The notes under the pieces: generated by a model
What the model saw: the letters and a program-made list of their open reading frames with translations, nothing else
Told to the model about the DNA's origin: nothing
Database searches by the model: none
From: Emticicia sp. C21
Lineage (GTDB): Bacteria; Bacteroidota; Bacteroidia; Cytophagales; Spirosomataceae
Length of the DNA: 64,000 nucleotides
Reading direction: 5' to 3'
Assembly: GCF_003418935.1 (NCBI RefSeq)
Contig: NZ_QVMT01000001.1
Span: 536,063-600,062, forward strand
Shown: in pieces, positions 1-64,000 of the stretch
Numbering within the stretch: the first letter of the stretch is position 1
Layout: the number at the start of each line of letters is the position of its first letter
Made by a program: the position numbers and the translations under genes

Positions 1-2
1 GT

Positions 3-137
3 TTTAACTATGTCAAAAACGACCATTTCCGTATCGTATTCCTGCCATCAGCTGAAGAACTGGAAACAGCCTCAAATCGTATCCGTTTCTTTTTAGACGG
101 CCATCGGATCAGAGTAGATGAAATGGAAATGGCGTAG
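3..137 (+). CDS. C-terminal end of an aminotransferase (partial, cut by left edge)
   Basis: The frame beginning at base 3 is open for 44 codons and stops with TAG at 135-137. The visible residues include FRIVFLPSAEELETASNRI followed by a short charged tail. This resembles the C-terminal small domain of fold-type I PLP-dependent aminotransferases, where an FRI-V-FLP strand precedes an E-x-L-xx-A helix. The catalytic lysine and most of the protein lie outside the window, so the substrate cannot be told. No start codon is available. It reads toward the CtlX-like gene at 332 but is separated from it by about 190 bp of repeat-rich DNA. Confidence 0.55.
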   Translation, partial: FNYVKNDHFRIVFLPSAEELETASNRIRFFLDGHRIRVDEMEMA

Positions 138-140
138 GGA

Positions 141-178
141 TCATTGAGTGATTGTGTGATTTAGTGAATGAGTGATTA
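141..178. repeat. TGAGTGATT-type short repeat, copy 1
   Basis: A run built from degenerate 8-mers of the type GAGTGATT, GTGTGATT and TAGTGAAT starts 3 bp after the aminotransferase stop codon. It is the inverse of the block at 254-289, so the two could pair as an imperfect stem around a loop of about 75 nt. A third copy lies at 15615-15648, again at a gene end. Confidence 0.7.
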
Positions 179-253
179 TTATTATTTTTTAATTAACTGT
201 TGCGTAAACATCTTCTGTTTCTATGTGCTTGATTAGCTAAGATATTCTATTTT

Positions 254-318
254 ATTCACTCAATCACTCATTCACTAAATCACTCAATTATATAAAGAGG
301 CCGCTCATTCACTCAATA
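254..318. repeat. TCACTCAAT-type short repeat, copy 2 (inverse of copy 1)
   Basis: Units of TTCACTCA / ATCACTCA / TTCACTAA run from 254 to 289, with a further TCATTCACTCAAT at 305-317 just before the ctlX-like gene. The block reads as the reverse complement of 141-178. The leader of the downstream gene therefore consists largely of repeat DNA, and I see no clear promoter in it. Confidence 0.7.
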
Positions 319-331
319 AAATTTACACTTC

Positions 332-1264
332 ATGCAAGACCAAGCTACTTCAAATATCTTAATGATTCGTCCGGTGAACTTTGCTTTTAATCTGCAAACT
401 GCTGAAAGCAATGCGTTTCAGGACACTGATTCTCAAGCATTAGCTATTGAGCTTACGCAAGAAAATGCCTTAAGAGAGTTTGATATCATGGTGAGTCAAC
501 TACGTGCCATTGGTGTGAATGTAATGGTGTATGAAGATACCCCAAAGCCTTATACGCCCGATAGCATCTTTCCGAACAACTGGGTGTCTTTCCATCATAG
601 TGGTAAAGTTTGCTTGTATCCTATGCAAGCTGAAAACCGCCGTTTAGAACGAAGACCTGATATTATTGAAGGTTTAAGAAAGAATTTTCATGTAGAGACT
701 GTGATTGATTTGACTGCTTTTGAGGATGAAAACAAATTCCTGGAAGGAACCGGAAGTCTTGTACTGGATAGAATGCATCGCATTGCCTATGCCTGCATTT
801 CACCACGTACCAACGAAGAAGTTTTGGAGGCTTGGGAGAAACAGATGAATGGCTACAAAATAGTAAAATTCGGAGCGGTTGATACCCATGATAAAGAGAT
901 TTATCATACCAATGTGATGATGTGTATTGGAGATACTTTTGCAGTGGTTTGTCTTCAATCAATCAAAGACCTTGATGAGAGATTAGCTGTAAAAGAAAGT
1001 CTGGAAAGTACAGGTAAGAATGTGATTGAAATAAGTCTGGAACAAATGAATGCCTTTGCTGGCAATATGTTATTAATTACTAATCAGAAAGGGCATCTTA
1101 TTTTAGTCATGTCATCGCGAGCTTATGAGTCTTTAACTCAAGCACAGAGGAACCAATTAGGTGAATATGCTGATATCATGCACTTTGATTTGAATATCAT
1201 TGAAACCTGTGGTGGCGGCTCTGCCAGATGTATGATGGCAGAAGTGCATTTGCCAGAGAAGTAA
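332..1264 (+). CDS. ctlX: CtlX/DDAH-like guanidino-modifying hydrolase (citrulline or arginine-deiminase-related)
   Basis: A 310-residue cytoplasmic protein of the arginine-deiminase-related family (pentein fold). The substrate-binding segment SIFPNNWVSFH lies near residues 78-88. The C-terminal segment ETCGGGSARCMMAEVHLP carries the cysteine that acts as nucleophile in penteins, and VDTHDKEIYHTNVMM (about residues 183-197) carries the family histidine. Known relatives hydrolyse citrulline (CtlX), methylarginines (DDAH) or arginine. Length and motifs fit the CtlX/DDAH branch, but the substrate cannot be decided from sequence. The ATG at 332 is the first in frame and is followed directly by conserved sequence. 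It converges on deoC with a gap of only 9 bp and no obvious terminator. Confidence 0.8.
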   Translation: MQDQATSNILMIRPVNFAFNLQTAESNAFQDTDSQALAIELTQENALREFDIMVSQLRAIGVNVMVYEDTPKPYTPDSIFPNNWVSFHHSGKVCLYPMQAENRRLERRPDIIEGLRKNFHVETVIDLTAFEDENKFLEGTGSLVLDRMHRIAYACISPRTNEEVLEAWEKQMNGYKIVKFGAVDTHDKEIYHTNVMMCIGDTFAVVCLQSIKDLDERLAVKESLESTGKNVIEISLEQMNAFAGNMLLITNQKGHLILVMSSRAYESLTQAQRNQLGEYADIMHFDLNIIETCGGGSARCMMAEVHLPEK

Positions 1265-1273
1265 AAACTCCTC

Positions 1274-1945
1274 TCAGTACTGTGCCACTCCCTCACCACC
1301 TTTCAAAATAGCAACGCCGGATGAGGTGCCAAGGCGCTCTGCTCCAGCTTCTATAAAAGCGATAGCTTGCTCATAAGTTTGTATACCACCTGACGCCTTT
1401 ATTCTAACCGTAGAAGGCAAATTATGCCTCATCAACTTTACCTGTTCTAAATTAGCTCCTTTAGGGGCAAAACCTGTGGAAGTCTTTACAAAATCTGCAC
1501 CTGCTTCTTCACAAATCTCGCAGGCAATGCTTAAATCAAAATTATCCAGATAAGCAGTTTCAACGATTACCTTTAATAAGGCTTCTTTGCTATGTACTAA
1601 TTCTGCCATTTCTCTTATCTCCTGTTTTACAGTCAGATAAGCCATTGATTTAAATGCATTAATATTCATCACCACATCAAGCTCATCTGCCCCATCTTTT
1701 AGTGCTCTTTCGGCTTCCGCCAGCTTTGTGCTAGTAGTCTGATAACCTAGAGGAAAACCAATCACCGTACAAACCTTTGCCTGACTATAAACCAGTATAT
1801 CTTTCACAAAATTGACATAATGTGGTGGCACACAAGCAGAATAAAAATTATGCGTATAGATTTCTTCACACAATTTTCGGAAATCCATTTCTGTAGCTGT
1901 TGGTTTCAGTAAAGTATGGTCTATGTATTGGGCGAGGTTTTGCAT
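1274..1945 (-). CDS. deoC: Deoxyribose-phosphate aldolase
   Basis: A 223-residue class I aldolase that cleaves 2-deoxyribose-5-phosphate to glyceraldehyde-3-phosphate and acetaldehyde in nucleoside catabolism. The full family length is present. Asp90 (DELDVVMN), the Schiff-base Lys154 (FVKTSTGF) and the second active-site Lys183 (RIKASGGI) are all visible, and GTSSGVAIL near residue 206 forms the phosphate-binding loop. The protein starts MQNLAQYIDHTLLKP, typical of the N-terminus, so the ATG at 1945 is well supported. A GTAGAGACG-type repeat pair lies just upstream. No nucleoside genes are adjacent, so it appears to be a stand-alone gene. Confidence 0.95.
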   Translation of the reverse strand: MQNLAQYIDHTLLKPTATEMDFRKLCEEIYTHNFYSACVPPHYVNFVKDILVYSQAKVCTVIGFPLGYQTTSTKLAEAERALKDGADELDVVMNINAFKSMAYLTVKQEIREMAELVHSKEALLKVIVETAYLDNFDLSIACEICEEAGADFVKTSTGFAPKGANLEQVKLMRHNLPSTVRIKASGGIQTYEQAIAFIEAGAERLGTSSGVAILKGGEGVAQY

Positions 1946-1960
1946 TGTTTTTGAGTTTTC

Positions 1961-2071
1961 GTAGAGACGACATGCTGGCGTCTCCTGTCGTCGGATCTGG
2001 TTTTTTAACTATCTTTTAAAATATACTTTCTTGATTAGATAGGCATAAGACGACATTCAAAGCGTTTCTAC
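1961..2071. repeat. GTAGAGACG-type inverted repeat pair (REPIN/MITE-like)
   Basis: The segment starts GTAGAGACGACA and contains the nested inverted repeats GAGACG/CGTCTC and GACGACA/TGTCGTC at 1961-1992. After about 55 bp a decayed inverse copy, GACGACATTC then AAAGCGTTTCTAC, lies at 2049-2071. The same core occurs at 11874-12002. It fills the gap between deoC and the histone-deacetylase-like gene and contains no ORF. Confidence 0.65.
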
Positions 2072-2075
2072 AAAA

Positions 2076-2978
2076 TTAAAAAAACATCCTATCAGCCAAC
2101 CGAAAAGTATTACAATGGGCTTCTACAATATCTGCAATACGCGGAGAGTACCCACCACCCATTGAAACTACGATTGGTATTTTGTTTTTAATAACTTGCT
2201 CAAACACAAACTTATCCCGTTGCTTGCAGCCCTCCATAGACACTTTCAATTTACCCAATTTATCAGAAGCAAGAATATCTACACCCGAAATGTAGAAAAT
2301 AAATTGTGGTTTTTCTTCTTCAATTAGCTTAGGTAATGTACGATAAAGTATATTCAGATATTCATCATCCTCGCAATAGGTTGGCAATTCTATATCTAAA
2401 TCTGACTTTTCTTTTTTTAATGGATAGTTCTCTTTGCCGTGCATAGAAAAAGTGAAAACTCTCGAATCATTTTCAAAAATCAAGGCTGTTCCGTTACCCT
2501 GATGCACATCTAAATCAACTACCAGAATCTGTTCAACCAGTTTATTAGCAAGCAGGTAATGTGAGGCTACTGCCACATCATTCAACAAACAAAATCCTTC
2601 TCCCTTATCAGCATAGGCATGATGGGTACCACCAGCAATATTCATCGAAATTCCTGATTCGAATGCAAATTGACAACAATCTATCGTACCTTGGGTAATG
2701 ACTAGTTCACGATTTACGAGCATATCAGAAACAGGGAGGCCAATGCGGCGCTCCATCCTGGCATCAATCTGTAGGTTTAATAAATCTTCAAAATATTGTT
2801 TATCGTGTACACCCAGCACCCATTTCGATTCTACTGGCGCAGGTGCAAAAAAGTTATCTTTTGTACAAGTTCCTTCGTACAGTAATTGTTCATGAATTAA
2901 CTCATATTTGAGCATCGGGAATCGATGACCCTCAGGTAGTGGGTGGGTATAGATAGAATCGTAAGCTATTTTCAGCAT
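2076..2978 (-). CDS. Histone deacetylase / acetoin utilization (AcuC-like) family deacetylase
   Basis: A 300-residue zinc-dependent deacetylase of the HDAC/AcuC/acetylpolyamine-amidohydrolase superfamily. The catalytic histidine pair is GGTHHAY (His119-His120). Zinc ligands are the D-x-H of DLDVHQGNGT (Asp157, His159) and Asp234 in YISGVDIL; the glycine-rich SMGGGYS occurs near the C-terminus. Bacterial members remove acetyl groups from acetyl-CoA synthetase, polyamines or other amines, and the substrate here is unknown. The start codon lies 5 bp downstream of the DoxX stop codon, so the DUF4834-like, DoxX and deacetylase genes form one transcription unit. The usual family length is about 300-380, so this is a compact member. 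Confidence 0.9.
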   Translation of the reverse strand: MLKIAYDSIYTHPLPEGHRFPMLKYELIHEQLLYEGTCTKDNFFAPAPVESKWVLGVHDKQYFEDLLNLQIDARMERRIGLPVSDMLVNRELVITQGTIDCCQFAFESGISMNIAGGTHHAYADKGEGFCLLNDVAVASHYLLANKLVEQILVVDLDVHQGNGTALIFENDSRVFTFSMHGKENYPLKKEKSDLDIELPTYCEDDEYLNILYRTLPKLIEEEKPQFIFYISGVDILASDKLGKLKVSMEGCKQRDKFVFEQVIKNKIPIVVSMGGGYSPRIADIVEAHCNTFRLADRMFF

Positions 2979-2983
2979 AGAAA

Positions 2984-3394
2984 CTATTTATAAAAGCGGG
3001 CATCCAATGAATACTTCCCCGGACCGGTGAGGAATATAACAAGAAAACCAATAAAATATAGCAAGGCCTGTTCTTTATCGCCAAGGGGGTCTGCACCATG
3101 AACTATAAAAGCAATTACCAACATACAAATAATTAAAACCGCAGATGCCAATCGGGTAAATAAGCCCATAATTAACAATAAAGAACAGAAAAATTCTGCA
3201 AAAACAGTCAATCCATGCGAAACTACAGGTGAGACATTCAAAGGATCGGGAAAGTCATGGTCTCCGGCCAAAAAACTTTGGAGTTTATCGTAACCATGCG
3301 TAGCTAACAGGCCAGCAAAGCCTAACCTTAGAAGAAAAATCGCTAAACTTACCTGATTTGTTAAAGTTATGGGTTTAAGAAACTTTTTAAGCAT
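2984..3394 (-). CDS. DoxX family membrane protein
   Basis: A 136-residue integral membrane protein with four hydrophobic segments (about residues 15-35, 60-80, 82-102 and 109-125). The segment LGFAGLLATHGYDKLQSF in the first helix region is characteristic of DoxX/SURF4-like proteins, where a helix ends in H/G followed by a K-L motif. DoxX-like proteins are tied to quinone-linked oxidation or oxidative stress in other bacteria, but no specific reaction can be assigned. It starts 11 bp after the end of the DUF4834-type gene and ends 5 bp before the deacetylase, so co-transcription is likely. Confidence 0.8.
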   Translation of the reverse strand: MLKKFLKPITLTNQVSLAIFLLRLGFAGLLATHGYDKLQSFLAGDHDFPDPLNVSPVVSHGLTVFAEFFCSLLLIMGLFTRLASAVLIICMLVIAFIVHGADPLGDKEQALLYFIGFLVIFLTGPGKYSLDARFYK

Positions 3395-3405
3395 TATATA
3401 ATAGG

Positions 3406-3642
3406 TTATTTTACTTCTTCAAAATCAACGTACTGCCCACCTTCGTATCCACCTTTTTTGCTGGTTGATTCAGTCGACTTTACTTTGATGTCTCCCTCTT
3501 TTCCTCGTTGCTTCTCCACTATGTCGTTATAACGCTTTTGTTCTTTTGCAATTTGTTTGCCTACTAATAAATTGAACAGGAAGTTTCTGAATACCGGAAC
3601 AAAGATAATCAGTAGGGTGAATATGAGAATGTATTTAAACAT
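3406..3642 (-). CDS. DUF4834-like small membrane protein
   Basis: A 78-residue protein with one N-terminal membrane helix (about residues 3-24, ILIFTLLIIFVPVFRNFLF) and a charged cytoplasmic tail. The tail ends GGYEGGQYVDFEEVK, the Y-V-D-[FY]-E-E-[IV]-K ending seen in the Bacteroidota DUF4834 family (recalled resemblance, not searched). Function is unknown. It is the first gene of the three-gene unit with DoxX and the deacetylase. The family is widespread in the phylum, which supports the taxonomic placement of the window. Confidence 0.7.
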   Translation of the reverse strand: MFKYILIFTLLIIFVPVFRNFLFNLLVGKQIAKEQKRYNDIVEKQRGKEGDIKVKSTESTSKKGGYEGGQYVDFEEVK

Positions 3643-3758
3643 GACCTTTATTCCCGGATGGGAAATTTAATAATACAACTAAATAATTGTACAAATGTAA
3701 TTTGTTTTCACAGATGTAATACAATCAAAACTAAAAATTAATTCCCTGCAGACGGTGC

Positions 3759-5036
3759 CTAAGAAACCCCAATCAGTTTTAGTAAAGTATCTAACGTAGT
3801 TGGGCCACTTGGTCGAACGGCATCAGGCTGAACAATTGTACCATTTTTATCTATTATCATATAACGAGGAATACCGTTAATTTGGTATTTCTTCACTACT
3901 TCCGATGCCCAGCCGCCCTCTGAATATCCGTGCTCGCCATTATCCAGTTGTAATCTTTCAACTGCATTTTTCCAGCTAACAGGGTCTTCATCAATAGAAA
4001 TATATAAGAATACTATATTCTTTTTCTGCTTTTCAGTAAGCGCAGCATGAATTTTCTTGGAAAATGGGAACTCCTGACGACAAGGGCCACACCAGCTAGC
4101 CCAGAAATCTACGTAAATTACTTTGCCTTTATACTTAGCAAAATTGAACTGCTTGCCATTCAGATCAGTTAATATAGGATAGTCGCTTGTATTTAATAAC
4201 TCTTTCTGCGATTGTGTTTTCTCTTCTTTCTTCTTCGCAATCTCTTCTTTCTTGTTTAACGTCTCTTGGCAATGGTTAATCAGCAATTTGCGATAGCTCT
4301 CTGATGATACTTGACTAATCCAATATTTAGCACCCGAAGCAGTGATACGTCCACAGTTATCATAGATCACTTTAGACAAGGTAAAATCCAGAACTTTGCC
4401 TTTCAGGTATTTCAAGGCATAATTGTTTTTATCTGAAATAGCTTTTACCTGATCGGAATATTTAACAAACTTTTGTTCCTGAGAATTAAAATAAGTAATA
4501 AAAAAAGGCAGAAAATTACGATAGCTCTCCGAAATCAGCAGGCTTTCATCCTGAACTTTTTGCGGGTCAAGACTTTCAATCATCACCGATGGTAGTGATA
4601 CCACACGGGTAAGTTTGGTGTCCAGATTGCTGCGCGTGATAGAATAGGCCAATAATAAATGCCAGTAGTTCCAGCGGATATTGCTCTCAACTAATTTCTG
4701 AAAATCGGTAGAAAGTTTGTCTTTTGCAGGATAGTTTTTCAGAAAATCCAATTGATTTTTGCGTTCATCGTATAAACCCATTTCCCAATCATCGACATTG
4801 GCCGATAATAACTGTTTGTAGCGAATCTCTTTCTCAAACGATTCAGGAAATTTCTTTCTAAACTCAGCCATAAAAGTCTGGCTTTCAGGTGCTTGCATCA
4901 AGCCTTTCAACTGATTAATCAATTCGGTTTCGCCTGATTCCAAAAATATATCCACACTATCGCTTTTTGAGAAGCTGATAGTTTGTGCAGAAGACAGAAT
5001 GGGGATAAGTACAAATAAAAGTAATTTCTTTAGCAT
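3759..5036 (-). CDS. Exported TlpA-like thiol-disulfide oxidoreductase with long N-terminal domain
   Basis: A 425-residue protein with a cleavable signal peptide (MLKKLLLFVLIPILSSAQ). An all-helical N-terminal region of about 260 residues is followed by a Lys/Glu-rich linker (EEIAKKKEEKTQSQKE) and a C-terminal thioredoxin fold of the TlpA/AhpC-Redoxin type. The redox motif is FWASWCGPCR, the following strand is FLYISIDEDP, and the cis-proline region is INGIPRYMIID. It should act as a periplasmic or outer-membrane-facing thiol reductase. Bacteroidota carry many such fusions, and the partner of the N-terminal domain is unknown. It is a single gene, followed downstream by the DUF4834 unit with its own gap of about 116 bp. 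Confidence 0.85.
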   Translation of the reverse strand: MLKKLLLFVLIPILSSAQTISFSKSDSVDIFLESGETELINQLKGLMQAPESQTFMAEFRKKFPESFEKEIRYKQLLSANVDDWEMGLYDERKNQLDFLKNYPAKDKLSTDFQKLVESNIRWNYWHLLLAYSITRSNLDTKLTRVVSLPSVMIESLDPQKVQDESLLISESYRNFLPFFITYFNSQEQKFVKYSDQVKAISDKNNYALKYLKGKVLDFTLSKVIYDNCGRITASGAKYWISQVSSESYRKLLINHCQETLNKKEEIAKKKEEKTQSQKELLNTSDYPILTDLNGKQFNFAKYKGKVIYVDFWASWCGPCRQEFPFSKKIHAALTEKQKKNIVFLYISIDEDPVSWKNAVERLQLDNGEHGYSEGGWASEVVKKYQINGIPRYMIIDKNGTIVQPDAVRPSGPTTLDTLLKLIGVS

Positions 5037-5080
5037 AGCTCCAGCATGTTAGATTGTGAAGTCCTTATCACTCAAAATTC

Positions 5081-5246
5081 AATGAAGTTGTTTAGGATTT
5101 TCGTTACTTTTTAAAAATAGAGGTGTTTTGAGCGAGCCAAATCAAATAATAAAAGGATAGCATCGCTATCGTTGAAATTATTTGATGCAGGCGTAGCCAA
5201 AACAACACATTTTTAAATGAAAGGAACAATCCTAAACAACTTCAAT
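5081..5246. repeat. 166-bp imperfect palindrome
   Basis: The left arm starts AATGAAGTTGTTTAGGATT at 5081 and the right arm ends AATCCTAAACAACTTCAAT at 5246, so the outer 18 bases match in inverse. Inner matching blocks include TTTAAAAAT/ATTTTTAAA, GGTGTTTTG against CAAAACAACAC, and ATCAAATAAT/ATTATTTGAT. The dyad centre near 5163 is the perfect GATAGCATCGCTATC. It occupies nearly all of the space between the rubredoxin-fusion gene and the TlpA-like gene. Transcribed, it would fold into one long hairpin that could end the nitrate operon. It has no coding potential. Confidence 0.85.
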
Positions 5247-5301
5247 AACAAATTAACGAAAATCTATGCCAAAGATTGAGAAAAAATAAAAAAATGTCGT
5301 T

Positions 5302-6768
5302 CTATACCAGATTTACGTCTACCTCCAATACCTTAAAATCTTTCTTATCAGTTTCACAGGTCGGACAAGTATAAGAATCAGGCAGGTTTTCAAATGGCAC
5401 ACCAGCCGGAATATTATTCAATAAATCGCCGAAATCTTTGTCATAAATAGTGAAACAACATGGGCATTGATGCACTGTTTTAGTAGCAGGCGCTTGTAGC
5501 TCATTGGATTTATGGTCATCTTTCAGACCTGCTGCTTTCACCTGATTGTCTGCTATCAGTTTATTGTATTTTAATACGCATCTTCTCAATTGCTCATCTA
5601 CATTAAAACGCCACACTCCCTTGGTAAAATACTTCTTTGTACGTCCATTGGGGTTAAAATCTTCAGTATAAGATATATCATAGACCGAATATAAGGGAAT
5701 TAGATTGAAGAGTTTCACACTCCTTTTCATCAACATAATAGAAGCATATACCTCTGTGCGTGGGCGGGTTTTAATACCAAAACATAAGCCAAAAGTTCTT
5801 AAATCAATATCATCAAAACCGCGTACCAAAGCCGATTTTAATTGCAGAGCCTCATCAGAATCATCTTCAATCTGCCAATTCAGCTCATTAGCTGCATGGC
5901 GGACATTGATATTAAATTCTGACAATACATTACTCCATTTCCATCTGTCAACTTCTTGTATACCTTTAATAATTAAAGATTTGAACGGAGTGAGACATAT
6001 CTCCCCTATTTTGGTTTCCTGACATAACCTACAGATTTTTATCAGGAATTCCACTGAAAACGATTCGTTCCGGCGATAAATACCCAACCAGGTTTTTTTT
6101 CCATAGCGGTTAAATCCCTCATAATAAGGCAAAGTAAAACGAGCAGGCACTAATTCGGCTTCGATAGGTGCTGAAATGGCAATCGGGAGATTCTCCAGTA
6201 AAGTCTCTATTTCTTTGCCTTCCGTTTTTTCATTCGTAAGGAATTGCTCTTCTAAATATTGTGAAATTTTGGCAATTTCGTTTGAAAAAACCAATCTTTT
6301 GAAACTAACTAAAGAATTGCTTTTCGGGATTCTGACATATAGATACCAGAAATTAGGTGTAGGAGAAGCTATAAAGTTGAGATGACCTGAGAAAAAAGGG
6401 CTGAAGCTTTGGTCGGCATCAGAAATATTAATCTTCAGTTTTGACCGATGCTCAAAAGTATCCAGAATATCCTTATAGATACCCTCAGTCAGCCAATTAC
6501 CTTTCTGAAATACCTCTTCTGCTACATAAGAGCTCACAATATTAGGGTACTCATTATTATCTACCTGAAAATCAACTTCTAAGGCTTTCATAGCTTTGCC
6601 AAATTGTTTACCAAAACTATGGGGCACATAAAGCAACATCTGCTGACGCAGGCCAAAACGTACACTCTCCACCTGTGCCTGTGCAGCAGCGGTCAATATA
6701 TCTTTCATTTCGGCAGGCGATGCAATACCGCCCTTGAAATTAATTCGTATTAAATAATAATCACGCAT
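5302..6768 (-). CDS. Sulfite/nitrite-reductase-like (ferredoxin half-domain) protein fused to rubredoxin
   Basis: A 488-residue cytoplasmic protein. Residues 1-420 resemble the ferredoxin-like half domains of the nitrite/sulfite reductase family (for example GLRQQMLLYV near residue 39). They lack the C-x5-C plus C-x3-C signature that holds the siroheme-[4Fe-4S] centre, which NirB of this window does have. Residues 433-488 form a complete rubredoxin with C435-x2-C438 and C468-x2-C471 and an intervening Asp/aromatic loop. It is the last gene of the nitrate operon, 23 bp after the propeller gene. I infer an electron-transfer or assembly role for nitrate or nitrite reduction. The reaction is not known. 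Confidence 0.75.
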   Translation of the reverse strand: MRDYYLIRINFKGGIASPAEMKDILTAAAQAQVESVRFGLRQQMLLYVPHSFGKQFGKAMKALEVDFQVDNNEYPNIVSSYVAEEVFQKGNWLTEGIYKDILDTFEHRSKLKINISDADQSFSPFFSGHLNFIASPTPNFWYLYVRIPKSNSLVSFKRLVFSNEIAKISQYLEEQFLTNEKTEGKEIETLLENLPIAISAPIEAELVPARFTLPYYEGFNRYGKKTWLGIYRRNESFSVEFLIKICRLCQETKIGEICLTPFKSLIIKGIQEVDRWKWSNVLSEFNINVRHAANELNWQIEDDSDEALQLKSALVRGFDDIDLRTFGLCFGIKTRPRTEVYASIMLMKRSVKLFNLIPLYSVYDISYTEDFNPNGRTKKYFTKGVWRFNVDEQLRRCVLKYNKLIADNQVKAAGLKDDHKSNELQAPATKTVHQCPCCFTIYDKDFGDLLNNIPAGVPFENLPDSYTCPTCETDKKDFKVLEVDVNLV

Positions 6769-6791
6769 AAAATCCTATATTGAGAGGTAAA

Positions 6792-8192
6792 TTACTTCTT
6801 GATTTTTGACCCTTTCCCTGAAAACGTAACTTTCCAGATATTCCCCAGAAGGTCGGTAATATAAATGTCATTCTTCACTTTTTCTGCATCACTCAATCGC
6901 TGAAAACCTTTTACGAGTCTGATTACACTTACCTGATAGTTTTGTGGAGTATTATCATATTTTAGCTTTAACTGGCACAAATCACCTCCTGTATCCTCTT
7001 TGGGTAAATAACCGCCCTCCCCATCTGGTGCATAAGCCAGCATAAACCCCGAACCTCTGTATGCCTTCGATAAAGTACTATCTGCATCGAAAACCAATCC
7101 AACAGGAGCACGATGCCCTGTAAAAGTACTTATCTCATGTGCTTGATACATCTTGCCCGTAGCCGTATCTCTTAGCCAATTGGCATGAGGACCAATGTTT
7201 TTGATGGGTTCAGTAAAAGTTACATTATCTGGCCTTTTCGGGTAATCAGGATCATTGAAAAAGATATTTCTTTTTAAGGCCTCTACCGGAATCAGTTTAT
7301 CTTCATTGGCTTTATAAGGCGTGTATTGCATGGGTGTATCATTTCCCCCTATACGCCACGGAAACCCATAATGATGATTCTGCCTCAGCCAGTTCAATTC
7401 TTCGGGGTCGTCCCTATCTCCTGAGTTTTCAATGCCAAATAAACGTTTCTCCGAATTTAAAGCCATATCAAATTCATTTCTTACGCCTTTGGCAAAAACA
7501 AATCCGCTTGCATCCAGTTTGGCTTCATCGTTAGGCAGATAAATCTTATCTGCATTAATTGGTATTCTGAAAATCCGGGCTGTTAATGGCATTTCTCTTA
7601 ATCCCTTATATTCACCAGAATTTTTCACCTCACCATGATCTGTCCTTGAGCCACTTGCTACATACAATGAATCTTTATCGGCCGATAAACAAACGCCTGA
7701 AAAAGCATGGTCGAAAAGTGTTCCTGATGAAGGATAAACTTCTGTTGTCAGCATGGTTGTCCATTTACGACTCCCATCAGGTAAAATAGTACATTTTTCA
7801 ACTACTCCATAACCATTGGAATTTGTAATATTATTATGATTACCCACCAGAAAAAATGTATTTTCATAAAAAGCCATTCCCTGCAAGTAATTGATATGGT
7901 GCTCTTCCGGAGATAAAAAAGGTATCTCATCCTGTGCTACTCCTTTAACTATCCGAATCTTAAAGACCCATCCGTCTATATTACATGTGTAAAAAGTATT
8001 AGTGGCACCATCATGTACAATCCGAACCGGTAAATGCTTTAGTTTTTTGAAAAGGCGTATTTTAATGTCAGGCTTTAGCGAAACAGGTCTGGACAAATTA
8101 ACAGTCTGCTTTCTGGTTTTTATATTTTTTTTCTCCTGAGCCAACAAAAACATTGGCATCACCAGAGTCATCAAAAACAAAAGCTTTTTCAT
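6792..8192 (-). CDS. Secreted PQQ-dependent sugar dehydrogenase-like beta-propeller
   Basis: A 466-residue exported protein (signal peptide MKKLLFLMTLVMPMFLLAQ) with the repeated propeller strands of the soluble glucose/sorbosone dehydrogenase family. Family-like segments are ASGSRTDHGEV (near residue 180), FAKGVRNEFDMALN (near residue 235) and HHYGFPWRIGG (near residue 272). Known relatives oxidise sugars with PQQ in the periplasm, but many homologues lack proven activity. The gene sits between the nitrate reductase (89 bp) and the rubredoxin fusion (23 bp), all on the minus strand, an unexpected place for a sugar dehydrogenase. Its substrate, and whether it binds PQQ, cannot be read from the sequence. 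Confidence 0.75.
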   Translation of the reverse strand: MKKLLFLMTLVMPMFLLAQEKKNIKTRKQTVNLSRPVSLKPDIKIRLFKKLKHLPVRIVHDGATNTFYTCNIDGWVFKIRIVKGVAQDEIPFLSPEEHHINYLQGMAFYENTFFLVGNHNNITNSNGYGVVEKCTILPDGSRKWTTMLTTEVYPSSGTLFDHAFSGVCLSADKDSLYVASGSRTDHGEVKNSGEYKGLREMPLTARIFRIPINADKIYLPNDEAKLDASGFVFAKGVRNEFDMALNSEKRLFGIENSGDRDDPEELNWLRQNHHYGFPWRIGGNDTPMQYTPYKANEDKLIPVEALKRNIFFNDPDYPKRPDNVTFTEPIKNIGPHANWLRDTATGKMYQAHEISTFTGHRAPVGLVFDADSTLSKAYRGSGFMLAYAPDGEGGYLPKEDTGGDLCQLKLKYDNTPQNYQVSVIRLVKGFQRLSDAEKVKNDIYITDLLGNIWKVTFSGKGSKIKK

Positions 8193-8281
8193 TTAATTAA
8201 AGGTGGATGATTAGACAATCATAAATACCTTGTTTATCAGGCATTTGTTTAGAATCGCATTCACCTTTAAGCTTTTTTTAA

Positions 8282-11200
8282 TCATTCTGCCATTGCCATA
8301 CTTTTTGCCAATACATTTTCTAAAATCGATTTTACTTCCGGCCTACAAGAACCACATCCCATTCCTGCACCTGTTTGCTGGCATAGTTGAGCTAAATCTC
8401 CGCAACCTCTTGCAATAGTATTTTCGAGGTTGCCTTTGCCGACATTATTACAAGAACATACCAGTTTACCAATTACCGGCTCAGCAGGTTTGCCTGAGCG
8501 AAGCAATGCCAATCGTTTCTCTGATAGTTCAATACCATTGATAATCAAATCTTTGAACTCTAAAAACTCTGACTTATCACCTATGAGAATTGCCCCAACC
8601 AGTCGGTCGTTATGTACAATACACTTTTTATAATAATGCTTGGCTTTATCGATAAAAATAATTTCTTCATAATCGGTGCTTCCGGCAGGTATTTCTATCA
8701 TACCCAACGAACAAAGATTAATACCCTGCATTTTAAGAATATTCATCGATAGGCTGCCAGTATAATAAGTAGCCAGGTCTCCTGCCAGGAATTTTGCTAC
8801 AATGCCCGCTTGTTGTTCAGCAGCTGCCGTAATCCCCCACATTTGTTTCTGCCATTCGGCAATTTCTCCACAAGCAAAAATATCAGGGTCAGAGGTTTGC
8901 AGATAGTCGTTTACTACTACCCCCCTGTTACAGGCCAGGCCTGCTTCCTTCACCAACTCAATATTCGGAATAGTACCAGCCGCCACAATCATGGCATCAC
9001 AGTTGAGTCTTACCCCCGATTTCAATCTTATTCCTGTAATTTTTTCGCTGCCATATACCTGTTCAACCTCATCGTTATAATAGACATCAATGCCTAAGGC
9101 TATGATTTCTTCATGAAGAATATCGCTTCCTATCGGGTCTAATTGTCTGTCCATAAATCGGCCAATTCTCTGGATAACCGTAACGTTTACATCAATTTCT
9201 CTTAAAGATGCCGCCATTTCTAAACCCAATAACCCACCGCCCACTATTATAGCATGGCTTTTAGCTTGCACATAGGGCATCAGCGCATCTGCATCAAGCC
9301 TGCTTCTCATATTAAATACCCCTCCTATTCTTGGGAAATTCTTAGGCATAAAAGCACGGCTGCCCGTACCTAAAAACAGTTTATCGTAGTGGTGCTCATT
9401 TCCATTGCTATCAACCACAACCTTGTTTTTACGGTCGATGTGTTCAATGCCTATTCCTTTATGAACCTTGATATTGTTTTCTGCAAACTGGTCTTCTCTT
9501 AATTTTACCAACTGCTCCCAGGTTTGTGTACCACTGATATAATCTGGTAGCATTACACGGTTGTAAAACGGATAGAGTTCTTTTGAAAAAACTTCAATTT
9601 CATCAACCTGATTCAAGCCACGGTAAGTAGAAATAAAACCTAATCCGGCAGAACCTGCCCCTATTACAATAATTTTCTCTTTAGGTTTCTGATATTTTAC
9701 TACCTCAACGGCCGCATATTTAAAATCAGGTTCTTTTGATTTTGGGTCTACCAGATTGTTTGTCAGATTATTGGCTCTGCCAAAATCGCTACCCAATATT
9801 CGTCCCCAGTGCATCGGTAAAAAACAATTGCCCTCTTTTACTTCATCAGTGAGTTTGGCTTTTACTTTTACACTTCCCCGCTTGCCTAGTATTTCTACCA
9901 CCGTATCATTCTCAATCCCTCTTTTTGCAGCATCATTCGGATGAATCTCCAAAAATGGGGATGGAATATGTTGTTTCAATTTATTCACCCGCCCTGTTTT
10001 GGTCATGGTATGCCACTGGTCTCTGATTCTGCCTGTCAACAAAATCAAAGGAAAATCTTCATTGGTTTGCTCTGATTCGTTTTCATCCGGCACTGCATGA
10101 ATCTTTGCTCTTTGGTTGGCTGTATAAAACTCATGATTTTCAAATAATCGAGCTGTACCTTTAGCTTGCCCATTCTTAGCCGGATATGGCCATTGCACGG
10201 TATTTTGTTTTAATAAGTCGTAGTTGACACCTGTTACATCAATATTGGTTCCTTGCGTGGTACGGGTATATTCTTCATATATCTCACCAAAGTTTTTGTA
10301 GTTAAACTTGTCTCCCCAACCCATTTTTTTGGCAAAGCGGCAGATAATTTCGGCGTCGGGTAAAGTTTCACCAGGTGCTTCGCTTATTTTATGCAGATAA
10401 GATATTCTGCGCTCTGCATTGGTCATAGTACCCTCTTTTTCTGTCCAGGCAGCAGCGGGTAAAACCACGTCTGCAAAACCGATAGTATCTGCTCTGTTTG
10501 AAATATCCTGTACCACTACAAACTTTGCATTTTTCAAGGCCAGCTCTGCCATTTTCGCATCAGGTAAACTCACCATTGGGTTTGTACAGGCTATCCAGAT
10601 AGCTTTCAATTTACCGCTTTCTAAGCCTTTGAACATTTCGGTTGCGGTTAATCCCATCTTATCTGAGATTTTAGTACCACCCCAGAAGTTTTCCATTTCC
10701 GCCCTATGATCTGGGTTCAGAATATCACGGTGCGATGCCAGCATATTGGCTAATCCACCTACTTCTCTGCCACCCATGGCATTAGGTTGCCCTGTTAATG
10801 AGAACGGACCGTTACCTGGCTTACCAATCTTACCTGTAATTAAGCTCAGGTTTATTAAAGACAGGTTTTTATTTACGCCTATTACCGATTGGTTCAAGCC
10901 CATTGTCCACATAGACAGAAAACCTTTCGCTTTCGCAATCCAGTAGGCGGTCTTTTGTATATCCTTTACCGAAACACCACATATCAATGCAGATTCTTCT
11001 AATGTACGTTCAAAAACTTTCATTCTGAACTCGTCGAAACCATCTGTGTGATTGACTATAAATTCATCATCTATTCCCCCATTCTCAATTAAAACCCTTG
11101 CAATAGCATGGTTAAGCGTCACATCTGTACCCGGATTAATCTGTAAATGCAGGTCTGATGAAGTAGCCGTTTGTGTACGACGTGGGTCAACCGTGATAAT

Positions 11201-11797
11201 CTTTAAATCCGGATTAGCTGCTCTGTGCGTTTCAATCCTACGCCATAATATCGGATGACACCAGGCCGGATTTGCCCCTTCAACCAGAATACAATCTGAT
11301 AATTCAATATCATCATAACAAACCGGAACAGCATCTTCACCCAATGATAGTTTATAAGCCACCACAGCCGACGACATGCACAGGCGGGAATTGGTATCTA
11401 TATTATTAGATCCAATAAAGCCTTTCATTAATTTATTCCATAAATAATACTCCTCTGTCAGGCATTGCCCTGAAACATAAAACCCTACCGAATCGGGTCC
11501 ATATTTGGCAATAAAAGTCTTGAAAATAGCCGCTGTACGATCCAAAGCAGCATCCCAGCTTACTTGCTGCATAGGCATGCTTCTATTCATACGCATCTGA
11601 GGATACAACAGGCGGTCAGACTTATCATTGGCTGTATAATGCAGATTCATGCCTTTTGAGCAAAGCATACCTCTGTTAACCGGGTGGTCTTTATCGCCCT
11701 CTACATGAATCTTGCCATTGCCATTATCTGTTACCACAATCCCGCAACCTACGCCGCAATAACAGCAAGTGGTTTTATATTTCTTTAAGGTTTGCAT
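8282..11797 (-). CDS. nasC: Assimilatory nitrate reductase, catalytic and NAD(P)H/FAD subunits fused
   Basis: A 1171-residue cytoplasmic enzyme reducing nitrate to nitrite. Residues 1-690 are a molybdopterin oxidoreductase. A [4Fe-4S] site is formed by C11-x2-C14-x3-C18-x27-C46, NSRLCMSSAV near residue 140 carries the probable Mo-ligand cysteine region, and the C-terminal molydopterin-binding barrel includes LTGRIRDQWHTMTKTG. From about residue 705 (IIVIGAGSAGLGFI) a NirB/NasB-type FAD-NAD(P)H oxidoreductase follows, with a second dinucleotide fold (AIIVGGGLLGLEMAAS). The end is a BFD-like [2Fe-2S] domain, C1114-x-C1116 and C1148-x2-C1151. The two subunits that are separate in Bacillus and Klebsiella are thus one chain. 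No in-frame break is visible. No molybdenum cofactor genes are in the window. Confidence 0.92.
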   Translation of the reverse strand: MQTLKKYKTTCCYCGVGCGIVVTDNGNGKIHVEGDKDHPVNRGMLCSKGMNLHYTANDKSDRLLYPQMRMNRSMPMQQVSWDAALDRTAAIFKTFIAKYGPDSVGFYVSGQCLTEEYYLWNKLMKGFIGSNNIDTNSRLCMSSAVVAYKLSLGEDAVPVCYDDIELSDCILVEGANPAWCHPILWRRIETHRAANPDLKIITVDPRRTQTATSSDLHLQINPGTDVTLNHAIARVLIENGGIDDEFIVNHTDGFDEFRMKVFERTLEESALICGVSVKDIQKTAYWIAKAKGFLSMWTMGLNQSVIGVNKNLSLINLSLITGKIGKPGNGPFSLTGQPNAMGGREVGGLANMLASHRDILNPDHRAEMENFWGGTKISDKMGLTATEMFKGLESGKLKAIWIACTNPMVSLPDAKMAELALKNAKFVVVQDISNRADTIGFADVVLPAAAWTEKEGTMTNAERRISYLHKISEAPGETLPDAEIICRFAKKMGWGDKFNYKNFGEIYEEYTRTTQGTNIDVTGVNYDLLKQNTVQWPYPAKNGQAKGTARLFENHEFYTANQRAKIHAVPDENESEQTNEDFPLILLTGRIRDQWHTMTKTGRVNKLKQHIPSPFLEIHPNDAAKRGIENDTVVEILGKRGSVKVKAKLTDEVKEGNCFLPMHWGRILGSDFGRANNLTNNLVDPKSKEPDFKYAAVEVVKYQKPKEKIIVIGAGSAGLGFISTYRGLNQVDEIEVFSKELYPFYNRVMLPDYISGTQTWEQLVKLREDQFAENNIKVHKGIGIEHIDRKNKVVVDSNGNEHHYDKLFLGTGSRAFMPKNFPRIGGVFNMRSRLDADALMPYVQAKSHAIIVGGGLLGLEMAASLREIDVNVTVIQRIGRFMDRQLDPIGSDILHEEIIALGIDVYYNDEVEQVYGSEKITGIRLKSGVRLNCDAMIVAAGTIPNIELVKEAGLACNRGVVVNDYLQTSDPDIFACGEIAEWQKQMWGITAAAEQQAGIVAKFLAGDLATYYTGSLSMNILKMQGINLCSLGMIEIPAGSTDYEEIIFIDKAKHYYKKCIVHNDRLVGAILIGDKSEFLEFKDLIINGIELSEKRLALLRSGKPAEPVIGKLVCSCNNVGKGNLENTIARGCGDLAQLCQQTGAGMGCGSCRPEVKSILENVLAKSMAMAE

Positions 11798-11873
11798 GAC
11801 TAGAGAGGAATTAATAAATGTTTTCTCCGTTAATTTCTATTGCGAGCGAATATTTCTATAGTAAATGGCTTTC

Positions 11874-12002
11874 GTAGAGACGCAATACTTGCGTCTCAAG
11901 GGGCATATCCTGTCCAATTTGCTCTTATTGAGAAAGTAATATTCCCAGTAGAAAGATTTCTGGTTTTCATAGCCCAGAAGACGCAAGCATTGCGTCTCTA
12001 CG
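11874..12002. repeat. Paired GTAGAGACGCAA repeats in inverse orientation (REPIN/MITE-like)
   Basis: The left unit at 11874-11897 is GTAGAGACGCAA-TAC-TTGCGTCTC, itself a hairpin with 9-bp arms. The right unit at 11979-12002 is AGACGCAA-GCA-TTGCGTCTCTACG, the inverse of the left unit with one differing loop base. About 80 bp lie between them. The whole 129-bp block fills the gap between narK and the nitrate reductase gene, inside what is otherwise a same-strand operon. Related units lie at 1961-2071. No REP-associated transposase gene is present in the window. Confidence 0.8.
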
Positions 12003-12016
12003 TGAACACAAAAACG

Positions 12017-13318
12017 TTAAACCAAATCCTCCACCAACTCGGCTTTCCCTACTTTTTCCTTCTTTCCGAATTTTGTAACAGCAATCAATAAAGCCGCTCC
12101 AACAGCTGCTATACCAATATATCTGAAAGCATCTGCATAAGTAAGGTTTTCTGATTTGAATAAGAAGCCCATCAACATACCACCGATATTTCCGCCTGCG
12201 CCTACAATACCTGCTACCATTCCTACATTTTTTGCATTGATGAAAGGCGTAAGCGCATAAGTAGCACCATTAGCCATTTTCAGGAATAGGGCAAACAATA
12301 CCATAGAAGCAATAGCAAGGGGTAATGTAGCTGAACTGGCAAAAAATACAAGACCAATACCCTCAATAGCAATCAATATAGCCAATAAACGACCCTTTCC
12401 GGTCAAACCATTCTTTTTACCGATTTTATCAGCCCAGATTCCCCCTAAAGCACGGGCGAAAATATTCATGAAGCCAAACAGACCAGCTAGTAGTCCTGCT
12501 AATTTCTGGTCAACTCCGAAATTATCTACAAAGTGTAGCGCCGCTACGTTATCAAAAGTAATCTCCATACCGAAACAGATTGAATACGAAATAGCCAAAG
12601 CCCATACACGCCAGTCTTTTACTACTTCCCAGGTATTTGGTTTTTCTTTTTGAGCTACTTCTCTGCGAATATCTTCATAGTTCCCGGCAGGAGTATCTTG
12701 TGTAAATTTGTAGTATAAAAAGGCACAAACTAATAATAAAGTACCCGGTACAATCATCGCTAAACGCCATGCTTCACCTTTGGTGTAGCCCAAACCTACA
12801 ATACCTGCAAAAATCAAAGGCATCAACATATTGGTGATACCTCCTCCCAGATTTCCCCAACCTCCTGCTACTGCATTGGCGGTACCCTTAATGCTTGGGG
12901 CAAACATCATCGAAGTATGATATTGGGTAATCACAAAAGAAGCACCGATAACCCCAATAGCCAGACGGAACAATAAAAAGGTCTCATAGCTATGTGATAA
13001 ACCTACCAGATAAACCGGAATAGAGCAAAGTACCAATAAGGCCGTATAAGTTTTACGAGGCCCCCAGGTATCGCAAAGGCGACCAATGATTAATCGGGCA
13101 ATGATGGTGGCAGATACTGCTGCAATCAAAGTATTTCCTACCTGCGCCTTGCTTAATCCTAAATCTTCTCTGATAGTTGGCATCAAAGGCGCCAGACCAA
13201 ACCAGCCAAAAAAGCACATGAAAAAAGTAAGCCAGGTAACATGGAAAGTACGCATTTGTACGCTTGAAAAATCAAAAATATTTAGTTTTTCTAATGGTTT
13301 ATTTATAGTCGATTTCAT
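12017..13318 (-). CDS. narK: Nitrate/nitrite transporter of the NarK/NasA major-facilitator family
   Basis: A 433-residue inner-membrane protein with twelve hydrophobic segments. Both nitrate signature motifs are present: AGGWGNLGGGITNMLMP at about residues 151-167 and VGAGGNIGGMLMGFLF near the eleventh helix. Arg80 in the helix-2/loop region (ARLIIGRLCDTWGPRKT) matches the MFS loop motif. It should import nitrate (NasA role) or exchange it for nitrite (NarK role), and the assimilatory context favours uptake. It lies 42 bp after the barrel gene. A repeat-filled gap of 219 bp separates it from the nitrate reductase gene. Confidence 0.92.
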   Translation of the reverse strand: MKSTINKPLEKLNIFDFSSVQMRTFHVTWLTFFMCFFGWFGLAPLMPTIREDLGLSKAQVGNTLIAAVSATIIARLIIGRLCDTWGPRKTYTALLVLCSIPVYLVGLSHSYETFLLFRLAIGVIGASFVITQYHTSMMFAPSIKGTANAVAGGWGNLGGGITNMLMPLIFAGIVGLGYTKGEAWRLAMIVPGTLLLVCAFLYYKFTQDTPAGNYEDIRREVAQKEKPNTWEVVKDWRVWALAISYSICFGMEITFDNVAALHFVDNFGVDQKLAGLLAGLFGFMNIFARALGGIWADKIGKKNGLTGKGRLLAILIAIEGIGLVFFASSATLPLAIASMVLFALFLKMANGATYALTPFINAKNVGMVAGIVGAGGNIGGMLMGFLFKSENLTYADAFRYIGIAAVGAALLIAVTKFGKKEKVGKAELVEDLV

Positions 13319-13360
13319 GATATTTCGTTCGTTTAGAGAATGAGAGATTGTTTCAATTGC

Positions 13361-14896
13361 CTACTTTTTGGCAGAAGCAAAAAATTCAGGACGGATATTG
13401 AGCATCAGGTAGCCCCATTGACCCGTCTTGCGGGTTTTATCCATCGAACTTTGTTTCACATATTCAAGGCTATTGCTGCCTTGCATCAGGGCGTAGCCTG
13501 CCTCAATGTTTGTAAACTTATTGAGGGTGTAGTTGAGTACTAAATCATATTCTAAACCTAGCATCGGACTAACTTTAGCGCCTGTGGGAGCATCAGATGT
13601 TTTATTAGGCGTAGCAGCAGCAAGAGCGAAATAATGAATGTCTAAAGTACTAGTCAGACGCTTATTCACATGCTTAAATTTAAAGAAAGCATCCTGCAAT
13701 CCACCGGCAGGTGAGCCAGTACCAACATAGAAATAATCCATATAACCCCAATGCTTATGCGGCGTACCATATAATGGATCAAAACGGCGTGTTTCACCAG
13801 CTTTTAGCTTAAAGCCATCATTACCGGAAAGCACTTCATAACCCGGCCCAAAGCTGAGTGCTCCACGTTGAATCATGAAATTACCGCCATAATGATAAGC
13901 ACCTTTAATTGCCAATCCATCACGGTCTTTGCCCGATTGAAGATAACCAAATAGTTGCCATTGTACTTTATGCAATTTGCTCAGGCTATTTGTTCCCGTG
14001 AGCATAGCTCCATAAGTTAGGCGGGAATTAACGCCTGTCACATCGTATCGGCGGCCATATATATAGCCACTGGTTGCATTACCGATACTATCTATACGAA
14101 ATTTCGAAAAATCATCTTTGAAAAACAGAACCGATAATCTGGTTTGTTGGAACTTGCGTGCCAGATAAGCCATCTGAAAAGATTTAAACATCTGATTCTG
14201 TCCATTGGTGCTCACAGCATTGAGTAATGCAGGGCTACCACCTTTAGTAGCAGTTGGCAGGAACCCTGTCGGAATTGCCAGGCTTACACCTTTGTTAGAT
14301 AATGCCGATGCCGGCACGTTTCCGCCAACATAATAAGTACCGTTTGCTCCGAAAGCATCAGAATTCTGATTAAATCCGCCGCCTAAATCCAATGCCCAGC
14401 CTTTATGTTGAGCTTTGAGTAAAGCAGCATCAAACCGACGACCTTGTTGCAGCCAATCCAGATTACCCAAAAGACGTACATCGTCATAAACCAATTCCTG
14501 ACGACCGATTTTTAGAGAAAGATTCTGTAAGGCTTTGAATTTGAAACTGGTGTCGGCTGCATTGGCCAGAACAATTTCTGCCCAGGCTTCATGCACGGCT
14601 AATCTGGCACCATCGCTGTTTGAAATAGAGGAGGCATCCTGCCCCCATACCCGGATGTCTTGTACCGACACGCCCAGATTTACTCTATCCCATTTGTAGC
14701 CGAAAGTCAGGCGGGTTCGTTGCGATGTGAAAGCAGCAGGTTTAGAACCAATCAAAGCCAGATTACCTAATCCGTCTCTGATTTCGGTACGAGTTCTAAG
14801 TTGACCTGTGAGTGAAAATTGTGAATACGAAACCCCGGCAAAGAAAACAAAGAAGAAAAGTGCAAGTGCAAATTTGCGTAATAAATTTTTTTTCAT
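13361..14896 (-). CDS. Alginate-export-type outer-membrane beta-barrel, first gene of nitrate operon
   Basis: A 511-residue protein with signal peptide MKKNLLRKFALALFFFVFFAGVSYSQ and alternating beta-strands throughout. Segments such as LTGQLRTRTEIRDG, RTRLTFGYKWDRVNLGVSVQD and LKIGRQELVYDDVRLLG are typical of the Alginate_exp (AlgE-like) porin family. The chain ends in a short strand, YLMLNIRPEFFASAKK, rather than a classical terminal Phe. Because it leads the nitrate uptake and reduction gene set, I infer that it serves as the outer-membrane channel for nitrate or another anion. An alginate role has no support in the neighbourhood. Start chosen from the signal peptide. Confidence 0.8.
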   Translation of the reverse strand: MKKNLLRKFALALFFFVFFAGVSYSQFSLTGQLRTRTEIRDGLGNLALIGSKPAAFTSQRTRLTFGYKWDRVNLGVSVQDIRVWGQDASSISNSDGARLAVHEAWAEIVLANAADTSFKFKALQNLSLKIGRQELVYDDVRLLGNLDWLQQGRRFDAALLKAQHKGWALDLGGGFNQNSDAFGANGTYYVGGNVPASALSNKGVSLAIPTGFLPTATKGGSPALLNAVSTNGQNQMFKSFQMAYLARKFQQTRLSVLFFKDDFSKFRIDSIGNATSGYIYGRRYDVTGVNSRLTYGAMLTGTNSLSKLHKVQWQLFGYLQSGKDRDGLAIKGAYHYGGNFMIQRGALSFGPGYEVLSGNDGFKLKAGETRRFDPLYGTPHKHWGYMDYFYVGTGSPAGGLQDAFFKFKHVNKRLTSTLDIHYFALAAATPNKTSDAPTGAKVSPMLGLEYDLVLNYTLNKFTNIEAGYALMQGSNSLEYVKQSSMDKTRKTGQWGYLMLNIRPEFFASAKK

Positions 14897-14923
14897 TTGC
14901 TTTGATGTTGAATTGTGAATAAA

Positions 14924-14976
14924 TACCTACGTTTTGCGATTCGTTGCCGATTCTGACACCCCCATGTCAGATCGGC
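14924..14976 (-). promoter_or_regulatory. Nitrate-operon leader element: hairpin plus conserved box shared with nirB leader
   Basis: On the minus strand the leader contains GCCGAT-CTGACA, the six-base loop TGGGGG, then TGTCAG-AATCGGC. This is a strong hairpin with one bulged A (14946-14976). After 21 nt from the G run comes GCAAAACGTAGGTA (14937 down to 14924), which ends 27 nt before the start codon of the barrel gene. The nirB leader has CTGACTTGGGGG, 20 nt, then GCAAACGTAGGTA. Another GCAAACGTAGG occurs on the minus strand at 15058-15048. The matching order and spacing suggest a common cis-acting element, as RNA or as a DNA operator. Confidence 0.6.
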
Positions 14977-15632
14977 TTTTTTGTTGGCCGAAAATCAGAG
15001 CCCCCACCCCGATAATCAACCTGATTTGTGCTTTTGTTGCTTTGTTTCCTACGTTTGCTTGTTCATTTAAATTGTTAATTGTTTGAAATGGTTGTGAAAT
15101 ATAATATTTTAATAGCCCCCACTATCCAAATATTATGTAAGTAAAAATACTTATTTATACCATAATTTTCTTTACTTATTCAAATGTAAAAAATAATATT
15201 TTATACTCAAAATCATTTTATACATATTTTTGGTATTTTTACCATTTTTAATGAATATTCTTCTAAATCTGAAACTTGTTTTTAGAAAAATACAATTTTT
15301 ATTTTACAAAATGACCAATTTTTAAACTAAAAAATTGAATTTTCAATATTTTCTTATTTTTCAATACCAATAGATACATATAAGAAAAATACAATTCGAC
15401 AACAAAAAATGGGTAGATATTCAGATGCAAATTCCGACAAAGAATAAAGAGAAGAAAAGAGTAATTCAGCTAAATATTTGCTGATTACTACTCAAAAATA
15501 GCTAAGCATTTTTCCTGACAAATATACGCGACCTATTCTATTAAAATCAATCAATAAAGTATTACGATTGATAAGGTATTTACATTTAAAATTCAAAAGC
15601 AATTAAGAAATAATAATCACTCATTCGCTCAA
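14977..15632. other. Long AT-rich control region of the nitrate operon, no gene
   Basis: About 650 bp between the leader hairpin and the 3' end of cobA hold no supportable ORF on either strand. The DNA is very AT-rich with A/T runs from 15160 to 15560. Visible items are a GCAAACGTAGG box (15048-15058, minus), the 18-bp palindrome at 15137-15154, an extra half-site TACTTAT at 15173-15179 and short TCACTCA repeats at 15615-15648. A minus-strand TATATTTC near 15105, with TTTG 23 nt upstream, is a weak promoter candidate lying just downstream of the palindrome. Confidence 0.6.
15137..15154. promoter_or_regulatory. 18-bp palindromic operator, nitrate-operon copy
   Basis: GTAAGTA-AAAA-TACTTAT. The halves match in inverse apart from the outermost base (G against T). 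It has the same 7-4-7 layout as the sites at 16555 and 24496. It lies about 240 bp upstream of the barrel gene start codon, in the long AT-rich control region. The half TACTTAT fits the NarL-family heptamer TACYYMT, but the orientation of the halves is the reverse of the classical 7-2-7 site. Confidence 0.55.
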
Positions 15633-15648
15633 TCACTCAATCACTAAA
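15615..15648. repeat. TCACTCAAT-type short repeat, copy 3
   Basis: Units ATCACTCA, TTCGCTCA, ATCACTCA and ATCACTAA lie across the 3' end of cobA. The stop codon and the last codons of cobA (…Asn-Leu-Val-Ile-Glu-stop) are written by the repeat itself, read on the minus strand. The same repeat occurs at 141-178 and 254-318. Confidence 0.65.
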
Positions 15649-16388
15649 TTTTCTACATAAGCCTCTACATATTGTGGATGCAGACTTACCACTTCACCTA
15701 TGATAATGACAGCCGGATTACTTATGCCCGACTCATTCACTTTAGCCTGAATATCATTTACCTGTCCGTATATAGATTTTTGTTTTTGTGTAGTACCATG
15801 TTGAATAATGGCAATAGGTGTATCTTTTTTACCATTTTCACTAAAAATGGCTACAATTTCGTCTAGTTTACTCATACCCATCAATATCACCACAGTAGCT
15901 GAAGATTGGGCTGCCAATTTTAAATCATTGGGCAATAAGCCATCGCTGGTATGGCCTGTTACTACCCAGAAACTTCGGGCAATATCACGGTGCGTAATCG
16001 GAATCTGATTCACGCCTGCTACTCCTACACTGCTTGATACACCCGGTATTACTTCGGTTTCAATACCAAAGGCACGGGCATATTCCAGTTCTTCATAACC
16101 CCTGCCAAACACAAAAGGGTCGCCCCCTTTCAGACGCACTACATGTCCGAACTTAAGAGCATACTCAACAATCATTTCATTGATTTCAAACTGGGCATAA
16201 GAATGTTGCCCTTTGCGTTTGCCTACATTCACAACAATGGCGTTGTCAGAAACATATTCCAGTAAAGAATGATTGGCCAAAGCATCGTATAAAACCACAT
16301 CGGCCTTTTGTAAGGCCTTGATACCTTTGAGTGTAATGAGTTCGGCATCGCCTGGACCCGCCCCCACGAGTGTCAGTTTCGCTTGCAT
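15633..16388 (-). CDS. cobA: Uroporphyrinogen-III C-methyltransferase (SUMT)
   Basis: A 251-residue cytoplasmic SAM-dependent enzyme that methylates uroporphyrinogen III at C2 and C7 to precorrin-2, the first step toward siroheme. Family motifs are all present: the N-terminal VGAGPGDAELITLKG, the VVRLKGGDPFVFGRG loop, VIPGVSSSVGVAGV, and ITHRDIARSFWVVTGH. The length equals stand-alone SUMT, not CysG, so the dehydrogenase/ferrochelatase step must be encoded elsewhere. NirB needs siroheme, which explains the location beside the nitrate genes. It is divergent from the sensor kinase and shares a 305-bp control region holding the 18-bp palindrome. The C-terminal residues come from repeat DNA. Confidence 0.93.
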   Translation of the reverse strand: MQAKLTLVGAGPGDAELITLKGIKALQKADVVLYDALANHSLLEYVSDNAIVVNVGKRKGQHSYAQFEINEMIVEYALKFGHVVRLKGGDPFVFGRGYEELEYARAFGIETEVIPGVSSSVGVAGVNQIPITHRDIARSFWVVTGHTSDGLLPNDLKLAAQSSATVVILMGMSKLDEIVAIFSENGKKDTPIAIIQHGTTQKQKSIYGQVNDIQAKVNESGISNPAVIIIGEVVSLHPQYVEAYVENLVIE

Positions 16389-16554
16389 TTTTAGTTATTT
16401 ATATTTAGTCGTCTAATCAGATGCCTCTTACAAGGCAGATTATCTAATTATTAATAATGAATAAAAGTAGAAGATAATTCTATCAATACAAATAATTTCA
16501 GAATAATATTTGTACAAACTCGAATAATTCAAAATTAAAATAAGAAAAATACAA

Positions 16555-16572
16555 ATAAGTAAAAATACTCAA
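16555..16572. promoter_or_regulatory. 18-bp palindromic operator between cobA and the sensor kinase
   Basis: ATAAGTA-AAAA-TACTCAA, second copy of the 7-4-7 palindrome. The left half is perfect and the right half differs in the last base. It lies 167 bp from the cobA start and 123 bp from the kinase start, so it could serve both divergent genes and give autoregulation. The rest of the 305-bp gap is AT-rich and shows no gene; TACTTTTC near 16584 is a weak -7 candidate for the kinase. Confidence 0.5.
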
Positions 16573-16694
16573 TTTTATGAATGGTACTTTTCTGATAAAT
16601 AATAAAAAACTATCAAGAATCTACAAATGACGATTGGAAAAGGAAATTTTTTAAGTTAATTTTCTATGAAATCTAAGCTAAAGTACCCATAAAA

Positions 16695-18122
16695 ATGCTT
16701 ACACTCGAACAACAGGTTACCCAACGTCTGACCAGATTATATATTCTTGCCCTGACAGCGGTAGCCATACTTTCGATAGCCGGACAGGTACTCATACAGG
16801 AGTCTTTAGAAGATACCCTCAACGATGCGCATGTAGTAAATATAGCCGGAAGGCAACGTATGTTGAGCCAGCGATTATCAAAGATGGCTATCTTGCTAAC
16901 CAACACGGATAGATTTTCGGAAGAGGCCAGATTTTATCAGAAAGACTTTGGCGAGACATTGGCGCTCTGGAGCAAATGCCACGAAGGGTTTCTGAAAGGG
17001 AAACTGGAAGTTGAAAGGGAAGTGGGCGTAAAAAACTCTTCGAAAATTAATCAGATGCTCCATGAGTTGAATCCGGTCTTTCTGAAAATTAAAACACAAT
17101 TAGAGTTGATTCTGAATCATCAGGCTTCTGATAAGAAAAAAGTTTTAGAGGAAATACTGACAAATGAGCGGCTTTTTCTGAATAAGATGGACCTTATTGT
17201 GTTTCAATACGATTTAGAGTCGCACGAACGGGTTAACAGAGTACGTAACATCGAGTTGTTTTTGTTTGTTCTTACTATTTCTATATTACTATTAGAGGGA
17301 TTATTGATATTTAAACCACTGGCCGCCTATATTAAAGAGGTTATTAGTAAGTTAATAAATTCAGAAGAAGCACTACAACAAAAGAACCAGGAATTGAGTA
17401 TTTCTAATCAGAAATTGACTGAAATGCAAAGAGATTTGGTGAAGATTACAGAAGAAAAATATGAATTAGTGCGAAAGGAAGACAATGTACGTTCAAGTGC
17501 ATTAATGGAGGGGCAGGAAGAAGAACGCCGGAGATTATCAAGAGAATTGCATGATGGAATTGGGCAAATGCTTACTGGACTAAGACTCCATAGCGAAAAG
17601 CTGAAAAGCCTGCCCTTTGCCAATGATAAGCAAAGAAAGACTTTTGAAGAACATAGCAAACTGATCGAAGAAACGATAGAGGCTACACGAATGGTATCGT
17701 TCAACCTGATGCCACCTATTCTGACAGATTTTGGTCTTGGTGCAGCCATTCGCTTATTAACAGAATATACAAGCCAGACCAGTAATATACAGGTAAGCTA
17801 TGAGAGTAACTACGGACAAACGAGGCTGAATAGTAATCTGGAAGTCAACCTTTACAGAATAGCACAGGAGGCCTTGAATAATATGATAAAACATTCAAAA
17901 GCCACCGAAGCGAAAGTAGTTTTAAAGAAAAACAAAGCTGACATAGAATTGAATATCAGCGATAATGGTGTGGGATTTGACGAGAAATATGTAAAAAAAG
18001 AAACTATCATCAATAACGGACTACCCAATATGCAAACCCGTGTGCGCTTATTGGGTGGACAAATGGACATACAAGCGAAATCCGCAAAAGGAACCCGGAT
18101 AACCGTGAAAATCCCGAATTAA
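16695..18122 (+). CDS. NarX-like nitrate-sensor histidine kinase (PilJ/P-box type sensor, HisKA_3)
   Basis: A 475-residue membrane kinase. A first helix (about 15-34) and a second (about 187-206) bracket a periplasmic four-helix sensor of roughly 150 residues. The sensor begins NIAGRQRMLSQRLSK (residues 49-63), the motif shared by PilJ-type N-domains and by the P-box of NarX/NarQ. After a coiled coil comes HisKA_3 with the phospho-acceptor His286 in SRELHDGIGQML, then HATPase_c with NLYRIAQEALNNMIKHS and SDNGVGFDE. It ends 1 bp before the response regulator, so the two are translationally linked. Position inside the nitrate/nitrite gene set makes nitrate the probable signal (inference). Confidence 0.88.
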   Translation: MLTLEQQVTQRLTRLYILALTAVAILSIAGQVLIQESLEDTLNDAHVVNIAGRQRMLSQRLSKMAILLTNTDRFSEEARFYQKDFGETLALWSKCHEGFLKGKLEVEREVGVKNSSKINQMLHELNPVFLKIKTQLELILNHQASDKKKVLEEILTNERLFLNKMDLIVFQYDLESHERVNRVRNIELFLFVLTISILLLEGLLIFKPLAAYIKEVISKLINSEEALQQKNQELSISNQKLTEMQRDLVKITEEKYELVRKEDNVRSSALMEGQEEERRRLSRELHDGIGQMLTGLRLHSEKLKSLPFANDKQRKTFEEHSKLIEETIEATRMVSFNLMPPILTDFGLGAAIRLLTEYTSQTSNIQVSYESNYGQTRLNSNLEVNLYRIAQEALNNMIKHSKATEAKVVLKKNKADIELNISDNGVGFDEKYVKKETIINNGLPNMQTRVRLLGGQMDIQAKSAKGTRITVKIPN

Positions 18123-18123
18123 C

Positions 18124-18780
18124 ATGGCAAATAAAATTAAACTAATGATTGTAGACGACCACGCAGTGGTTCGTAAGGGAATTATTAACCTATTAGAAGA
18201 TGAGGAAAATATTGAAATTGTCGGTGAAGCCCCTGATGGCGTAGAAGCGCTGGAAGGCATCAAAGAGCTAAAACCCAATATTGTTTTACTCGATTTATCT
18301 ATGCCCAGAATGACAGGTTTTGAGGTAGCCAAAATTATCTCACAAAAGCATTCAGCAGTACGGTCTATTATTTTTTCAATGCACAACAATCAGGAATATA
18401 TGGTGCAGGCAGTAGAGAACGGAGCGATGGGATATTTACTGAAAGATACGAGCAAAGAAGAAATACTGAAAGCATTAGATACTGTAGCCAATGGCAATAA
18501 GTACTTCCCGCCTACTGTTTCGGCTATGATTATTGATGGGTTATTGAATCAAAAGAAAAGTGGAAGTTCAACTACAAAAAAAGAAACTTCAGCCATTGTC
18601 AATGCGCTTTCCAAACAAGAGAAAGTAATACTGAACTATATAGTGGAAGGATTAAATAGTCAGGAAATATCTGAGAAGCTCAAGCTGAGCGTCCGCACCG
18701 TTTCAAATCATCGGGCAAATATTTTGCGGAAGACGCAGGTGAAGAATACGGCAGAGTTGGTGCGATTGGCGGTGGAATAA
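18124..18780 (+). CDS. NarL/LuxR-family response regulator
   Basis: A 218-residue DNA-binding regulator. The receiver domain has Asp11-Asp12, the phospho-acceptor Asp57 (NIVLLDLSMPRMTG), Ser/Thr in FSMHNN and Lys in LLKDTSKEE. The C-terminal LuxR-type HTH (about 153-213) contains SKQEKVILNYIVEGLNSQEI and LSVRTVSNHRANILRK. It pairs with the kinase directly upstream. I infer that it binds the 18-bp palindromes at 15137, 16555 and 24496, because these have 7-base halves like NarL-family sites and occur only at the nitrate-related control regions I examined. It converges on the next gene with a 3-bp gap. Confidence 0.9.
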   Translation: MANKIKLMIVDDHAVVRKGIINLLEDEENIEIVGEAPDGVEALEGIKELKPNIVLLDLSMPRMTGFEVAKIISQKHSAVRSIIFSMHNNQEYMVQAVENGAMGYLLKDTSKEEILKALDTVANGNKYFPPTVSAMIIDGLLNQKKSGSSTTKKETSAIVNALSKQEKVILNYIVEGLNSQEISEKLKLSVRTVSNHRANILRKTQVKNTAELVRLAVE

Positions 18781-18783
18781 ACC

Positions 18784-20178
18784 CTACCTGAAATTCACAC
18801 CAACCTTCAAACTATACTTATCCATATGATAAGAAAACGTATGCGTGCTTGATTTCTGGGAATTGATGGCATAGGCATAAGCAGCTTCAATCCACAAAAT
18901 CTGGCGATTGCTGACTTGCTTGCTAAAACGGTAACCTGTATAGGCATCAAAAACAGGCTTCTCAGTAAAACTGCTACCCGCCTTAAAGCCCAGAATGAAA
19001 TCCTGCATGGGTCTTACTTTATACATCAGGTCGTTCTGGATTTCGAGCACCTGCCATTTTCTAGATTCAGATTGTAAGCTTTCTACATTTACGTACTCGA
19101 ACGTATTATTATTCAGGCGAACAGGCATTTGAGTTCTGTTCACTACATTATACCTGAAATTAGACTGTGCTGAAAAATAGCTCAAGCCTACTCTATAACT
19201 TACTCTTTTGAATTTTAGTGGATAAACCGCTCCCGCCTGCAAGGCCCAACCTACTCTCCCACCATTATTCGCTCCATTGAATTGATTAATAACTGTATTG
19301 GAAAACACCCGATAATAATTCAACGAAGGAGTTATTGAAACATATACCTCACTTGGAACTTTAAAAAAGCTTTCTTCCTGCTCTTTTGGATGATACTCAG
19401 CTTCATACGCAATATGCGTATTTAATGGAATTTCATTGGCTGCAATATCACGTTTACTGGATAAATAATCTAACTCCGAAAGCCTCTCACTATCTACTGT
19501 TTTAGCAATTGCACTTTGCTGATTACCGTTTTCTTGTTCTACCCTATTTATTGATTGAAATTCTTTTCCTGGATTATCCTCGGTTACAGCAGCTACTACC
19601 TGTTTTTCAGATTCTTTTCCTTTTACTGTTTTATTCTTACCAACATCCGAAATTCTTTCTTTTTTCGTAATTAATTGATTCGATTTAGTATCGGAATCAG
19701 AGGCAATGAAAATTTTATTCTCCGACTTTCTTTTTACTTTATTATTATTCTCCGCTTTATCTTTTTGATTTTTATTTTCAATTGCTGCTTCTTTATCATT
19801 TTTAGCATCTTTGCCTACTATTACGCTGTTTATTGAGCCTTCTTCTCTTAAATTACTTTCATTCGCTTCTGATGCTGCTTTTGTGCCTTTTTTACTAATT
19901 ATTTCCGGAGACTTACTATCAGGTTTTGACTTATTTTCTTTTAATCCAACTATATCAGTTTTTTGGCGTGTACCAAGTGATTGATAAGCTACATAGCCTA
20001 TCAGCGAAAACAGCAATAAGGCTGCTACCAGTGTCCATCTTTTGAGTCTGTACATAGGCCTCTGCACTGGCGGAAGATTCGCCTCTATATCAGCCCACAG
20101 GTTATCATCAGGCATTTTATCAAAGTCATCGATATGACTCTGAAAAAGTTCTTCTATTTTATCTTTAGGCTTGTTCAT
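18784..20178 (-). CDS. Anti-sigma-like membrane protein fused to C-terminal beta-barrel-like domain
   Basis: A 464-residue protein. Residues 1-45 are acidic and cytoplasmic (EELFQSHIDDFDKMPDDNLW). A single membrane helix follows (about 47-66, WTLVAALLLFSLIGYVAY), then a long Lys/Asn/Ser/Glu-rich linker (about 70-270). The C-terminal 190 residues are beta-rich and alternate in polarity (YVSITPSLNYYRVF, GWALQAGAVYPLKF, SYRVGLSYFSAQ), as in small outer-membrane barrels. It starts 4 bp after the ECF sigma gene, the usual place of an anti-sigma factor. I infer a device spanning the periplasm that links outer-membrane state to the sigma factor. No anti-sigma zinc motif is visible. Confidence 0.6.
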   Translation of the reverse strand: MNKPKDKIEELFQSHIDDFDKMPDDNLWADIEANLPPVQRPMYRLKRWTLVAALLLFSLIGYVAYQSLGTRQKTDIVGLKENKSKPDSKSPEIISKKGTKAASEANESNLREEGSINSVIVGKDAKNDKEAAIENKNQKDKAENNNKVKRKSENKIFIASDSDTKSNQLITKKERISDVGKNKTVKGKESEKQVVAAVTEDNPGKEFQSINRVEQENGNQQSAIAKTVDSERLSELDYLSSKRDIAANEIPLNTHIAYEAEYHPKEQEESFFKVPSEVYVSITPSLNYYRVFSNTVINQFNGANNGGRVGWALQAGAVYPLKFKRVSYRVGLSYFSAQSNFRYNVVNRTQMPVRLNNNTFEYVNVESLQSESRKWQVLEIQNDLMYKVRPMQDFILGFKAGSSFTEKPVFDAYTGYRFSKQVSNRQILWIEAAYAYAINSQKSSTHTFSYHMDKYSLKVGVNFR

Positions 20179-20182
20179 TGCT

Positions 20183-20764
20183 TTATACTTGTGCCATTTT
20201 TATCGAATCTGCTGCACTATATCCCTTTTTTTTTAATTTTTCCTGTAAATACTTCTTCGCAAAAAACAATTGCGATTTCGAAGTGCCTTCTGCAATTTGC
20301 AATTGTGCAGCAATTTCAGGGTGAGTGTAACCCTCCATCACATACATATTAAATACAATTCTTGCACCGTTGGGGAGTTCTGACAATACTGAGTTTAATA
20401 CCTCCATCAATTCCTTATTATTCAATTGCATCAGAATGTCGTCATTGTTATCAAATGGCAATAATACATCATCACTTAAATCATCTATATCATCAAACTC
20501 TACTTGTTTGCGGTAATGATTGATGGCCGTGTTGACAATTATTCTCCTGACCCATGCCGAAACATCCTTCGCATCCCTTACTTCTTTTATATGTTTGAAT
20601 ACTTTAATTAAGGCTTCCTGAAAAATATCTTCAGCATCTTCACGACTATTAGCATAACGCCAGCAAACGCCAAAAAAACGACTTTTATATCGCTGATAAA
20701 AAGTCGCCTGCGCTTTGCGGTCGTTTTTCAAACAACCTCTGAATACCTCCTCGTCAGTAAGCAA
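20183..20764 (-). CDS. ECF-type RNA polymerase sigma factor
   Basis: A 193-residue sigma-70 family member. Region 2 contains RYANSREDAEDIFQEALIK, with DAEDIFQE for core binding and -10 recognition. An acidic linker (FDDIDDLSDD) follows, then region 4 with LPNGARIVFNMYVMEGYTHP and EIAAQLQIAEGTSKSQ, the HTH for -35 recognition. Its length is typical. It lies directly upstream of the membrane/barrel protein (4 bp) and downstream of a surface lipoprotein gene (41 bp). Which promoters it serves cannot be told. Regulation by the downstream product is likely from gene order. Confidence 0.92.
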   Translation of the reverse strand: MLTDEEVFRGCLKNDRKAQATFYQRYKSRFFGVCWRYANSREDAEDIFQEALIKVFKHIKEVRDAKDVSAWVRRIIVNTAINHYRKQVEFDDIDDLSDDVLLPFDNNDDILMQLNNKELMEVLNSVLSELPNGARIVFNMYVMEGYTHPEIAAQLQIAEGTSKSQLFFAKKYLQEKLKKKGYSAADSIKMAQV

Positions 20765-20805
20765 ATTTAAATATTCTTATACGTTTAAGATAGCTATGTA
20801 TTGGT

Positions 20806-21792
20806 TTAAGGCTTAATTGACACCGATACCTTTGCCTGCACAAAATGTGTTTCATCACGATACAAACCATAATTAAAAGTGTCATACCCCGAAAAACTCT
20901 TATCTGCCTGATATAAAATACCCGGTTTATCAAAGCTGGTTGTATCAATACTTATCTTGCCATTTTGCGGTTGAGCTACAATTCTGAGTGTTGCATTGCT
21001 GTACAAGGAGCAGATGACATCGTTCTGCAAAATATCAATGGCTATCTTTGAACCCAATACGTAATTTGATAGATTCAATACATCCTCTTTAATACCGTCT
21101 TTGCAGGCCTTTGGCTCAATAATAGTCAGTTCAACCGGAGCAACCGGATTTTTGGTATTGGGTATCCCTATCCGATAAAGGAAAGTATCTTCTCCTACGA
21201 AGTCTTTCTCTGCTGTGTAGACAATCTTCTGGTCCTGCAAACTTACTGTACCATGCTTTGGCGGAATTTCAATTTGTATTGAACTGATAGTAGAACAGGT
21301 CTTATCATTGCCTGTAACGTTGAGAGTGGAGGTTGATGAAGCCTCCACCACTATTCTGTCGCCAATGGCCCCAGCAAAACAGGGAAGATCTTGTGCAGAA
21401 GGAAAAATATTAAATTGTACTTCTTTATCTATCATACTACCAGATTGGGTTCTGCCTCTCAAGATGAGATTATCTTTATTAGCAGTAGTAGTACTCGTAA
21501 ACCGATAATACACCAACCCATTGTCGGTAAATTTTGCTTCCCCGTATAATGGATTCTTTGCAATACTAATCTGGCTTGCGTTTTCGAGTCCGTCTAAAGT
21601 CGTCGGATTAATCGTTATAGGGTCTTTTGTCGTATAAAAAATATCATTAGGGTTCTCCTCAACCCCCGCACCTGGATTAGTGGCAAGATTTACGTTATCG
21701 CAAGCACCCATAAGAAACCCAACCAAACAAATGCTCAGGAGCATCTGGTTAACCAATTTCTGGAATAAGAATATTTTTACCTTTCGAAACAT
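20806..21792 (-). CDS. Surface lipoprotein with tandem Big_9 / cadherin-like repeats
   Basis: A 328-residue lipoprotein. The signal peptide ends in GFLMGAC, with Cys31 as the lipidated residue. Two repeats at about 150-220 and 245-325 show the N-D…hG-x-[VI]…Y…F-x-G-x-D-[TS]-F-x-Y pattern: NVTGNDKTC with VGEDTFLYRI, and DILQNDVIC with FSGYDTFNYGL. A less regular first repeat covers about 55-125. Such Ig-like domains serve in adhesion or spacing at the cell surface. It lies between the T9SS protein and the sigma factor with short gaps (54 and 41 bp), so the four genes may form one unit. Confidence 0.8.
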   Translation of the reverse strand: MFRKVKIFLFQKLVNQMLLSICLVGFLMGACDNVNLATNPGAGVEENPNDIFYTTKDPITINPTTLDGLENASQISIAKNPLYGEAKFTDNGLVYYRFTSTTTANKDNLILRGRTQSGSMIDKEVQFNIFPSAQDLPCFAGAIGDRIVVEASSTSTLNVTGNDKTCSTISSIQIEIPPKHGTVSLQDQKIVYTAEKDFVGEDTFLYRIGIPNTKNPVAPVELTIIEPKACKDGIKEDVLNLSNYVLGSKIAIDILQNDVICSLYSNATLRIVAQPQNGKISIDTTSFDKPGILYQADKSFSGYDTFNYGLYRDETHFVQAKVSVSIKP

Positions 21793-21846
21793 GAAAGCAA
21801 AGTCTTTTTTAATGATGACACAAAAGGACAGAATGTGGTTTAAATC

Positions 21847-24285
21847 TTACTCAATAATTATTTTCCTTGTATGCTGATTAAGTTTAAGAATATATACCCC
21901 TTTATTGAATCCTTTCAGATTGATTTCATTCTGTGCCTCTGATAAGGTTTGTTGCAAAAGTGTCTTTCCTTCTATTGTTATTAACTCCAGATGCACAGGT
22001 TGTTGTTGATTTGTTTTTACTATCAGTTTATGACTAGCCGGGTTTGGATATATCTTTTCCTCCCAGAGTTCTTCGGTTGAAGTAATGGCTACCAATAATT
22101 TATCAGACACAACTGAACAGGTATTTTCTGTTACTTTCACGGTATAGTCACCAGCACCGGCATAAGTCAAAGTATTCGTGATAGCTCCGACTATGGCAGT
22201 TCCGTTGAAATACCATTGCAATTGTCCGGTGGCAGTAACAACTAACTGATTGTTTTCCTGCTTAATTGAAGGTTTGGCAGGTAGAGGGATAAAATGAATA
22301 CTTACGGCGTTAGAAGGGAAACTAGTAGCCTTGTTTTTGCTCACAATCACTTTATAAGTGCCCGATTTTGTTATGCTTAGTTTATTATCAGTGGTAATTA
22401 TTTCGTTTCCGTCATCAATTATCCATTTATAGGAATCAAAACCTTTGGAAGCAGTCAGCACGATAGTGTCTCCCTCACAGGATTGTGTATTAGGTACAAC
22501 CAATACTGGTGAATCAAGTTTTGGTAGTAGAGAAAATAGTTGTCGCCCAAGGTCAGGTGTTGAAGCCTGACAAACCGGTATACCATTTACCATTCTAAAA
22601 AAGCCTGGCAGAGAACTTTGCGGACCTTGCCATAAATCGGCCACCATTTTTGTCCCTTCTGCAGTACCGTCGGTTACCCATGGTTCATAACCGGTATCAG
22701 GGGTATAGGCTGAAAAATAGAGTTTATCACCTAAAACACCAGCATCTGGTACACGAAGGTTCTCTTGTCCCGGAATTTGCGCTTCACTCAAAAAAACAAT
22801 TGGAAAAAATAATCTAGCCGGAGATTTTAAATCAGAGACGTAAAACCTAAAATTAATACTCTCATAAATAGTACCTCTCTTATCCATTATTGCAATGATA
22901 ACTTTATTGGTTTCAAATGGATAAACGTATATCTCGGGGCCAGTAGCTATTACTACCGGATCTGTCAGAGTCGGATGCCAATAAAATAAAGTCTTATCCC
23001 GGCTACTGGCGATTGGGGTAATTGGAAATAACATTCCGCCGTTTTTCATAACTATGGCTGCTCCGGGGCCATTCCTCTCATAGTCACTTAAATCTGCTGC
23101 AAGGGCAACATCATTGCCATCAAAAACATATACGCATAATCTTGATTTATCATCCACCTGTTTAAGTGCATTAAAGTAGAATTTATTTTCATACACAAAA
23201 CTCTTGGGATAATTATCAAAATCTATATGCGGAACAATGCTTATGCCGGGTTTTTTCATAACCCCATTGTCATAAATCTGCCATTTTCTGAAATTCATGT
23301 CATAAAATAAATAACTATTGTTTATCTTCTTTCTCATACCCGGGTCTAAATCCGGATACAAACTCTTTACAAATTTTGTATTAGCAATAGTACCATCCGT
23401 AATCCACCAGTTCTCCTTGTCAAAAAAAATAATTTCCTCCTCATCAGCTAATGGAGGGAAAAATTTAGTTTCATCATCCGATTCAAATAATTTCACCAAA
23501 CCTGCTTCACTGGTTACATAAGTGGCATATTTTTTACCAGATTCATCATATTTAGAAAAGAAAACTTTTCCGTGAAAGCTAGTAAGGTAAGCTTCCTGAT
23601 TTTTATTAACAATCTCCCCATTAACTGGATTTATTATCAGGTACCTTTGACTACTAAGCAGAAAATCGGGTGCTATAGTCACTTTACAATAAAGATTCCC
23701 GGCATTCTCAATCCATCTTACATCTATTATAGAAGCATCTTCTTTTGATAAATCTATAATTTTTATCAATTCCTGGCGTGAGTCAGGATAAACTTTGAAT
23801 ATTTTCAAGAGAAGTACATTGTTATCTTTTTGTCCATAGATATAATAATAATCATTCCCGACTTTTAAGGCACTCGACCCTTCAATGAAATCTTTCGTCT
23901 CAAAGAGTTTTATCGTTTTATCACTTCCGTTAGTGACAAATTGAAGCAATGAAAAATTTTTATACATCTCTGCTTTGTCTGAACCAGTGGCTAGCCTATA
24001 AAGCAATTCATCTCCAGCTATAGACCATTCATCAAAACTGTTTGGAACTGTGGGAATGCTTGTAGAAAGATTAGTCAGAAGTTTTGTTCCTTCTTTAGTG
24101 CCGTCTGATGTGTAAAGATTAACGCCATTTTGTTCGGTAGATGTCCAAACAATTCTCTTATTCAGGTTGAATACATTATAATAGCCAATATCATAAGTAT
24201 TCCTTATAGTAGTCAGTTGTTCTTGCCCTGAAACCTTTAAACAAACCCATAAGATTAGCAAAATAGTAGTAAAACGTTTTTTCAT
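21847..24285 (-). CDS. Secreted ELWxxDGT-repeat protein with type IX secretion signal
   Basis: An 812-residue exported protein: signal peptide (MKKRFTTILLILWVCLKVSGQ) and several propeller-like repeats carrying the DGT motif (LYTSDGTKEGTKLL near 60, WWITDGTIANTKFV near 300, PWVTDGTAEGTKMVADLWQG near 550). Two Ig/PKD-like modules (about 605-730) each have a cysteine pair. The C-terminal sorting domain of about 75 residues begins EEKIYPNPASHKLIV and ends GVYILKLNQHTRKIIIE. That domain directs export by the type IX system found only in Bacteroidota. The function is probably at the cell surface, in adhesion or binding; no enzymatic motif is visible. Confidence 0.85.
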   Translation of the reverse strand: MKKRFTTILLILWVCLKVSGQEQLTTIRNTYDIGYYNVFNLNKRIVWTSTEQNGVNLYTSDGTKEGTKLLTNLSTSIPTVPNSFDEWSIAGDELLYRLATGSDKAEMYKNFSLLQFVTNGSDKTIKLFETKDFIEGSSALKVGNDYYYIYGQKDNNVLLLKIFKVYPDSRQELIKIIDLSKEDASIIDVRWIENAGNLYCKVTIAPDFLLSSQRYLIINPVNGEIVNKNQEAYLTSFHGKVFFSKYDESGKKYATYVTSEAGLVKLFESDDETKFFPPLADEEEIIFFDKENWWITDGTIANTKFVKSLYPDLDPGMRKKINNSYLFYDMNFRKWQIYDNGVMKKPGISIVPHIDFDNYPKSFVYENKFYFNALKQVDDKSRLCVYVFDGNDVALAADLSDYERNGPGAAIVMKNGGMLFPITPIASSRDKTLFYWHPTLTDPVVIATGPEIYVYPFETNKVIIAIMDKRGTIYESINFRFYVSDLKSPARLFFPIVFLSEAQIPGQENLRVPDAGVLGDKLYFSAYTPDTGYEPWVTDGTAEGTKMVADLWQGPQSSLPGFFRMVNGIPVCQASTPDLGRQLFSLLPKLDSPVLVVPNTQSCEGDTIVLTASKGFDSYKWIIDDGNEIITTDNKLSITKSGTYKVIVSKNKATSFPSNAVSIHFIPLPAKPSIKQENNQLVVTATGQLQWYFNGTAIVGAITNTLTYAGAGDYTVKVTENTCSVVSDKLLVAITSTEELWEEKIYPNPASHKLIVKTNQQQPVHLELITIEGKTLLQQTLSEAQNEINLKGFNKGVYILKLNQHTRKIIIE

Positions 24286-24457
24286 ATAGTCAAGCGTAGT
24301 TTTCTATATTGACAGCAGAATTAGCAAAACGGTTGAGAGAAATCTTGTAAATTTTATTGGCATTTAGGCCAGACCTATTATTTATTCCTATTTATTCTGC
24401 ATTAAGTACAATTCTCAAAACAGAAACATAAAATTTTCGAATTTTGCCAAATAAAAA

Positions 24458-24488
24458 TTTGCAAATTAAAATTGCATGACTATATTTG
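24458..24488 (+). promoter_or_regulatory. Candidate Bacteroidota-type promoter for nirBD
   Basis: TTTG at 24458-24461, a 19-nt spacer, then TATATTTG at 24481-24488. This is a full match to the TTTG / TAnnTTTG consensus of this phylum. Transcription would begin near 24495, immediately before or on the 18-bp palindrome at 24496-24513. The whole 318-bp gap upstream of nirB has no ORF. Confidence 0.5.
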
Positions 24489-24495
24489 AGTAGAA

Positions 24496-24513
24496 ATAAG
24501 TATTTATACTCAT
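24496..24513. promoter_or_regulatory. 18-bp palindromic operator, nirB copy
   Basis: ATAAGTA-TTTA-TACTCAT, third copy of the 7-4-7 palindrome; both halves fit the heptamer TACYYMT exactly. It lies 90 bp upstream of the nirB ATG and at +1 to about +18 of the promoter proposed at 24458. This would suit a repressor; an activator would need a different promoter downstream. Confidence 0.6.
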
Positions 24514-24545
24514 TTTCTGATTAATCAATTAACACTGTTTTTAGA

Positions 24546-24590
24546 CTGACTTGGGGGAAATTTCGGGCTAAAAACGGGCAAACGTAGGTA
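24546..24590 (+). promoter_or_regulatory. nirB leader element shared with nitrate operon
   Basis: CTGACTTGGGGG (24546-24557), 20 nt, then GCAAACGTAGGTA (24578-24590), ending 13 nt before the nirB ATG. The nitrate-operon leader carries CTGACATGGGGG, 21 nt and GCAAAACGTAGGTA in the same order. Unlike that leader, the first box here does not form a hairpin with its flanks. The G runs at 24553, 24565 and 24576 could in principle stack. Confidence 0.6.
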
Positions 24591-24603
24591 AACATAATTC
24601 AAA

Positions 24604-27144
24604 ATGACAAACGGAACTAAACGCCGTGTCGTTGTGGTGGGCAACGGTATGGTGGGCTATAAGTTTTGCGAAAAACTCATAGCCAAAGCGCCTGATTTCT
24701 TCCATATCACCGTATTTGGTGAAGAACCGCGACCTGCTTACGACCGTGTACATCTGAGTGAATATTTTGCAGGCAAAACCGCCGAAGATCTCACACTCGC
24801 TCCATTAGACTGGTATTTCGACAATAATATCCAGATTCACCTCTCCGACCCGGTTACGCATATCGACCGTGAAAACAAAACTGTCTTATCACATCATGGA
24901 CTTTCTGTACCTTACGATTACCTGATACTTGCTACGGGTTCTGCACCTTTTGTGCCGTCGATTCCGGGTATAGAGAAAGAGGGTGTCTTTGTTTATCGCA
25001 CCATAGAAGATCTGGAAATGATGCAGAGCCATGCAGCAAAAGCCAGAAAAGGTGCTGTAATAGGTGGAGGACTATTGGGCTTAGAGGCAGGCAAGGCATT
25101 GATAGATTTAGGATTAGAAGAGATACATGTCATAGAGTTTGCTCCTAAATTGATGCCTCGCCAGATTGACCAGCTGGGTTCTGATATGCTTAAAAACAAA
25201 CTGGAATCATTAGGACTAAAAATTCATTTATCGAAGAATACGCAGGAAATTATAGGTGATGATGCTATTAAAGGCATGAGTTTTGCCGACGGCTCAAAAC
25301 TTGATGTAGATATGCTGGTGATTTCGGCAGGTATCAAACCGAGAGACGAAGTAGCAAGATTGGCGGGTTTGGAAGTTGGCAGCCGTGGTGGAATTGTGGT
25401 TAATAATCACTTACAAACGTCTGACCCTGATATTTTTGCCATCGGTGAATGTGCCTTGCATAATCATATGATATATGGACTGGTTGCTCCCGGTTATGAT
25501 ATGGCTGATGTGGTGGCAAAAAATCTCAGCAAAGTTACCAACTCAGAAGGCAAATCGTTTATTTCATTCGACATGTCAACCAAATTAAAGCTTATCGGGG
25601 TTGACGTGGCCAGTTTCGGGAATCCATTCATTCAGGAGCCGGATTGCCAGACTATTGTTTATGAAAACAAATCGAAAGGCGTTTATAAAAGAATTAATAT
25701 CTCTATTGATGGGAAAAGTCTGCTTGGCGGTATCCTGATAGGCGATGCAGAGCAATACAATATGCTATTGCAGACTACCATCAATAATCTGGTGATACCA
25801 AAAGATCCTGAAGACTTGATTTTAGGCAGCAGAGGTGGAGAATCTGACGGGGGTGCAGGTGTAATGGCCTTGCCCGACGAAGCACTTATCTGTTCGTGCG
25901 AAGCTATTTCTAAAGGACGTATCTGCCACGAAATTGTTGAAAATAAGGTTACCACAGCTGATGGTATAAAAAAATGCACCAAAGCTGGCACAGGTTGCGG
26001 AGGTTGTATGCCTTTGGTAAAAGACCTTGTTCAAGGCACCATGAAAGCACAGGGTATCTATATCAGAAATATCTTATGTGAGCATTTTGATTATACCCGT
26101 CAGGAATTATTCAATCTGGTAAAAATCAATAACCTCAAAACCTACGATGAGGTATTGGATAAATTTGGTAAAGACGATGGTTGTGAAGTTTGTAAACCTG
26201 CCATTGCTTCTATTCTTGCCAGTTTGTGGAACGAAATGATTCTGCAAAAAGATAACGCCACTGCACAGGATTCAAACGACCGATTCTTAGCCAATATTCA
26301 GCGTGGGGGAACCTATTCAGTTGTCCCTCGTATACCAGGTGGAGAAATAACCCCAGAAAAGCTGATTGTAATCGGACAAGTGGCGCAAAAATATGGCTTA
26401 TATACTAAGATTACTGGTGGACAACGTATTGACCTGTTTGGTGCCCATGTAGGTGATTTACCTCAAATATGGGAAGAACTGATAGCCGCAGGTTTTGAAA
26501 GCGGACACGCCTATGGAAAATCGCTGCGTACCGTAAAAAGCTGCGTAGGCACAACCTGGTGCCGCTTTGGTGTACAGGATTCTGTGAGTTTCGCGATAGA
26601 AGTAGAGAATCGGTATAAGGGACTTCGTTCTCCACATAAATTAAAATCTGCCGTTTCCGGTTGTATTCGTGAATGTGCTGAGGCCCAAAGCAAAGACTTT
26701 GGTATTATAGCTACCGAAAAAGGCTGGAACTTATATGTATGCGGCAATGGTGGTTCCAAACCTCAGCACGCCCTCTTATTGGCTACTGATCTGAGTAGTG
26801 AAATGTGTTTGAAATTGATTGACCGCTTCCTGATGTTCTATATTAAAACAGCCGAGCCACTTACCCGCACAGCCACCTGGTTGAACAAAATGGAAGGTGG
26901 AATTGCCTATCTGAAATCAGTGATTATAGATGATACCTTAGGTATTTGTGATGATTTAGAAAAAGAAATGCAAGGTTTGATAGATAACTATCTATGCGAA
27001 TGGAAAGAAGCTGTTGAAACGCCTGAAATCCGCAAGCGCTTTGTACATTTTGTGAATGCTCCGGAGGTAAAAGACCCGAATGTGAAATATGAACCATTGA
27101 GAGACCAGATAATGGCCACCGATTGGAACAAAGTAACAGCATAA
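24604..27144 (+). CDS. nirB: NAD(P)H nitrite reductase, large subunit
   Basis: An 846-residue cytoplasmic enzyme reducing nitrite to ammonia. In order: an FAD/NAD(P)H oxidoreductase (VVVGNGMVGYKF near residue 10 and GAVIGGGLLGLEAGKAL near 145); two BFD-like [2Fe-2S] modules (LICSCEAISKG with GTGCGGC near 425-465, then DGCEVCKP near 525); the NiR/SiR ferredoxin half-domain; and the siroheme-[4Fe-4S] domain with C-x5-C (SCVGTTWCRFG) and C-x3-C (SGCIRECAEAQ). The length matches E. coli NirB. nirD starts 30 bp downstream. It is preceded by the promoter, palindrome and leader element listed above. Confidence 0.96.
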   Translation: MTNGTKRRVVVVGNGMVGYKFCEKLIAKAPDFFHITVFGEEPRPAYDRVHLSEYFAGKTAEDLTLAPLDWYFDNNIQIHLSDPVTHIDRENKTVLSHHGLSVPYDYLILATGSAPFVPSIPGIEKEGVFVYRTIEDLEMMQSHAAKARKGAVIGGGLLGLEAGKALIDLGLEEIHVIEFAPKLMPRQIDQLGSDMLKNKLESLGLKIHLSKNTQEIIGDDAIKGMSFADGSKLDVDMLVISAGIKPRDEVARLAGLEVGSRGGIVVNNHLQTSDPDIFAIGECALHNHMIYGLVAPGYDMADVVAKNLSKVTNSEGKSFISFDMSTKLKLIGVDVASFGNPFIQEPDCQTIVYENKSKGVYKRINISIDGKSLLGGILIGDAEQYNMLLQTTINNLVIPKDPEDLILGSRGGESDGGAGVMALPDEALICSCEAISKGRICHEIVENKVTTADGIKKCTKAGTGCGGCMPLVKDLVQGTMKAQGIYIRNILCEHFDYTRQELFNLVKINNLKTYDEVLDKFGKDDGCEVCKPAIASILASLWNEMILQKDNATAQDSNDRFLANIQRGGTYSVVPRIPGGEITPEKLIVIGQVAQKYGLYTKITGGQRIDLFGAHVGDLPQIWEELIAAGFESGHAYGKSLRTVKSCVGTTWCRFGVQDSVSFAIEVENRYKGLRSPHKLKSAVSGCIRECAEAQSKDFGIIATEKGWNLYVCGNGGSKPQHALLLATDLSSEMCLKLIDRFLMFYIKTAEPLTRTATWLNKMEGGIAYLKSVIIDDTLGICDDLEKEMQGLIDNYLCEWKEAVETPEIRKRFVHFVNAPEVKDPNVKYEPLRDQIMATDWNKVTA

Positions 27145-27174
27145 TCTTTATCAACATCAAAACATAGAACAAAC

Positions 27175-27525
27175 ATGGTACTTACAGATACAGCCATAGC
27201 GATTAGTTGGAAACAAGCCTGCAGAATTGAAGACATACCCGAAAACGGAGGCGCTTGTGTATTAATAGACGGCGAACAAATAGCCATCTACAATTTTTCG
27301 AGACGCAACGAATGGTTTGCCACACAAAATCTTTGTCCGCACAAGCAGCAAATGGTTTTGTCGAGAGGCATGATAGGCACACAAGGTGGAGAACCAAAGG
27401 TGGCTTGTCCGTTTCATAAAAAGACTTTTTCGCTGGAAACCGGAAAATGTATGGGTGATGAAGATTACCAGATCATGACCTATCCGGTAAAAGTGGAAGG
27501 AAATGTAGTTTTTGTAGGCGTTTAA
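27175..27525 (+). CDS. nirD: Nitrite reductase small subunit with intact Rieske ligands
   Basis: A 116-residue Rieske-fold subunit of the NAD(P)H nitrite reductase. The motifs C54-P-H56 and C78-P-F-H81 form a complete [2Fe-2S] ligand set. Many NirD proteins, including the E. coli one, have lost these residues, so this copy may bind a cluster and pass electrons. It starts with MVLTDTAIAISWKQAC, 30 bp after nirB, in the same transcription unit. The following 100 bp contain a hairpin AGTCTT/AAGACT near 27560 with no T run, so a terminator is not proven there. Confidence 0.92.
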   Translation: MVLTDTAIAISWKQACRIEDIPENGGACVLIDGEQIAIYNFSRRNEWFATQNLCPHKQQMVLSRGMIGTQGGEPKVACPFHKKTFSLETGKCMGDEDYQIMTYPVKVEGNVVFVGV

Positions 27526-27635
27526 AGAAAAAAATTTAACATTTTCTTAACCATCTAAAGTCTTGACCATAAGACTCTTCAGGTGTAGTACAATAATAAG
27601 CCCAGAGAAATTTTAAAATATTTTTTAATTTTTAG

Positions 27636-27666
27636 TTGACACATATACCTGAAAAGTCTAATTTTG
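27636..27666 (+). promoter_or_regulatory. Promoter of tRNA-Asn
   Basis: TTG (27636-27638, within TTGACA), a 20-nt spacer, then TAATTTTG (27659-27666). This is a full match to the Bacteroidota promoter consensus, with the predicted start about 30 nt before the mature tRNA. Confidence 0.65.
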
Positions 27667-27703
27667 CACCACGATTTCAGACAAAGGAGTCGCGGCAAAA
27701 TGA

Positions 27704-27777
27704 TCCCGAATAGCTCAGTCGGTTAGAGCATCTGACTGTTAATCAGAGGGTCGCTGGTTCGAGCCCAGCTTCGGGAG
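27704..27777 (+). tRNA. tRNA-Asn (GTT)
   Basis: The 74-nt cloverleaf has acceptor arm TCCCGAA / TTCGGGA plus discriminator G, D-arm GCTC…GAGC, anticodon arm CTGACTGTTAATCAG with anticodon GTT, and T-arm with GGTTCGAGCC. The 3' CCA is not encoded (the sequence continues CCC). It has its own promoter upstream and a strong terminator downstream. Insertion-sequence debris starts about 270 bp further on. Confidence 0.97.
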
Positions 27778-27788
27778 CCCTGATAATC

Positions 27789-27820
27789 AAGCACTTAGCA
27801 GTAATGTTAAGTGCTTTTTT
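27789..27820 (+). terminator. Intrinsic terminator of tRNA-Asn
   Basis: Stem AAGCACTTA (27789-27797) with TAAGTGCTT (27808-27816), a 10-nt loop, followed by TTTT and further T-rich DNA. Confidence 0.9.
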
Positions 27821-27886
27821 GTTTTAGTTGCATAACATTTTGCATAACATCATTTGATTTAATTTGAAATTTCTATTTTTATTAAT

Positions 27887-28063
27887 TCAAAATATATCAA
27901 ATAAACATCTCCAATCTTCTGGAAAAGGTTCATTAAAGTAAAAGGATTCTGCTAGTATTTTTAGAATTCCATATCCCGACAATTCTGTTCTAAATTTATT
28001 ATTTTCTCGTTTTTTACTTTTTATTATTTTGAACTTGTTTAGTATTATATTTTTGTTTGGATT
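27887..28063 (-). pseudogene. Possible coding remnant beyond the IS5-like transposase
   Basis: A stretch of 58 open codons without any ATG ends at TGA 27887-27889. The C-terminal part reads like protein (GYGILKILAESFYFNEPFPE followed by DWRCLFDIF), while the N-terminal part is low-complexity and overlaps the end of the transposase remnant. It may be the tail of a host gene cut off by the insertion. I do not recognise it and cannot exclude chance. Confidence 0.2.
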
Positions 28064-28877
28064 TTACGTAAAAATCGCACAGTAAATGAGATTAAAGTTA
28101 GAGCTATCCAATTTGCGGCTTTGGTTTCAAATCTGATCAATAATGCTTTAAAACTATCTAACAAGCGTTTGCCTGTTCAATAACACTCCGTCTCTTATAA
28201 AGTTTTTCATCAAAGTATTGATAGCTATCGTCGTATAATTCATTTTTTGAGTTTCTCGAATTTGTATCAATATTGGCTTCTATTCCTTTGTGTCTACAAA
28301 TTTGGCGAAACTCTTTACTATCGAATCCGGAATCAGTATTTAGAAACAACCCTTTTATATTTATTCCTGCATTCTTAAGCATTTGGCAAAGTTCTCCAAA
28401 TAATTCATTTATCTTGTATAAATCATGATGCCCTCCTGCCTGAGGGCTTGCACAAGCTATCATTTGCCCCTGATTATCAGCTAAATACAAAGTATTGGTT
28501 GTTTCTGAAGATTTTCTCCCTTGATAGCTTACTGCTTCTCCTCCTCGTTTGGCAGGGGTATGACTCCCGTCAAGTTGAATAGAGGATAAGTCCAAAAAGC
28601 AACGGTTTGAGGCTAAAACATTAAGCCAAACCTTTTTCCATGAGCCGTTCTTGACCCACTTACTGAAATGATAATACACCCCTTGCCAAGTCAAAATACG
28701 GCTACTGAAAAACTGATTTACCGGTAAAAATCTCCATTGGCAACCTGTCTTCAACCGATATAATATCGCCGAAACTATTTCTGTTAATAATTCAGCTTCA
28801 CATTCTTTGCCTCGTAAACCAATACTTAAATTTGGTAATATGTATCGCTCTATTGTACTTTTATCGCTGCGGCGAAC
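28045..28877 (-). pseudogene. IS5-family DDE transposase, frameshifted
   Basis: The main open part (28158 up to about 28877) begins with STIERYILPNLSIGLRGKE and contains the DDE-type segments SIQLDGSHTPAKRGG, NTDSGFDSKEF and RRSVIEQANA. The first Asp is in QLDGSHT and the catalytic Glu in VIEQ. It has no ATG and would need an alternative start. At 28161-28163 one base is missing. In the next frame the protein continues LDSFKALLIRFETKAANW and ends at TAA 28045-28047, as expected for this family. The copy is therefore dead, at least as annotated, unless a frameshift is programmed there. Terminal inverted repeats were not resolved. Confidence 0.8.
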
Positions 28878-28956
28878 CGTTTAAGATTTCCACTTTTTGA
28901 TAATTTTATGATTCGCACCACAAAATTCATCTTAATTTGGAAATCTTTTATTAATA

Positions 28957-30210
28957 CTAAACAACTTCAGCATTAAAAGATTCAGCCGAAGCATTAGTGC
29001 TTCTGTTCTCAAAGAAGTTGACAATGGTTTTATAATGATTTTAAATTGAACGGGCTACGGTGTTAAAAGCTTTAAACCTAGCCTGTCTTACTCTCTCGTG
29101 CCATTTAGCTAACCTGGTTAATCCATACAGTTTATCAGTTGTATTTTCAAAGATATAAGAGAGACTCATCGTTAAATCGTATGATTGTTTGATGTCTGGA
29201 TATAATTCGAATAGTAAAGCCGCTCTTTGCTTCTGATTTTCTGTCCAGACTTTTTCTTTTTTATAGAGGACATATCTGCTTCTAGGTAAGAGTTGTTTGA
29301 TCGTATCTCCATTCGGAAGTACTTTAGTGACATAGTCTGTATCCGTCTTCTTAGCTAACTCAATCGCATCATTTTTAGCATCCAATGCTTCTCATCTGTG
29401 TTTGATTCTGATTTCTTGTAAAGCTTCTGTGGCTAGCTTTTAGACGTGGAATCTGTCTGTTACTCTTATAGCATTAGGGAATGCTCTTTTGTCAATTAAC
29501 TCTATATTAGAAGCCATATCCAGAGTAATTTCTTTGACTTTCTTACGAAGATTAATAGGTATTTTCCGTAAAACATCAATGAGGGTCTCCTAGTACCTGC
29601 GACAATAGCTACAAGGCTGCCTTTTTTCCCCTTAGATAACTTATTTAGTCAAAATTGTGCAGAGTTCTCCATCAGACAAGCTAGTGGCATCGATAGATAA
29701 ATATTTACCTGTATTCTCTGGAAAAAGAAGCCATTTCTTCGCATGACTTCGCTGAGACCAACTCTTAAAATTGCTTAAATAATCTTTATATTGCTCTTGC
29801 AGGCGTTTACCATTCACTCCATAATGGCCTGCAATAGATTGTGTAGCATCTGTACTAGAATCGATTGAGTTCTTTAAAAAAAGCTGCGAAATCCTTAGTT
29901 ATCCGCGTCCCATCTGCCACTAAATCCCAATTACGATACACTACTTTTTCAAGAGTATGACTATACCACCTGCATCGCTTGATATGTAGAAAAACTTTAT
30001 GCCCTCTGATTGGAAAGTCCTGAATCGTAATCTCATCAAAGAAGCCTCGAGCCGCGTAGACTTTGATTCTAACTTCTGATCTTCAAACTCTTTAGGTATC
30101 TGATTAATCTCTTGCAGATATAAATGCATTACTTCTGACGTAGCCTTATAAGAAGTAAGCTCAAAATTCTCAATAATAATAGCTAGTAGTAATAACTTTA
30201 ATAATTCCAT
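28957..30210 (-). pseudogene. ISL3-family transposase, multiply broken
   Basis: Pieces in order are: N-terminus MELLKLLLLAIIIENFEL at 30210; a frameshifted part reading DEITIQDFPIRGHKVFLHIK; HAKKWLLFPENTGKYLSID with ATSLSDGEL; ITLDMASNIELIDKRAFPNA; VTDRFHV; WTENQKQRAALLFELYPDIK; and the end NHYKTIVNFFENRSTNASAE followed by SFNAEVV. These match the ISL3 (IS204/IS1001-type) DDE transposase along its length. At least three in-frame stops replace Gln or Trp codons (before KLATEAL, EALDAKN and NHYKT), and there are several frameshifts. The longest intact frame, 29041-29385, is only a fragment of it. Confidence 0.85.
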
Positions 30211-30495
30211 GTAACTCTCTTGTATCTGTCTTTGCTTAAAATGTTCTAATTCTATCTTTGCTCAATCGAACCACCGAATCAGATGCTCATTTGATTCAGA
30301 TATTTGCTTCACAAAACAAAACTACCTTTTCCTGAGCATCTATTTTCTTATACGATAATTTTAACCAAGTTCATAAATTAAATAGATTAATGAAGAATGC
30401 GATTATCTAAGTGAGGGTTATAGCATAGTATATCAAAATAAACTTTCTCAAGTCTATTAAGTTTCTAATATTTAACATAATCCTTATAGAATTCA

Positions 30496-31659
30496 CTAAT
30501 GCTTAACAAATATATTTATTGAGGAGGCTCTAACGATTAACTCTCCCCGAACCGATTGAGTAGTAGTATTGGGAGTATTTTTACTGTTAATATTTTCAAT
30601 AAGTAAATTAATCGCAGCTTCGCCTACTTTGTTTGGGAAATGATTAAAGACAGTAAGAGACGGTTCAAATAATTCGCATAGTATATCATCTCCAAAACCA
30701 ACAAATGCCATTTCTTCCGGAATTTTAACCTGTCTTTTTTTAGCTTCTACCATCATTTCTATGGCATTTCTTGAGAGCATAGCAAAGACTCCATCTGGTG
30801 GCTGCTGCATATTTATGAAATACTCAAATGCTTTTGATCCATCATTTTTATTCATTTCTGAATAATAGATATATTTCTCGTCTACTTCAATACCATATTT
30901 TTGAAGTGCCGCTTTATAGCCTTCAAGGCGAATCTGAGAGATATAAAACTTCTCTGGACCAAGCATAACTCCTATTTTCTGACACCCCTGAACAATTAAA
31001 TGTTCTACCAAGTCAAAACTTCCTTTAAAATCTTCATGAATTACCTTGGGTGTGTCTATTTCATTGCAAACTCTGTCAAAATGTACTATAGGAATACTTT
31101 TCGCTAACACATGCTCAATATGTTCAAAGGAAGTAGTTTCTTTAGAATGGCTTACTAATAATCCATCTACACGGCAGGCAATGAGTGTCTCTATATTTAG
31201 TTTTTCGACAGATTGAGATTCGCTGGAATGACAAACCATAATTCTGTAACCTGTATCAATAGCCACTTGCTGCATACTTGCTAAAGCTGTTGCAAAAAAA
31301 GGAAGCTCCACATTCGGAATCACCACACCAATAGTATTAGTCTTACCTTTATTCAGACTCTGAGCTAACAAATTAGGTCTGTAATCCAAGTCAATAGCCG
31401 CTTGCATAACCGCTTGTCTAGTAAAGGGACTTATATCAGCTTTGCCATTCAACGCTCTTGAAACAGTAGAAGCAGCAATACCCAAGTGCTTCGCCAGATC
31501 TACAATAGTAGCCTGGTTAGCTTTCTGAGGCAATTTGGCGTTTTCATTTTCCAAAATGAAATGGAAATTACACAGTTTACAAAAAAAGCGCTGTTTTCCT
31601 CTTAAAAAACCTGATCTTATTACCCCATCTACTGAATTACATTTAATACATTTTTGCAT
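30496..31659 (-). CDS. LacI-family regulator with N-terminal zinc ribbon
   Basis: A 387-residue transcription regulator. Residues 1-35 form a C4 zinc ribbon (C4-x2-C7 … C27-x2-C30) like those in transposase N-termini. A LacI HTH follows at 51-72 (TIVDLAKHLGIAASTVSRAL) with the hinge helix YRPNLLAQSLNKGKT. The periplasmic-binding-protein-like effector domain covers 107-387 (IGVVIPNVELPFFA, VDGLLVSHS, FVGFGDD). It should bind a sugar or sugar acid and control the divergent susCD operon. A 20-bp palindrome of LacI type lies between them. The usual LacI length is about 340, and the extra 45 residues are the ribbon. The start codon is chosen because the ribbon begins at residue 4. Confidence 0.92.
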   Translation of the reverse strand: MQKCIKCNSVDGVIRSGFLRGKQRFFCKLCNFHFILENENAKLPQKANQATIVDLAKHLGIAASTVSRALNGKADISPFTRQAVMQAAIDLDYRPNLLAQSLNKGKTNTIGVVIPNVELPFFATALASMQQVAIDTGYRIMVCHSSESQSVEKLNIETLIACRVDGLLVSHSKETTSFEHIEHVLAKSIPIVHFDRVCNEIDTPKVIHEDFKGSFDLVEHLIVQGCQKIGVMLGPEKFYISQIRLEGYKAALQKYGIEVDEKYIYYSEMNKNDGSKAFEYFINMQQPPDGVFAMLSRNAIEMMVEAKKRQVKIPEEMAFVGFGDDILCELFEPSLTVFNHFPNKVGEAAINLLIENINSKNTPNTTTQSVRGELIVRASSINIFVKH

Positions 31660-31780
31660 ACCTGGTGTTGCACTTTTTTAAGATTACTTATCAATAATCA
31701 AATTACGCAAAAATTTCTTTATAACAATTAATATTCCTTTTATCTCACTAATTCATTACAAAAAACTTAAAAAAAACGCT

Positions 31781-31800
31781 TATCACAAACGTTTCTGATA
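31781..31800. promoter_or_regulatory. 20-bp LacI-type operator upstream of susC
   Basis: TATCA-C-AAACGTTT-C-TGATA is a near-perfect palindrome with a central CG, as is typical of LacI-family sites; only the two C positions break symmetry. It lies 121 bp from the lacI start and 154 bp from the susC ATG, about 20 bp upstream of the AraR-type site. Confidence 0.6.
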
Positions 31801-31815
31801 GTTGGCGTTCAAAAG

Positions 31816-31870
31816 TTGGTGTCAAATTGACACTGTTTATTTGGAAATCAAATTCCTGCGTATAGTTTCG
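31816..31870 (+). promoter_or_regulatory. Candidate susC promoter region
   Basis: Two overlapping candidates each deviate at one base. TTG at 31816 with TTTATTTG at 31836-31843 (17-nt spacer) would hold the AraR-type palindrome between its two elements. TTG at 31841 with TAGTTTCG at 31863-31870 (19-nt spacer) would put the palindrome just upstream. Sequence alone does not decide between them. Confidence 0.35.
31818..31834. promoter_or_regulatory. AraR-type operator upstream of susC
   Basis: GGTGTCAAATTGACACT contains the perfect palindrome GTGTCA-AAT-TGACAC. It matches the sites upstream of araB and araR (TGTGTYA-N3-TRACACA type) and would put the glycan importer under arabinose control. Confidence 0.65.
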
Positions 31871-31953
31871 ATAATCTTATTTTTTCAATCAACCTGATTT
31901 TTTAGTATTCCAAGCATAAAAAATTGTACTTATCAAATAAAACTTCTACAAAA

Positions 31954-34900
31954 ATGAAACAGAATTACCCATTAAGAACTCATAGTTTTAAACAGAAAAT
32001 CTTATTATTACTACTATTCTTTAGCCCTTTAATGATTTTAGCACAGACCAGGTCAATAAGCGGGCGTGTAATAGGTGGAGCTTCCAAAGACCCTATGCCG
32101 GGAGTTGGTATTACGATTAAAGGTACTCAACGGGGAACTACCACAGATGCATCAGGAAACTTTAAGATTGATGCTTCTTCCGAAGAAACCCTGGTTTTTA
32201 GTTTTATCGGTTATTTAGCCCAGGAAATTAAAGTTGGCAACAGGTCGACAATTGAAGTAAACTTACTGGAGGATACCCAGGCATTGGAAGAGGTGGTGGT
32301 AACGGCCTTAGGTATCAAAAAAGATGCTAAAAAACTGGGCTATGCTACTTCTACGATTTCGGCAGAGGCCATTACAGAAAATCGTTCTCCTAATTTTATG
32401 AATACCCTGCAGGGCAAAATAGCCGGTGTAAATATTTCCGGCTTAGGTACAGGCCCTAATGGCACATCAAAAATCAGGATACGCGGGCAATCTTCCTTTG
32501 CAGGCCAGAATAACCCGCTGATTGTTATTAATGGGGTTCCTATTGATAATACCAACTTTGGTACAAATCCCAACAATGCGGGTGCTGATAATTCGATTGC
32601 TGTGAGAGGTGGCGGAAATACTTCTGATGGTGGTGATGGTTTATCGAGTGTAAATCCTGATGATATTGAAAGTATGACTGTGCTCAAAGGAGCCACCGCA
32701 GCGGCGTTGTATGGTTCGCGTGCAAAAGATGGTGTAATTATGATTACTACTAAAACCAAAGGCAGTGGACGTGGGATTGGCGTAAGTTTCAATTCAAATT
32801 ACACCAACGAAACACCTCTGGATTTTACAGATTTCCAGTACGAATATGGTCAGGGAGAAAATGGTGTCCGGCCTACTACGCCTAATCCTACTTCCGGCCA
32901 ATGGTCTTTTGGTGAGAAATTTCAGCCCGGTATGACACAGGTATTATTTGATGGGGTTACGGTTCCGTATGAGCCTGTATATAACAGAATCAGGAAATTC
33001 TTTAGAAATGGCTCGAATTTTACCAATACAATCAGTTTATCTGCCGGTGGCGACAAAGGTGGCTTTAACCTTTCGTTTGCCAATATGGATAGTAAAGGGA
33101 TTGTACCCAATAATACTTTCAGCCGCAAAACGGTTAACCTTGGTTTTGCTTATGATTTATCTAAAAAACTGAGCTTTTCGGGCAATGTAAATTATTCGAA
33201 CGAGTTCAACAAAAATCCTCCGAATATAGCCAATCAGGATAACTCTATTCCGACAGCGCTTTATAATATGGCCAACTCTATGCCTTTAGATTTGCTGGAC
33301 CAGAAGAAATATGATGCAGACGGAAACGAGTTTGTTTATTCAAGATTTAAGAATCGTACCAATCCTTACTGGGTACTGGCAGAACAGTTTCAGAACATTC
33401 GCCGCGACAGAATTTTTGGAAATATTACTGCCAAATATAACATTTTACCGTGGTTGTTCATTCAGGGACGTATCGGGCAGGATTTCTGGTCGCGTGACCA
33501 GGAATTCAATAATTTCCCGACGGGACATGCTTCATTAAGCCCTGCACCTGCCGGGTTTGTGAATGGGACATTTACACAGGAATCGAGAAGATTCAGAGAG
33601 ACCAATGCTGATGTATTGATTTCAGCAAGTAGAAAGTTCGGTGACTTTGGTGTGGATATTAATGCTGGGGGTAATCAGATGTATCGTCGTTCAGATCTGA
33701 ACAGTGTACTCGTTCAGGATTTTGTCGTAAGAGGCTTGTATACAGTCATGAATGGCCGGGTAAAAGACCCGATTTATGGTTTATCTGAGAGAGCTGTTAA
33801 CTCAATCTATGGGTCAGGGGAGTTATCTTATAAAGACTTTCTTTTTGTAAATGTTACTGCCAGAAACGACTGGTTTTCGACGCTTTCTCCCGAAAACAGA
33901 AGTATTCTTTATCCTTCAGTCTCAGGTAGTTTTGTATTCTCTCAGGCATTTAAATCCGCACCGAGCTGGTTGAACTTCGGAAAATTGCGAGTGGCCTATG
34001 CCGAAGTGGGTAGTGATACAGATGTAGCTCCTTATTCAAACAATCTGTTTTATGGGATCAATGCCAACTTGTTTCCTAATCCGTCGGGTGCCGCTCAACC
34101 AGTAGGTGGTTCGCAGGGCACAACAGTACCAAATGCTGGTTTAAGACCTATGCAAACGGCTGAGTCTGAAATTGGACTAGAGCTGAAATTATTTAAGAAT
34201 CGTGTGGGTCTTGATTTTGCTGCTTACAGAAAAATAACCAATGATCAGATTGTTTCTGCGCAGATTTCTGATGCCTCCGGTTTTATTAATACATTGATTA
34301 ATAGTGGCAAAAGCGAAAACAAAGGCGTTGAGTTCCTGCTTAATTTGGTGCCTTTAAGAACCAGAAATTTTCAGTGGGATCTGACATTTAATGGTTCTTA
34401 TAATATTACTAAAGTCTTAAGCTTACTGACCGATAAACCAGGTGAAAGAATCACGGTAGGTACGCACGTATTCAATGGAGAATTAAGACAGATAGTGGGC
34501 CAGGAAATGGCTCAGATTTATGGATTTGGTTATAAGAGAGACGAACAAGGCAGAAAAATATTCGGCACGGGTGGGCTTCCTATCCGTACACCAGACCTTA
34601 TATCGTTTGGAAGCGCTTTACCAAAATGGGTAGGTGGCATCAATAATTCATTTAATTACAAGGGCGTCAATCTTTCATTCCTGATCGATTTCAAATTGGG
34701 TAATAAGATGTTGTCAGGCACTAATTTCAACCTGATCAGAGAGGGTTTGCATAAAATTACTTTACAAGGCAGAGATGGTATCATAGGTGACGGAGTCAAC
34801 GAAAAGGGAGAACCAAATACAGTAAAAGCCAATATACAACCCTATTGGGAAATAGTAAGAACTGCTGCTTTGGTTGAACCGGTCATTTATAATGGGGGTT

Positions 34901-35139
34901 ACTGGAAACTACGCCAGATTACTGCCGGGTACGATTTTACTAGATTTTTACCTCAGAATTCTCCAATAAAAGCAGTGAAACTAAGCTTTGTGGCAAATAA
35001 TGTATTGATGTTAAAGAAATGGGTGCCTAATATAGATCCGGAGTCTTTTGGCTACTCTTCTGACAACCTTGTCGGCCTGGAGTCTACTGGTCTTCCTACA
35101 ACCCGAAGTCTAGGAGTCAATTTAAATGTTAAATTTTAA
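31954..35139 (+). CDS. SusC-like TonB-dependent outer-membrane transporter
   Basis: A 1061-residue importer. From the ATG at 31954: signal peptide KILLLLLFFSPLMILAQ, an N-terminal carboxypeptidase-D-like domain (SISGRVIGGASKDPMPGVGI), a TonB box region (LEEVVVTALGIKK), the plug with LQGKIAGVNISG and NPLIVINGVPID, and then the 22-strand barrel ending in TTRSLGVNLNVKF. It works with SusD to import oligosaccharides, here probably xylan or arabinoxylan fragments given the GH10, GH43 and GH51 neighbours. An upstream TTG at 31924 would add ten residues before the signal peptide and is unlikely. The stop codon overlaps the first possible ATG of susD (TAATG). Confidence 0.95.
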   Translation: MKQNYPLRTHSFKQKILLLLLFFSPLMILAQTRSISGRVIGGASKDPMPGVGITIKGTQRGTTTDASGNFKIDASSEETLVFSFIGYLAQEIKVGNRSTIEVNLLEDTQALEEVVVTALGIKKDAKKLGYATSTISAEAITENRSPNFMNTLQGKIAGVNISGLGTGPNGTSKIRIRGQSSFAGQNNPLIVINGVPIDNTNFGTNPNNAGADNSIAVRGGGNTSDGGDGLSSVNPDDIESMTVLKGATAAALYGSRAKDGVIMITTKTKGSGRGIGVSFNSNYTNETPLDFTDFQYEYGQGENGVRPTTPNPTSGQWSFGEKFQPGMTQVLFDGVTVPYEPVYNRIRKFFRNGSNFTNTISLSAGGDKGGFNLSFANMDSKGIVPNNTFSRKTVNLGFAYDLSKKLSFSGNVNYSNEFNKNPPNIANQDNSIPTALYNMANSMPLDLLDQKKYDADGNEFVYSRFKNRTNPYWVLAEQFQNIRRDRIFGNITAKYNILPWLFIQGRIGQDFWSRDQEFNNFPTGHASLSPAPAGFVNGTFTQESRRFRETNADVLISASRKFGDFGVDINAGGNQMYRRSDLNSVLVQDFVVRGLYTVMNGRVKDPIYGLSERAVNSIYGSGELSYKDFLFVNVTARNDWFSTLSPENRSILYPSVSGSFVFSQAFKSAPSWLNFGKLRVAYAEVGSDTDVAPYSNNLFYGINANLFPNPSGAAQPVGGSQGTTVPNAGLRPMQTAESEIGLELKLFKNRVGLDFAAYRKITNDQIVSAQISDASGFINTLINSGKSENKGVEFLLNLVPLRTRNFQWDLTFNGSYNITKVLSLLTDKPGERITVGTHVFNGELRQIVGQEMAQIYGFGYKRDEQGRKIFGTGGLPIRTPDLISFGSALPKWVGGINNSFNYKGVNLSFLIDFKLGNKMLSGTNFNLIREGLHKITLQGRDGIIGDGVNEKGEPNTVKANIQPYWEIVRTAALVEPVIYNGGYWKLRQITAGYDFTRFLPQNSPIKAVKLSFVANNVLMLKKWVPNIDPESFGYSSDNLVGLESTGLPTTRSLGVNLNVKF

Positions 35140-36671
35140 TGCTATCAAAAATGAAAAAAATATATAGTTATTTATTGATAAGCTTTTTTATTGTATTGGC
35201 TTCTTCGTGCGACAAAGGTTTTGATGAGCTGAATATCAATAAAACAGCAGCCACAGCCATTAATCCGGTATTTACATTCAATAATGCGTTGATTAATGCT
35301 TCTTTTCCGGCAGGGATTGTGCAATATGAAATGGGGATTGTTCAACAAATGGTAACACCCAATTCGGGAGTTGTTGCCGGAGCCAATTTTAACCAGGATA
35401 ATAGAGATGCCACGCAGCAAACATGGCAACGGTATTACAGAACAGTCGTATTGTATACAACCGATGTCATCAAAACAGTAAAAGATGTCCCTGCCAGAAG
35501 TAACCTGCTTAACATGGCCCGTATCTGGAAAGCTTATGCTTTTACTATCCTGACTGATACGTATGGTGATGTGCCTTACGCTCAGGCCGGTAAAGGTTTT
35601 ACAGATCAGATAGTGCTGCCAAAATATGATACGCAGCAAGCCATTTATACAGATATTATCAAAGAACTCACTGAAGCATCAGCCGCACTCGATGCAGCCA
35701 AAACGCGTGAAACAGCAGATATTTTATATGGTGGAGATATTGCTAAATGGAAGAAACTAGGCTACTCTTTGTTGTTGCGTGTAGGCATGAGACTAAGCAA
35801 AGTTGATGCGAATCTGGCAAAAGAAACGGTGCAAAAGGCCATTCAGGGAGGCGTATTCAGTTCGAATGCTGATAACGCTTTTATTAAACATGACGCCAAT
35901 TATGTGAATGGTGTGGGTCAGATGCTTAATTCTACCGAAGCTGCCAACTTCTTTCTGGCCGCTCCATTTGTAGATTACCTGAAGAAAACCAATGACCCGA
36001 GATTGAAGGCTATTGCTGTAAGGTATGTTGGGGCAGGTTCAGGTTCTGACCAGGTAGCTTCCAGAGCATCTACCGACCCTGCCATCCAGATAGGTATGCC
36101 TTTAGGGTATGATAATAATACTGTTAAAGCGCCTGCTGCTGCTGCAGGGCTGGCGAGCTTTTATGAATATAGCCAGGTTGACAGAACCCGTATGACCAAA
36201 GTAGCCAGTCCCATGTTTTTGGTTACTTATGCACAAACCCAATTGTTACTGGCCGAAGCCGTGCAAAGGGGCTGGGCAACTGGTTCGATAGAGGATTATT
36301 ATAAAAATGGTGTCAGGGCTCATATGGAGCAACTGGCTGCTTATGATGCCAATTCTACCATTGCCACAGAGGCCATAGATACTTACCTGAAAAACAACCC
36401 TTTTGATACTGCCAATGCTTTGGAGCAAATCAACACGCAGTATTGGGTTGCTTCTTTTTTAAATGGACCGGAAGCATTTGCGAATTTCAGAAGAAGTGGT
36501 TTTCCTAAGCTAATGCCCAATCCTTTTCCGGGAAAAAGTATTAAAGGAGAATTTATCAGAAGATTAACCTATCCGAATTCTGAGATTTCAGTTAATTCTG
36601 TTAATGTGAAGGAAGCCATTGGCAGACAAGGAAATGATGATCTGGATTCCAGAGTATGGTGGGATAAATAA
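35139..36671 (+). CDS. SusD-like nutrient-binding outer-membrane lipoprotein
   Basis: A 510-residue (or 506) lipoprotein partner of SusC. The lipobox is FIVLASSC, with the lipidated Cys 20 residues into the version starting at 35151. The mature part begins DKGFDELNINKTAATAINP, as in the SusD/RagB-like group often called SusD-like_2, with TPR-type helices (RIWKAYAFTILTDTYGDVPY). It binds the oligosaccharide at the cell surface and closes over the SusC barrel. The ATG at 35139 overlaps the susC stop codon and suggests translational coupling. The ATG at 35151 gives an equally good signal peptide. Confidence 0.93.
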   Translation: MLSKMKKIYSYLLISFFIVLASSCDKGFDELNINKTAATAINPVFTFNNALINASFPAGIVQYEMGIVQQMVTPNSGVVAGANFNQDNRDATQQTWQRYYRTVVLYTTDVIKTVKDVPARSNLLNMARIWKAYAFTILTDTYGDVPYAQAGKGFTDQIVLPKYDTQQAIYTDIIKELTEASAALDAAKTRETADILYGGDIAKWKKLGYSLLLRVGMRLSKVDANLAKETVQKAIQGGVFSSNADNAFIKHDANYVNGVGQMLNSTEAANFFLAAPFVDYLKKTNDPRLKAIAVRYVGAGSGSDQVASRASTDPAIQIGMPLGYDNNTVKAPAAAAGLASFYEYSQVDRTRMTKVASPMFLVTYAQTQLLLAEAVQRGWATGSIEDYYKNGVRAHMEQLAAYDANSTIATEAIDTYLKNNPFDTANALEQINTQYWVASFLNGPEAFANFRRSGFPKLMPNPFPGKSIKGEFIRRLTYPNSEISVNSVNVKEAIGRQGNDDLDSRVWWDK

Positions 36672-36772
36672 TCAACTAATACATCATCAAAAAGATGAAT
36701 TGCCAGCTGTATTTCTTTTGCGAATTAAGCTATTCAATAGTTTGAAGGTATTTAGATGCACTTAATCTACAG

Positions 36773-36821
36773 AGGGGGTCTAAAAAGTCAAGGTATGCAA
36801 AATATTTTTTAGCCCCCTTTT
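36773..36821 (+). terminator. Intrinsic terminator after susD
   Basis: GGGGG-T-CTAAAAA at 36774-36786 pairs with TTTTTAGCCCCC at 36805-36817 across a loop of about 18 nt, with one unpaired T. It is followed by TTTTATTTTTT. It would separate susCD from the following catabolic genes or attenuate transcription into them. Confidence 0.85.
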
Positions 36822-36932
36822 ATTTTTTCTATATACAATCTGAGTTTCCGATTATCAGGTAGGTCAAATACTATTCTACTCTGATTATTTTTAAGACTAC
36901 CTCATCATTTAACCACTTTTCTATTACCACTA

Positions 36933-37886
36933 ATGAAATTAAAAGACTATTGGTACACATTGAGCATTATTCTGCTCGTTATACTTGGCTATAATTTTCC
37001 GGATACCTTCAGTAGTCTTTTCGGAGTTAAACTTAACACATTTATTAAACCCGTTTTACAGGTTATTATGCTGGGAATGGGGGCAACCATGACCATTGAT
37101 GATTTTGCGGAAGTTTTTAAATCTCCGCTTAAAGTACTGATAGGCCTGGTTTGTCATTTTACTATTATGCCTTTTTCAGGGCTGGCATTATCAAAAATTT
37201 TCAGTTTCCCGCCTGAAATTGCAGCCGGAATTATTCTAATAGGCAGTAGCCCCAGTGGGCTTGCCTCCAATGTAATGGCACTTATGGCCAGAGCAAACGT
37301 CGCACTGTCAGTTACTATTACTACTTTATCTACCCTGATGGCACCGATTATGACTCCTTTTCTGATGAAAGCTTTGGGAGGAGGCTTAATTGAAGTAGAA
37401 TTTTGGGCCATGTTCTGGGATATGTCTCAAATGGTGATTTTACCCATCATTCTGGGGCTGGCACTTTATAAAATAATGCCCAAGGTAATGGCCAGATTCA
37501 ATAAAATTCTGCCTGTTTTTTCCATGTTAGGTATTGCCTATGTGATACTTGTGGTGACTGCCAGTGGTGCCAATTCTCTCAGAACAGTCGGGTTATTGCT
37601 GGTCATTGTAGTAATCATTCATAATCTTTTTGGCTATACACTTGGTTATTTTTTCTCCCGATTGCTGAAATTCACAGAATCAGATGCACGTGCTATTTCT
37701 TTTGAGGTAGGTATGCAGAATGCCGGTCTGGCATCTGCTTTAGCCAATGAAATGGGGCGCATTGCTACGGTCGGTCTGGCTGCGGCAATTTTCGGGCCGG
37801 TAATGAATATTACAGGCTCAATGTTGGCAAATTTCTGGAGTAAACGCCCACCGAATGAGCAATCTCAAAAACAGACAAATGATTGA
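36933..37886 (+). CDS. Bile acid:sodium symporter (BASS/SBF) family transporter
   Basis: A 317-residue inner-membrane protein with about ten helices. Family-like segments are VIMLGMGATMTIDDFAEV (end of helix 2), LIGSSPSGLASNVMALMARA (crossing motif) and FEVGMQNAGLASALAN (second crossing motif with conserved Gln-Asn). Characterised bacterial and plant BASS proteins carry organic anions such as ketopantoate, pyruvate, glycolate and other 2-oxo acids with sodium. As the first gene of the group with RraA-like, enolase-superfamily and FAH-family enzymes, it probably moves a sugar acid or a 2-keto-3-deoxy acid (inference). The next start lies 33 bp downstream. Confidence 0.85.
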   Translation: MKLKDYWYTLSIILLVILGYNFPDTFSSLFGVKLNTFIKPVLQVIMLGMGATMTIDDFAEVFKSPLKVLIGLVCHFTIMPFSGLALSKIFSFPPEIAAGIILIGSSPSGLASNVMALMARANVALSVTITTLSTLMAPIMTPFLMKALGGGLIEVEFWAMFWDMSQMVILPIILGLALYKIMPKVMARFNKILPVFSMLGIAYVILVVTASGANSLRTVGLLLVIVVIIHNLFGYTLGYFFSRLLKFTESDARAISFEVGMQNAGLASALANEMGRIATVGLAAAIFGPVMNITGSMLANFWSKRPPNEQSQKQTND

Positions 37887-37919
37887 AACCAATTTAAAAC
37901 CCTATTCTCCCTGATAGCT

Positions 37920-38861
37920 ATGAAAAAAATTTATTTAGGTATTTTCCTTTTTTTAGGCATATCAAGCCTTCATGCCCAGCAAATTTCAAAAGAATACCTG
38001 CTACACCTTACCCGTGAATGGAAAGGCGAAAGATTTCCTGATGGCAGGCCTAAAGTGGATGATAAGCTTTTGAAACGTATGAAAAAAGTAACCCTGGAAG
38101 AGGCCTGGGCGGTATTGAGAAATCATAATTACAGATACCAGTTTGAAGGCAACTGGCAAACCATCAATCCTGATTCTGTACTGGTTGGTAGAGCCGTAAC
38201 AGCCATTTTTACCCCCGGACGACCAGATATACAAACGGCCATTGATGATAAAGGCCATGATAAAGACGGCCGTATCAAGTCGCAGAATGCCTGGCCTATT
38301 GATTTGCTGGTGAAAGGAGATGTGTATGTAGTTGACCAGTTTAATGCGTACGAAGACGGACCTACTATTGGTGATAATCTGGGTAACTCTATCTATGCCA
38401 AAACGGGCAATGGAATTGTATACGATGGAGCCGTCAGGGATTTAAGTGGGTTGAAAGAAATAGGCGGCTTTACTTCTTTTTACAGAAGCTATCATCCCTC
38501 CCATCATCTAAATGAAGCTAAAAGAGCTTTAAATACTACCCTAGTGGGTATCAATCAACCTACACGTATTGGTAATGCCACAGTAATGCCCGGCGATATT
38601 GTATTGGGGAGAGAAGGCGGAGTTGTGTTTATTCCTCCGCATTTAGCCGAAGAAGTAGTTAAAGTCTCTGAGGTAGTCAGGCTCCGTGATATGTTTGGGC
38701 ATCAAAGGCTCCGTGAACAAAAATATACTCCGGGGCAGATTGATACCCGATGGTCGGATGAAATTGAGAAAGACTTCTCTCAATGGCTCCGCGAGCATAT
38801 TAATAAATTACCGGTTGACCCGGCTCAGATTCAGGAAATTCTGAAACAAAGAACCTGGTAA
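37920..38861 (+). CDS. Exported RraA-like protein (aldolase/decarboxylase-type fold)
   Basis: A 313-residue protein with a clear signal peptide (MKKIYLGIFLFLGISSLHAQ). The RraA/HMG-aldolase-like fold is marked by GDNLGNSIYAKTGNGIVYDG followed by the conserved R-D (AVRDLSGL, near residues 178-186) and GDIVLGREGGVVFIPP near residue 230. Cytoplasmic relatives are metal-dependent 4-hydroxy-4-methyl-2-oxoglutarate aldolases, oxaloacetate decarboxylases or RNase E inhibitors. Export is unusual for this family. With its neighbours it could act on a periplasmic keto-deoxy sugar acid. The enzymatic reaction is unproven. Confidence 0.75.
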   Translation: MKKIYLGIFLFLGISSLHAQQISKEYLLHLTREWKGERFPDGRPKVDDKLLKRMKKVTLEEAWAVLRNHNYRYQFEGNWQTINPDSVLVGRAVTAIFTPGRPDIQTAIDDKGHDKDGRIKSQNAWPIDLLVKGDVYVVDQFNAYEDGPTIGDNLGNSIYAKTGNGIVYDGAVRDLSGLKEIGGFTSFYRSYHPSHHLNEAKRALNTTLVGINQPTRIGNATVMPGDIVLGREGGVVFIPPHLAEEVVKVSEVVRLRDMFGHQRLREQKYTPGQIDTRWSDEIEKDFSQWLREHINKLPVDPAQIQEILKQRTW

Positions 38862-38930
38862 TTGAGACTTCCATTTTTAATGCATTTGTATTCAACCTGA
38901 GGACAGACCCTCTAAAACCTTTATACTTCA

Positions 38931-40205
38931 GTGAACAGAAGAAACTTTTTCCAGAAAGCAGCCGTAAGCTCTGCCTTGGCTGCCACTTCATTTTCAACTT
39001 TCGGGAATGAATATATAAACGCCATTGATAGAGCCCCTAAAAGTTCGGCGCCATCTGATTTAAAAATAACCGATATTAAGGCAGGATATATTCGTGGCGG
39101 ACATAGTTTATTTGTAAAAATTTACACCAATCAAGGGATTATCGGGCATGGTGAGGGAGTAGATGCCACCCCCGGCACCTATCATCTGGTTAAATCAATG
39201 GGCAGAAGGATTCAGGGGCAAAATCCTCTGAACGTACATCGGTTGTTTGAAACCATCAGAAAATCAGGTTTTTTTGAAGGCGCCCAATCGGGTATGTTTG
39301 TGGCAGTACTGACAGCTGTTGAAACTGCGCTTTGGGATATTGCCGGAAAGGCTTTGGGAGTACCGGTTTATCAGCTTTTGGGTGGAAAATTCAGAGATAC
39401 AGTAAGAGTATATATGGATACCGCTCTTTATCAGAATCAGTTGCCCAAACCAGAAGATTTTGCCAAGGCTGCCCGTGAGGCCGTTGATATGGGTTTCACG
39501 GCTGTTAAGTTTGATTTAGACCAAGGCAATGACCCTAATAAATATGACCGTTTTAACTGGACAGCTAGTCCGGCCGAACTTCAACGAATGTATGACCAGA
39601 TGGCCGCAGCCAGGAAAGAGGTAGGTACTAAGATTGATATTTGTGCCGATATGCATGGCCGCTATGACGCTACCACAGGCGAAAGAGCAGCAAAATTACT
39701 TGAACCACTTGGATTAATGTGGTTGGAAGAACCAATCCCCGCCGAAAATACGGATGCGTATAAAAAAATAACGGCCTCTACCTCGACGCCTATTTGTGCG
39801 GGCGAAAATCACTATCTTACTTATGGCTTCAGACCATTACTTGAAAGCGGCGCGGTAGATATTATTATGCCTGATTTACAAAAATGCGGTGGCTTAGGCG
39901 AAGGTCAACGCATTGCTAATCTGGCCAACCTGTATTATGTGCCGTTTGCTCCACACATGGTTGCTTCTTATCTGGGAGCTATGGCTTGTGCCCATGTTTG
40001 TGCCTCTGTGCCTAATTTCATGATTATGGAATGGCAGATATATTTCCATAAAGACCCTATGTTTAAAGAAATTGTAACATTCAATGGTGAGATGGTTGAA
40101 AAAAATGGATTCATCAGAGTAAGAGATGAGCCGGGTATAGGTGTAGAAATCAATGAAGAAGGCATGAAAAAGTATGCTACGCCGGGTGTACCTTTCTTTG
40201 AATAA
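38931..40205 (+). CDS. Tat-signal mandelate racemase/enolase-superfamily sugar-acid dehydratase
   Basis: A 424-residue protein starting with GTG. The N-terminus [20 protein letters not shown] is a twin-arginine signal, so it is probably exported folded. The capping domain is at about 45-165 and the barrel follows. Metal ligands are the Asp of DICADMHGR, the Glu of WLEEPIP and the Glu of CAGENHYL; the D-x-H-G-R form resembles D-galactonate dehydratase. A further catalytic His is in PFAPHMVAS. Such enzymes dehydrate aldonates to 2-keto-3-deoxyaldonates. Xylonate or arabinonate would fit this locus (inference). The FAH-family gene follows after 38 bp. Confidence 0.85.
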
Positions 40206-40243
40206 TTATTTGCTTACATATAAACCAACTCTTTTATTACCTG

Positions 40244-41074
40244 ATGAAAATTTACAATACAACACTTGGCCCCTATCTTGAACACAACGAAAGTTTTTAT
40301 ACATATATAGAGTATACTTTTGATTCACTAATCAATCAACCGGATCTTTACGAGTTTCTTAATCAAACAATAGCTAACAAAACGCCTGAACAGCATTTCA
40401 ACCTGGAGGAAGTACTACTTCCTCCTATAGTTTCTCAGGAAGTCTGGGCATCGGGTGTTACTTATCTGCGTAGTAAAAATGCCAGAATGGAAGAGTCGAA
40501 AGATGCAGGTGGCGGAGATTTTTATGACCGTGTGTATGTTGCCGAGCGTCCTGAGATATTCTTTAAAGCAACTGCTGCCCGTACAGTAGGCCATCAACAG
40601 GGTGTAAAAATACGACGCGACTCTAAATGGAATGTACCGGAGCCAGAGTTGACACTCTTTGTCAATTCGCGTGGAGAGATTGCTGGCTACACCATTGGCA
40701 ATGATATGAGTTCGAGAGATATTGAAGGGGAAAACCCATTGTATCTGCCGCAGGCTAAATCTTATGACAAAAGTGCAGCCATTGGCCCTTGCATATTGGT
40801 TTTAGAACAACCGATTGCAAAAGAGACAGAAATTAAACTTGAAATCGAAAGAAACGGAGCTACTATTTTCTCACAAACTACTCAGTTAAGTCAGATGAAA
40901 AGAGCGTTTGATGAACTGGTCAGATATCTGACTTTCGATTGCACTTTTGCCAATGGCTGTTTTCTGATGACAGGCACAGGTATTGTTCCACCGGATAGTT
41001 TTACCCTGCTAAAGGGAGATACCATACATATTATGATAGAGGGAATCGGCACTTTAACGAATACGGTGGAATAG
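40244..41074 (+). CDS. FAH-family 2-keto-3-deoxypentonate dehydratase-like enzyme
   Basis: A 276-residue cytoplasmic protein with a C-terminal fumarylacetoacetate-hydrolase fold. The segments [46 protein letters not shown] (metal-binding Glu pair) and [18 protein letters not shown] closely follow the 2-keto-3-deoxy-D-arabinonate dehydratase of archaeal pentose oxidation. There it yields alpha-ketoglutarate semialdehyde. With the preceding dehydratase this makes a Weimberg-type route plausible. The semialdehyde dehydrogenase is not in the window. A strong terminator follows. Confidence 0.82.
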
Positions 41075-41139
41075 ATTATTTTTATTAGATAAGCATCATA
41101 GGTTAATTAAAAACGATAGTTTTGTTTCGCTAAGGTTGG

Positions 41140-41176
41140 TCTAACGTCTGTATATTACAGGCGTTAGATTTTGTTT
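41140..41176 (+). terminator. Intrinsic terminator after the FAH-family gene
   Basis: TCTAACGTCTGTA (41140-41152) pairs with TACAGGCGTTAGA (41156-41168) through a 3-nt loop, 13 pairs including one G-T. It is followed by TTTTGTTT. Confidence 0.92.
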
Positions 41177-41230
41177 CAAAGTTCTCATTCAGTATTTTCA
41201 GTTATTCATTCTACCATTAGCAACTAGTTT

Positions 41231-42334
41231 ATGAAAATTAAAATATGCATTCTCCTTGTTTGGGGCATTCTATTATTCTCAAACTTCACTAATCAGGTCA
41301 ATCATTACAAATTACAATCTTTAAAGAAAGCCTTTAAAAATGATTTTATGATTGGAACTGCCCTTAATTCATCGCAGATTGAAGAACGAAATCAGGTAGC
41401 TAATGACCTGATTGTACAACAGTTTAATGCTGCTACTCCTGAAAATGTCATGAAATCAGCCCTATTACACCCTAAATGGGATACTTTTGACTTTACGATG
41501 GCTGATAAACTGATAGCATTCGGCAATAAACATAATATAAGAATCAACGGACATACCCTTATCTGGCATAGCCAGTTACCCGGTTTTATGCGTCGTATCC
41601 AAAGCAGCGATTCAGTGAAAACCTTTTTTACAGACCATATTAAAACCGTTGCCTCCCACTACAAAGGGAAAGTATTTTCCTGGGATGTGGTAAACGAAGC
41701 CCTGAACGAAGATGGAACATTAAGAAACTCTGTATTTCTTCAAAAACTGGGAGAAAACTATGTTACAGAGGCCTTTCGCCTCACGCAAGAGGCATCACCC
41801 AACACCGAGTTATATTATAACGATTATAATAACGAACAGCCTGCTAAAAGAGCCGGATGTATCAGGCTGATTAAAAAGATTCAGCAAGCGGGTGTCCGGA
41901 TTGATGGTGTGGGTATTCAGGGGCATTGGCATCTTGGGAAAATACCATTCAAAGACATTGAAGAGAGCATTATTCAATATGCGGCATTAGGACTGAAAGT
42001 TATGATTACTGAATTAGATATTGAAATATTGCCACGCAATTTTCAGGGAGCAGATGTAGGTCAACGCATGACTAACAATGCGGAATCGAATCCCTATCCG
42101 AACGGACTACCCGATGAAATGCAAAAACAACTGGCGGATGATTATGAAGCGCTTTTCAAACTATTTCTGAAACATAAAGATAAGGTTACAAGAGTTACTT
42201 TCTGGGGAGTAAATGATGGCGATAGCTGGCTGAATAATTGGCCTATTCGCGGCCGAACCAACTATCCGCTACTCTTTGATAGAAATAACCAACCCAAGCC
42301 CGCTTATTTTAAAGTGATAGGGCTAAAAGAGTAA
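41231..42334 (+). CDS. GH10 endo-beta-1,4-xylanase
   Basis: A 367-residue exported enzyme. A short N-terminal hydrophobic segment (ICILLVWGILLFSNF) serves as signal or anchor. The (beta/alpha)8 barrel then has the acid/base Glu156 in WDVVNEAL and the nucleophile Glu261 in MITELDIE. Other family marks are GHTLIWHSQLPGF, YYNDYNNE, GIQGHWHL and WGVNDGDSWLNNWP. It cuts the xylan backbone. It has no carbohydrate-binding module. A terminator precedes it, so it probably has its own promoter in the 60 bp before the start. It lies between the oxidative pentose genes and a small secreted protein. Confidence 0.96.
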   Translation: MKIKICILLVWGILLFSNFTNQVNHYKLQSLKKAFKNDFMIGTALNSSQIEERNQVANDLIVQQFNAATPENVMKSALLHPKWDTFDFTMADKLIAFGNKHNIRINGHTLIWHSQLPGFMRRIQSSDSVKTFFTDHIKTVASHYKGKVFSWDVVNEALNEDGTLRNSVFLQKLGENYVTEAFRLTQEASPNTELYYNDYNNEQPAKRAGCIRLIKKIQQAGVRIDGVGIQGHWHLGKIPFKDIEESIIQYAALGLKVMITELDIEILPRNFQGADVGQRMTNNAESNPYPNGLPDEMQKQLADDYEALFKLFLKHKDKVTRVTFWGVNDGDSWLNNWPIRGRTNYPLLFDRNNQPKPAYFKVIGLKE

Positions 42335-42438
42335 GGATGAGCGCAAGATTTATTCTTACCTAAGTTATTGCAAATAAGGAACTTAAGACTTAAATTGTAT
42401 AAGTATTTACTTAATTATTCAACCAAAATTTATTCATT

Positions 42439-42777
42439 ATGAAACAGTTTTTAGTATTACTTCTATTCTTAGGCACCTTTACGGCCTTTGCACAAAATCC
42501 GATTGATGGCAATTGGAAGGGAACGCGCGAAACCGATAACGGTACTTTTGAAGTCAACTACACATTCAAAGTGGAAGGAAACGAATTGAAAGGTACTTGG
42601 AAAACACAGTTTGGAGAAGCCAAAATTGAAAACGGTAAAGTAGATGGCAAAAAAATCTCTTATAGCATTTCGTTTAATGACATGAAGATCAATAGCACAG
42701 GCGAGCTCATTAATGAGAATGAAATTGTGGTTAAAAACGAAAGAGGCGAAATGAAATTAAAGAGAGTGAAAGAATAA
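42439..42777 (+). CDS. Small secreted beta-rich protein
   Basis: A 112-residue protein with signal peptide MKQFLVLLLFLGTFTAFAQ. The mature domain of about 93 residues has alternating strands (GNWKGTRETDNGTFEVNYTF, GNELKGTWKTQFG, KISYSISFNDMKINSTGEL), suggesting a small lipocalin-like or beta-sandwich fold. I know no assigned function. Similar short domains are found beside or attached to glycoside hydrolases in Bacteroidota. It follows the xylanase by 104 bp and ends at a shared bidirectional terminator. Confidence 0.75.
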   Translation: MKQFLVLLLFLGTFTAFAQNPIDGNWKGTRETDNGTFEVNYTFKVEGNELKGTWKTQFGEAKIENGKVDGKKISYSISFNDMKINSTGELINENEIVVKNERGEMKLKRVKE

Positions 42778-42782
42778 AATAA

Positions 42783-42838
42783 AAAAGACCATCTTCTCAG
42801 TAATTTTCACTAGAGGGGATGGTCTTTTGCTATAATAA
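42783..42838. terminator. Bidirectional terminator between small secreted protein and MocA-like gene
   Basis: AAAAGACCATC (42783-42793) pairs with GATGGTCTTTT (42828-42838) around a 34-nt loop. The A-run on one side and T-run on the other let it work in both directions for two convergent units. Confidence 0.75.
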
Positions 42839-42850
42839 TGGGACATCAAT

Positions 42851-43939
42851 TTATGAAGAAATCTTCACTGTTCCTCCGCTCTTAGCTGCCTGATAGATAG
42901 CTTCTACTACTCTTATATCTCTCAATCCTTCTTCACCGGGCGCTATCAATTGTGTATTATTCATTAATGCCAGGCAATCTTCATCCAACTGTTTAGCTTG
43001 CTGGCTTTTGATTGGAAAATCAATCACTCCACCTGAATGGCTTCCTTTATTACCCCCATACGCCGAAAAAGGCTCCATTTTTAACCAGCCTTTCTCATAA
43101 TTGACTTGCAGGTAGTTCATATTAATGCCAAAACTGGTATGACAAGCTGCCACAGCGCCACTCGGAAACTGTAACTGAAACAGCATAGTTTCTTCTACTT
43201 CTTTGTATATCTCAGGGCGAATCACATGCGCCTGAGCAGTAACACTGATAGGCTCTTCACCCGTAGCCAGTCTTGCGCCCTGCAAGGCATAAACACCCAT
43301 GTCAGGCATACAACCACCGCCTAAAGCTTTTTTTTGTTTCCAATGCGTTGTGCGGCCATCTACATAGCCTGCGCCACAGGCAATCATCATGGGTTTACCA
43401 TATACCTTTTCTCTGCCGATACGCATATATTCCTGTGTATTGGGGTCATGCTGGCATCGGTAGCCAATGGCTAATTTCACTTTGTTATCTGCACAAGCTT
43501 TAATCATTGCTTTGCAATCGGCCACACTGGTAGCCATTGGTTTTTCGCAGAATACATGTTTACCTGCTTTTGCCGCCCTTACTACATATTCGCGGTGCAT
43601 ACTTGGTGGAAGCACCACATACACCACATCGATATCAGGGTTATTAGCTATAGAATCAAAATTCTGATAATTATAAATGTTTTTATCAGGTATATTATAT
43701 TTCTTTTTCCATTGTTCGGCTTTGGCAGGTGTACCTGTTACAATACCAGCCAGGTAACAATTTTGTGTCATCTGTAAGGCTGGAGCCAATAAGTCGGTAC
43801 TGTAATAACCCAGGCCAACCAGTGCAATACCCAGCTTGTCTTTCTTTTTGGCCAAACCGGCTAACAAAGTATGAGGAGAAAATAAGGTAGCAGCACTTCC
43901 GACTGCTAAAGATCTAATGGCATCACGTCGGGTAAACAT
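42851..43939 (-). CDS. Tat-signal Gfo/Idh/MocA family oxidoreductase (GFOR-like)
   Basis: A 362-residue protein with an N-terminal twin-arginine signal (FTRRDAIRSLAVGSAATL). The Rossmann NAD(P) site is IALVGLGYYSTDLLAPAL, VFCEKPMATS carries the family Glu-Lys-Pro, and GYRCQHDPN and GGCMPDMGVYAL lie in the substrate half. Glucose-fructose oxidoreductase is the known periplasmic member and keeps its NADP tightly bound; xylose dehydrogenases also occur in this superfamily. Last gene of the araBAD-transaldolase-SSS unit, 82 bp after the transporter. It may oxidise or reduce a pentose in the periplasm; the substrate is inference. Confidence 0.85.
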   Translation of the reverse strand: MFTRRDAIRSLAVGSAATLFSPHTLLAGLAKKKDKLGIALVGLGYYSTDLLAPALQMTQNCYLAGIVTGTPAKAEQWKKKYNIPDKNIYNYQNFDSIANNPDIDVVYVVLPPSMHREYVVRAAKAGKHVFCEKPMATSVADCKAMIKACADNKVKLAIGYRCQHDPNTQEYMRIGREKVYGKPMMIACGAGYVDGRTTHWKQKKALGGGCMPDMGVYALQGARLATGEEPISVTAQAHVIRPEIYKEVEETMLFQLQFPSGAVAACHTSFGINMNYLQVNYEKGWLKMEPFSAYGGNKGSHSGGVIDFPIKSQQAKQLDEDCLALMNNTQLIAPGEEGLRDIRVVEAIYQAAKSGGTVKISS

Positions 43940-44021
43940 AGTTTTAAATGTTAAGTGTATACTAAATTTTTAATAATCAGATGGAAAATAGATGGTAATT
44001 CCAGATTTATATTAACCCATT

Positions 44022-45677
44022 TTACCAGAAAACTGTATAAACAACTGTAAATATGGCTATCACGAGCAACGCGCCGATAGCAAAAGGGGTTTCAACCTTA
44101 AACCATTCTCTTTTTACTTCAAATGCATTCTCCTGATTTTTGCCTTTTCCTTCAATCAAACTGATGGCGATATGCACCAGCGAACAAATCCAGAACACCA
44201 CGCCCATACGATTCATGAACGGGAATTCAGGATATAGGCTTTCTATAATAGCCGATAAAACAATACTTAGCACAGCGGCAGACAAGGCTCCATTAGCGGT
44301 AGCCTTTTTCCAGAAGAAGCCGAGCAGAAAGATACTCAGAATACCCGGCGAAACATAGCCCGTATACACCTGAATATACTCAAATGCCTGTCCGAAATTA
44401 GCTAGAAGCGGACTCACAATCAGGGCAATAATAAAGGCAATGACAATTACTACCCGGCCTGTCCAGACAGTTTGTTTCTCGGTAAGGTTCTTATTGAAGA
44501 ATTTCTTGTGAATATCCAACATATAAATCGTTGAAATACTGTTAGCTTTTCCGGCTAAAGAGGCCACAATAGCTGCCGTGAGTGCCGCAAAAGCCAGGCC
44601 TTTCAAGCCAACCGGTAGCAGATTCAATAATACCGGATAAGCATTATCGGGCTTTACAATTCCATTCTGGGTAATTCCATTAACTATTGTAGCATCAGCA
44701 CTTTCCTGAAAGATAACATAAGCAGCCAGACCAGGTAACACCACAATAATCGGCATCAGCATTTTCATGAATGCTGCAAACAAAACACCCTTTCGGGCAG
44801 TAGAAATATCCGCTCCTAATGCTCGTTGGGTAATGTATTGGTTACAGCCAAAATAGTTCAGGTTATTTACCCATTGACCACCGATAATAAACATCATAAT
44901 ACCCGGCACCTGACGATAGGCATCTATAAACCCGCCTTTCCCATCATGTACCTGATATTGATCAGGCTTGAAAATCATGTGTAAATGACCCTCAGCTTTT
45001 TGTGCAATCAGGTTCATACCTTCCCATACACCTGCACCGGTACCTACTTTATCAGACAGTAAACCAAGTGCCAGATACGTAGTAGCTAATCCTCCAAAAA
45101 TCAGGCAAACCACTTGAATAACATCTGTATAACCGATTACTTTCATACCTCCCAAGGTAATGATTACGGCAAAAATCGTCAGGAAAATGGCACAGGACAT
45201 AAAGCTAAAGCCTGTCATTTTCTCTAAACTCAATCCACCAAGATAGATAATGGAAGTGAGATTTACGAAAATATAAAGAAAAAGCCAGAAAACTGCCATG
45301 ATTGTTGACAAACGCCCGTCATAACGCTTGGCAAGGAATTGTGGCATTGTAAAAATCTTGTTATTAAGATACATGGGCAGGAAGTAAACCGCCACAATTA
45401 ATAACGAAACGCCGCCCAGTAATTCATAAACCGAAATAGCAATACCTAACTGAAACGCCTGCCCGCTCATCCCGATAAATTGTTCTGCCGAAATATTGGA
45501 AGCAATGATTGAAGCACCGATAGCCCACCATGTTAGTGAACCTTCAGCCAGAAAAAAATCTTTGCTATCGGCTGATTGCCTGCCTTTGTTTTTGTATATC
45601 CAATATCCGTAAGAAGAAACAATAATAAAGTATACCAAAAAGATGAGATAATCGAGGTTGTCGAGTCCGAGAGTCAT
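44022..45677 (-). CDS. SSS-family sodium:sugar symporter
   Basis: A 551-residue inner-membrane protein with about 14 helices. Family marks are WWAIGASIIASNISAEQFIG in the first helices (sodium site region), GGMKVIGYTDVIQ and NYFGCNQYITQRALGA. Members of the SSS family (SglT-like) take up galactose, xylose, arabinose and other sugars with sodium. Position 49 bp after transaldolase in the araBAD unit points to arabinose or xylose as substrate (inference). Full length, no break. Confidence 0.92.
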   Translation of the reverse strand: MTLGLDNLDYLIFLVYFIIVSSYGYWIYKNKGRQSADSKDFFLAEGSLTWWAIGASIIASNISAEQFIGMSGQAFQLGIAISVYELLGGVSLLIVAVYFLPMYLNNKIFTMPQFLAKRYDGRLSTIMAVFWLFLYIFVNLTSIIYLGGLSLEKMTGFSFMSCAIFLTIFAVIITLGGMKVIGYTDVIQVVCLIFGGLATTYLALGLLSDKVGTGAGVWEGMNLIAQKAEGHLHMIFKPDQYQVHDGKGGFIDAYRQVPGIMMFIIGGQWVNNLNYFGCNQYITQRALGADISTARKGVLFAAFMKMLMPIIVVLPGLAAYVIFQESADATIVNGITQNGIVKPDNAYPVLLNLLPVGLKGLAFAALTAAIVASLAGKANSISTIYMLDIHKKFFNKNLTEKQTVWTGRVVIVIAFIIALIVSPLLANFGQAFEYIQVYTGYVSPGILSIFLLGFFWKKATANGALSAAVLSIVLSAIIESLYPEFPFMNRMGVVFWICSLVHIAISLIEGKGKNQENAFEVKREWFKVETPFAIGALLVIAIFTVVYTVFW

Positions 45678-45726
45678 TTAAGTAAAACTATTAGGTTGAA
45701 TATGATTGATGTAGTAAAATAGCATT

Positions 45727-46383
45727 TTAACTATTAACTTTTTTATAATCGGCTAAAAATTTCTCTAACCCTATATCAGTTAGCGGATGCTTCAGTAAGG
45801 CTGTAATAGCACTCAATGGACCGGTCATGACATCAGAACCAAGCTCGGCACACTTAATGATATGCATTGGGTGACGGACAGAGGCAGCTAAAATCTCGGT
45901 TTTATAGCCATAGTTATCAAAAATCAGACGAATCTGGCGGATTAATTCCACACCATCTACCGAAATATCATCTAATCTGCCAATAAAAGGCGAAACATAA
46001 CTGGCTCCGGCTTTGGCGGCTAATAATGCCTGCCCTGCTGAAAATATGAGCGTACAGTTGGTTCGAATTCCCTTTTCACTGAAATACTTAATGGCCTTGA
46101 TTCCATCTTTTACCATTGGCACTTTTACCACGATATTCGGATGGATTTCCGCTAACTCCTCTCCCTCTCTGATAATGCCAGCAAAATCAGTGGCAATCAC
46201 CTCTGCTGAGATAGGTCCGTTTACAATTTCGCAGATGGCTCTATAGTGGTTCAGAATATTCTCATGTCCTGATATTCCTTCTTTGGCCATGAGAGACGGA
46301 TTAGTCGTTACCCCATCCAGTACACCTAAATCATTCGCTTCCTGAATTTCAGCCAGATTGGCTGTATCAATAAAGAATTGCAT
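45727..46383 (-). CDS. Transaldolase / fructose-6-phosphate aldolase-like (TalC type)
   Basis: A 218-residue class I aldolase of the short transaldolase branch. [13 protein letters not shown] opens the protein, [13 protein letters not shown] forms the phosphate end, and the Schiff-base Lys87 is in NIVVKVPM. It moves dihydroxyacetone units in the non-oxidative pentose phosphate pathway (transaldolase) or makes fructose-6-phosphate from dihydroxyacetone (FSA); sequence does not separate these safely. Here it would process xylulose-5-phosphate made by AraBAD. It begins 39 bp after araD in the same direction. Confidence 0.92.
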
Positions 46384-46422
46384 TTGCTTAACGTTTAAAA
46401 GTAAAATAAATATGGAACCTGA

Positions 46423-47127
46423 TTAGCATCCTTGCCCGTAGTAGGCATTTTTACCGTGTTTGCGCTCATAGTGTTTCATTCGCAACGTATCTTTTATCCG
46501 GGGTGTATCCGGATTAATCTGTAAGGTAAGCATAGCCATGCGCGCTACTTCTTCCAGCACTGCGGCATTGTAGACCGATTTCTCTGCGTTTTTCCCCCAG
46601 GTAAACGGGCCATGATTCTGTAGCAAAACCATCTCTACTTCGTGATGTGATAAGCCTTTTATCTTAAACACATCGAATATCTGATTCCCGGTTTCAAATT
46701 CGTAGTCTCTCTCAATCATTTCATCGGTCAATACTGGCGCACAGGGAATGTCCTGATGCGTATGGTCGGCATGGGTAGTACCAAAAATCGGAATATCTAA
46801 ACCTGCTTGCGCCCAAGCCACAGCATAGGTGCTATGGGTATGGGTAATGCCCCCAATATCATCCCATTTTTTATAAAGCTGGGCATGCGTTTTTGTATCT
46901 GACGACGGCCGAAGTTTGCCCTCAACAAGTCTGGCATCATAGTCCACAATAACTATATCTTCTGCTTTGAGTATTTCATAAGGCACACCACTAGGTTTGA
47001 TGGCAAACACGGCTTTGGCACGGTCTACAGTACTCACATTACCAAAAGTGAATAAAACCAGCCCCAGCTTCGGAAGCAGCATATTGGCTTCGTAGCATTC
47101 TTCTTTTAATGATTGATAGGTGCTCAT
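46423..47127 (-). CDS. araD: L-ribulose-5-phosphate 4-epimerase
   Basis: A 234-residue class II aldolase-fold enzyme that turns L-ribulose-5-phosphate into D-xylulose-5-phosphate. Phosphate and zinc motifs are present: SSDTKTH, THTHSTYAVAWAQAG (two zinc His), TTHADHTHQDIPC and LQNHGPFTWG (third zinc His). The C-terminus AYYGQGC is typical of AraD. The start overlaps the araA stop by 4 bp (ATGA), so the two are translationally coupled. Confidence 0.96.
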   Translation of the reverse strand: MSTYQSLKEECYEANMLLPKLGLVLFTFGNVSTVDRAKAVFAIKPSGVPYEILKAEDIVIVDYDARLVEGKLRPSSDTKTHAQLYKKWDDIGGITHTHSTYAVAWAQAGLDIPIFGTTHADHTHQDIPCAPVLTDEMIERDYEFETGNQIFDVFKIKGLSHHEVEMVLLQNHGPFTWGKNAEKSVYNAAVLEEVARMAMLTLQINPDTPRIKDTLRMKHYERKHGKNAYYGQGC

Positions 47128-48614
47128 CGGTAGAATACTTCGTTAACTTTCAGTTCGTTTTTCATTGCTCTGATGGTGGTCTCCTGATCAATCACTACCA
47201 GTTCTATGTTCAGCATCTCTGCCAAGTCTTCCATGTACTCAACAGTGAGGTTCTGACTATATACCGTGTGATGTGCGCCGCCTGCCATAATCCATGCTTC
47301 GAGGCCTACTTTCATATTTGGCTGAGGCTTCCATAAAGCGCGGGCAGTGGGTAACTTGGGGAAAGATTCTGTGACCTCTACTGCTTCCACCTCATTGACA
47401 ATCAGTCGGAAACGGTTTCCTAAGTCAACCAATGATACATTTAAAGCAGGGCCAGCAGACGCATTGAATACCAGACGAACGGGGTCTTCTTTTCCACCAA
47501 TTCCTAAAGGATGTACCTCGCATTTTACTTTACCGGCTGCAATAGACGGGCATATTTCAAGCATGTGAGAACCTAATACCATAGCATTATTCGGATTAAA
47601 ATGATAGGTATAATCTTCCATAAAAGTATTGCCACCTTTCATGCCGCTGGCCATCAGTTTTATAACGTGTACCATCGCAGAAGTTTTCCAGTCTCCTTCA
47701 CCGCCATACCCATATCCGGCAGCCATCATGCGTTGTGAGCCAATGCCCGGCAACTGGCGCATGCCGTGTAAATCTTCAAAAGTATTGGTATAAGCTGAAT
47801 AGCTACCCTCTTTCAGGAAAACCTTCAAGCCTGATTCTATACGGGCTGCTTCAATTAAGGCGCTACGTCTTTCTCCATTCTTAGCCAATGATGGCATCAG
47901 CTCATAAGTATCTTCGTATTCCTGTACAAGTTGCGCAATTTCTGCTTCTGAGATCTGGTTGATTACTTCCACTAAATCGCCTACTGCATGTGTATTGACT
48001 GAAAAACCAAATTTCATTTCAGCAGATACTTTATCGCCATCTGTTACAGCTACCTGACGCATATTGTCGCCAAAGCGCACGAGTTTCATGTGTTGCATCT
48101 GGTATTTGCCAACCGCCACGCGAGCCCAGATATTGATTTTTTCATGTACCGAATGATCCTGCCAATGCCCGACTACTACTTTGCGGTTTAGTCGCATCTT
48201 TGACATGATATGGCCAAACTCCCGGTCACCATGTGCTGACTGGTTAAGGTTCATGAAATCCATATCAATGGTATCAAAAGGAATATCCCTATTGAATTGC
48301 GTATGCAGGTGCAGAATTGGAATCTGTAAGGCATTCAGTCCACGAATCCACATTTTGGCAGGCGAAAAGGTATGCATCCAAGTGATGATACCTACACAGT
48401 TGGGTGTGTAATTGGCTTCTTTGCAAATAGCAAGTATCTCATCCGGTGTTTTTACTACGGGTTTGAATATGACTTTTACAGGAATGGCTGATGCACTATC
48501 CAGAGATTGGGCTATCATTTGAGAATGTTCATCAACCTGACGGAGGGTTTCCTCTCCGTATAAATGCTGACTACCTGTTACAAACCAAACTTCAAAGGAT
48601 TTTAGATTAAGCAT
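47124..48614 (-). CDS. araA: L-arabinose isomerase
   Basis: A 496-residue enzyme converting L-arabinose to L-ribulose. The N-terminal VWFVTGSQHLYGEETLRQV is diagnostic. Metal-site residues are visible in GGEGDWKTSAMVHVIK (Glu), FMEDYTYHFNP (Glu), GSHMLEICPS (His) and GGAHHTVYS (His). The length matches the E. coli enzyme of about 500. It overlaps araB by 8 bp upstream and araD by 4 bp downstream in a tight operon. Confidence 0.97.
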   Translation of the reverse strand: MLNLKSFEVWFVTGSQHLYGEETLRQVDEHSQMIAQSLDSASAIPVKVIFKPVVKTPDEILAICKEANYTPNCVGIITWMHTFSPAKMWIRGLNALQIPILHLHTQFNRDIPFDTIDMDFMNLNQSAHGDREFGHIMSKMRLNRKVVVGHWQDHSVHEKINIWARVAVGKYQMQHMKLVRFGDNMRQVAVTDGDKVSAEMKFGFSVNTHAVGDLVEVINQISEAEIAQLVQEYEDTYELMPSLAKNGERRSALIEAARIESGLKVFLKEGSYSAYTNTFEDLHGMRQLPGIGSQRMMAAGYGYGGEGDWKTSAMVHVIKLMASGMKGGNTFMEDYTYHFNPNNAMVLGSHMLEICPSIAAGKVKCEVHPLGIGGKEDPVRLVFNASAGPALNVSLVDLGNRFRLIVNEVEAVEVTESFPKLPTARALWKPQPNMKVGLEAWIMAGGAHHTVYSQNLTVEYMEDLAEMLNIELVVIDQETTIRAMKNELKVNEVFYR

Positions 48615-50244
48615 TGTTTTCTGTGAATTTTCCTAAACGCTGATATTTTTTATATAATTTCTGATATACTTCTACACACTCAGGCCGGGGCTCATACCGG
48701 GCATCAAACCCTGAACCCATTGCTTTTTGTGCCTCAAATAAACTGGCATGCACTCCCGCTGCTACTGCGGCATTCATGGCAGCACCCAAGGCACAGGCCT
48801 GGTCTGAACTGGCTACTTTTATAGGCATATTCAGTACATTAGCAAGGGTTTGCATCACAAATGGTGATTTTTTAGCTACGCCACCGATAGCAATTACCTG
48901 CTTAATGGGTACACCCTCTTCTATGAATCTATCGACAATGGCCTTTGAGCCATAAGCTGTTGCCTCAACAACCATTTTGAAAAGTTTTGCAGCATCTGTT
49001 CCTAAATTCATACCCACGAACGCGGCTTTCAGTAAATGATTAGCATCCGGTGTGCGTCGGCCATTAATCCAGTCAGTGGCTACCGGGTCATTTTCAGCAA
49101 TGGGTAAAAGAGAAGCTTTCTCTGATAGATGAGGAATGAGTTTCTGTGCTAATTCATCTGCTGCTTTTTCACCTAATAGTTCACGGACTGGTTCAGTAAT
49201 GATTCTTTGAAACCATGCGTAATAATCGCCATAGGCTGATTGCCCGGCTTCCATGCCAAGCATACCCGGAATAATGGAGCCGTCGACCTGCCCACAAATA
49301 CCTTTAATCAGCAGATGCCCGATTTCTTCATTAGGTGCAATGAGCATATCGCAGGTTGAGGTACCCATTACACGCACAAAGTCGTAGGGTTCAATCTCTG
49401 CTCCCACGGCTCCCATATGGCAATCAAAAGCCCCAACACCTATTACTACATTTGTTGAAAGACCAAATTTTTCAGCCCATTCAGCAGAAATCTGGCCCAT
49501 GGGTTCATCAGAAGTATAGGTATTTCTAAAAAGTCTTTCCCGTAATCCTGACAAAAGAGGATCGAGTTTATAGAGGAATTCTTCCCACGGAAGCCCTTCG
49601 AATTCTTCGTGCCACATAGCTTTATGGCCTGCCGCACAACGGGAACGTTTCATGGTAAGTGGGTTGGTATTGCCTGTCAGCACTGCCGAAATCCAGTCGC
49701 AATGTTCTACCCACGAAAATGCTTTTTCGCGTATGCTTGCATCAGTCCTCAGCGTATGAAGTATCTTTGCCCAGAACCATTCAGATGAATAAATGCCGCC
49801 GACGTATTTGGTATAATCGGTATCCCACCGATGTGCCAGATGGTTAATCTCTTCTGCTTCCGCATTGGCTGTATGGTCTTTCCAGAGAATGAACATGCCA
49901 TTAGGGTTATCGGAAAATTCCGGTAACATTGCTAAAGGTGTCCCGTTTTCATCAACCGCTACTGGTGTAGACCCGGTAGTATCAATGGAAATACCTACAA
50001 TATTTTGTTTAGTATCTTCCAGAGCGTTAGTCAATGTATCTTTAATGACGCTTTCAACCGCTTCCAGATAGTCCAACGGATGTTGTCTGAACTGAGCAAT
50101 TGAGGGGTCACAATACTTTCCGGTCGCCCATCGCTTATAATATTCGACGGCCGTGCTCACACATTGCCCGTTAGAAGTATTGACTAATAAAGCCCGGACA
50201 GAATCAGTTCCAAAATCAATTCCTAATGTAAATTTCTGACTCAT
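48607..50244 (-). CDS. araB: L-ribulokinase
   Basis: A 545-residue FGGY-family kinase phosphorylating L-ribulose. The N-terminal phosphate loop is GIDFGTDSVRALLVN, followed by the AraB-type GKYCDPSIAQFRQHPLDYLE. The segments VGIGVGAFDCHMGAVGAEI-like and IAIGGVAKKSPFVMQTLANV hold the C-terminal ATP-binding half. It leads the araBAD-transaldolase-SSS-MocA unit. Two AraR-type palindromes lie upstream, one 7 bp before the ATG and one over the probable promoter, which makes arabinose-responsive repression likely. Confidence 0.96.
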   Translation of the reverse strand: MSQKFTLGIDFGTDSVRALLVNTSNGQCVSTAVEYYKRWATGKYCDPSIAQFRQHPLDYLEAVESVIKDTLTNALEDTKQNIVGISIDTTGSTPVAVDENGTPLAMLPEFSDNPNGMFILWKDHTANAEAEEINHLAHRWDTDYTKYVGGIYSSEWFWAKILHTLRTDASIREKAFSWVEHCDWISAVLTGNTNPLTMKRSRCAAGHKAMWHEEFEGLPWEEFLYKLDPLLSGLRERLFRNTYTSDEPMGQISAEWAEKFGLSTNVVIGVGAFDCHMGAVGAEIEPYDFVRVMGTSTCDMLIAPNEEIGHLLIKGICGQVDGSIIPGMLGMEAGQSAYGDYYAWFQRIITEPVRELLGEKAADELAQKLIPHLSEKASLLPIAENDPVATDWINGRRTPDANHLLKAAFVGMNLGTDAAKLFKMVVEATAYGSKAIVDRFIEEGVPIKQVIAIGGVAKKSPFVMQTLANVLNMPIKVASSDQACALGAAMNAAVAAGVHASLFEAQKAMGSGFDARYEPRPECVEVYQKLYKKYQRLGKFTENNA

Positions 50245-50250
50245 CTCTTA

Positions 50251-50267
50251 TGTGTTACATTGACACA
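50251..50267. promoter_or_regulatory. AraR-type operator just before araB
   Basis: TGTGTTA-CAT-TGACACA, 17-bp palindrome ending 7 bp upstream of the araB start codon. It would lie in the mRNA leader of the promoter proposed at 50343. Confidence 0.65.
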
Positions 50268-50342
50268 TTTTTAATTTATAATAAGTAATTTCCTAAACTG
50301 AATATTCTTTTTCCCGCTAATTGTGATTTTTTACAGGCACTT

Positions 50343-50370
50343 CAAAACTAAAAAGTGTTAAATTGACACA
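50343..50370 (-). promoter_or_regulatory. araB promoter with overlapping AraR-type operator
   Basis: On the minus strand TAGTTTTG (50350 down to 50343) fits the -7 consensus TAnnTTTG exactly. The 17-bp site AGTGTTA-AAT-TGACACA at 50354-50370 lies directly upstream, between -7 and the expected -33 position, as for a classical repressor site. No clear -33 TTTG is visible. Confidence 0.6.
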
Positions 50371-50431
50371 TTTTATTTTAGCAGAAATTCTCTAATTACC
50401 TTTCTCTCATTTATTCAATAAACTCTCATTT

Positions 50432-51130
50432 CTATATCATCGCATCTGACATGAAATTATGAAATGCGTTGAACTGGCTCTGGTATTTCTCTTTGTCTAA
50501 CCTGTAAAGAATAGCCTTTTTAGTAGTGGAGTTCTGGTTTTTTTCTCCGGTATCAATTAAAAGTTTTGTAGACAGAATCTTACGGCTAAAATTACGTCTG
50601 TCAAGCGGTGTATCATAAATAGCCTCGTATAATTTCTGAAGCTGTGGAATAGTAAATTTTTCGGGTAACAATTCAAAACCTATCGGGTGTAAAGCAGCTT
50701 TGTAACGCAATTGTTCTAAAGCCATATTTACCATCTCGTTATGATCAAAAATCAGACCTGGTCTGTTTTTCAAATCTATCCAATAGGCATTTTGCGCTTT
50801 TGCCTGATCCTGATTATGGTCATGGATGTTTATGAGGGCAAAAAAACAAATAGAGATTGTCCGTTCTACCGGGTCTCTTCCTACTTTTCCAAAGGTTTTA
50901 ATCTCCTCAAAATAGATATCCTTTAAGCCCGTCAAATCATACAAAATACGGTTAGCTGCCACTTCAAGGTCTTCTTCGGCTTCTAAGAAACCACCCATCA
51001 AAGACCACTTTCCTTTTTCGGGTTCGAAATTCCGTTTAATCAACAATAACTTAAGTTCTTCGCCATCAAAACCAAAGACTAAACAATCAAGGGCAACCAG
51101 TATTCTGGTTGAATGCGGGTATTTATTCAT
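50432..51130 (-). CDS. araR: NrtR-type (Nudix + winged helix) arabinose regulator AraR
   Basis: A 232-residue protein. A Nudix-like domain (about 9-150) has GKWSLMGGFLEAEEDLEVAA where the Nudix box would be; the catalytic R-E-x2-E-E glutamates are not all conserved, as expected for a sensor. A C-terminal winged helix follows (about 155-232) with FTIPQLQKLYEAIYDTPLDR and RRNFSRKIL. In Bacteroides thetaiotaomicron an NrtR-family protein of this type is the arabinose-responsive repressor AraR. Location 187 bp upstream of araB and the four 17-bp palindromes nearby support the same role here. It is probably autoregulated through the site at 51272. Confidence 0.88.
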   Translation of the reverse strand: MNKYPHSTRILVALDCLVFGFDGEELKLLLIKRNFEPEKGKWSLMGGFLEAEEDLEVAANRILYDLTGLKDIYFEEIKTFGKVGRDPVERTISICFFALINIHDHNQDQAKAQNAYWIDLKNRPGLIFDHNEMVNMALEQLRYKAALHPIGFELLPEKFTIPQLQKLYEAIYDTPLDRRNFSRKILSTKLLIDTGEKNQNSTTKKAILYRLDKEKYQSQFNAFHNFMSDAMI

Positions 51131-51192
51131 TATTTAATGTGCTGCCTAATGTTTGCACAAATTTTAATATTACAATGCTCAAAATCAATAAA

Positions 51193-51221
51193 ATTCGTGA
51201 AAATCAACGATTTTCACGAAT
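51193..51221. promoter_or_regulatory. Perfect 13-bp-arm hairpin in araR leader
   Basis: ATTCGTGAAAATC (51193-51205), loop AAC, GATTTTCACGAAT (51209-51221). It is a perfect inverted repeat about 63 bp before the araR ATG, without a T run on either strand, so a terminator is unlikely. It may be an operator for another regulator or a structured mRNA leader. Confidence 0.6.
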
Positions 51222-51271
51222 CAAATCAAATGTTAACCTAACATATTTCAGTATTCAATCCACAATCGAAT

Positions 51272-51288
51272 TGTGTAAATATAACACA
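51272..51288. promoter_or_regulatory. AraR-type operator upstream of araR
   Basis: TGTGTAA-ATA-TAACACA, a perfect 17-bp palindrome. On the minus strand it overlaps TATATTTA (51283 down to 51276), a near -7 element with TTTG 18 nt upstream. This suggests repression of araR by its own product. Confidence 0.6.
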
Positions 51289-51330
51289 ATTTATTCTTAA
51301 TCAAAAAATTGTATTAAAGTATTTAAAAAT

Positions 51331-52872
51331 TTACTTTTTCACATTCAGAACAATGACCGAATAAGCAGGTATGGTCAGCTTTAATACACCTTTTTCGAGC
51401 TTTGCGCCACTAAAGTCTTTTACGGCTACCTTATTGGGTTGTTCAAATGTATTATGGTCGTTAATTTTTGCTGAACTCAGAATCTGCCCGGAAATTTTTG
51501 AAAAATCTTCCCCTCTCAGGTTAATCGTAACCTCATGTGACTTACTATAATCTATATTCGTCAGCGAAATATTCAATGCGCCTGAAGCATCTTTTGAAGC
51601 TGATGCCGAAACGGCTGTCAGTTTTTTGCCCTGATAATCATACGATGGCGACTCAATGCTGATAGGCACAAGCATAGCATCCTGATGCACATTGTACATT
51701 TTCATAACATGATAAGTAGGCGTTAACAGCATCTTTTCTTCATTGGTCAGGATTACTGATTGTAATACATTTACAATCTGCGCCAGGTTTGCTCCACGCA
51801 CACGGTCGGCATGATTATTAAAAATATTAAGCGTTAATCCTGCAATCATGGCATCACGCATGGTATTCTGCTGATATAAGAAACCCGGATTTGTGCCAGG
51901 CTCTACGCTATACCATCCACCCCATTCGTCTACAATCAAAGCTACTTTTTTCTGAGGATCATATTTATCCATAATGGTACTATGTCCTTTAATGAACTCG
52001 TCCATTTGCCATGCCTCTTCCATAATCTTGAAATAATGACCTTCATTAAAATCAACAGAAGGTCCTTTATCAGTCCAGCTGATTACTGAATAATGGTGCA
52101 ATGCTACACCTGCCAGCATTTTATGCGGAATATTTTTCATCAATGTTTCTGTCCAAGCATAATCTCCGTCACTTGCACCGGAAGCAATCCTGAAAATCTG
52201 CGAGCTATTATCCCAGTCAGTCATGAATGTAGCATATTGGCGATAGATATTGGCATAGTATTCGGCTGTCATATTACCTCCACAGCCCCATGCTTCATTA
52301 CCTACGCCCCATAGTTTAACATTCCAGGGTTTTTCACGGCCATTTTGCTTGCGGAGTTCAGACATCGGACTTCCACCGGGATGACTTACATAAGTTACCC
52401 AATCCGAAAGATCTTTGACAGAACCGCTACCGACATTTCCGGCCAGATAAGGCTCTGCGCCAATCCGCTCACAAAGGTCGAGGAAATCATGCGTACCAAA
52501 GCTATTGTCTTCAGTTACACCGCCCCACCAGACATTCACCATTTTAGGGCGATTGGCTTTAGGGCCAATGCCATCTTTCCATTGGTAGGTATCGGCAAAG
52601 CAACCGCCCGGCCAACGAAGGTTAGGAATTTTCAGGTCTTTCAATGCCTTGATTATATCGTTCCGAACACCCGCAGTATTCGGTATTTTGGTATTCCCTT
52701 CACCTACATAGATGCCTCCGTAGATACATCTCCCAAGATGTTCGGCAAAATGTCCATAGATATGTTTATTGATTTGCGTTTTGGCTAAATCGGTATTCAA
52801 GGTAATTCTGGTCTGGGCGGTAGTTGTAAAAACTACGCACCCTATAATGAATGAAAGAAAGGCTTTTTTCAC
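51331..52872 (-). CDS. GH51 alpha-L-arabinofuranosidase
   Basis: A 513-residue exported enzyme (signal peptide MKKAFLSFIIGCVVFTTTAQ). The (beta/alpha)8 domain carries the acid/base Glu193 (WGVGNEAWGCGG) and the nucleophile Glu316 (ALIVDEWGGWYS); IYGHFAEHLGRCIYGG and LRWPGGCFADTYQWKDGIG are strong family marks. A C-terminal beta-sandwich follows (about 390-513, ending AYSVIVLNVKK). It removes arabinose side chains from arabinoxylan or arabinan. It is the last gene of the minus-strand hydrolase array and lies 200 bp upstream of araR. Confidence 0.96.
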   Translation of the reverse strand: MKKAFLSFIIGCVVFTTTAQTRITLNTDLAKTQINKHIYGHFAEHLGRCIYGGIYVGEGNTKIPNTAGVRNDIIKALKDLKIPNLRWPGGCFADTYQWKDGIGPKANRPKMVNVWWGGVTEDNSFGTHDFLDLCERIGAEPYLAGNVGSGSVKDLSDWVTYVSHPGGSPMSELRKQNGREKPWNVKLWGVGNEAWGCGGNMTAEYYANIYRQYATFMTDWDNSSQIFRIASGASDGDYAWTETLMKNIPHKMLAGVALHHYSVISWTDKGPSVDFNEGHYFKIMEEAWQMDEFIKGHSTIMDKYDPQKKVALIVDEWGGWYSVEPGTNPGFLYQQNTMRDAMIAGLTLNIFNNHADRVRGANLAQIVNVLQSVILTNEEKMLLTPTYHVMKMYNVHQDAMLVPISIESPSYDYQGKKLTAVSASASKDASGALNISLTNIDYSKSHEVTINLRGEDFSKISGQILSSAKINDHNTFEQPNKVAVKDFSGAKLEKGVLKLTIPAYSVIVLNVKK

Positions 52873-52914
52873 TTTACTGATAGTTATGGTTGTAAATTCT
52901 TTAGGGCAATATTA

Positions 52915-54861
<1,947 letters not shown>

Positions 54862-54914
54862 TTATAAATATGTAATTTCAAGGGTACTACTCTGCAAAGT
54901 TGTTTTAGAAGAAA

Positions 54915-56051
<1,137 letters not shown>

Positions 56052-56073
56052 TTATACTGTGAAGATTTGAATA

Positions 56074-58325
<2,252 letters not shown>

Positions 58326-58353
58326 AGTTATGGTTTTTCGGTAAATAATTGAC

Positions 58354-59472
58354 TTATTTGAATAATTTCTGCGCAATGGTAGTGAGGTAGAGCTTGCAGT
58401 TCATCCAGGTATGACCACCATCAGAGATCAGGCTTTCGTATTTAATTTTCTTCTGGTCAAGCACCTGCATAAACTCCTGATTTACGCCATATAAGCCGTC
58501 TTCTTTGCCTACGCCTATCCAGAATAATTTTAGATTTTTGTTAACCAACTCAGGATTCTTAAAGGCTGCTTCATTGTTTCTGTCAAATTCATTTTTAAGC
58601 ATGCCGGGTGCAAAGCCGCATACATAGCCAAACTGGTCAGTATTGTTCAGCCCAAAGTATAAGGTAGTACCTCCACCGCCTGAAAAACCCGCAATAGCCC
58701 GACTATTTTTATCTTTGATGGTTCGGTAATTTTGTTCGACAAAAGGTATCAGATGATTGAAGAAGTCTTTCTTAAACTCTTGTAAATTATCCCAGTTTCT
58801 AAGACTTCCTGATGATTTGCTGATGACCGGATAAGCACGGCCATAGGGCATGACAATAATCATGGGTTTGGCTTTTCCCTGAGCAATCAGATTATCCAGA
58901 ATAATATTGGCTCTTCCTACTTTGGTCCAGGTTTCTTCTGTATCGGTGGTACCATGTAAGAGATAGAGCACAGGATAAGAAGCTTTAGCACTCGTTTCAT
59001 AGCCTGGGGGAGTGTATATCACAACGGGACGAGTACCTAATTCGGCAGAATGATAATAACGATAGGAAATAGTACCATGCGGCACATTCTGCACTGTATG
59101 CACTAAAGGCGAGTTTCCGGTAATTTCTACCAGACTATTCTGAAAACCTTCATTCGGAAAAATAGCCGAGTTATTAGGGTCAGCTAACTGAATGCCATCT
59201 ACGTTAAACGCATACGGATACATATCCGGCTTTACAGGAGCCGAAGTAACACTCCACACACCACGTTCGTCTTTGCTCATAGCCAAAGGTGTTTTTTCAA
59301 ACTGGACATTTAGTTTTACCTCTTTGGCGGCAGGTGCATACAAACGAAACGTAACGGAATGATCTGCATGCACTTCCGGCGAAATAATTGCTGGTCTTGC
59401 AACGGGTTGAGCAAAGCCTTCTATCAAAGCACAGACGGTCAGAAAAACGGTAGTAATTAGTTTTACTTTCAT
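58354..59472 (-). CDS. CE1-type esterase with CBM48-like domain (GFSGGG variant)
   Basis: A 372-residue secreted protein. The ATG at 59472 begins the signal peptide MKVKLITTVFLTVCALIEGF; the longer frame from 59499 overlaps the upstream gene and is less likely. The CBM48-like domain starts ISPEVHADHSVTFRLYA. The CE1 domain has [18 protein letters not shown], nucleophile in AGFSGGGGTTLYFG, and His in [14 protein letters not shown]. First of the three close paralogues in transcription order, 10 bp after the CE6 fusion gene. Confidence 0.88.
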   Translation of the reverse strand: MKVKLITTVFLTVCALIEGFAQPVARPAIISPEVHADHSVTFRLYAPAAKEVKLNVQFEKTPLAMSKDERGVWSVTSAPVKPDMYPYAFNVDGIQLADPNNSAIFPNEGFQNSLVEITGNSPLVHTVQNVPHGTISYRYYHSAELGTRPVVIYTPPGYETSAKASYPVLYLLHGTTDTEETWTKVGRANIILDNLIAQGKAKPMIIVMPYGRAYPVISKSSGSLRNWDNLQEFKKDFFNHLIPFVEQNYRTIKDKNSRAIAGFSGGGGTTLYFGLNNTDQFGYVCGFAPGMLKNEFDRNNEAAFKNPELVNKNLKLFWIGVGKEDGLYGVNQEFMQVLDQKKIKYESLISDGGHTWMNCKLYLTTIAQKLFK

Positions 59473-59482
59473 TATATCAGAA

Positions 59483-61192
59483 TTATTTAGTCCAACCATT
59501 ACGTTTCATCCAGTCAAAGAGAGGATTCATCCAGCCTGGGTGCCTGAATATAAATCCGTGGTCGCCTTTCGGGAAAATATGCATTTCTACCTCTACTTTA
59601 TTTTTGCGCAAACGCTCAAAATAGGAAATGCTATTATCCACATCTACTACTTTGTCGTCAGCAGAATGGGTCAGCCAGGTTGGAGGCGTATTAGCTTTTA
59701 TTTGCAAATCATTAGAGAAATAGGCTATATCTTCCTGCGATGGATTTTTACCAAGTAGATTCTCTCTTGAACCTTTGTGGGCAAGGCTGTCCTTCATACT
59801 GATGACCGGATAAACCAGAATCTGAAAGTCAGGTCTCAGACTTGTATTATTTGGGTTATTTATCCATGATTTCTCAAAATGAGTGGCAGCTGTACTAGCC
59901 AGATGCCCACCTGCAGAAAAGCCCATGATACCAATTTTATTTTTGTCAATACCCCATTTTTCAGCATTCTCTCTCACCATTTTCAAGGCTTGCTGTGCAT
60001 CCTGCAGTGGTCCTATTTTCTTATCCGGCATGATTTCATCACTCGGGAGTCTATATTTAAGTATAAAGGCCGCAATTCCCTTTTCGGCCAAAGCTTTGGC
60101 TATATTAATCCCTTCACCATTATATACCACAACACCGTAGCCACCGCCAGGAATAACAATAACCGCAGTACCAGTCGAAAGATTAGGGTCAGCTTTATAG
60201 TACTCCAAAGTAGGCGTGGTAATTCCTTTGTAAACGCCATTCTCTGCGCCGGTTTCTTTCATTACAGCCGGTTTTGAATTAGGTACACCATCAGGATAGA
60301 GCAGCATTTTTTCTGAAGGCACAATACTGCTTTCGTCAATAGTGATTCTTTTACCTTGTGATGCCAATAAGGCCGCAGCATAGCGTTTACCAAAAATCCT
60401 GACTCCGGCACTGCTGAAATGGAGTTTGTCAGGCACGGCAGGTAAACCTTTAGAAGATACTACAGTGGCTTTGGGTAAGGTCTGGGGTAGGCTAGCAATG
60501 ATTTCATTCATACTGGTACATTTACCGCCCTGGTCTGCGCCGACAACCTCCCCAGCCAGTAAGGGAATGGAATTAGGAGCCAGATTTAAATCGGCCAGAA
60601 TATCGTTATACAATTTTTTAACCTGCGCTGGCCAGGTTTTATCACCTGTATTTGACTCTCCCTGATGTAATAGAATACCCTTGATTACACCTGATTTCTG
60701 GGCAATTCTGGCCATTTCTATCAATCTTTTGTAGGGGTTGCCACCATACTGATTGGCCATGTTAATCATCCATGGCTTTTCTTTCGCCGATGAATCGAGA
60801 TAAGCCTGATATTTTGCTTTATCAAAAATCTCTAGTTTACTTCCTGCTACTGCTACGTGTACCAGACCTAACGATTGTTGTTGAGGCATGTTTTCAAGCA
60901 TGGTCCGGCCGAAGTAATCAGCAGGTGAAAGGCCAGTTTTGCAGCGGCATAAGGGTGGTTTGGCTGTATACCATTGGCCTTTAACCCGATTCAGTTCAGG
61001 ACAATCCAAGGCCTCCAGTATTTTGAAACGGCTGTCGATATTAACAGTATCCTGCGCTTCGATTCTCCCCGCGCCCTCCATATTCGACTGCCCGATGCAG
61101 AGGTAAATATGAAAGTTTGGATTTTGAGCAAAAGCTCCTGTTCCCTGAAATAGTAAAAGGAGTGATAGAATACGAAAAAGGTTCTTTCTCAT
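59483..61192 (-). CDS. Double esterase: CE6/SASA-type domain fused to alpha/beta hydrolase
   Basis: A 569-residue secreted protein (signal peptide ending GAFAQ). Domain 1 (about 25-275) is a SGNH-like acetyl-xylan esterase of the CE6/sialate-O-acetylesterase type. Its nucleophile is Ser36 in LCIGQSNMEGAGR; ILLHQGESNTGDKTW and DKLHFSSAG follow. Domain 2 (about 285-569) is an alpha/beta hydrolase with VIPGGGYGVVVYNGEG, nucleophile in IMGFSAGGHLAST, Asp in HSADDKVVDV and His in GDHGFIFRHPGW. Both should remove acetyl groups, possibly at different positions. The GH43 gene ends 24 bp upstream. Confidence 0.9.
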   Translation of the reverse strand: MRKNLFRILSLLLLFQGTGAFAQNPNFHIYLCIGQSNMEGAGRIEAQDTVNIDSRFKILEALDCPELNRVKGQWYTAKPPLCRCKTGLSPADYFGRTMLENMPQQQSLGLVHVAVAGSKLEIFDKAKYQAYLDSSAKEKPWMINMANQYGGNPYKRLIEMARIAQKSGVIKGILLHQGESNTGDKTWPAQVKKLYNDILADLNLAPNSIPLLAGEVVGADQGGKCTSMNEIIASLPQTLPKATVVSSKGLPAVPDKLHFSSAGVRIFGKRYAAALLASQGKRITIDESSIVPSEKMLLYPDGVPNSKPAVMKETGAENGVYKGITTPTLEYYKADPNLSTGTAVIVIPGGGYGVVVYNGEGINIAKALAEKGIAAFILKYRLPSDEIMPDKKIGPLQDAQQALKMVRENAEKWGIDKNKIGIMGFSAGGHLASTAATHFEKSWINNPNNTSLRPDFQILVYPVISMKDSLAHKGSRENLLGKNPSQEDIAYFSNDLQIKANTPPTWLTHSADDKVVDVDNSISYFERLRKNKVEVEMHIFPKGDHGFIFRHPGWMNPLFDWMKRNGWTK

Positions 61193-61216
61193 AGTGTTAA
61201 AATAGCTGTAAACTAT

Positions 61217-62794
61217 TTACCTGGTTGATGAAATAGTGTCTGAAATTCTGAAATAATCAAAGTCGGCATAGCCCCCAATCTGTTGAGTAGCATAATTAAA
61301 AAGACCAAAACGATAACCCATGAAATGCGGAATGGTATATGGCATTTTTAAAGGCTCTCCGATACTACGCCACAATTTGCCATCAAGGCTATAAAAGAAA
61401 TGAGCTATATCGGCTCTATTCCTGAAGTCACATTCGGCTCTCAGGTAGACTGTGTTTTGTTGCAAAGGTATTTGTTCAATTTCTATGGGCTTGCCGGTAT
61501 TCGCACTCACCATCACAATTGATTTGCTGCCCTTAACTACCTTCACTCCTACCAGGCCATAGTTTTTCTGTAATAATCCCAGTCCGGCAAAGTCTCCCTG
61601 TTGCATATTTGATATATCCAGTAATGTCACACCTGACGATTCAGGACCAATGGTCCTTTGCGTGAGTGTATTTCGGGCTAATACAAAAGAGGTATCTATT
61701 CTGCCAGTCTTTAAACGTAAAAAGCCTTTACGTTCTGTAACCGACCATAAGCGATTATCAGGATTATGATTCCATTGCCAGACCAATGGCAAAGACGCGT
61801 CTCCTTTTTTACGGGTAAATTCATCTGACTGAACTATGCCCGGAATCAGGCCTTTGCTTGTAGGTAAATCTAATGTTTCAGGTACTTTGCCGTTTTCTCC
61901 CAAAACAGGCCAACCATCCTCCCACCTGACAGGTAGGAGATAGGGTATCCGCCCTACCCCTCCAAAATCACGAAACAGGTAGGCAAACCAGCGTCCATCC
62001 GGTGTATCAATTAATCCTCCCTGCGCTACGCCTAAGTCCTGTAAAGCTACTCTACCTTCCCAGGGTCCTGTGATTTTATCTGCCCGATGAATGATTACTG
62101 TACGCATTCCTCCGCGTGGCCAGGCAATATTAAACAGATAATATTTACCATTTACTTTAAATACCTGCGACCCCTCGGCACCCAACATAATATTTGTTCC
62201 GGCCGGATCACTGGCATTCTCAATAATTGTCTGGTCAAGCCCATCTTTTTTGATGCCTGATACCCCGGTATTCAACTCAATAATTTTTATTTTCCCATTG
62301 CCATAAATCATATAAACTTTACCATCATCGTCAAAAAACAAGGAATGGTCGTGCAGGCTGGGGGCAAAAGAAACGGCTTTCCAGGGGCCTTTCTCTATAT
62401 TTTTTGTGGTATAAATATGGGTTTTGCCAGTAGTCTGTGCAAAGGTAGTTACGTAGTAAAGACCCTTGTGATATTTGATACAACTAGCCCATGAGCCTCG
62501 CCCATAAGTGCCTTTCCCATCTGTAAGATTGAGTGAGGGAATATTAGCCAACGTATCATATACATAGCCTAGCATTTGCCAGTTGACCAAATCGTTGGAT
62601 TTCATGATAGGCACACCTGGGCTCATATGCATGGTTGTACTACTCATATAGTAATTCTTACCCACCCGTATCATAGACATATCAGGCACATCAGCAAAAA
62701 TGACCGGATTTTTTGCCTTGCTTTCCTGCGCCCGAACTACTTGCCCGAGGCAACTGATAAAAATTATCGCTATGATTAACGCTACTTTCTTCAT
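61217..62794 (-). CDS. GH43 beta-xylosidase / arabinofuranosidase with C-terminal lectin-like domain
   Basis: A 525-residue secreted enzyme (signal peptide ending VVRAQ). The five-bladed propeller has the catalytic base Asp in NPVIFADVPDMSMI, the second Asp in LHDHSLFFDDDGKVYM and the acid Glu in MLGAEGSQVFKV. The C-terminal concanavalin-like module (about 330-525) contains SGVTLLDISNMQQGDFAGLG and FFYSLDGKLWR, the GH43 C2-type domain. Such two-domain enzymes are beta-xylosidases or arabinofuranosidases on xylan. Its ATG overlaps the preceding gene's stop (ATGA). Confidence 0.93.
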   Translation of the reverse strand: MKKVALIIAIIFISCLGQVVRAQESKAKNPVIFADVPDMSMIRVGKNYYMSSTTMHMSPGVPIMKSNDLVNWQMLGYVYDTLANIPSLNLTDGKGTYGRGSWASCIKYHKGLYYVTTFAQTTGKTHIYTTKNIEKGPWKAVSFAPSLHDHSLFFDDDGKVYMIYGNGKIKIIELNTGVSGIKKDGLDQTIIENASDPAGTNIMLGAEGSQVFKVNGKYYLFNIAWPRGGMRTVIIHRADKITGPWEGRVALQDLGVAQGGLIDTPDGRWFAYLFRDFGGVGRIPYLLPVRWEDGWPVLGENGKVPETLDLPTSKGLIPGIVQSDEFTRKKGDASLPLVWQWNHNPDNRLWSVTERKGFLRLKTGRIDTSFVLARNTLTQRTIGPESSGVTLLDISNMQQGDFAGLGLLQKNYGLVGVKVVKGSKSIVMVSANTGKPIEIEQIPLQQNTVYLRAECDFRNRADIAHFFYSLDGKLWRSIGEPLKMPYTIPHFMGYRFGLFNYATQQIGGYADFDYFRISDTISSTR

Positions 62795-64000
62795 TTCAGC
62801 ATAGGGTCGTTGCCACTGTATTTCAGGAATTTAAAGGAGGCGCTATTGGTCGAATTTTCACCTGATGAAGTGGCATACATGCCGTACACACAGCCAATAA
62901 AACTCCCGGCTTCTTTGGTGCTCAAAAATTTACCATCCATTTTATCTTTCAGCAGGTGCCAGTTTTTAGCATCGGTCGAATAGTAAAAACTGTAATCTGC
63001 TCCTTCGGATTTAATCCGGAAAGTAAGTTTTTTTACATTGGCAGTTAGTGGTACCTCCGTCAGCAATTCCATGGTTTTTTCTTTGGGCTGACTTTTGAAA
63101 AGCTGGACTACTTCTTTGTCTTCATTTTTAGATTTGGCTATGAAGTAAAAATGTCGCTCGTCCTGAAAAATTACTAATCCTGCTTTTTCGCTCACAGATT
63201 TCGGTGAGAAATTCAGTTCAATTTCTGCTGTACTGTTTAAATGTTGCTGGCGTTTGCCCACAAAGGATGGATTGTTGAACTCTGAAATGGTTTCGGGTTT
63301 TAGCTTCAAAGTCAGCCCATCAGCTTTTGATGTTTTGAACGAACTGCTATCCACAGTTCGCATGAATAGCAAGGAAGGGTCAAGACCCTTGTCAAAAGTA
63401 AGCGTATACTGAAAATTACCTGATTGCGGCAAGCCCCCTTTGGGTTTAATTTCTTTGATATTGGTCTGATAGCTATACTCAATGGCCTTTTCGCCGTGTT
63501 CAATCATCGGCCATTCATCTTTCCATGTTACCGGAGCAATAAATGTTTCACGACCCGTATTATAATAATCTCCTTCGTAAGGACGCACTGCCAGGAAAAT
63601 ACAATACATTTTACCATCGGGGCCATCCACAAACTGGGCATGCCCTGCTGAAGTAATTGGGTATTTCCTATCGGCAGGCAATTCTCTTTGGGTTAAGATT
63701 GGATTTCCTTCATAAGGCACATAAGGCCCCCATACTGATTTACTACGTAAGATTACTTCTGAGTGATTGACTGAGGTTCCTCCTTCGGCTGCATATAAAT
63801 AATACCAGTCATTACGTTTCAGGATATGAGGTCCTTCTATCCACACAGGTTTTTTAGAAAGGTCCACCCCCCCGTTCACCAGTTGTTTTTCCTCGCCAAC
63901 CACTTTCAGGTTCTGGTAATCAAATTCATACATTCTAATGGTCCGATGCCCGGAGTATAAGGGTTTTCTATCTGGTGCATCACTATTATAAATGATATAG
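62791..64000 (-). CDS. GH43-family enzyme, N-terminus cut by right edge
   Basis: The frame runs open through the right edge and ends at 62791-62793. The first ATG inside the window (63933) is internal, because coding sequence continues upstream to base 64000 (YIIYNSDAPDRKPLYSGHRT followed by IR). WIEGPHILKRNDWYYLYAAE carries the catalytic acid Glu, and SAGHAQFVDGPDGKMYC follows. The C-terminal domain of about 180 residues (FSPKSVSEKAGLVIFQDERH, FYYSTDAKNWHLL) is lectin-like as in two-domain GH43 proteins. Signal peptide and catalytic Asp are outside the window. Likely beta-xylosidase or arabinofuranosidase. Confidence 0.9.
   Translation of the reverse strand, partial: YIIYNSDAPDRKPLYSGHRTIRMYEFDYQNLKVVGEEKQLVNGGVDLSKKPVWIEGPHILKRNDWYYLYAAEGGTSVNHSEVILRSKSVWGPYVPYEGNPILTQRELPADRKYPITSAGHAQFVDGPDGKMYCIFLAVRPYEGDYYNTGRETFIAPVTWKDEWPMIEHGEKAIEYSYQTNIKEIKPKGGLPQSGNFQYTLTFDKGLDPSLLFMRTVDSSSFKTSKADGLTLKLKPETISEFNNPSFVGKRQQHLNSTAEIELNFSPKSVSEKAGLVIFQDERHFYFIAKSKNEDKEVVQLFKSQPKEKTMELLTEVPLTANVKKLTFRIKSEGADYSFYYSTDAKNWHLLKDKMDGKFLSTKEAGSFIGCVYGMYATSSGENSTNSASFKFLKYSGNDPMLK

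Follow-up and report, generated by a model that had tools for sequence, protein, structure and literature searches.

Can the use of sugar acids be divided between the periplasm and the cytoplasm of a polymer-degrading bacterium? The question is raised by a row of genes in Emticicia sp. C21, within a stretch of 64,000 nucleotides (the window) that contains a xylan locus. An earlier note on this DNA had proposed that pentose is oxidized and dehydrated outside the cytoplasm, and that a 2-keto-3-deoxy acid, or pyruvate from an RraA-type aldolase, is imported by a carrier of the BASS family and finished by a cytoplasmic enzyme of the FAH family. To our knowledge, accounts of oxidative non-phosphorylative pathways place every step beyond the first oxidation in the cytoplasm. 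The best reading, to which we give a probability of roughly 0.55, is that of a sugar-acid-use operon whose pathway is split across the inner membrane. It is built on gene order, leaders, catalytic-type residues, the pairing of RraA1 with Eno1, a KdaD-like FAH and an AAOR-like oxidoreductase (GFO), all read from the sequence.

Organization of the Locus

All the genes named in the earlier note were recovered where it had placed them (Table 1). Relatives are throughout the best 80 of 497. ORFs were called with a simple script and cluster membership means 35% identity over 60% of the length, so that remote family members are missed in the cluster counts.

Table 1. Features of the locus, with positions in the window.
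Feature	Position	Strand	Evidence and occurrence
LacI-family regulator	30496..31659	-	PF00356, PF13377; divergent from susC
SusC-like TonB-dependent importer	31924..35139	+	Same cluster in 35/80 relatives (best 80 of 497)
SusD-like lipoprotein	35139..36671	+	Same cluster in 32/80 relatives (best 80 of 497)
BASS/SBF-family carrier	36933..37886	+	PF01758 2e-39
RraA1, RraA-fold protein with Sec-type leader	37920..38861	+	PF03737 2e-16
Eno1, enolase-superfamily acid-sugar dehydratase-like, RRxF Tat-type leader	38931..40205	+	PF13378 2e-60
FAH-family 2-keto-3-deoxy-D-pentonate dehydratase-like enzyme	40244..41074	+	PF01557 4e-23
GH10 xylanase	41231..42334	+	PF00331 6e-101
GFO/AAOR-like oxidoreductase, Tat-type leader	42851..43939	-	5a02 5e-81

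The genes from BASS to FAH are likely to form one operon, since they share the forward strand and the gaps between them measure 33 (BASS-RraA1), 69 (RraA1-Eno1) and 38 bases (Eno1-FAH). Gaps are wider at the edges, with 261 bases between SusD and BASS and 156 between FAH and GH10. GH10 is loosely attached to the operon, and its cluster was found in one of the best 80 of 497 relatives (L032). In the same relative, a LacI regulator of the same cluster holds the equivalent position; the regulator of the window has an additional N-terminal CxxC...CxxC stretch. SusC homologues 73-76% identical occur in four stretches from other genomes of the window's family. For the carrier, the best solved match is 3zux (5e-58) and the nearest NCBIfam model is PanS (ketopantoate/pantoate), with 235 bits, below the cut-off of 400.

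Export-Type Leaders of RraA1 and Eno1

Judged by their N-termini, RraA1 and Eno1 appear to leave the cytoplasm. RraA1 carries the leader MKKIYLGIFLFLGISSLHAQQIS, with no lipobox Cys. In 81 of 81 RraA1 proteins, a Sec-type leader precedes QQ[IVL], which lies among the first 110 residues, as scored by a simple script (12-mer of at least 1.75 plus QQ[IVL]). The most hydrophobic N-terminal 12-mer of these proteins has a median of 2.62 and a minimum of 1.75 (n = 81); the medians are 1.09 for FAH (n = 10), 0.48 for ALDH (n = 7), 0.75 for IlvD (n = 5), 1.26 for kinases (n = 10) and 1.10 for UxuA (n = 7). Since the value for one FAH row is as high as 1.96, scoring by hydrophobicity does not by itself separate the groups. 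No leader was seen on the FAH of the window.

An RRx[FI] motif lies near the N-terminus of 76 of 76 Eno1 and 27 of 28 Eno2 proteins, the exception being a row cut by a contig end (sets of 28 Eno2 include L080_0, so cut, and sets of 27 omit it). R3, R4 and F6 are invariant across 20 aligned Eno1 and Eno2 rows, even though the two types are only 35-37% identical; in Eno2, RRxF stands some 20-45 residues in and the surrounding sequence is different. The Eno1 open frame is only five codons longer than the called gene (429 vs. 424). With RRxF, an uncharged run whose median length is 17 and a TatC encoded in the genome, Tat-type export of Eno1 is predicted. Its hydrophobic stretch is weak (12-mer median 1.49), as is that of Eno2, and no clear AxA site was seen in the Eno1 leader. 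This weakness would suit leaders without export and a plain cytoplasmic non-phosphorylative pathway, which we nevertheless hold to be very improbable: RRxF is invariant despite its differing surroundings, and the RraA1 leader is constant whereas FlDet and FlDet-like rows, discussed below, are leaderless. The export-type leaders that had been noticed on the RraA protein and on the dehydratase are conserved in relatives.

Catalytic Features of Eno1 and RraA1

D240, E266, E292 and H342 are invariant in 20 aligned Eno rows, and we take them to be the three acidic metal ligands and the barrel His of enolase-superfamily acid-sugar dehydratases. The D-x-H pattern, presumably that of the aldonate (galactonate/mannonate) dehydratase type, occurs in 76 of 76 Eno1 and only 7 of 28 Eno2 proteins. 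With the NCBIfam model for D-galactonate dehydratase (PRK14017), Eno1 scores 261.5 bits, under the cut-off of 311. A glucarate-type dehydratase was rejected, at 24 bits vs. 261 for the galactonate model.

On sequence and on a structure model, RraA1 would be a protein of the class II pyruvate-aldolase type. D-X20-R-D, which we take to be the class II pyruvate aldolase motif of the RraA fold, is present in 81 of 81 RraA1 and 25 of 28 RraA2 proteins; it is missing from three RraA2 rows and from the two RraA copies of L150. Its residues D152, R173 and D174 are invariant in 21 aligned RraA rows. A fold search with the structure model (pLDDT 85) matched the HMG/CHA aldolase 3noj (9e-13, 21% identity). 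HMG/CHA aldolases (PMC5065237) share with RraA1 the fold, the R-D pair and D-X20-R-D, but their substrates derive from aromatic catabolism. An aromatic CHA aldolase was rejected, as no aromatic-pathway family was found in 20 neighbour proteins (Pfam; a small sample), and an RNase E inhibitor was set aside on account of the Sec-type leader and the D-X20-R-D residues.

Among NCBIfam models, PRK08245, of the FlDet-like family, fits RraA1 best (89.7 bits; the CHA aldolase models give 51 and 48). According to PMC8563752, FlDet of Flavobacterium UMI-01 is a 2-keto-3-deoxyglucarate dehydratase/decarboxylase that makes KGSA, is inactive on KDG and used only the former acid among those tested. The FlDet/FlDeg branch resembles the present locus in its RraA-family protein, its 2-keto-3-deoxy acid and the adjoining KGSADH, and differs in that FlDet is a leaderless protein of 237 residues (PMC8563752). 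RraA1 could thus be FlDet-like, with periplasmic dehydration/decarboxylation of a 2-keto-3-deoxy-aldarate or related acid, delivered by Eno1, to 2-ketoglutarate semialdehyde. The substrate of Eno1 would then come from xylan uronates, and FAH would be a parallel pentonate branch meeting the first at the semialdehyde. FlDet-like proteins exceed the PRK08245 cut-off (6 of 345 genomes), one of them, of 237 residues (L155), adjoining a KGSADH-like ALDH as FlDet does. The second half of PRK12764, an NCBIfam model named for the FAH family, matches RraA1 as if the two belonged to one route, and CE15, GH67 and UxuA neighbours also agree with this reading. We consider it rather unlikely, however. The RraA1 score compares with a cut-off of 208, FlDet-like rows are just 24-27% identical to RraA1 and RraA2, the first Asp of the motif is missing in three of four aligned FlDet-like rows but kept in every RraA1, and Eno1 has D-x-H and favors the galactonate over the glucarate model.

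Conservation of the RraA1-Eno1 Pair

RraA1 and Eno1 stand next to each other, with at most one small ORF call between them, in 75 of the best 80 of 497 relatives, and in 72 they share the same strand. As for the five exceptions, one stretch stops at a contig end (L090), two are contigs of genomes that carry Eno1 on another contig (L095 of G136 and L107 of G054), and two have no Eno1 within the stretch (L067 and L101, the latter with RraA2-Eno2). Presence lists compiled by hand for 291 genomes of the order show Eno1 in 41 of 42 genomes with RraA1, and RraA1 in 41 of 41 with Eno1, figures that ignore kinship (Fisher test without tree correction). RraA1 genomes are those with E below about 1e-130, plus G019 (stop-split) and G177 (57%, adjoining Eno1); the Eno1 list excludes G250 (34%, internal stops). 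In G017, the sole RraA1 genome without Eno1, 359 bases separate RraA1 from the end of a contig.

The constant unit is RraA1 plus Eno1 and not the whole row, because FAH is found at 9 and the BASS cluster at 38 of the 80 loci (best 80 of 497). In at least 42 of these loci, the pair lacks one or the other partner, many stretches being short. The row that the earlier note had treated as a unit is therefore constant in its central pair only. That note had also said that a lack of co-occurrence in other genomes would speak against its proposal; these genes do co-occur elsewhere.

In Spirosoma and Larkinella, the pair is accompanied by variable combinations of CE15, UxuA, GH67 and SDR genes, so that acids derived from glucuronate would suit as substrates just as well as pentonates. 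The neighbours seen in relatives, from CE15/UxuA/GH67 to GH20, GH92/alginate-lyase and glutaminase-like genes, point to no one substrate.

The FAH Enzyme and Weimberg-Type Genes

The description of FAH as ketodeoxypentonate dehydratase-like is borne out. Its best solved match is KdaD (2q18; 6e-50 over residues 52-274), with the next solved FAH at 3e-16, and it keeps the metal/substrate motif of KdaD, namely E-P-E and a further stretch, whose kept residues are presumably metal residues. KdaD differs in being archaeal, and the first ~50 residues of the window FAH lie beyond the match.

Does FAH belong with the exported pair? The pair could instead be a unit for glucuronoxylan (4-O-methylglucuronate-derived) acids, and FAH an unrelated duplicate of a general FAH-ALDH pair. 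The small number of FAH loci and the CE15, UxuA, GH67 and SDR neighbours favor this view, as do the many loci where the pair has no SusC or BASS within the stretch and a second FAH copy that adjoins a KGSADH-like ALDH away from the locus (G000:C30:341355-343808). Against it, FAH is the gene immediately after RraA1-Eno1, in the same orientation, in L032, L041, L042 and L060, with an ALDH next in L041 and L060; the FAH family (E at most 1e-30) is present in 41 of 41 Eno1 genomes vs. 43 of 250 others in the order; and KdaD stands well before the next solved FAH. Outside the window's family, the genome counts are 22 of 22 vs. 17 of 223, and a KGSADH-like ALDH is also present at seven of the nine FAH loci (best 80 of 497). 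On balance, an unrelated FAH is unlikely in our judgement.

The exported enzyme need not be the supplier of FAH, because a pentonate-dehydratase-like IlvD/EDD is encoded elsewhere in the genome (C1:910989); the idea that FAH has no other substrate source was rejected on this ground. This protein is 70% identical to the IlvD of L047, which scores 935 bits with PRK06131 (cut-off 539) and adjoins GntP, ALDH and FAH. L047, L057 and L094 add GntP, IlvD/EDD and an SMP-30 gene. A kinase cluster is found at 10 of the 80 loci (best 80 of 497), its L060 member being gluconokinase-like (428 bits, cut-off 648). RraA1 and FAH may be competitors for a single keto acid. The "or" of the earlier note, between import of a keto acid and of pyruvate made by RraA, hides this competition.

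The GFO Oxidoreductase

The GFO protein starts MFTRRDAIRSLAVGSAATLF, with the leader MFTRRDAIRS. Its best solved matches are aldose-aldose oxidoreductase (5a02, 5e-81) and 1ofg (2e-68), and its nucleotide loop reads GLGYYST vs. GLGYYAT in the solved kin. By these marks it is probably of the AAOR/GFOR type, in keeping with the GFOR-like label given earlier. According to PMC4628093 and PMC9795676, AAOR has a Tat signal and bound NADP and converts xylose and other aldoses to aldonolactones and alditols; the role of the Caulobacter enzyme is called unclear there (PMC4628093). The window GFO shares its Tat leader and fold with Caulobacter AAOR and Zymomonas GFOR (PMC4628093), and differs in its surroundings, which are a xylan region here and include SusC/SusD/Eno2/RraA2 in some relatives.

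GFO had also been said to close the araBAD operon. In the window it does come after SSF of an araB-araA-araD-FSA-SSF row, but among 20 GFO loci (1.5 kb flanks) SSF adjoins GFO only here. GFO and the araBAD row as one unit were thus rejected, the 19 of 19 other loci having no adjoining SSF, and the wider GFO stretches L205-L212 showed no ara genes by BLAST label. In L060, one row comprises FSA, araB, araD and araA together with BASS-RraA1-Eno1-FAH-ALDH. SusC or Eno2 of this locus kind is beside GFO in 4 of the 20 loci, and L207 and L208 have GFO together with SusC, SusD, Eno2 and RraA2; no same-cluster GFO was found at the 80 RraA loci (best 80 of 497). We infer that GFO may belong to the unit. 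Overall, the earlier interpretation holds for the leaders, the KdaD-like FAH, the AAOR/GFOR-like GFO and co-occurrence, and fails for the tie between GFO and araBAD.

A Proposed Pathway Split Across the Inner Membrane

In the split pathway that we prefer, SusC/SusD would import an oligosaccharide or sugar acid derived from xylan into the periplasm, where Tat-exported Eno1 would convert an aldonate to a 2-keto-3-deoxy acid. Sec-exported RraA1 would cleave part of this acid, most likely to pyruvate and an aldehyde, and the resulting 2-keto acid(s) would enter the cytoplasm via BASS. There, FAH would turn imported 2-keto-3-deoxy-D-pentonate into 2-ketoglutarate semialdehyde, to be oxidized by a KGSADH-like enzyme encoded elsewhere. 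Before these steps, GFO, with its Tat-type leader, may use bound NADP to produce the aldonolactone of xylose or of a different aldose.

A more tentative possibility is that, in Bacteroidota, an oxidative sugar-acid pathway runs entirely outside the cytoplasm, with uptake of acids in place of sugars. The Tat-exported AAOR-like GFO, with bound NADP, would oxidize xylan sugars in the periplasm and a secreted lactonase would open the lactone. Enolase-type dehydratases exported via Tat and RraA aldolases exported via Sec would then degrade the acids to small aldehydes and pyruvate with no need of soluble redox cofactors, and BASS would import the end product only.

Judged by similarity, the genome encodes putative counterparts for the steps of the Weimberg/Dahms pathways (PMC9795676): GFO for aldose-1-oxidation, Eno1 and an IlvD-like protein for pentonate dehydration, two FAH for 2-keto-3-deoxypentonate dehydration and a KGSADH-like enzyme; it also encodes SMP-30 proteins. 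The difference is that here the dehydration step, perhaps together with oxidation and aldol cleavage, appears to be extracytoplasmic. For aldopentonate dehydratases, the same paper gives the enolase superfamily as typical of archaea and names IlvD/EDD for bacteria (PMC9795676); Eno1 belongs to the enolase superfamily. Among the matches listed in a search of open-licence PMC literature for exported RraA or enolase-family dehydratases, a periplasmic Weimberg pathway and PULs with RraA, this gene set was undescribed, a result that speaks for that literature and not for all print.

If many Bacteroidota dehydrate and cleave sugar acids in the periplasm, one step of sugar use in such polymer degraders would be the passage of acids, not sugars, across the inner membrane. 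Secreted RraA-like proteins, exported enolase-family enzymes and adjoining BASS carriers would gain a role, and enzymes of the AAOR type a physiological setting.

Organization of the locus

The earlier note had described a BASS carrier, an RraA-like protein, an enolase-superfamily protein and an FAH-family enzyme in a row, and gene calls with Pfam and NCBIfam scans find this row as claimed. The plus-strand order is SusC, SusD, BASS, RraA-like, enolase-superfamily, FAH, GH10, on contig C1 of a 6.6 Mb genome. The RraA-like protein, with a Sec-type leader, is called RraA1, and the dehydratase-like enolase-superfamily protein, with an RRxF Tat-type leader, Eno1. Intergenic gaps are short, with 33 bases between BASS and RraA1, 69 between RraA1 and Eno1, and 38 between Eno1 and FAH. 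On sequence grounds, the pair likely shares an operon with the carrier and with a leaderless enzyme resembling KdaD, the 2-keto-3-deoxy-D-pentonate dehydratase of the FAH family.

The LacI regulator carries a zinc-ribbon-like CxxC...CxxC stretch ahead of its helix-turn-helix. Between its gene and a nitrite-reductase-like gene lies a fragment matching IS4/5-type transposase families. In Emticicia sp. 21SJ11W-3 (locus L032), whose RraA1 shares 93% identity with the window's, a second, different SusC/SusD-like pair, absent from the window, stands between FAH and GH10.

Positions of the features in the window, in its genome and in locus L032
Feature	Position	Strand	Basis
SusC-to-GH10 row plus LacI regulator	window 30496-42334	row +, LacI divergent	gene calls, Pfam, NCBIfam
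LacI regulator	window 30496-31659		
Transposase fragment	window 28158-28754		
GFO gene	end of araB-araA-araD-FSA-SSF row	-	gene calls, Pfam, NCBIfam
Second SusC/SusD-like pair	L032 13660-18664		
IlvD/EDD dehydratase	C1:910989-912698		
Second FAH, then KGSADH-like ALDH	C30:341355-343808		
SMP-30 domain and second GFO	C29:258573-263298		

Conservation of the pair and of its leaders

At the level of sequence, it is established that RraA1 and Eno1 form a conserved pair and that both carry export-type leaders. In a public genome scan, the best 80 of 497 relatives of RraA1 were kept. They are spread over many Bacteroidota (Lacihabitans, Spirosoma, Larkinella, Chitinophaga, Niastella, Flavobacteriaceae, Prolixibacteraceae and others), and the two genes adjoin in 75 of the 80 loci, on the same strand in 72. 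Carriers and importers are frequent neighbors (BASS 38, SusC 35, SusD 32), as are second types of both proteins, RraA2 and Eno2 (28 loci each). Fewer loci carry FAH (9), ALDH (7), UxuA (7), GH67 (6), SMP-30 (6), IlvD/EDD (5), GntP (5), CE15 (4) or GH10 (1).

The arrangements vary. Two loci (L041, L147) have RraA1-Eno1-FAH-ALDH opposite SusC-SusD-RraA2-Eno2-BASS on the other strand. Another (L060) reads AraC, a gluconokinase-like kinase, SusC, SusD, BASS, RraA1, Eno1, FAH, ALDH, FSA, one further ORF, araB, araD, araA. In L047, L057 and L094, SusC, SusD, an SMP-30 gene, BASS, RraA1 and Eno1 face GntP, IlvD/EDD, ALDH and FAH. Larkinella and Spirosoma loci carry varying sets of CE15, UxuA, GH67 and SDR genes, and other loci of the pair have GH20, GH92/alginate-lyase or glutaminase-like neighbors. 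Tandem Eno1-like copies (65% and 52%) occur in L149. In L164 and L165, proteins encoded beside RraA2-Eno2 have RRxF leaders and match the mannonate dehydratase UxuA along part of their sequence, at 33-35% BLAST identity. We note in passing that secreted RraA with BASS is a wider theme in Bacteroidota: in six short fetched stretches (L160, L161, L162, L169, L170, L181), secreted RraA-like genes adjoin BASS with no enolase-family gene in the stretch, and those of L160 and L170 also neighbor a protein with an N-terminus that, on visual inspection, resembles amidohydrolases.

The leaders proposed earlier for both proteins are kept in 81 RraA1 rows and 76/76 Eno1. With a simple hydrophobicity script, the Sec-type RraA1 leaders have a median of 2.62 (minimum 1.75), compared with same-locus medians of 1.09 for FAH, 0.48 for ALDH, 0.75 for IlvD, 1.26 for the kinase and 1.10 for UxuA; single rows overlap, one FAH row reaching 1.96. 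The 81 rows also have QQ[IVL] within their first 110 residues. RRx[FI] is found in all Eno1 and in 27 of 28 Eno2, the remaining one being truncated where its contig stops; RRx[hydrophobic] is also matched by one FAH and one IlvD row. The Eno2 motif sits some 20-45 residues in. R3, R4 and F6 are invariant across 20 aligned Eno1 and Eno2 rows despite 35-37% identity between the types, and TatC is encoded in the window's genome.

Possible activities of Eno1 and RraA1

In alignment, Eno1 keeps D240, E266, E292 and H342, and D-x-H is present in 76/76 Eno1. Its best score, 261 bits with the galactonate dehydratase model, is below the cut-off of 311, which places Eno1 outside that named model; the glucarate dehydratase model scores poorly (24 bits). 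The closest solved structure, 2qq6 (9e-99), was deposited without a specific function.

For RraA1, two activities were weighed. Most homologues of HMG/CHA aldolase are described as bearing either of two motifs that serve metal binding and catalysis and hence as likely class II pyruvate aldolases (PMC5065237). RraA1 keeps D152-X20-R173-D174, and D-X20-R-D occurs in 81/81 RraA1 and 25/28 RraA2 rows; both RraA copies of L150 are devoid of it. The predicted model (pLDDT 85) matches the HMG/CHA aldolase fold at 9e-13, after 5ir2, RraAS2 5x15 and 3k4i. The first of these, itself an RraA-fold protein, has a deposition title that speaks of novel cellulases from gut microbes. RraA1 could instead resemble FlDet, the RraA-family enzyme of Flavobacterium UMI-01 described as a 2-keto-3-deoxyglucarate dehydratase/decarboxylase yielding 2-ketoglutarate semialdehyde (KGSA) (PMC8563752). 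Indeed, its top family model is PRK08245 (90 bits against a cut-off of 208); among the proteins that score above this cut-off is a FlDet-like one of 237 residues, encoded beside an ALDH resembling KGSADH, which acts on KGSA. However, FlDet-like rows share 24-27% identity with RraA1 or RraA2, and the first Asp of the motif is absent from three of the four aligned. Because of these differences and of the kept motif, a putative aldolase activity is preferred for RraA1, though not strongly.

The FAH enzyme and the lower pathway

KdaD gives the best solved match to the FAH enzyme, at 6e-50, versus 3e-16 for the next one. Eno1 is present in 41 of 291 genomes of the order, and in raw counts that ignore kinship the FAH family is found in all 41, versus 43 of the 250 others; outside the window's family, the figures are 22/22 versus 17/223. 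Thus, FAH goes with the pair at the genome level, in agreement with the co-occurrence expected earlier. A cytoplasmic enzyme may also supply FAH, since an IlvD/EDD dehydratase gene lies elsewhere in the genome, its product sharing 70% identity with the L047 enzyme; no labeled sugar-acid gene was seen in its flanks.

The GFO gene

The window's GFO protein matches the Caulobacter aldose-aldose oxidoreductase (AAOR, 5e-81) and Zymomonas GFOR (2e-68). AAOR is described as having a Tat signal and tightly bound NADP and, in yeast, as converting xylose to D-xylonate and xylitol; its physiological function is described as unclear (PMC4628093, PMC9795676). Of 47 genomes in the window's family, 42 encode GFO (E <= 1e-60, paralogues included), whereas a GFO of its cluster stands at none of the 80 kept RraA1 loci.

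The proposal that GFO joins the route by closing the araBAD operon is not upheld as to araBAD, because SSF adjoins GFO only at the window's own locus among 20 fetched; a tie to the route stands in some relatives, SusC or Eno2 being beside GFO in 4/20. In wider stretches, SusC is 73-76% identical to that of the window, and L207 and L208 have SusC, SusD, GFO, Eno2 and RraA2 all together. In one genome (G010, L206), about 5 kb and five ORF calls separate GFO from RraA1-Eno1; in another of the window's genus (G641, L205), no gene of the RraA1-Eno1 locus kind is near GFO in the fetched stretch. In L211, GFO is flanked by a different SusC/SusD pair on one side and by an esterase and GH10 on the other; the start of the SusD-like protein ahead of GFO resembles that of the second SusD-like protein of L032. 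Elsewhere in its genome, the window's organism encodes a second GFO (49% to the first), with an SMP-30 domain less than 5 kb away.

Implications for sugar-acid use

The observation behind the earlier note is confirmed and its interpretation partly supported. No description of such a gene set was found in the open-licence PMC literature, among the matches listed. We infer that RraA1 and Eno1 act in series on acids that would be xylan-derived. A real problem for this reading is that RraA1 and FAH may share one intermediate; it would be eased if RraA1 preferred hexonate-derived and FAH pentonate-derived acids. The BASS carrier would take the product of the pair into the cell.
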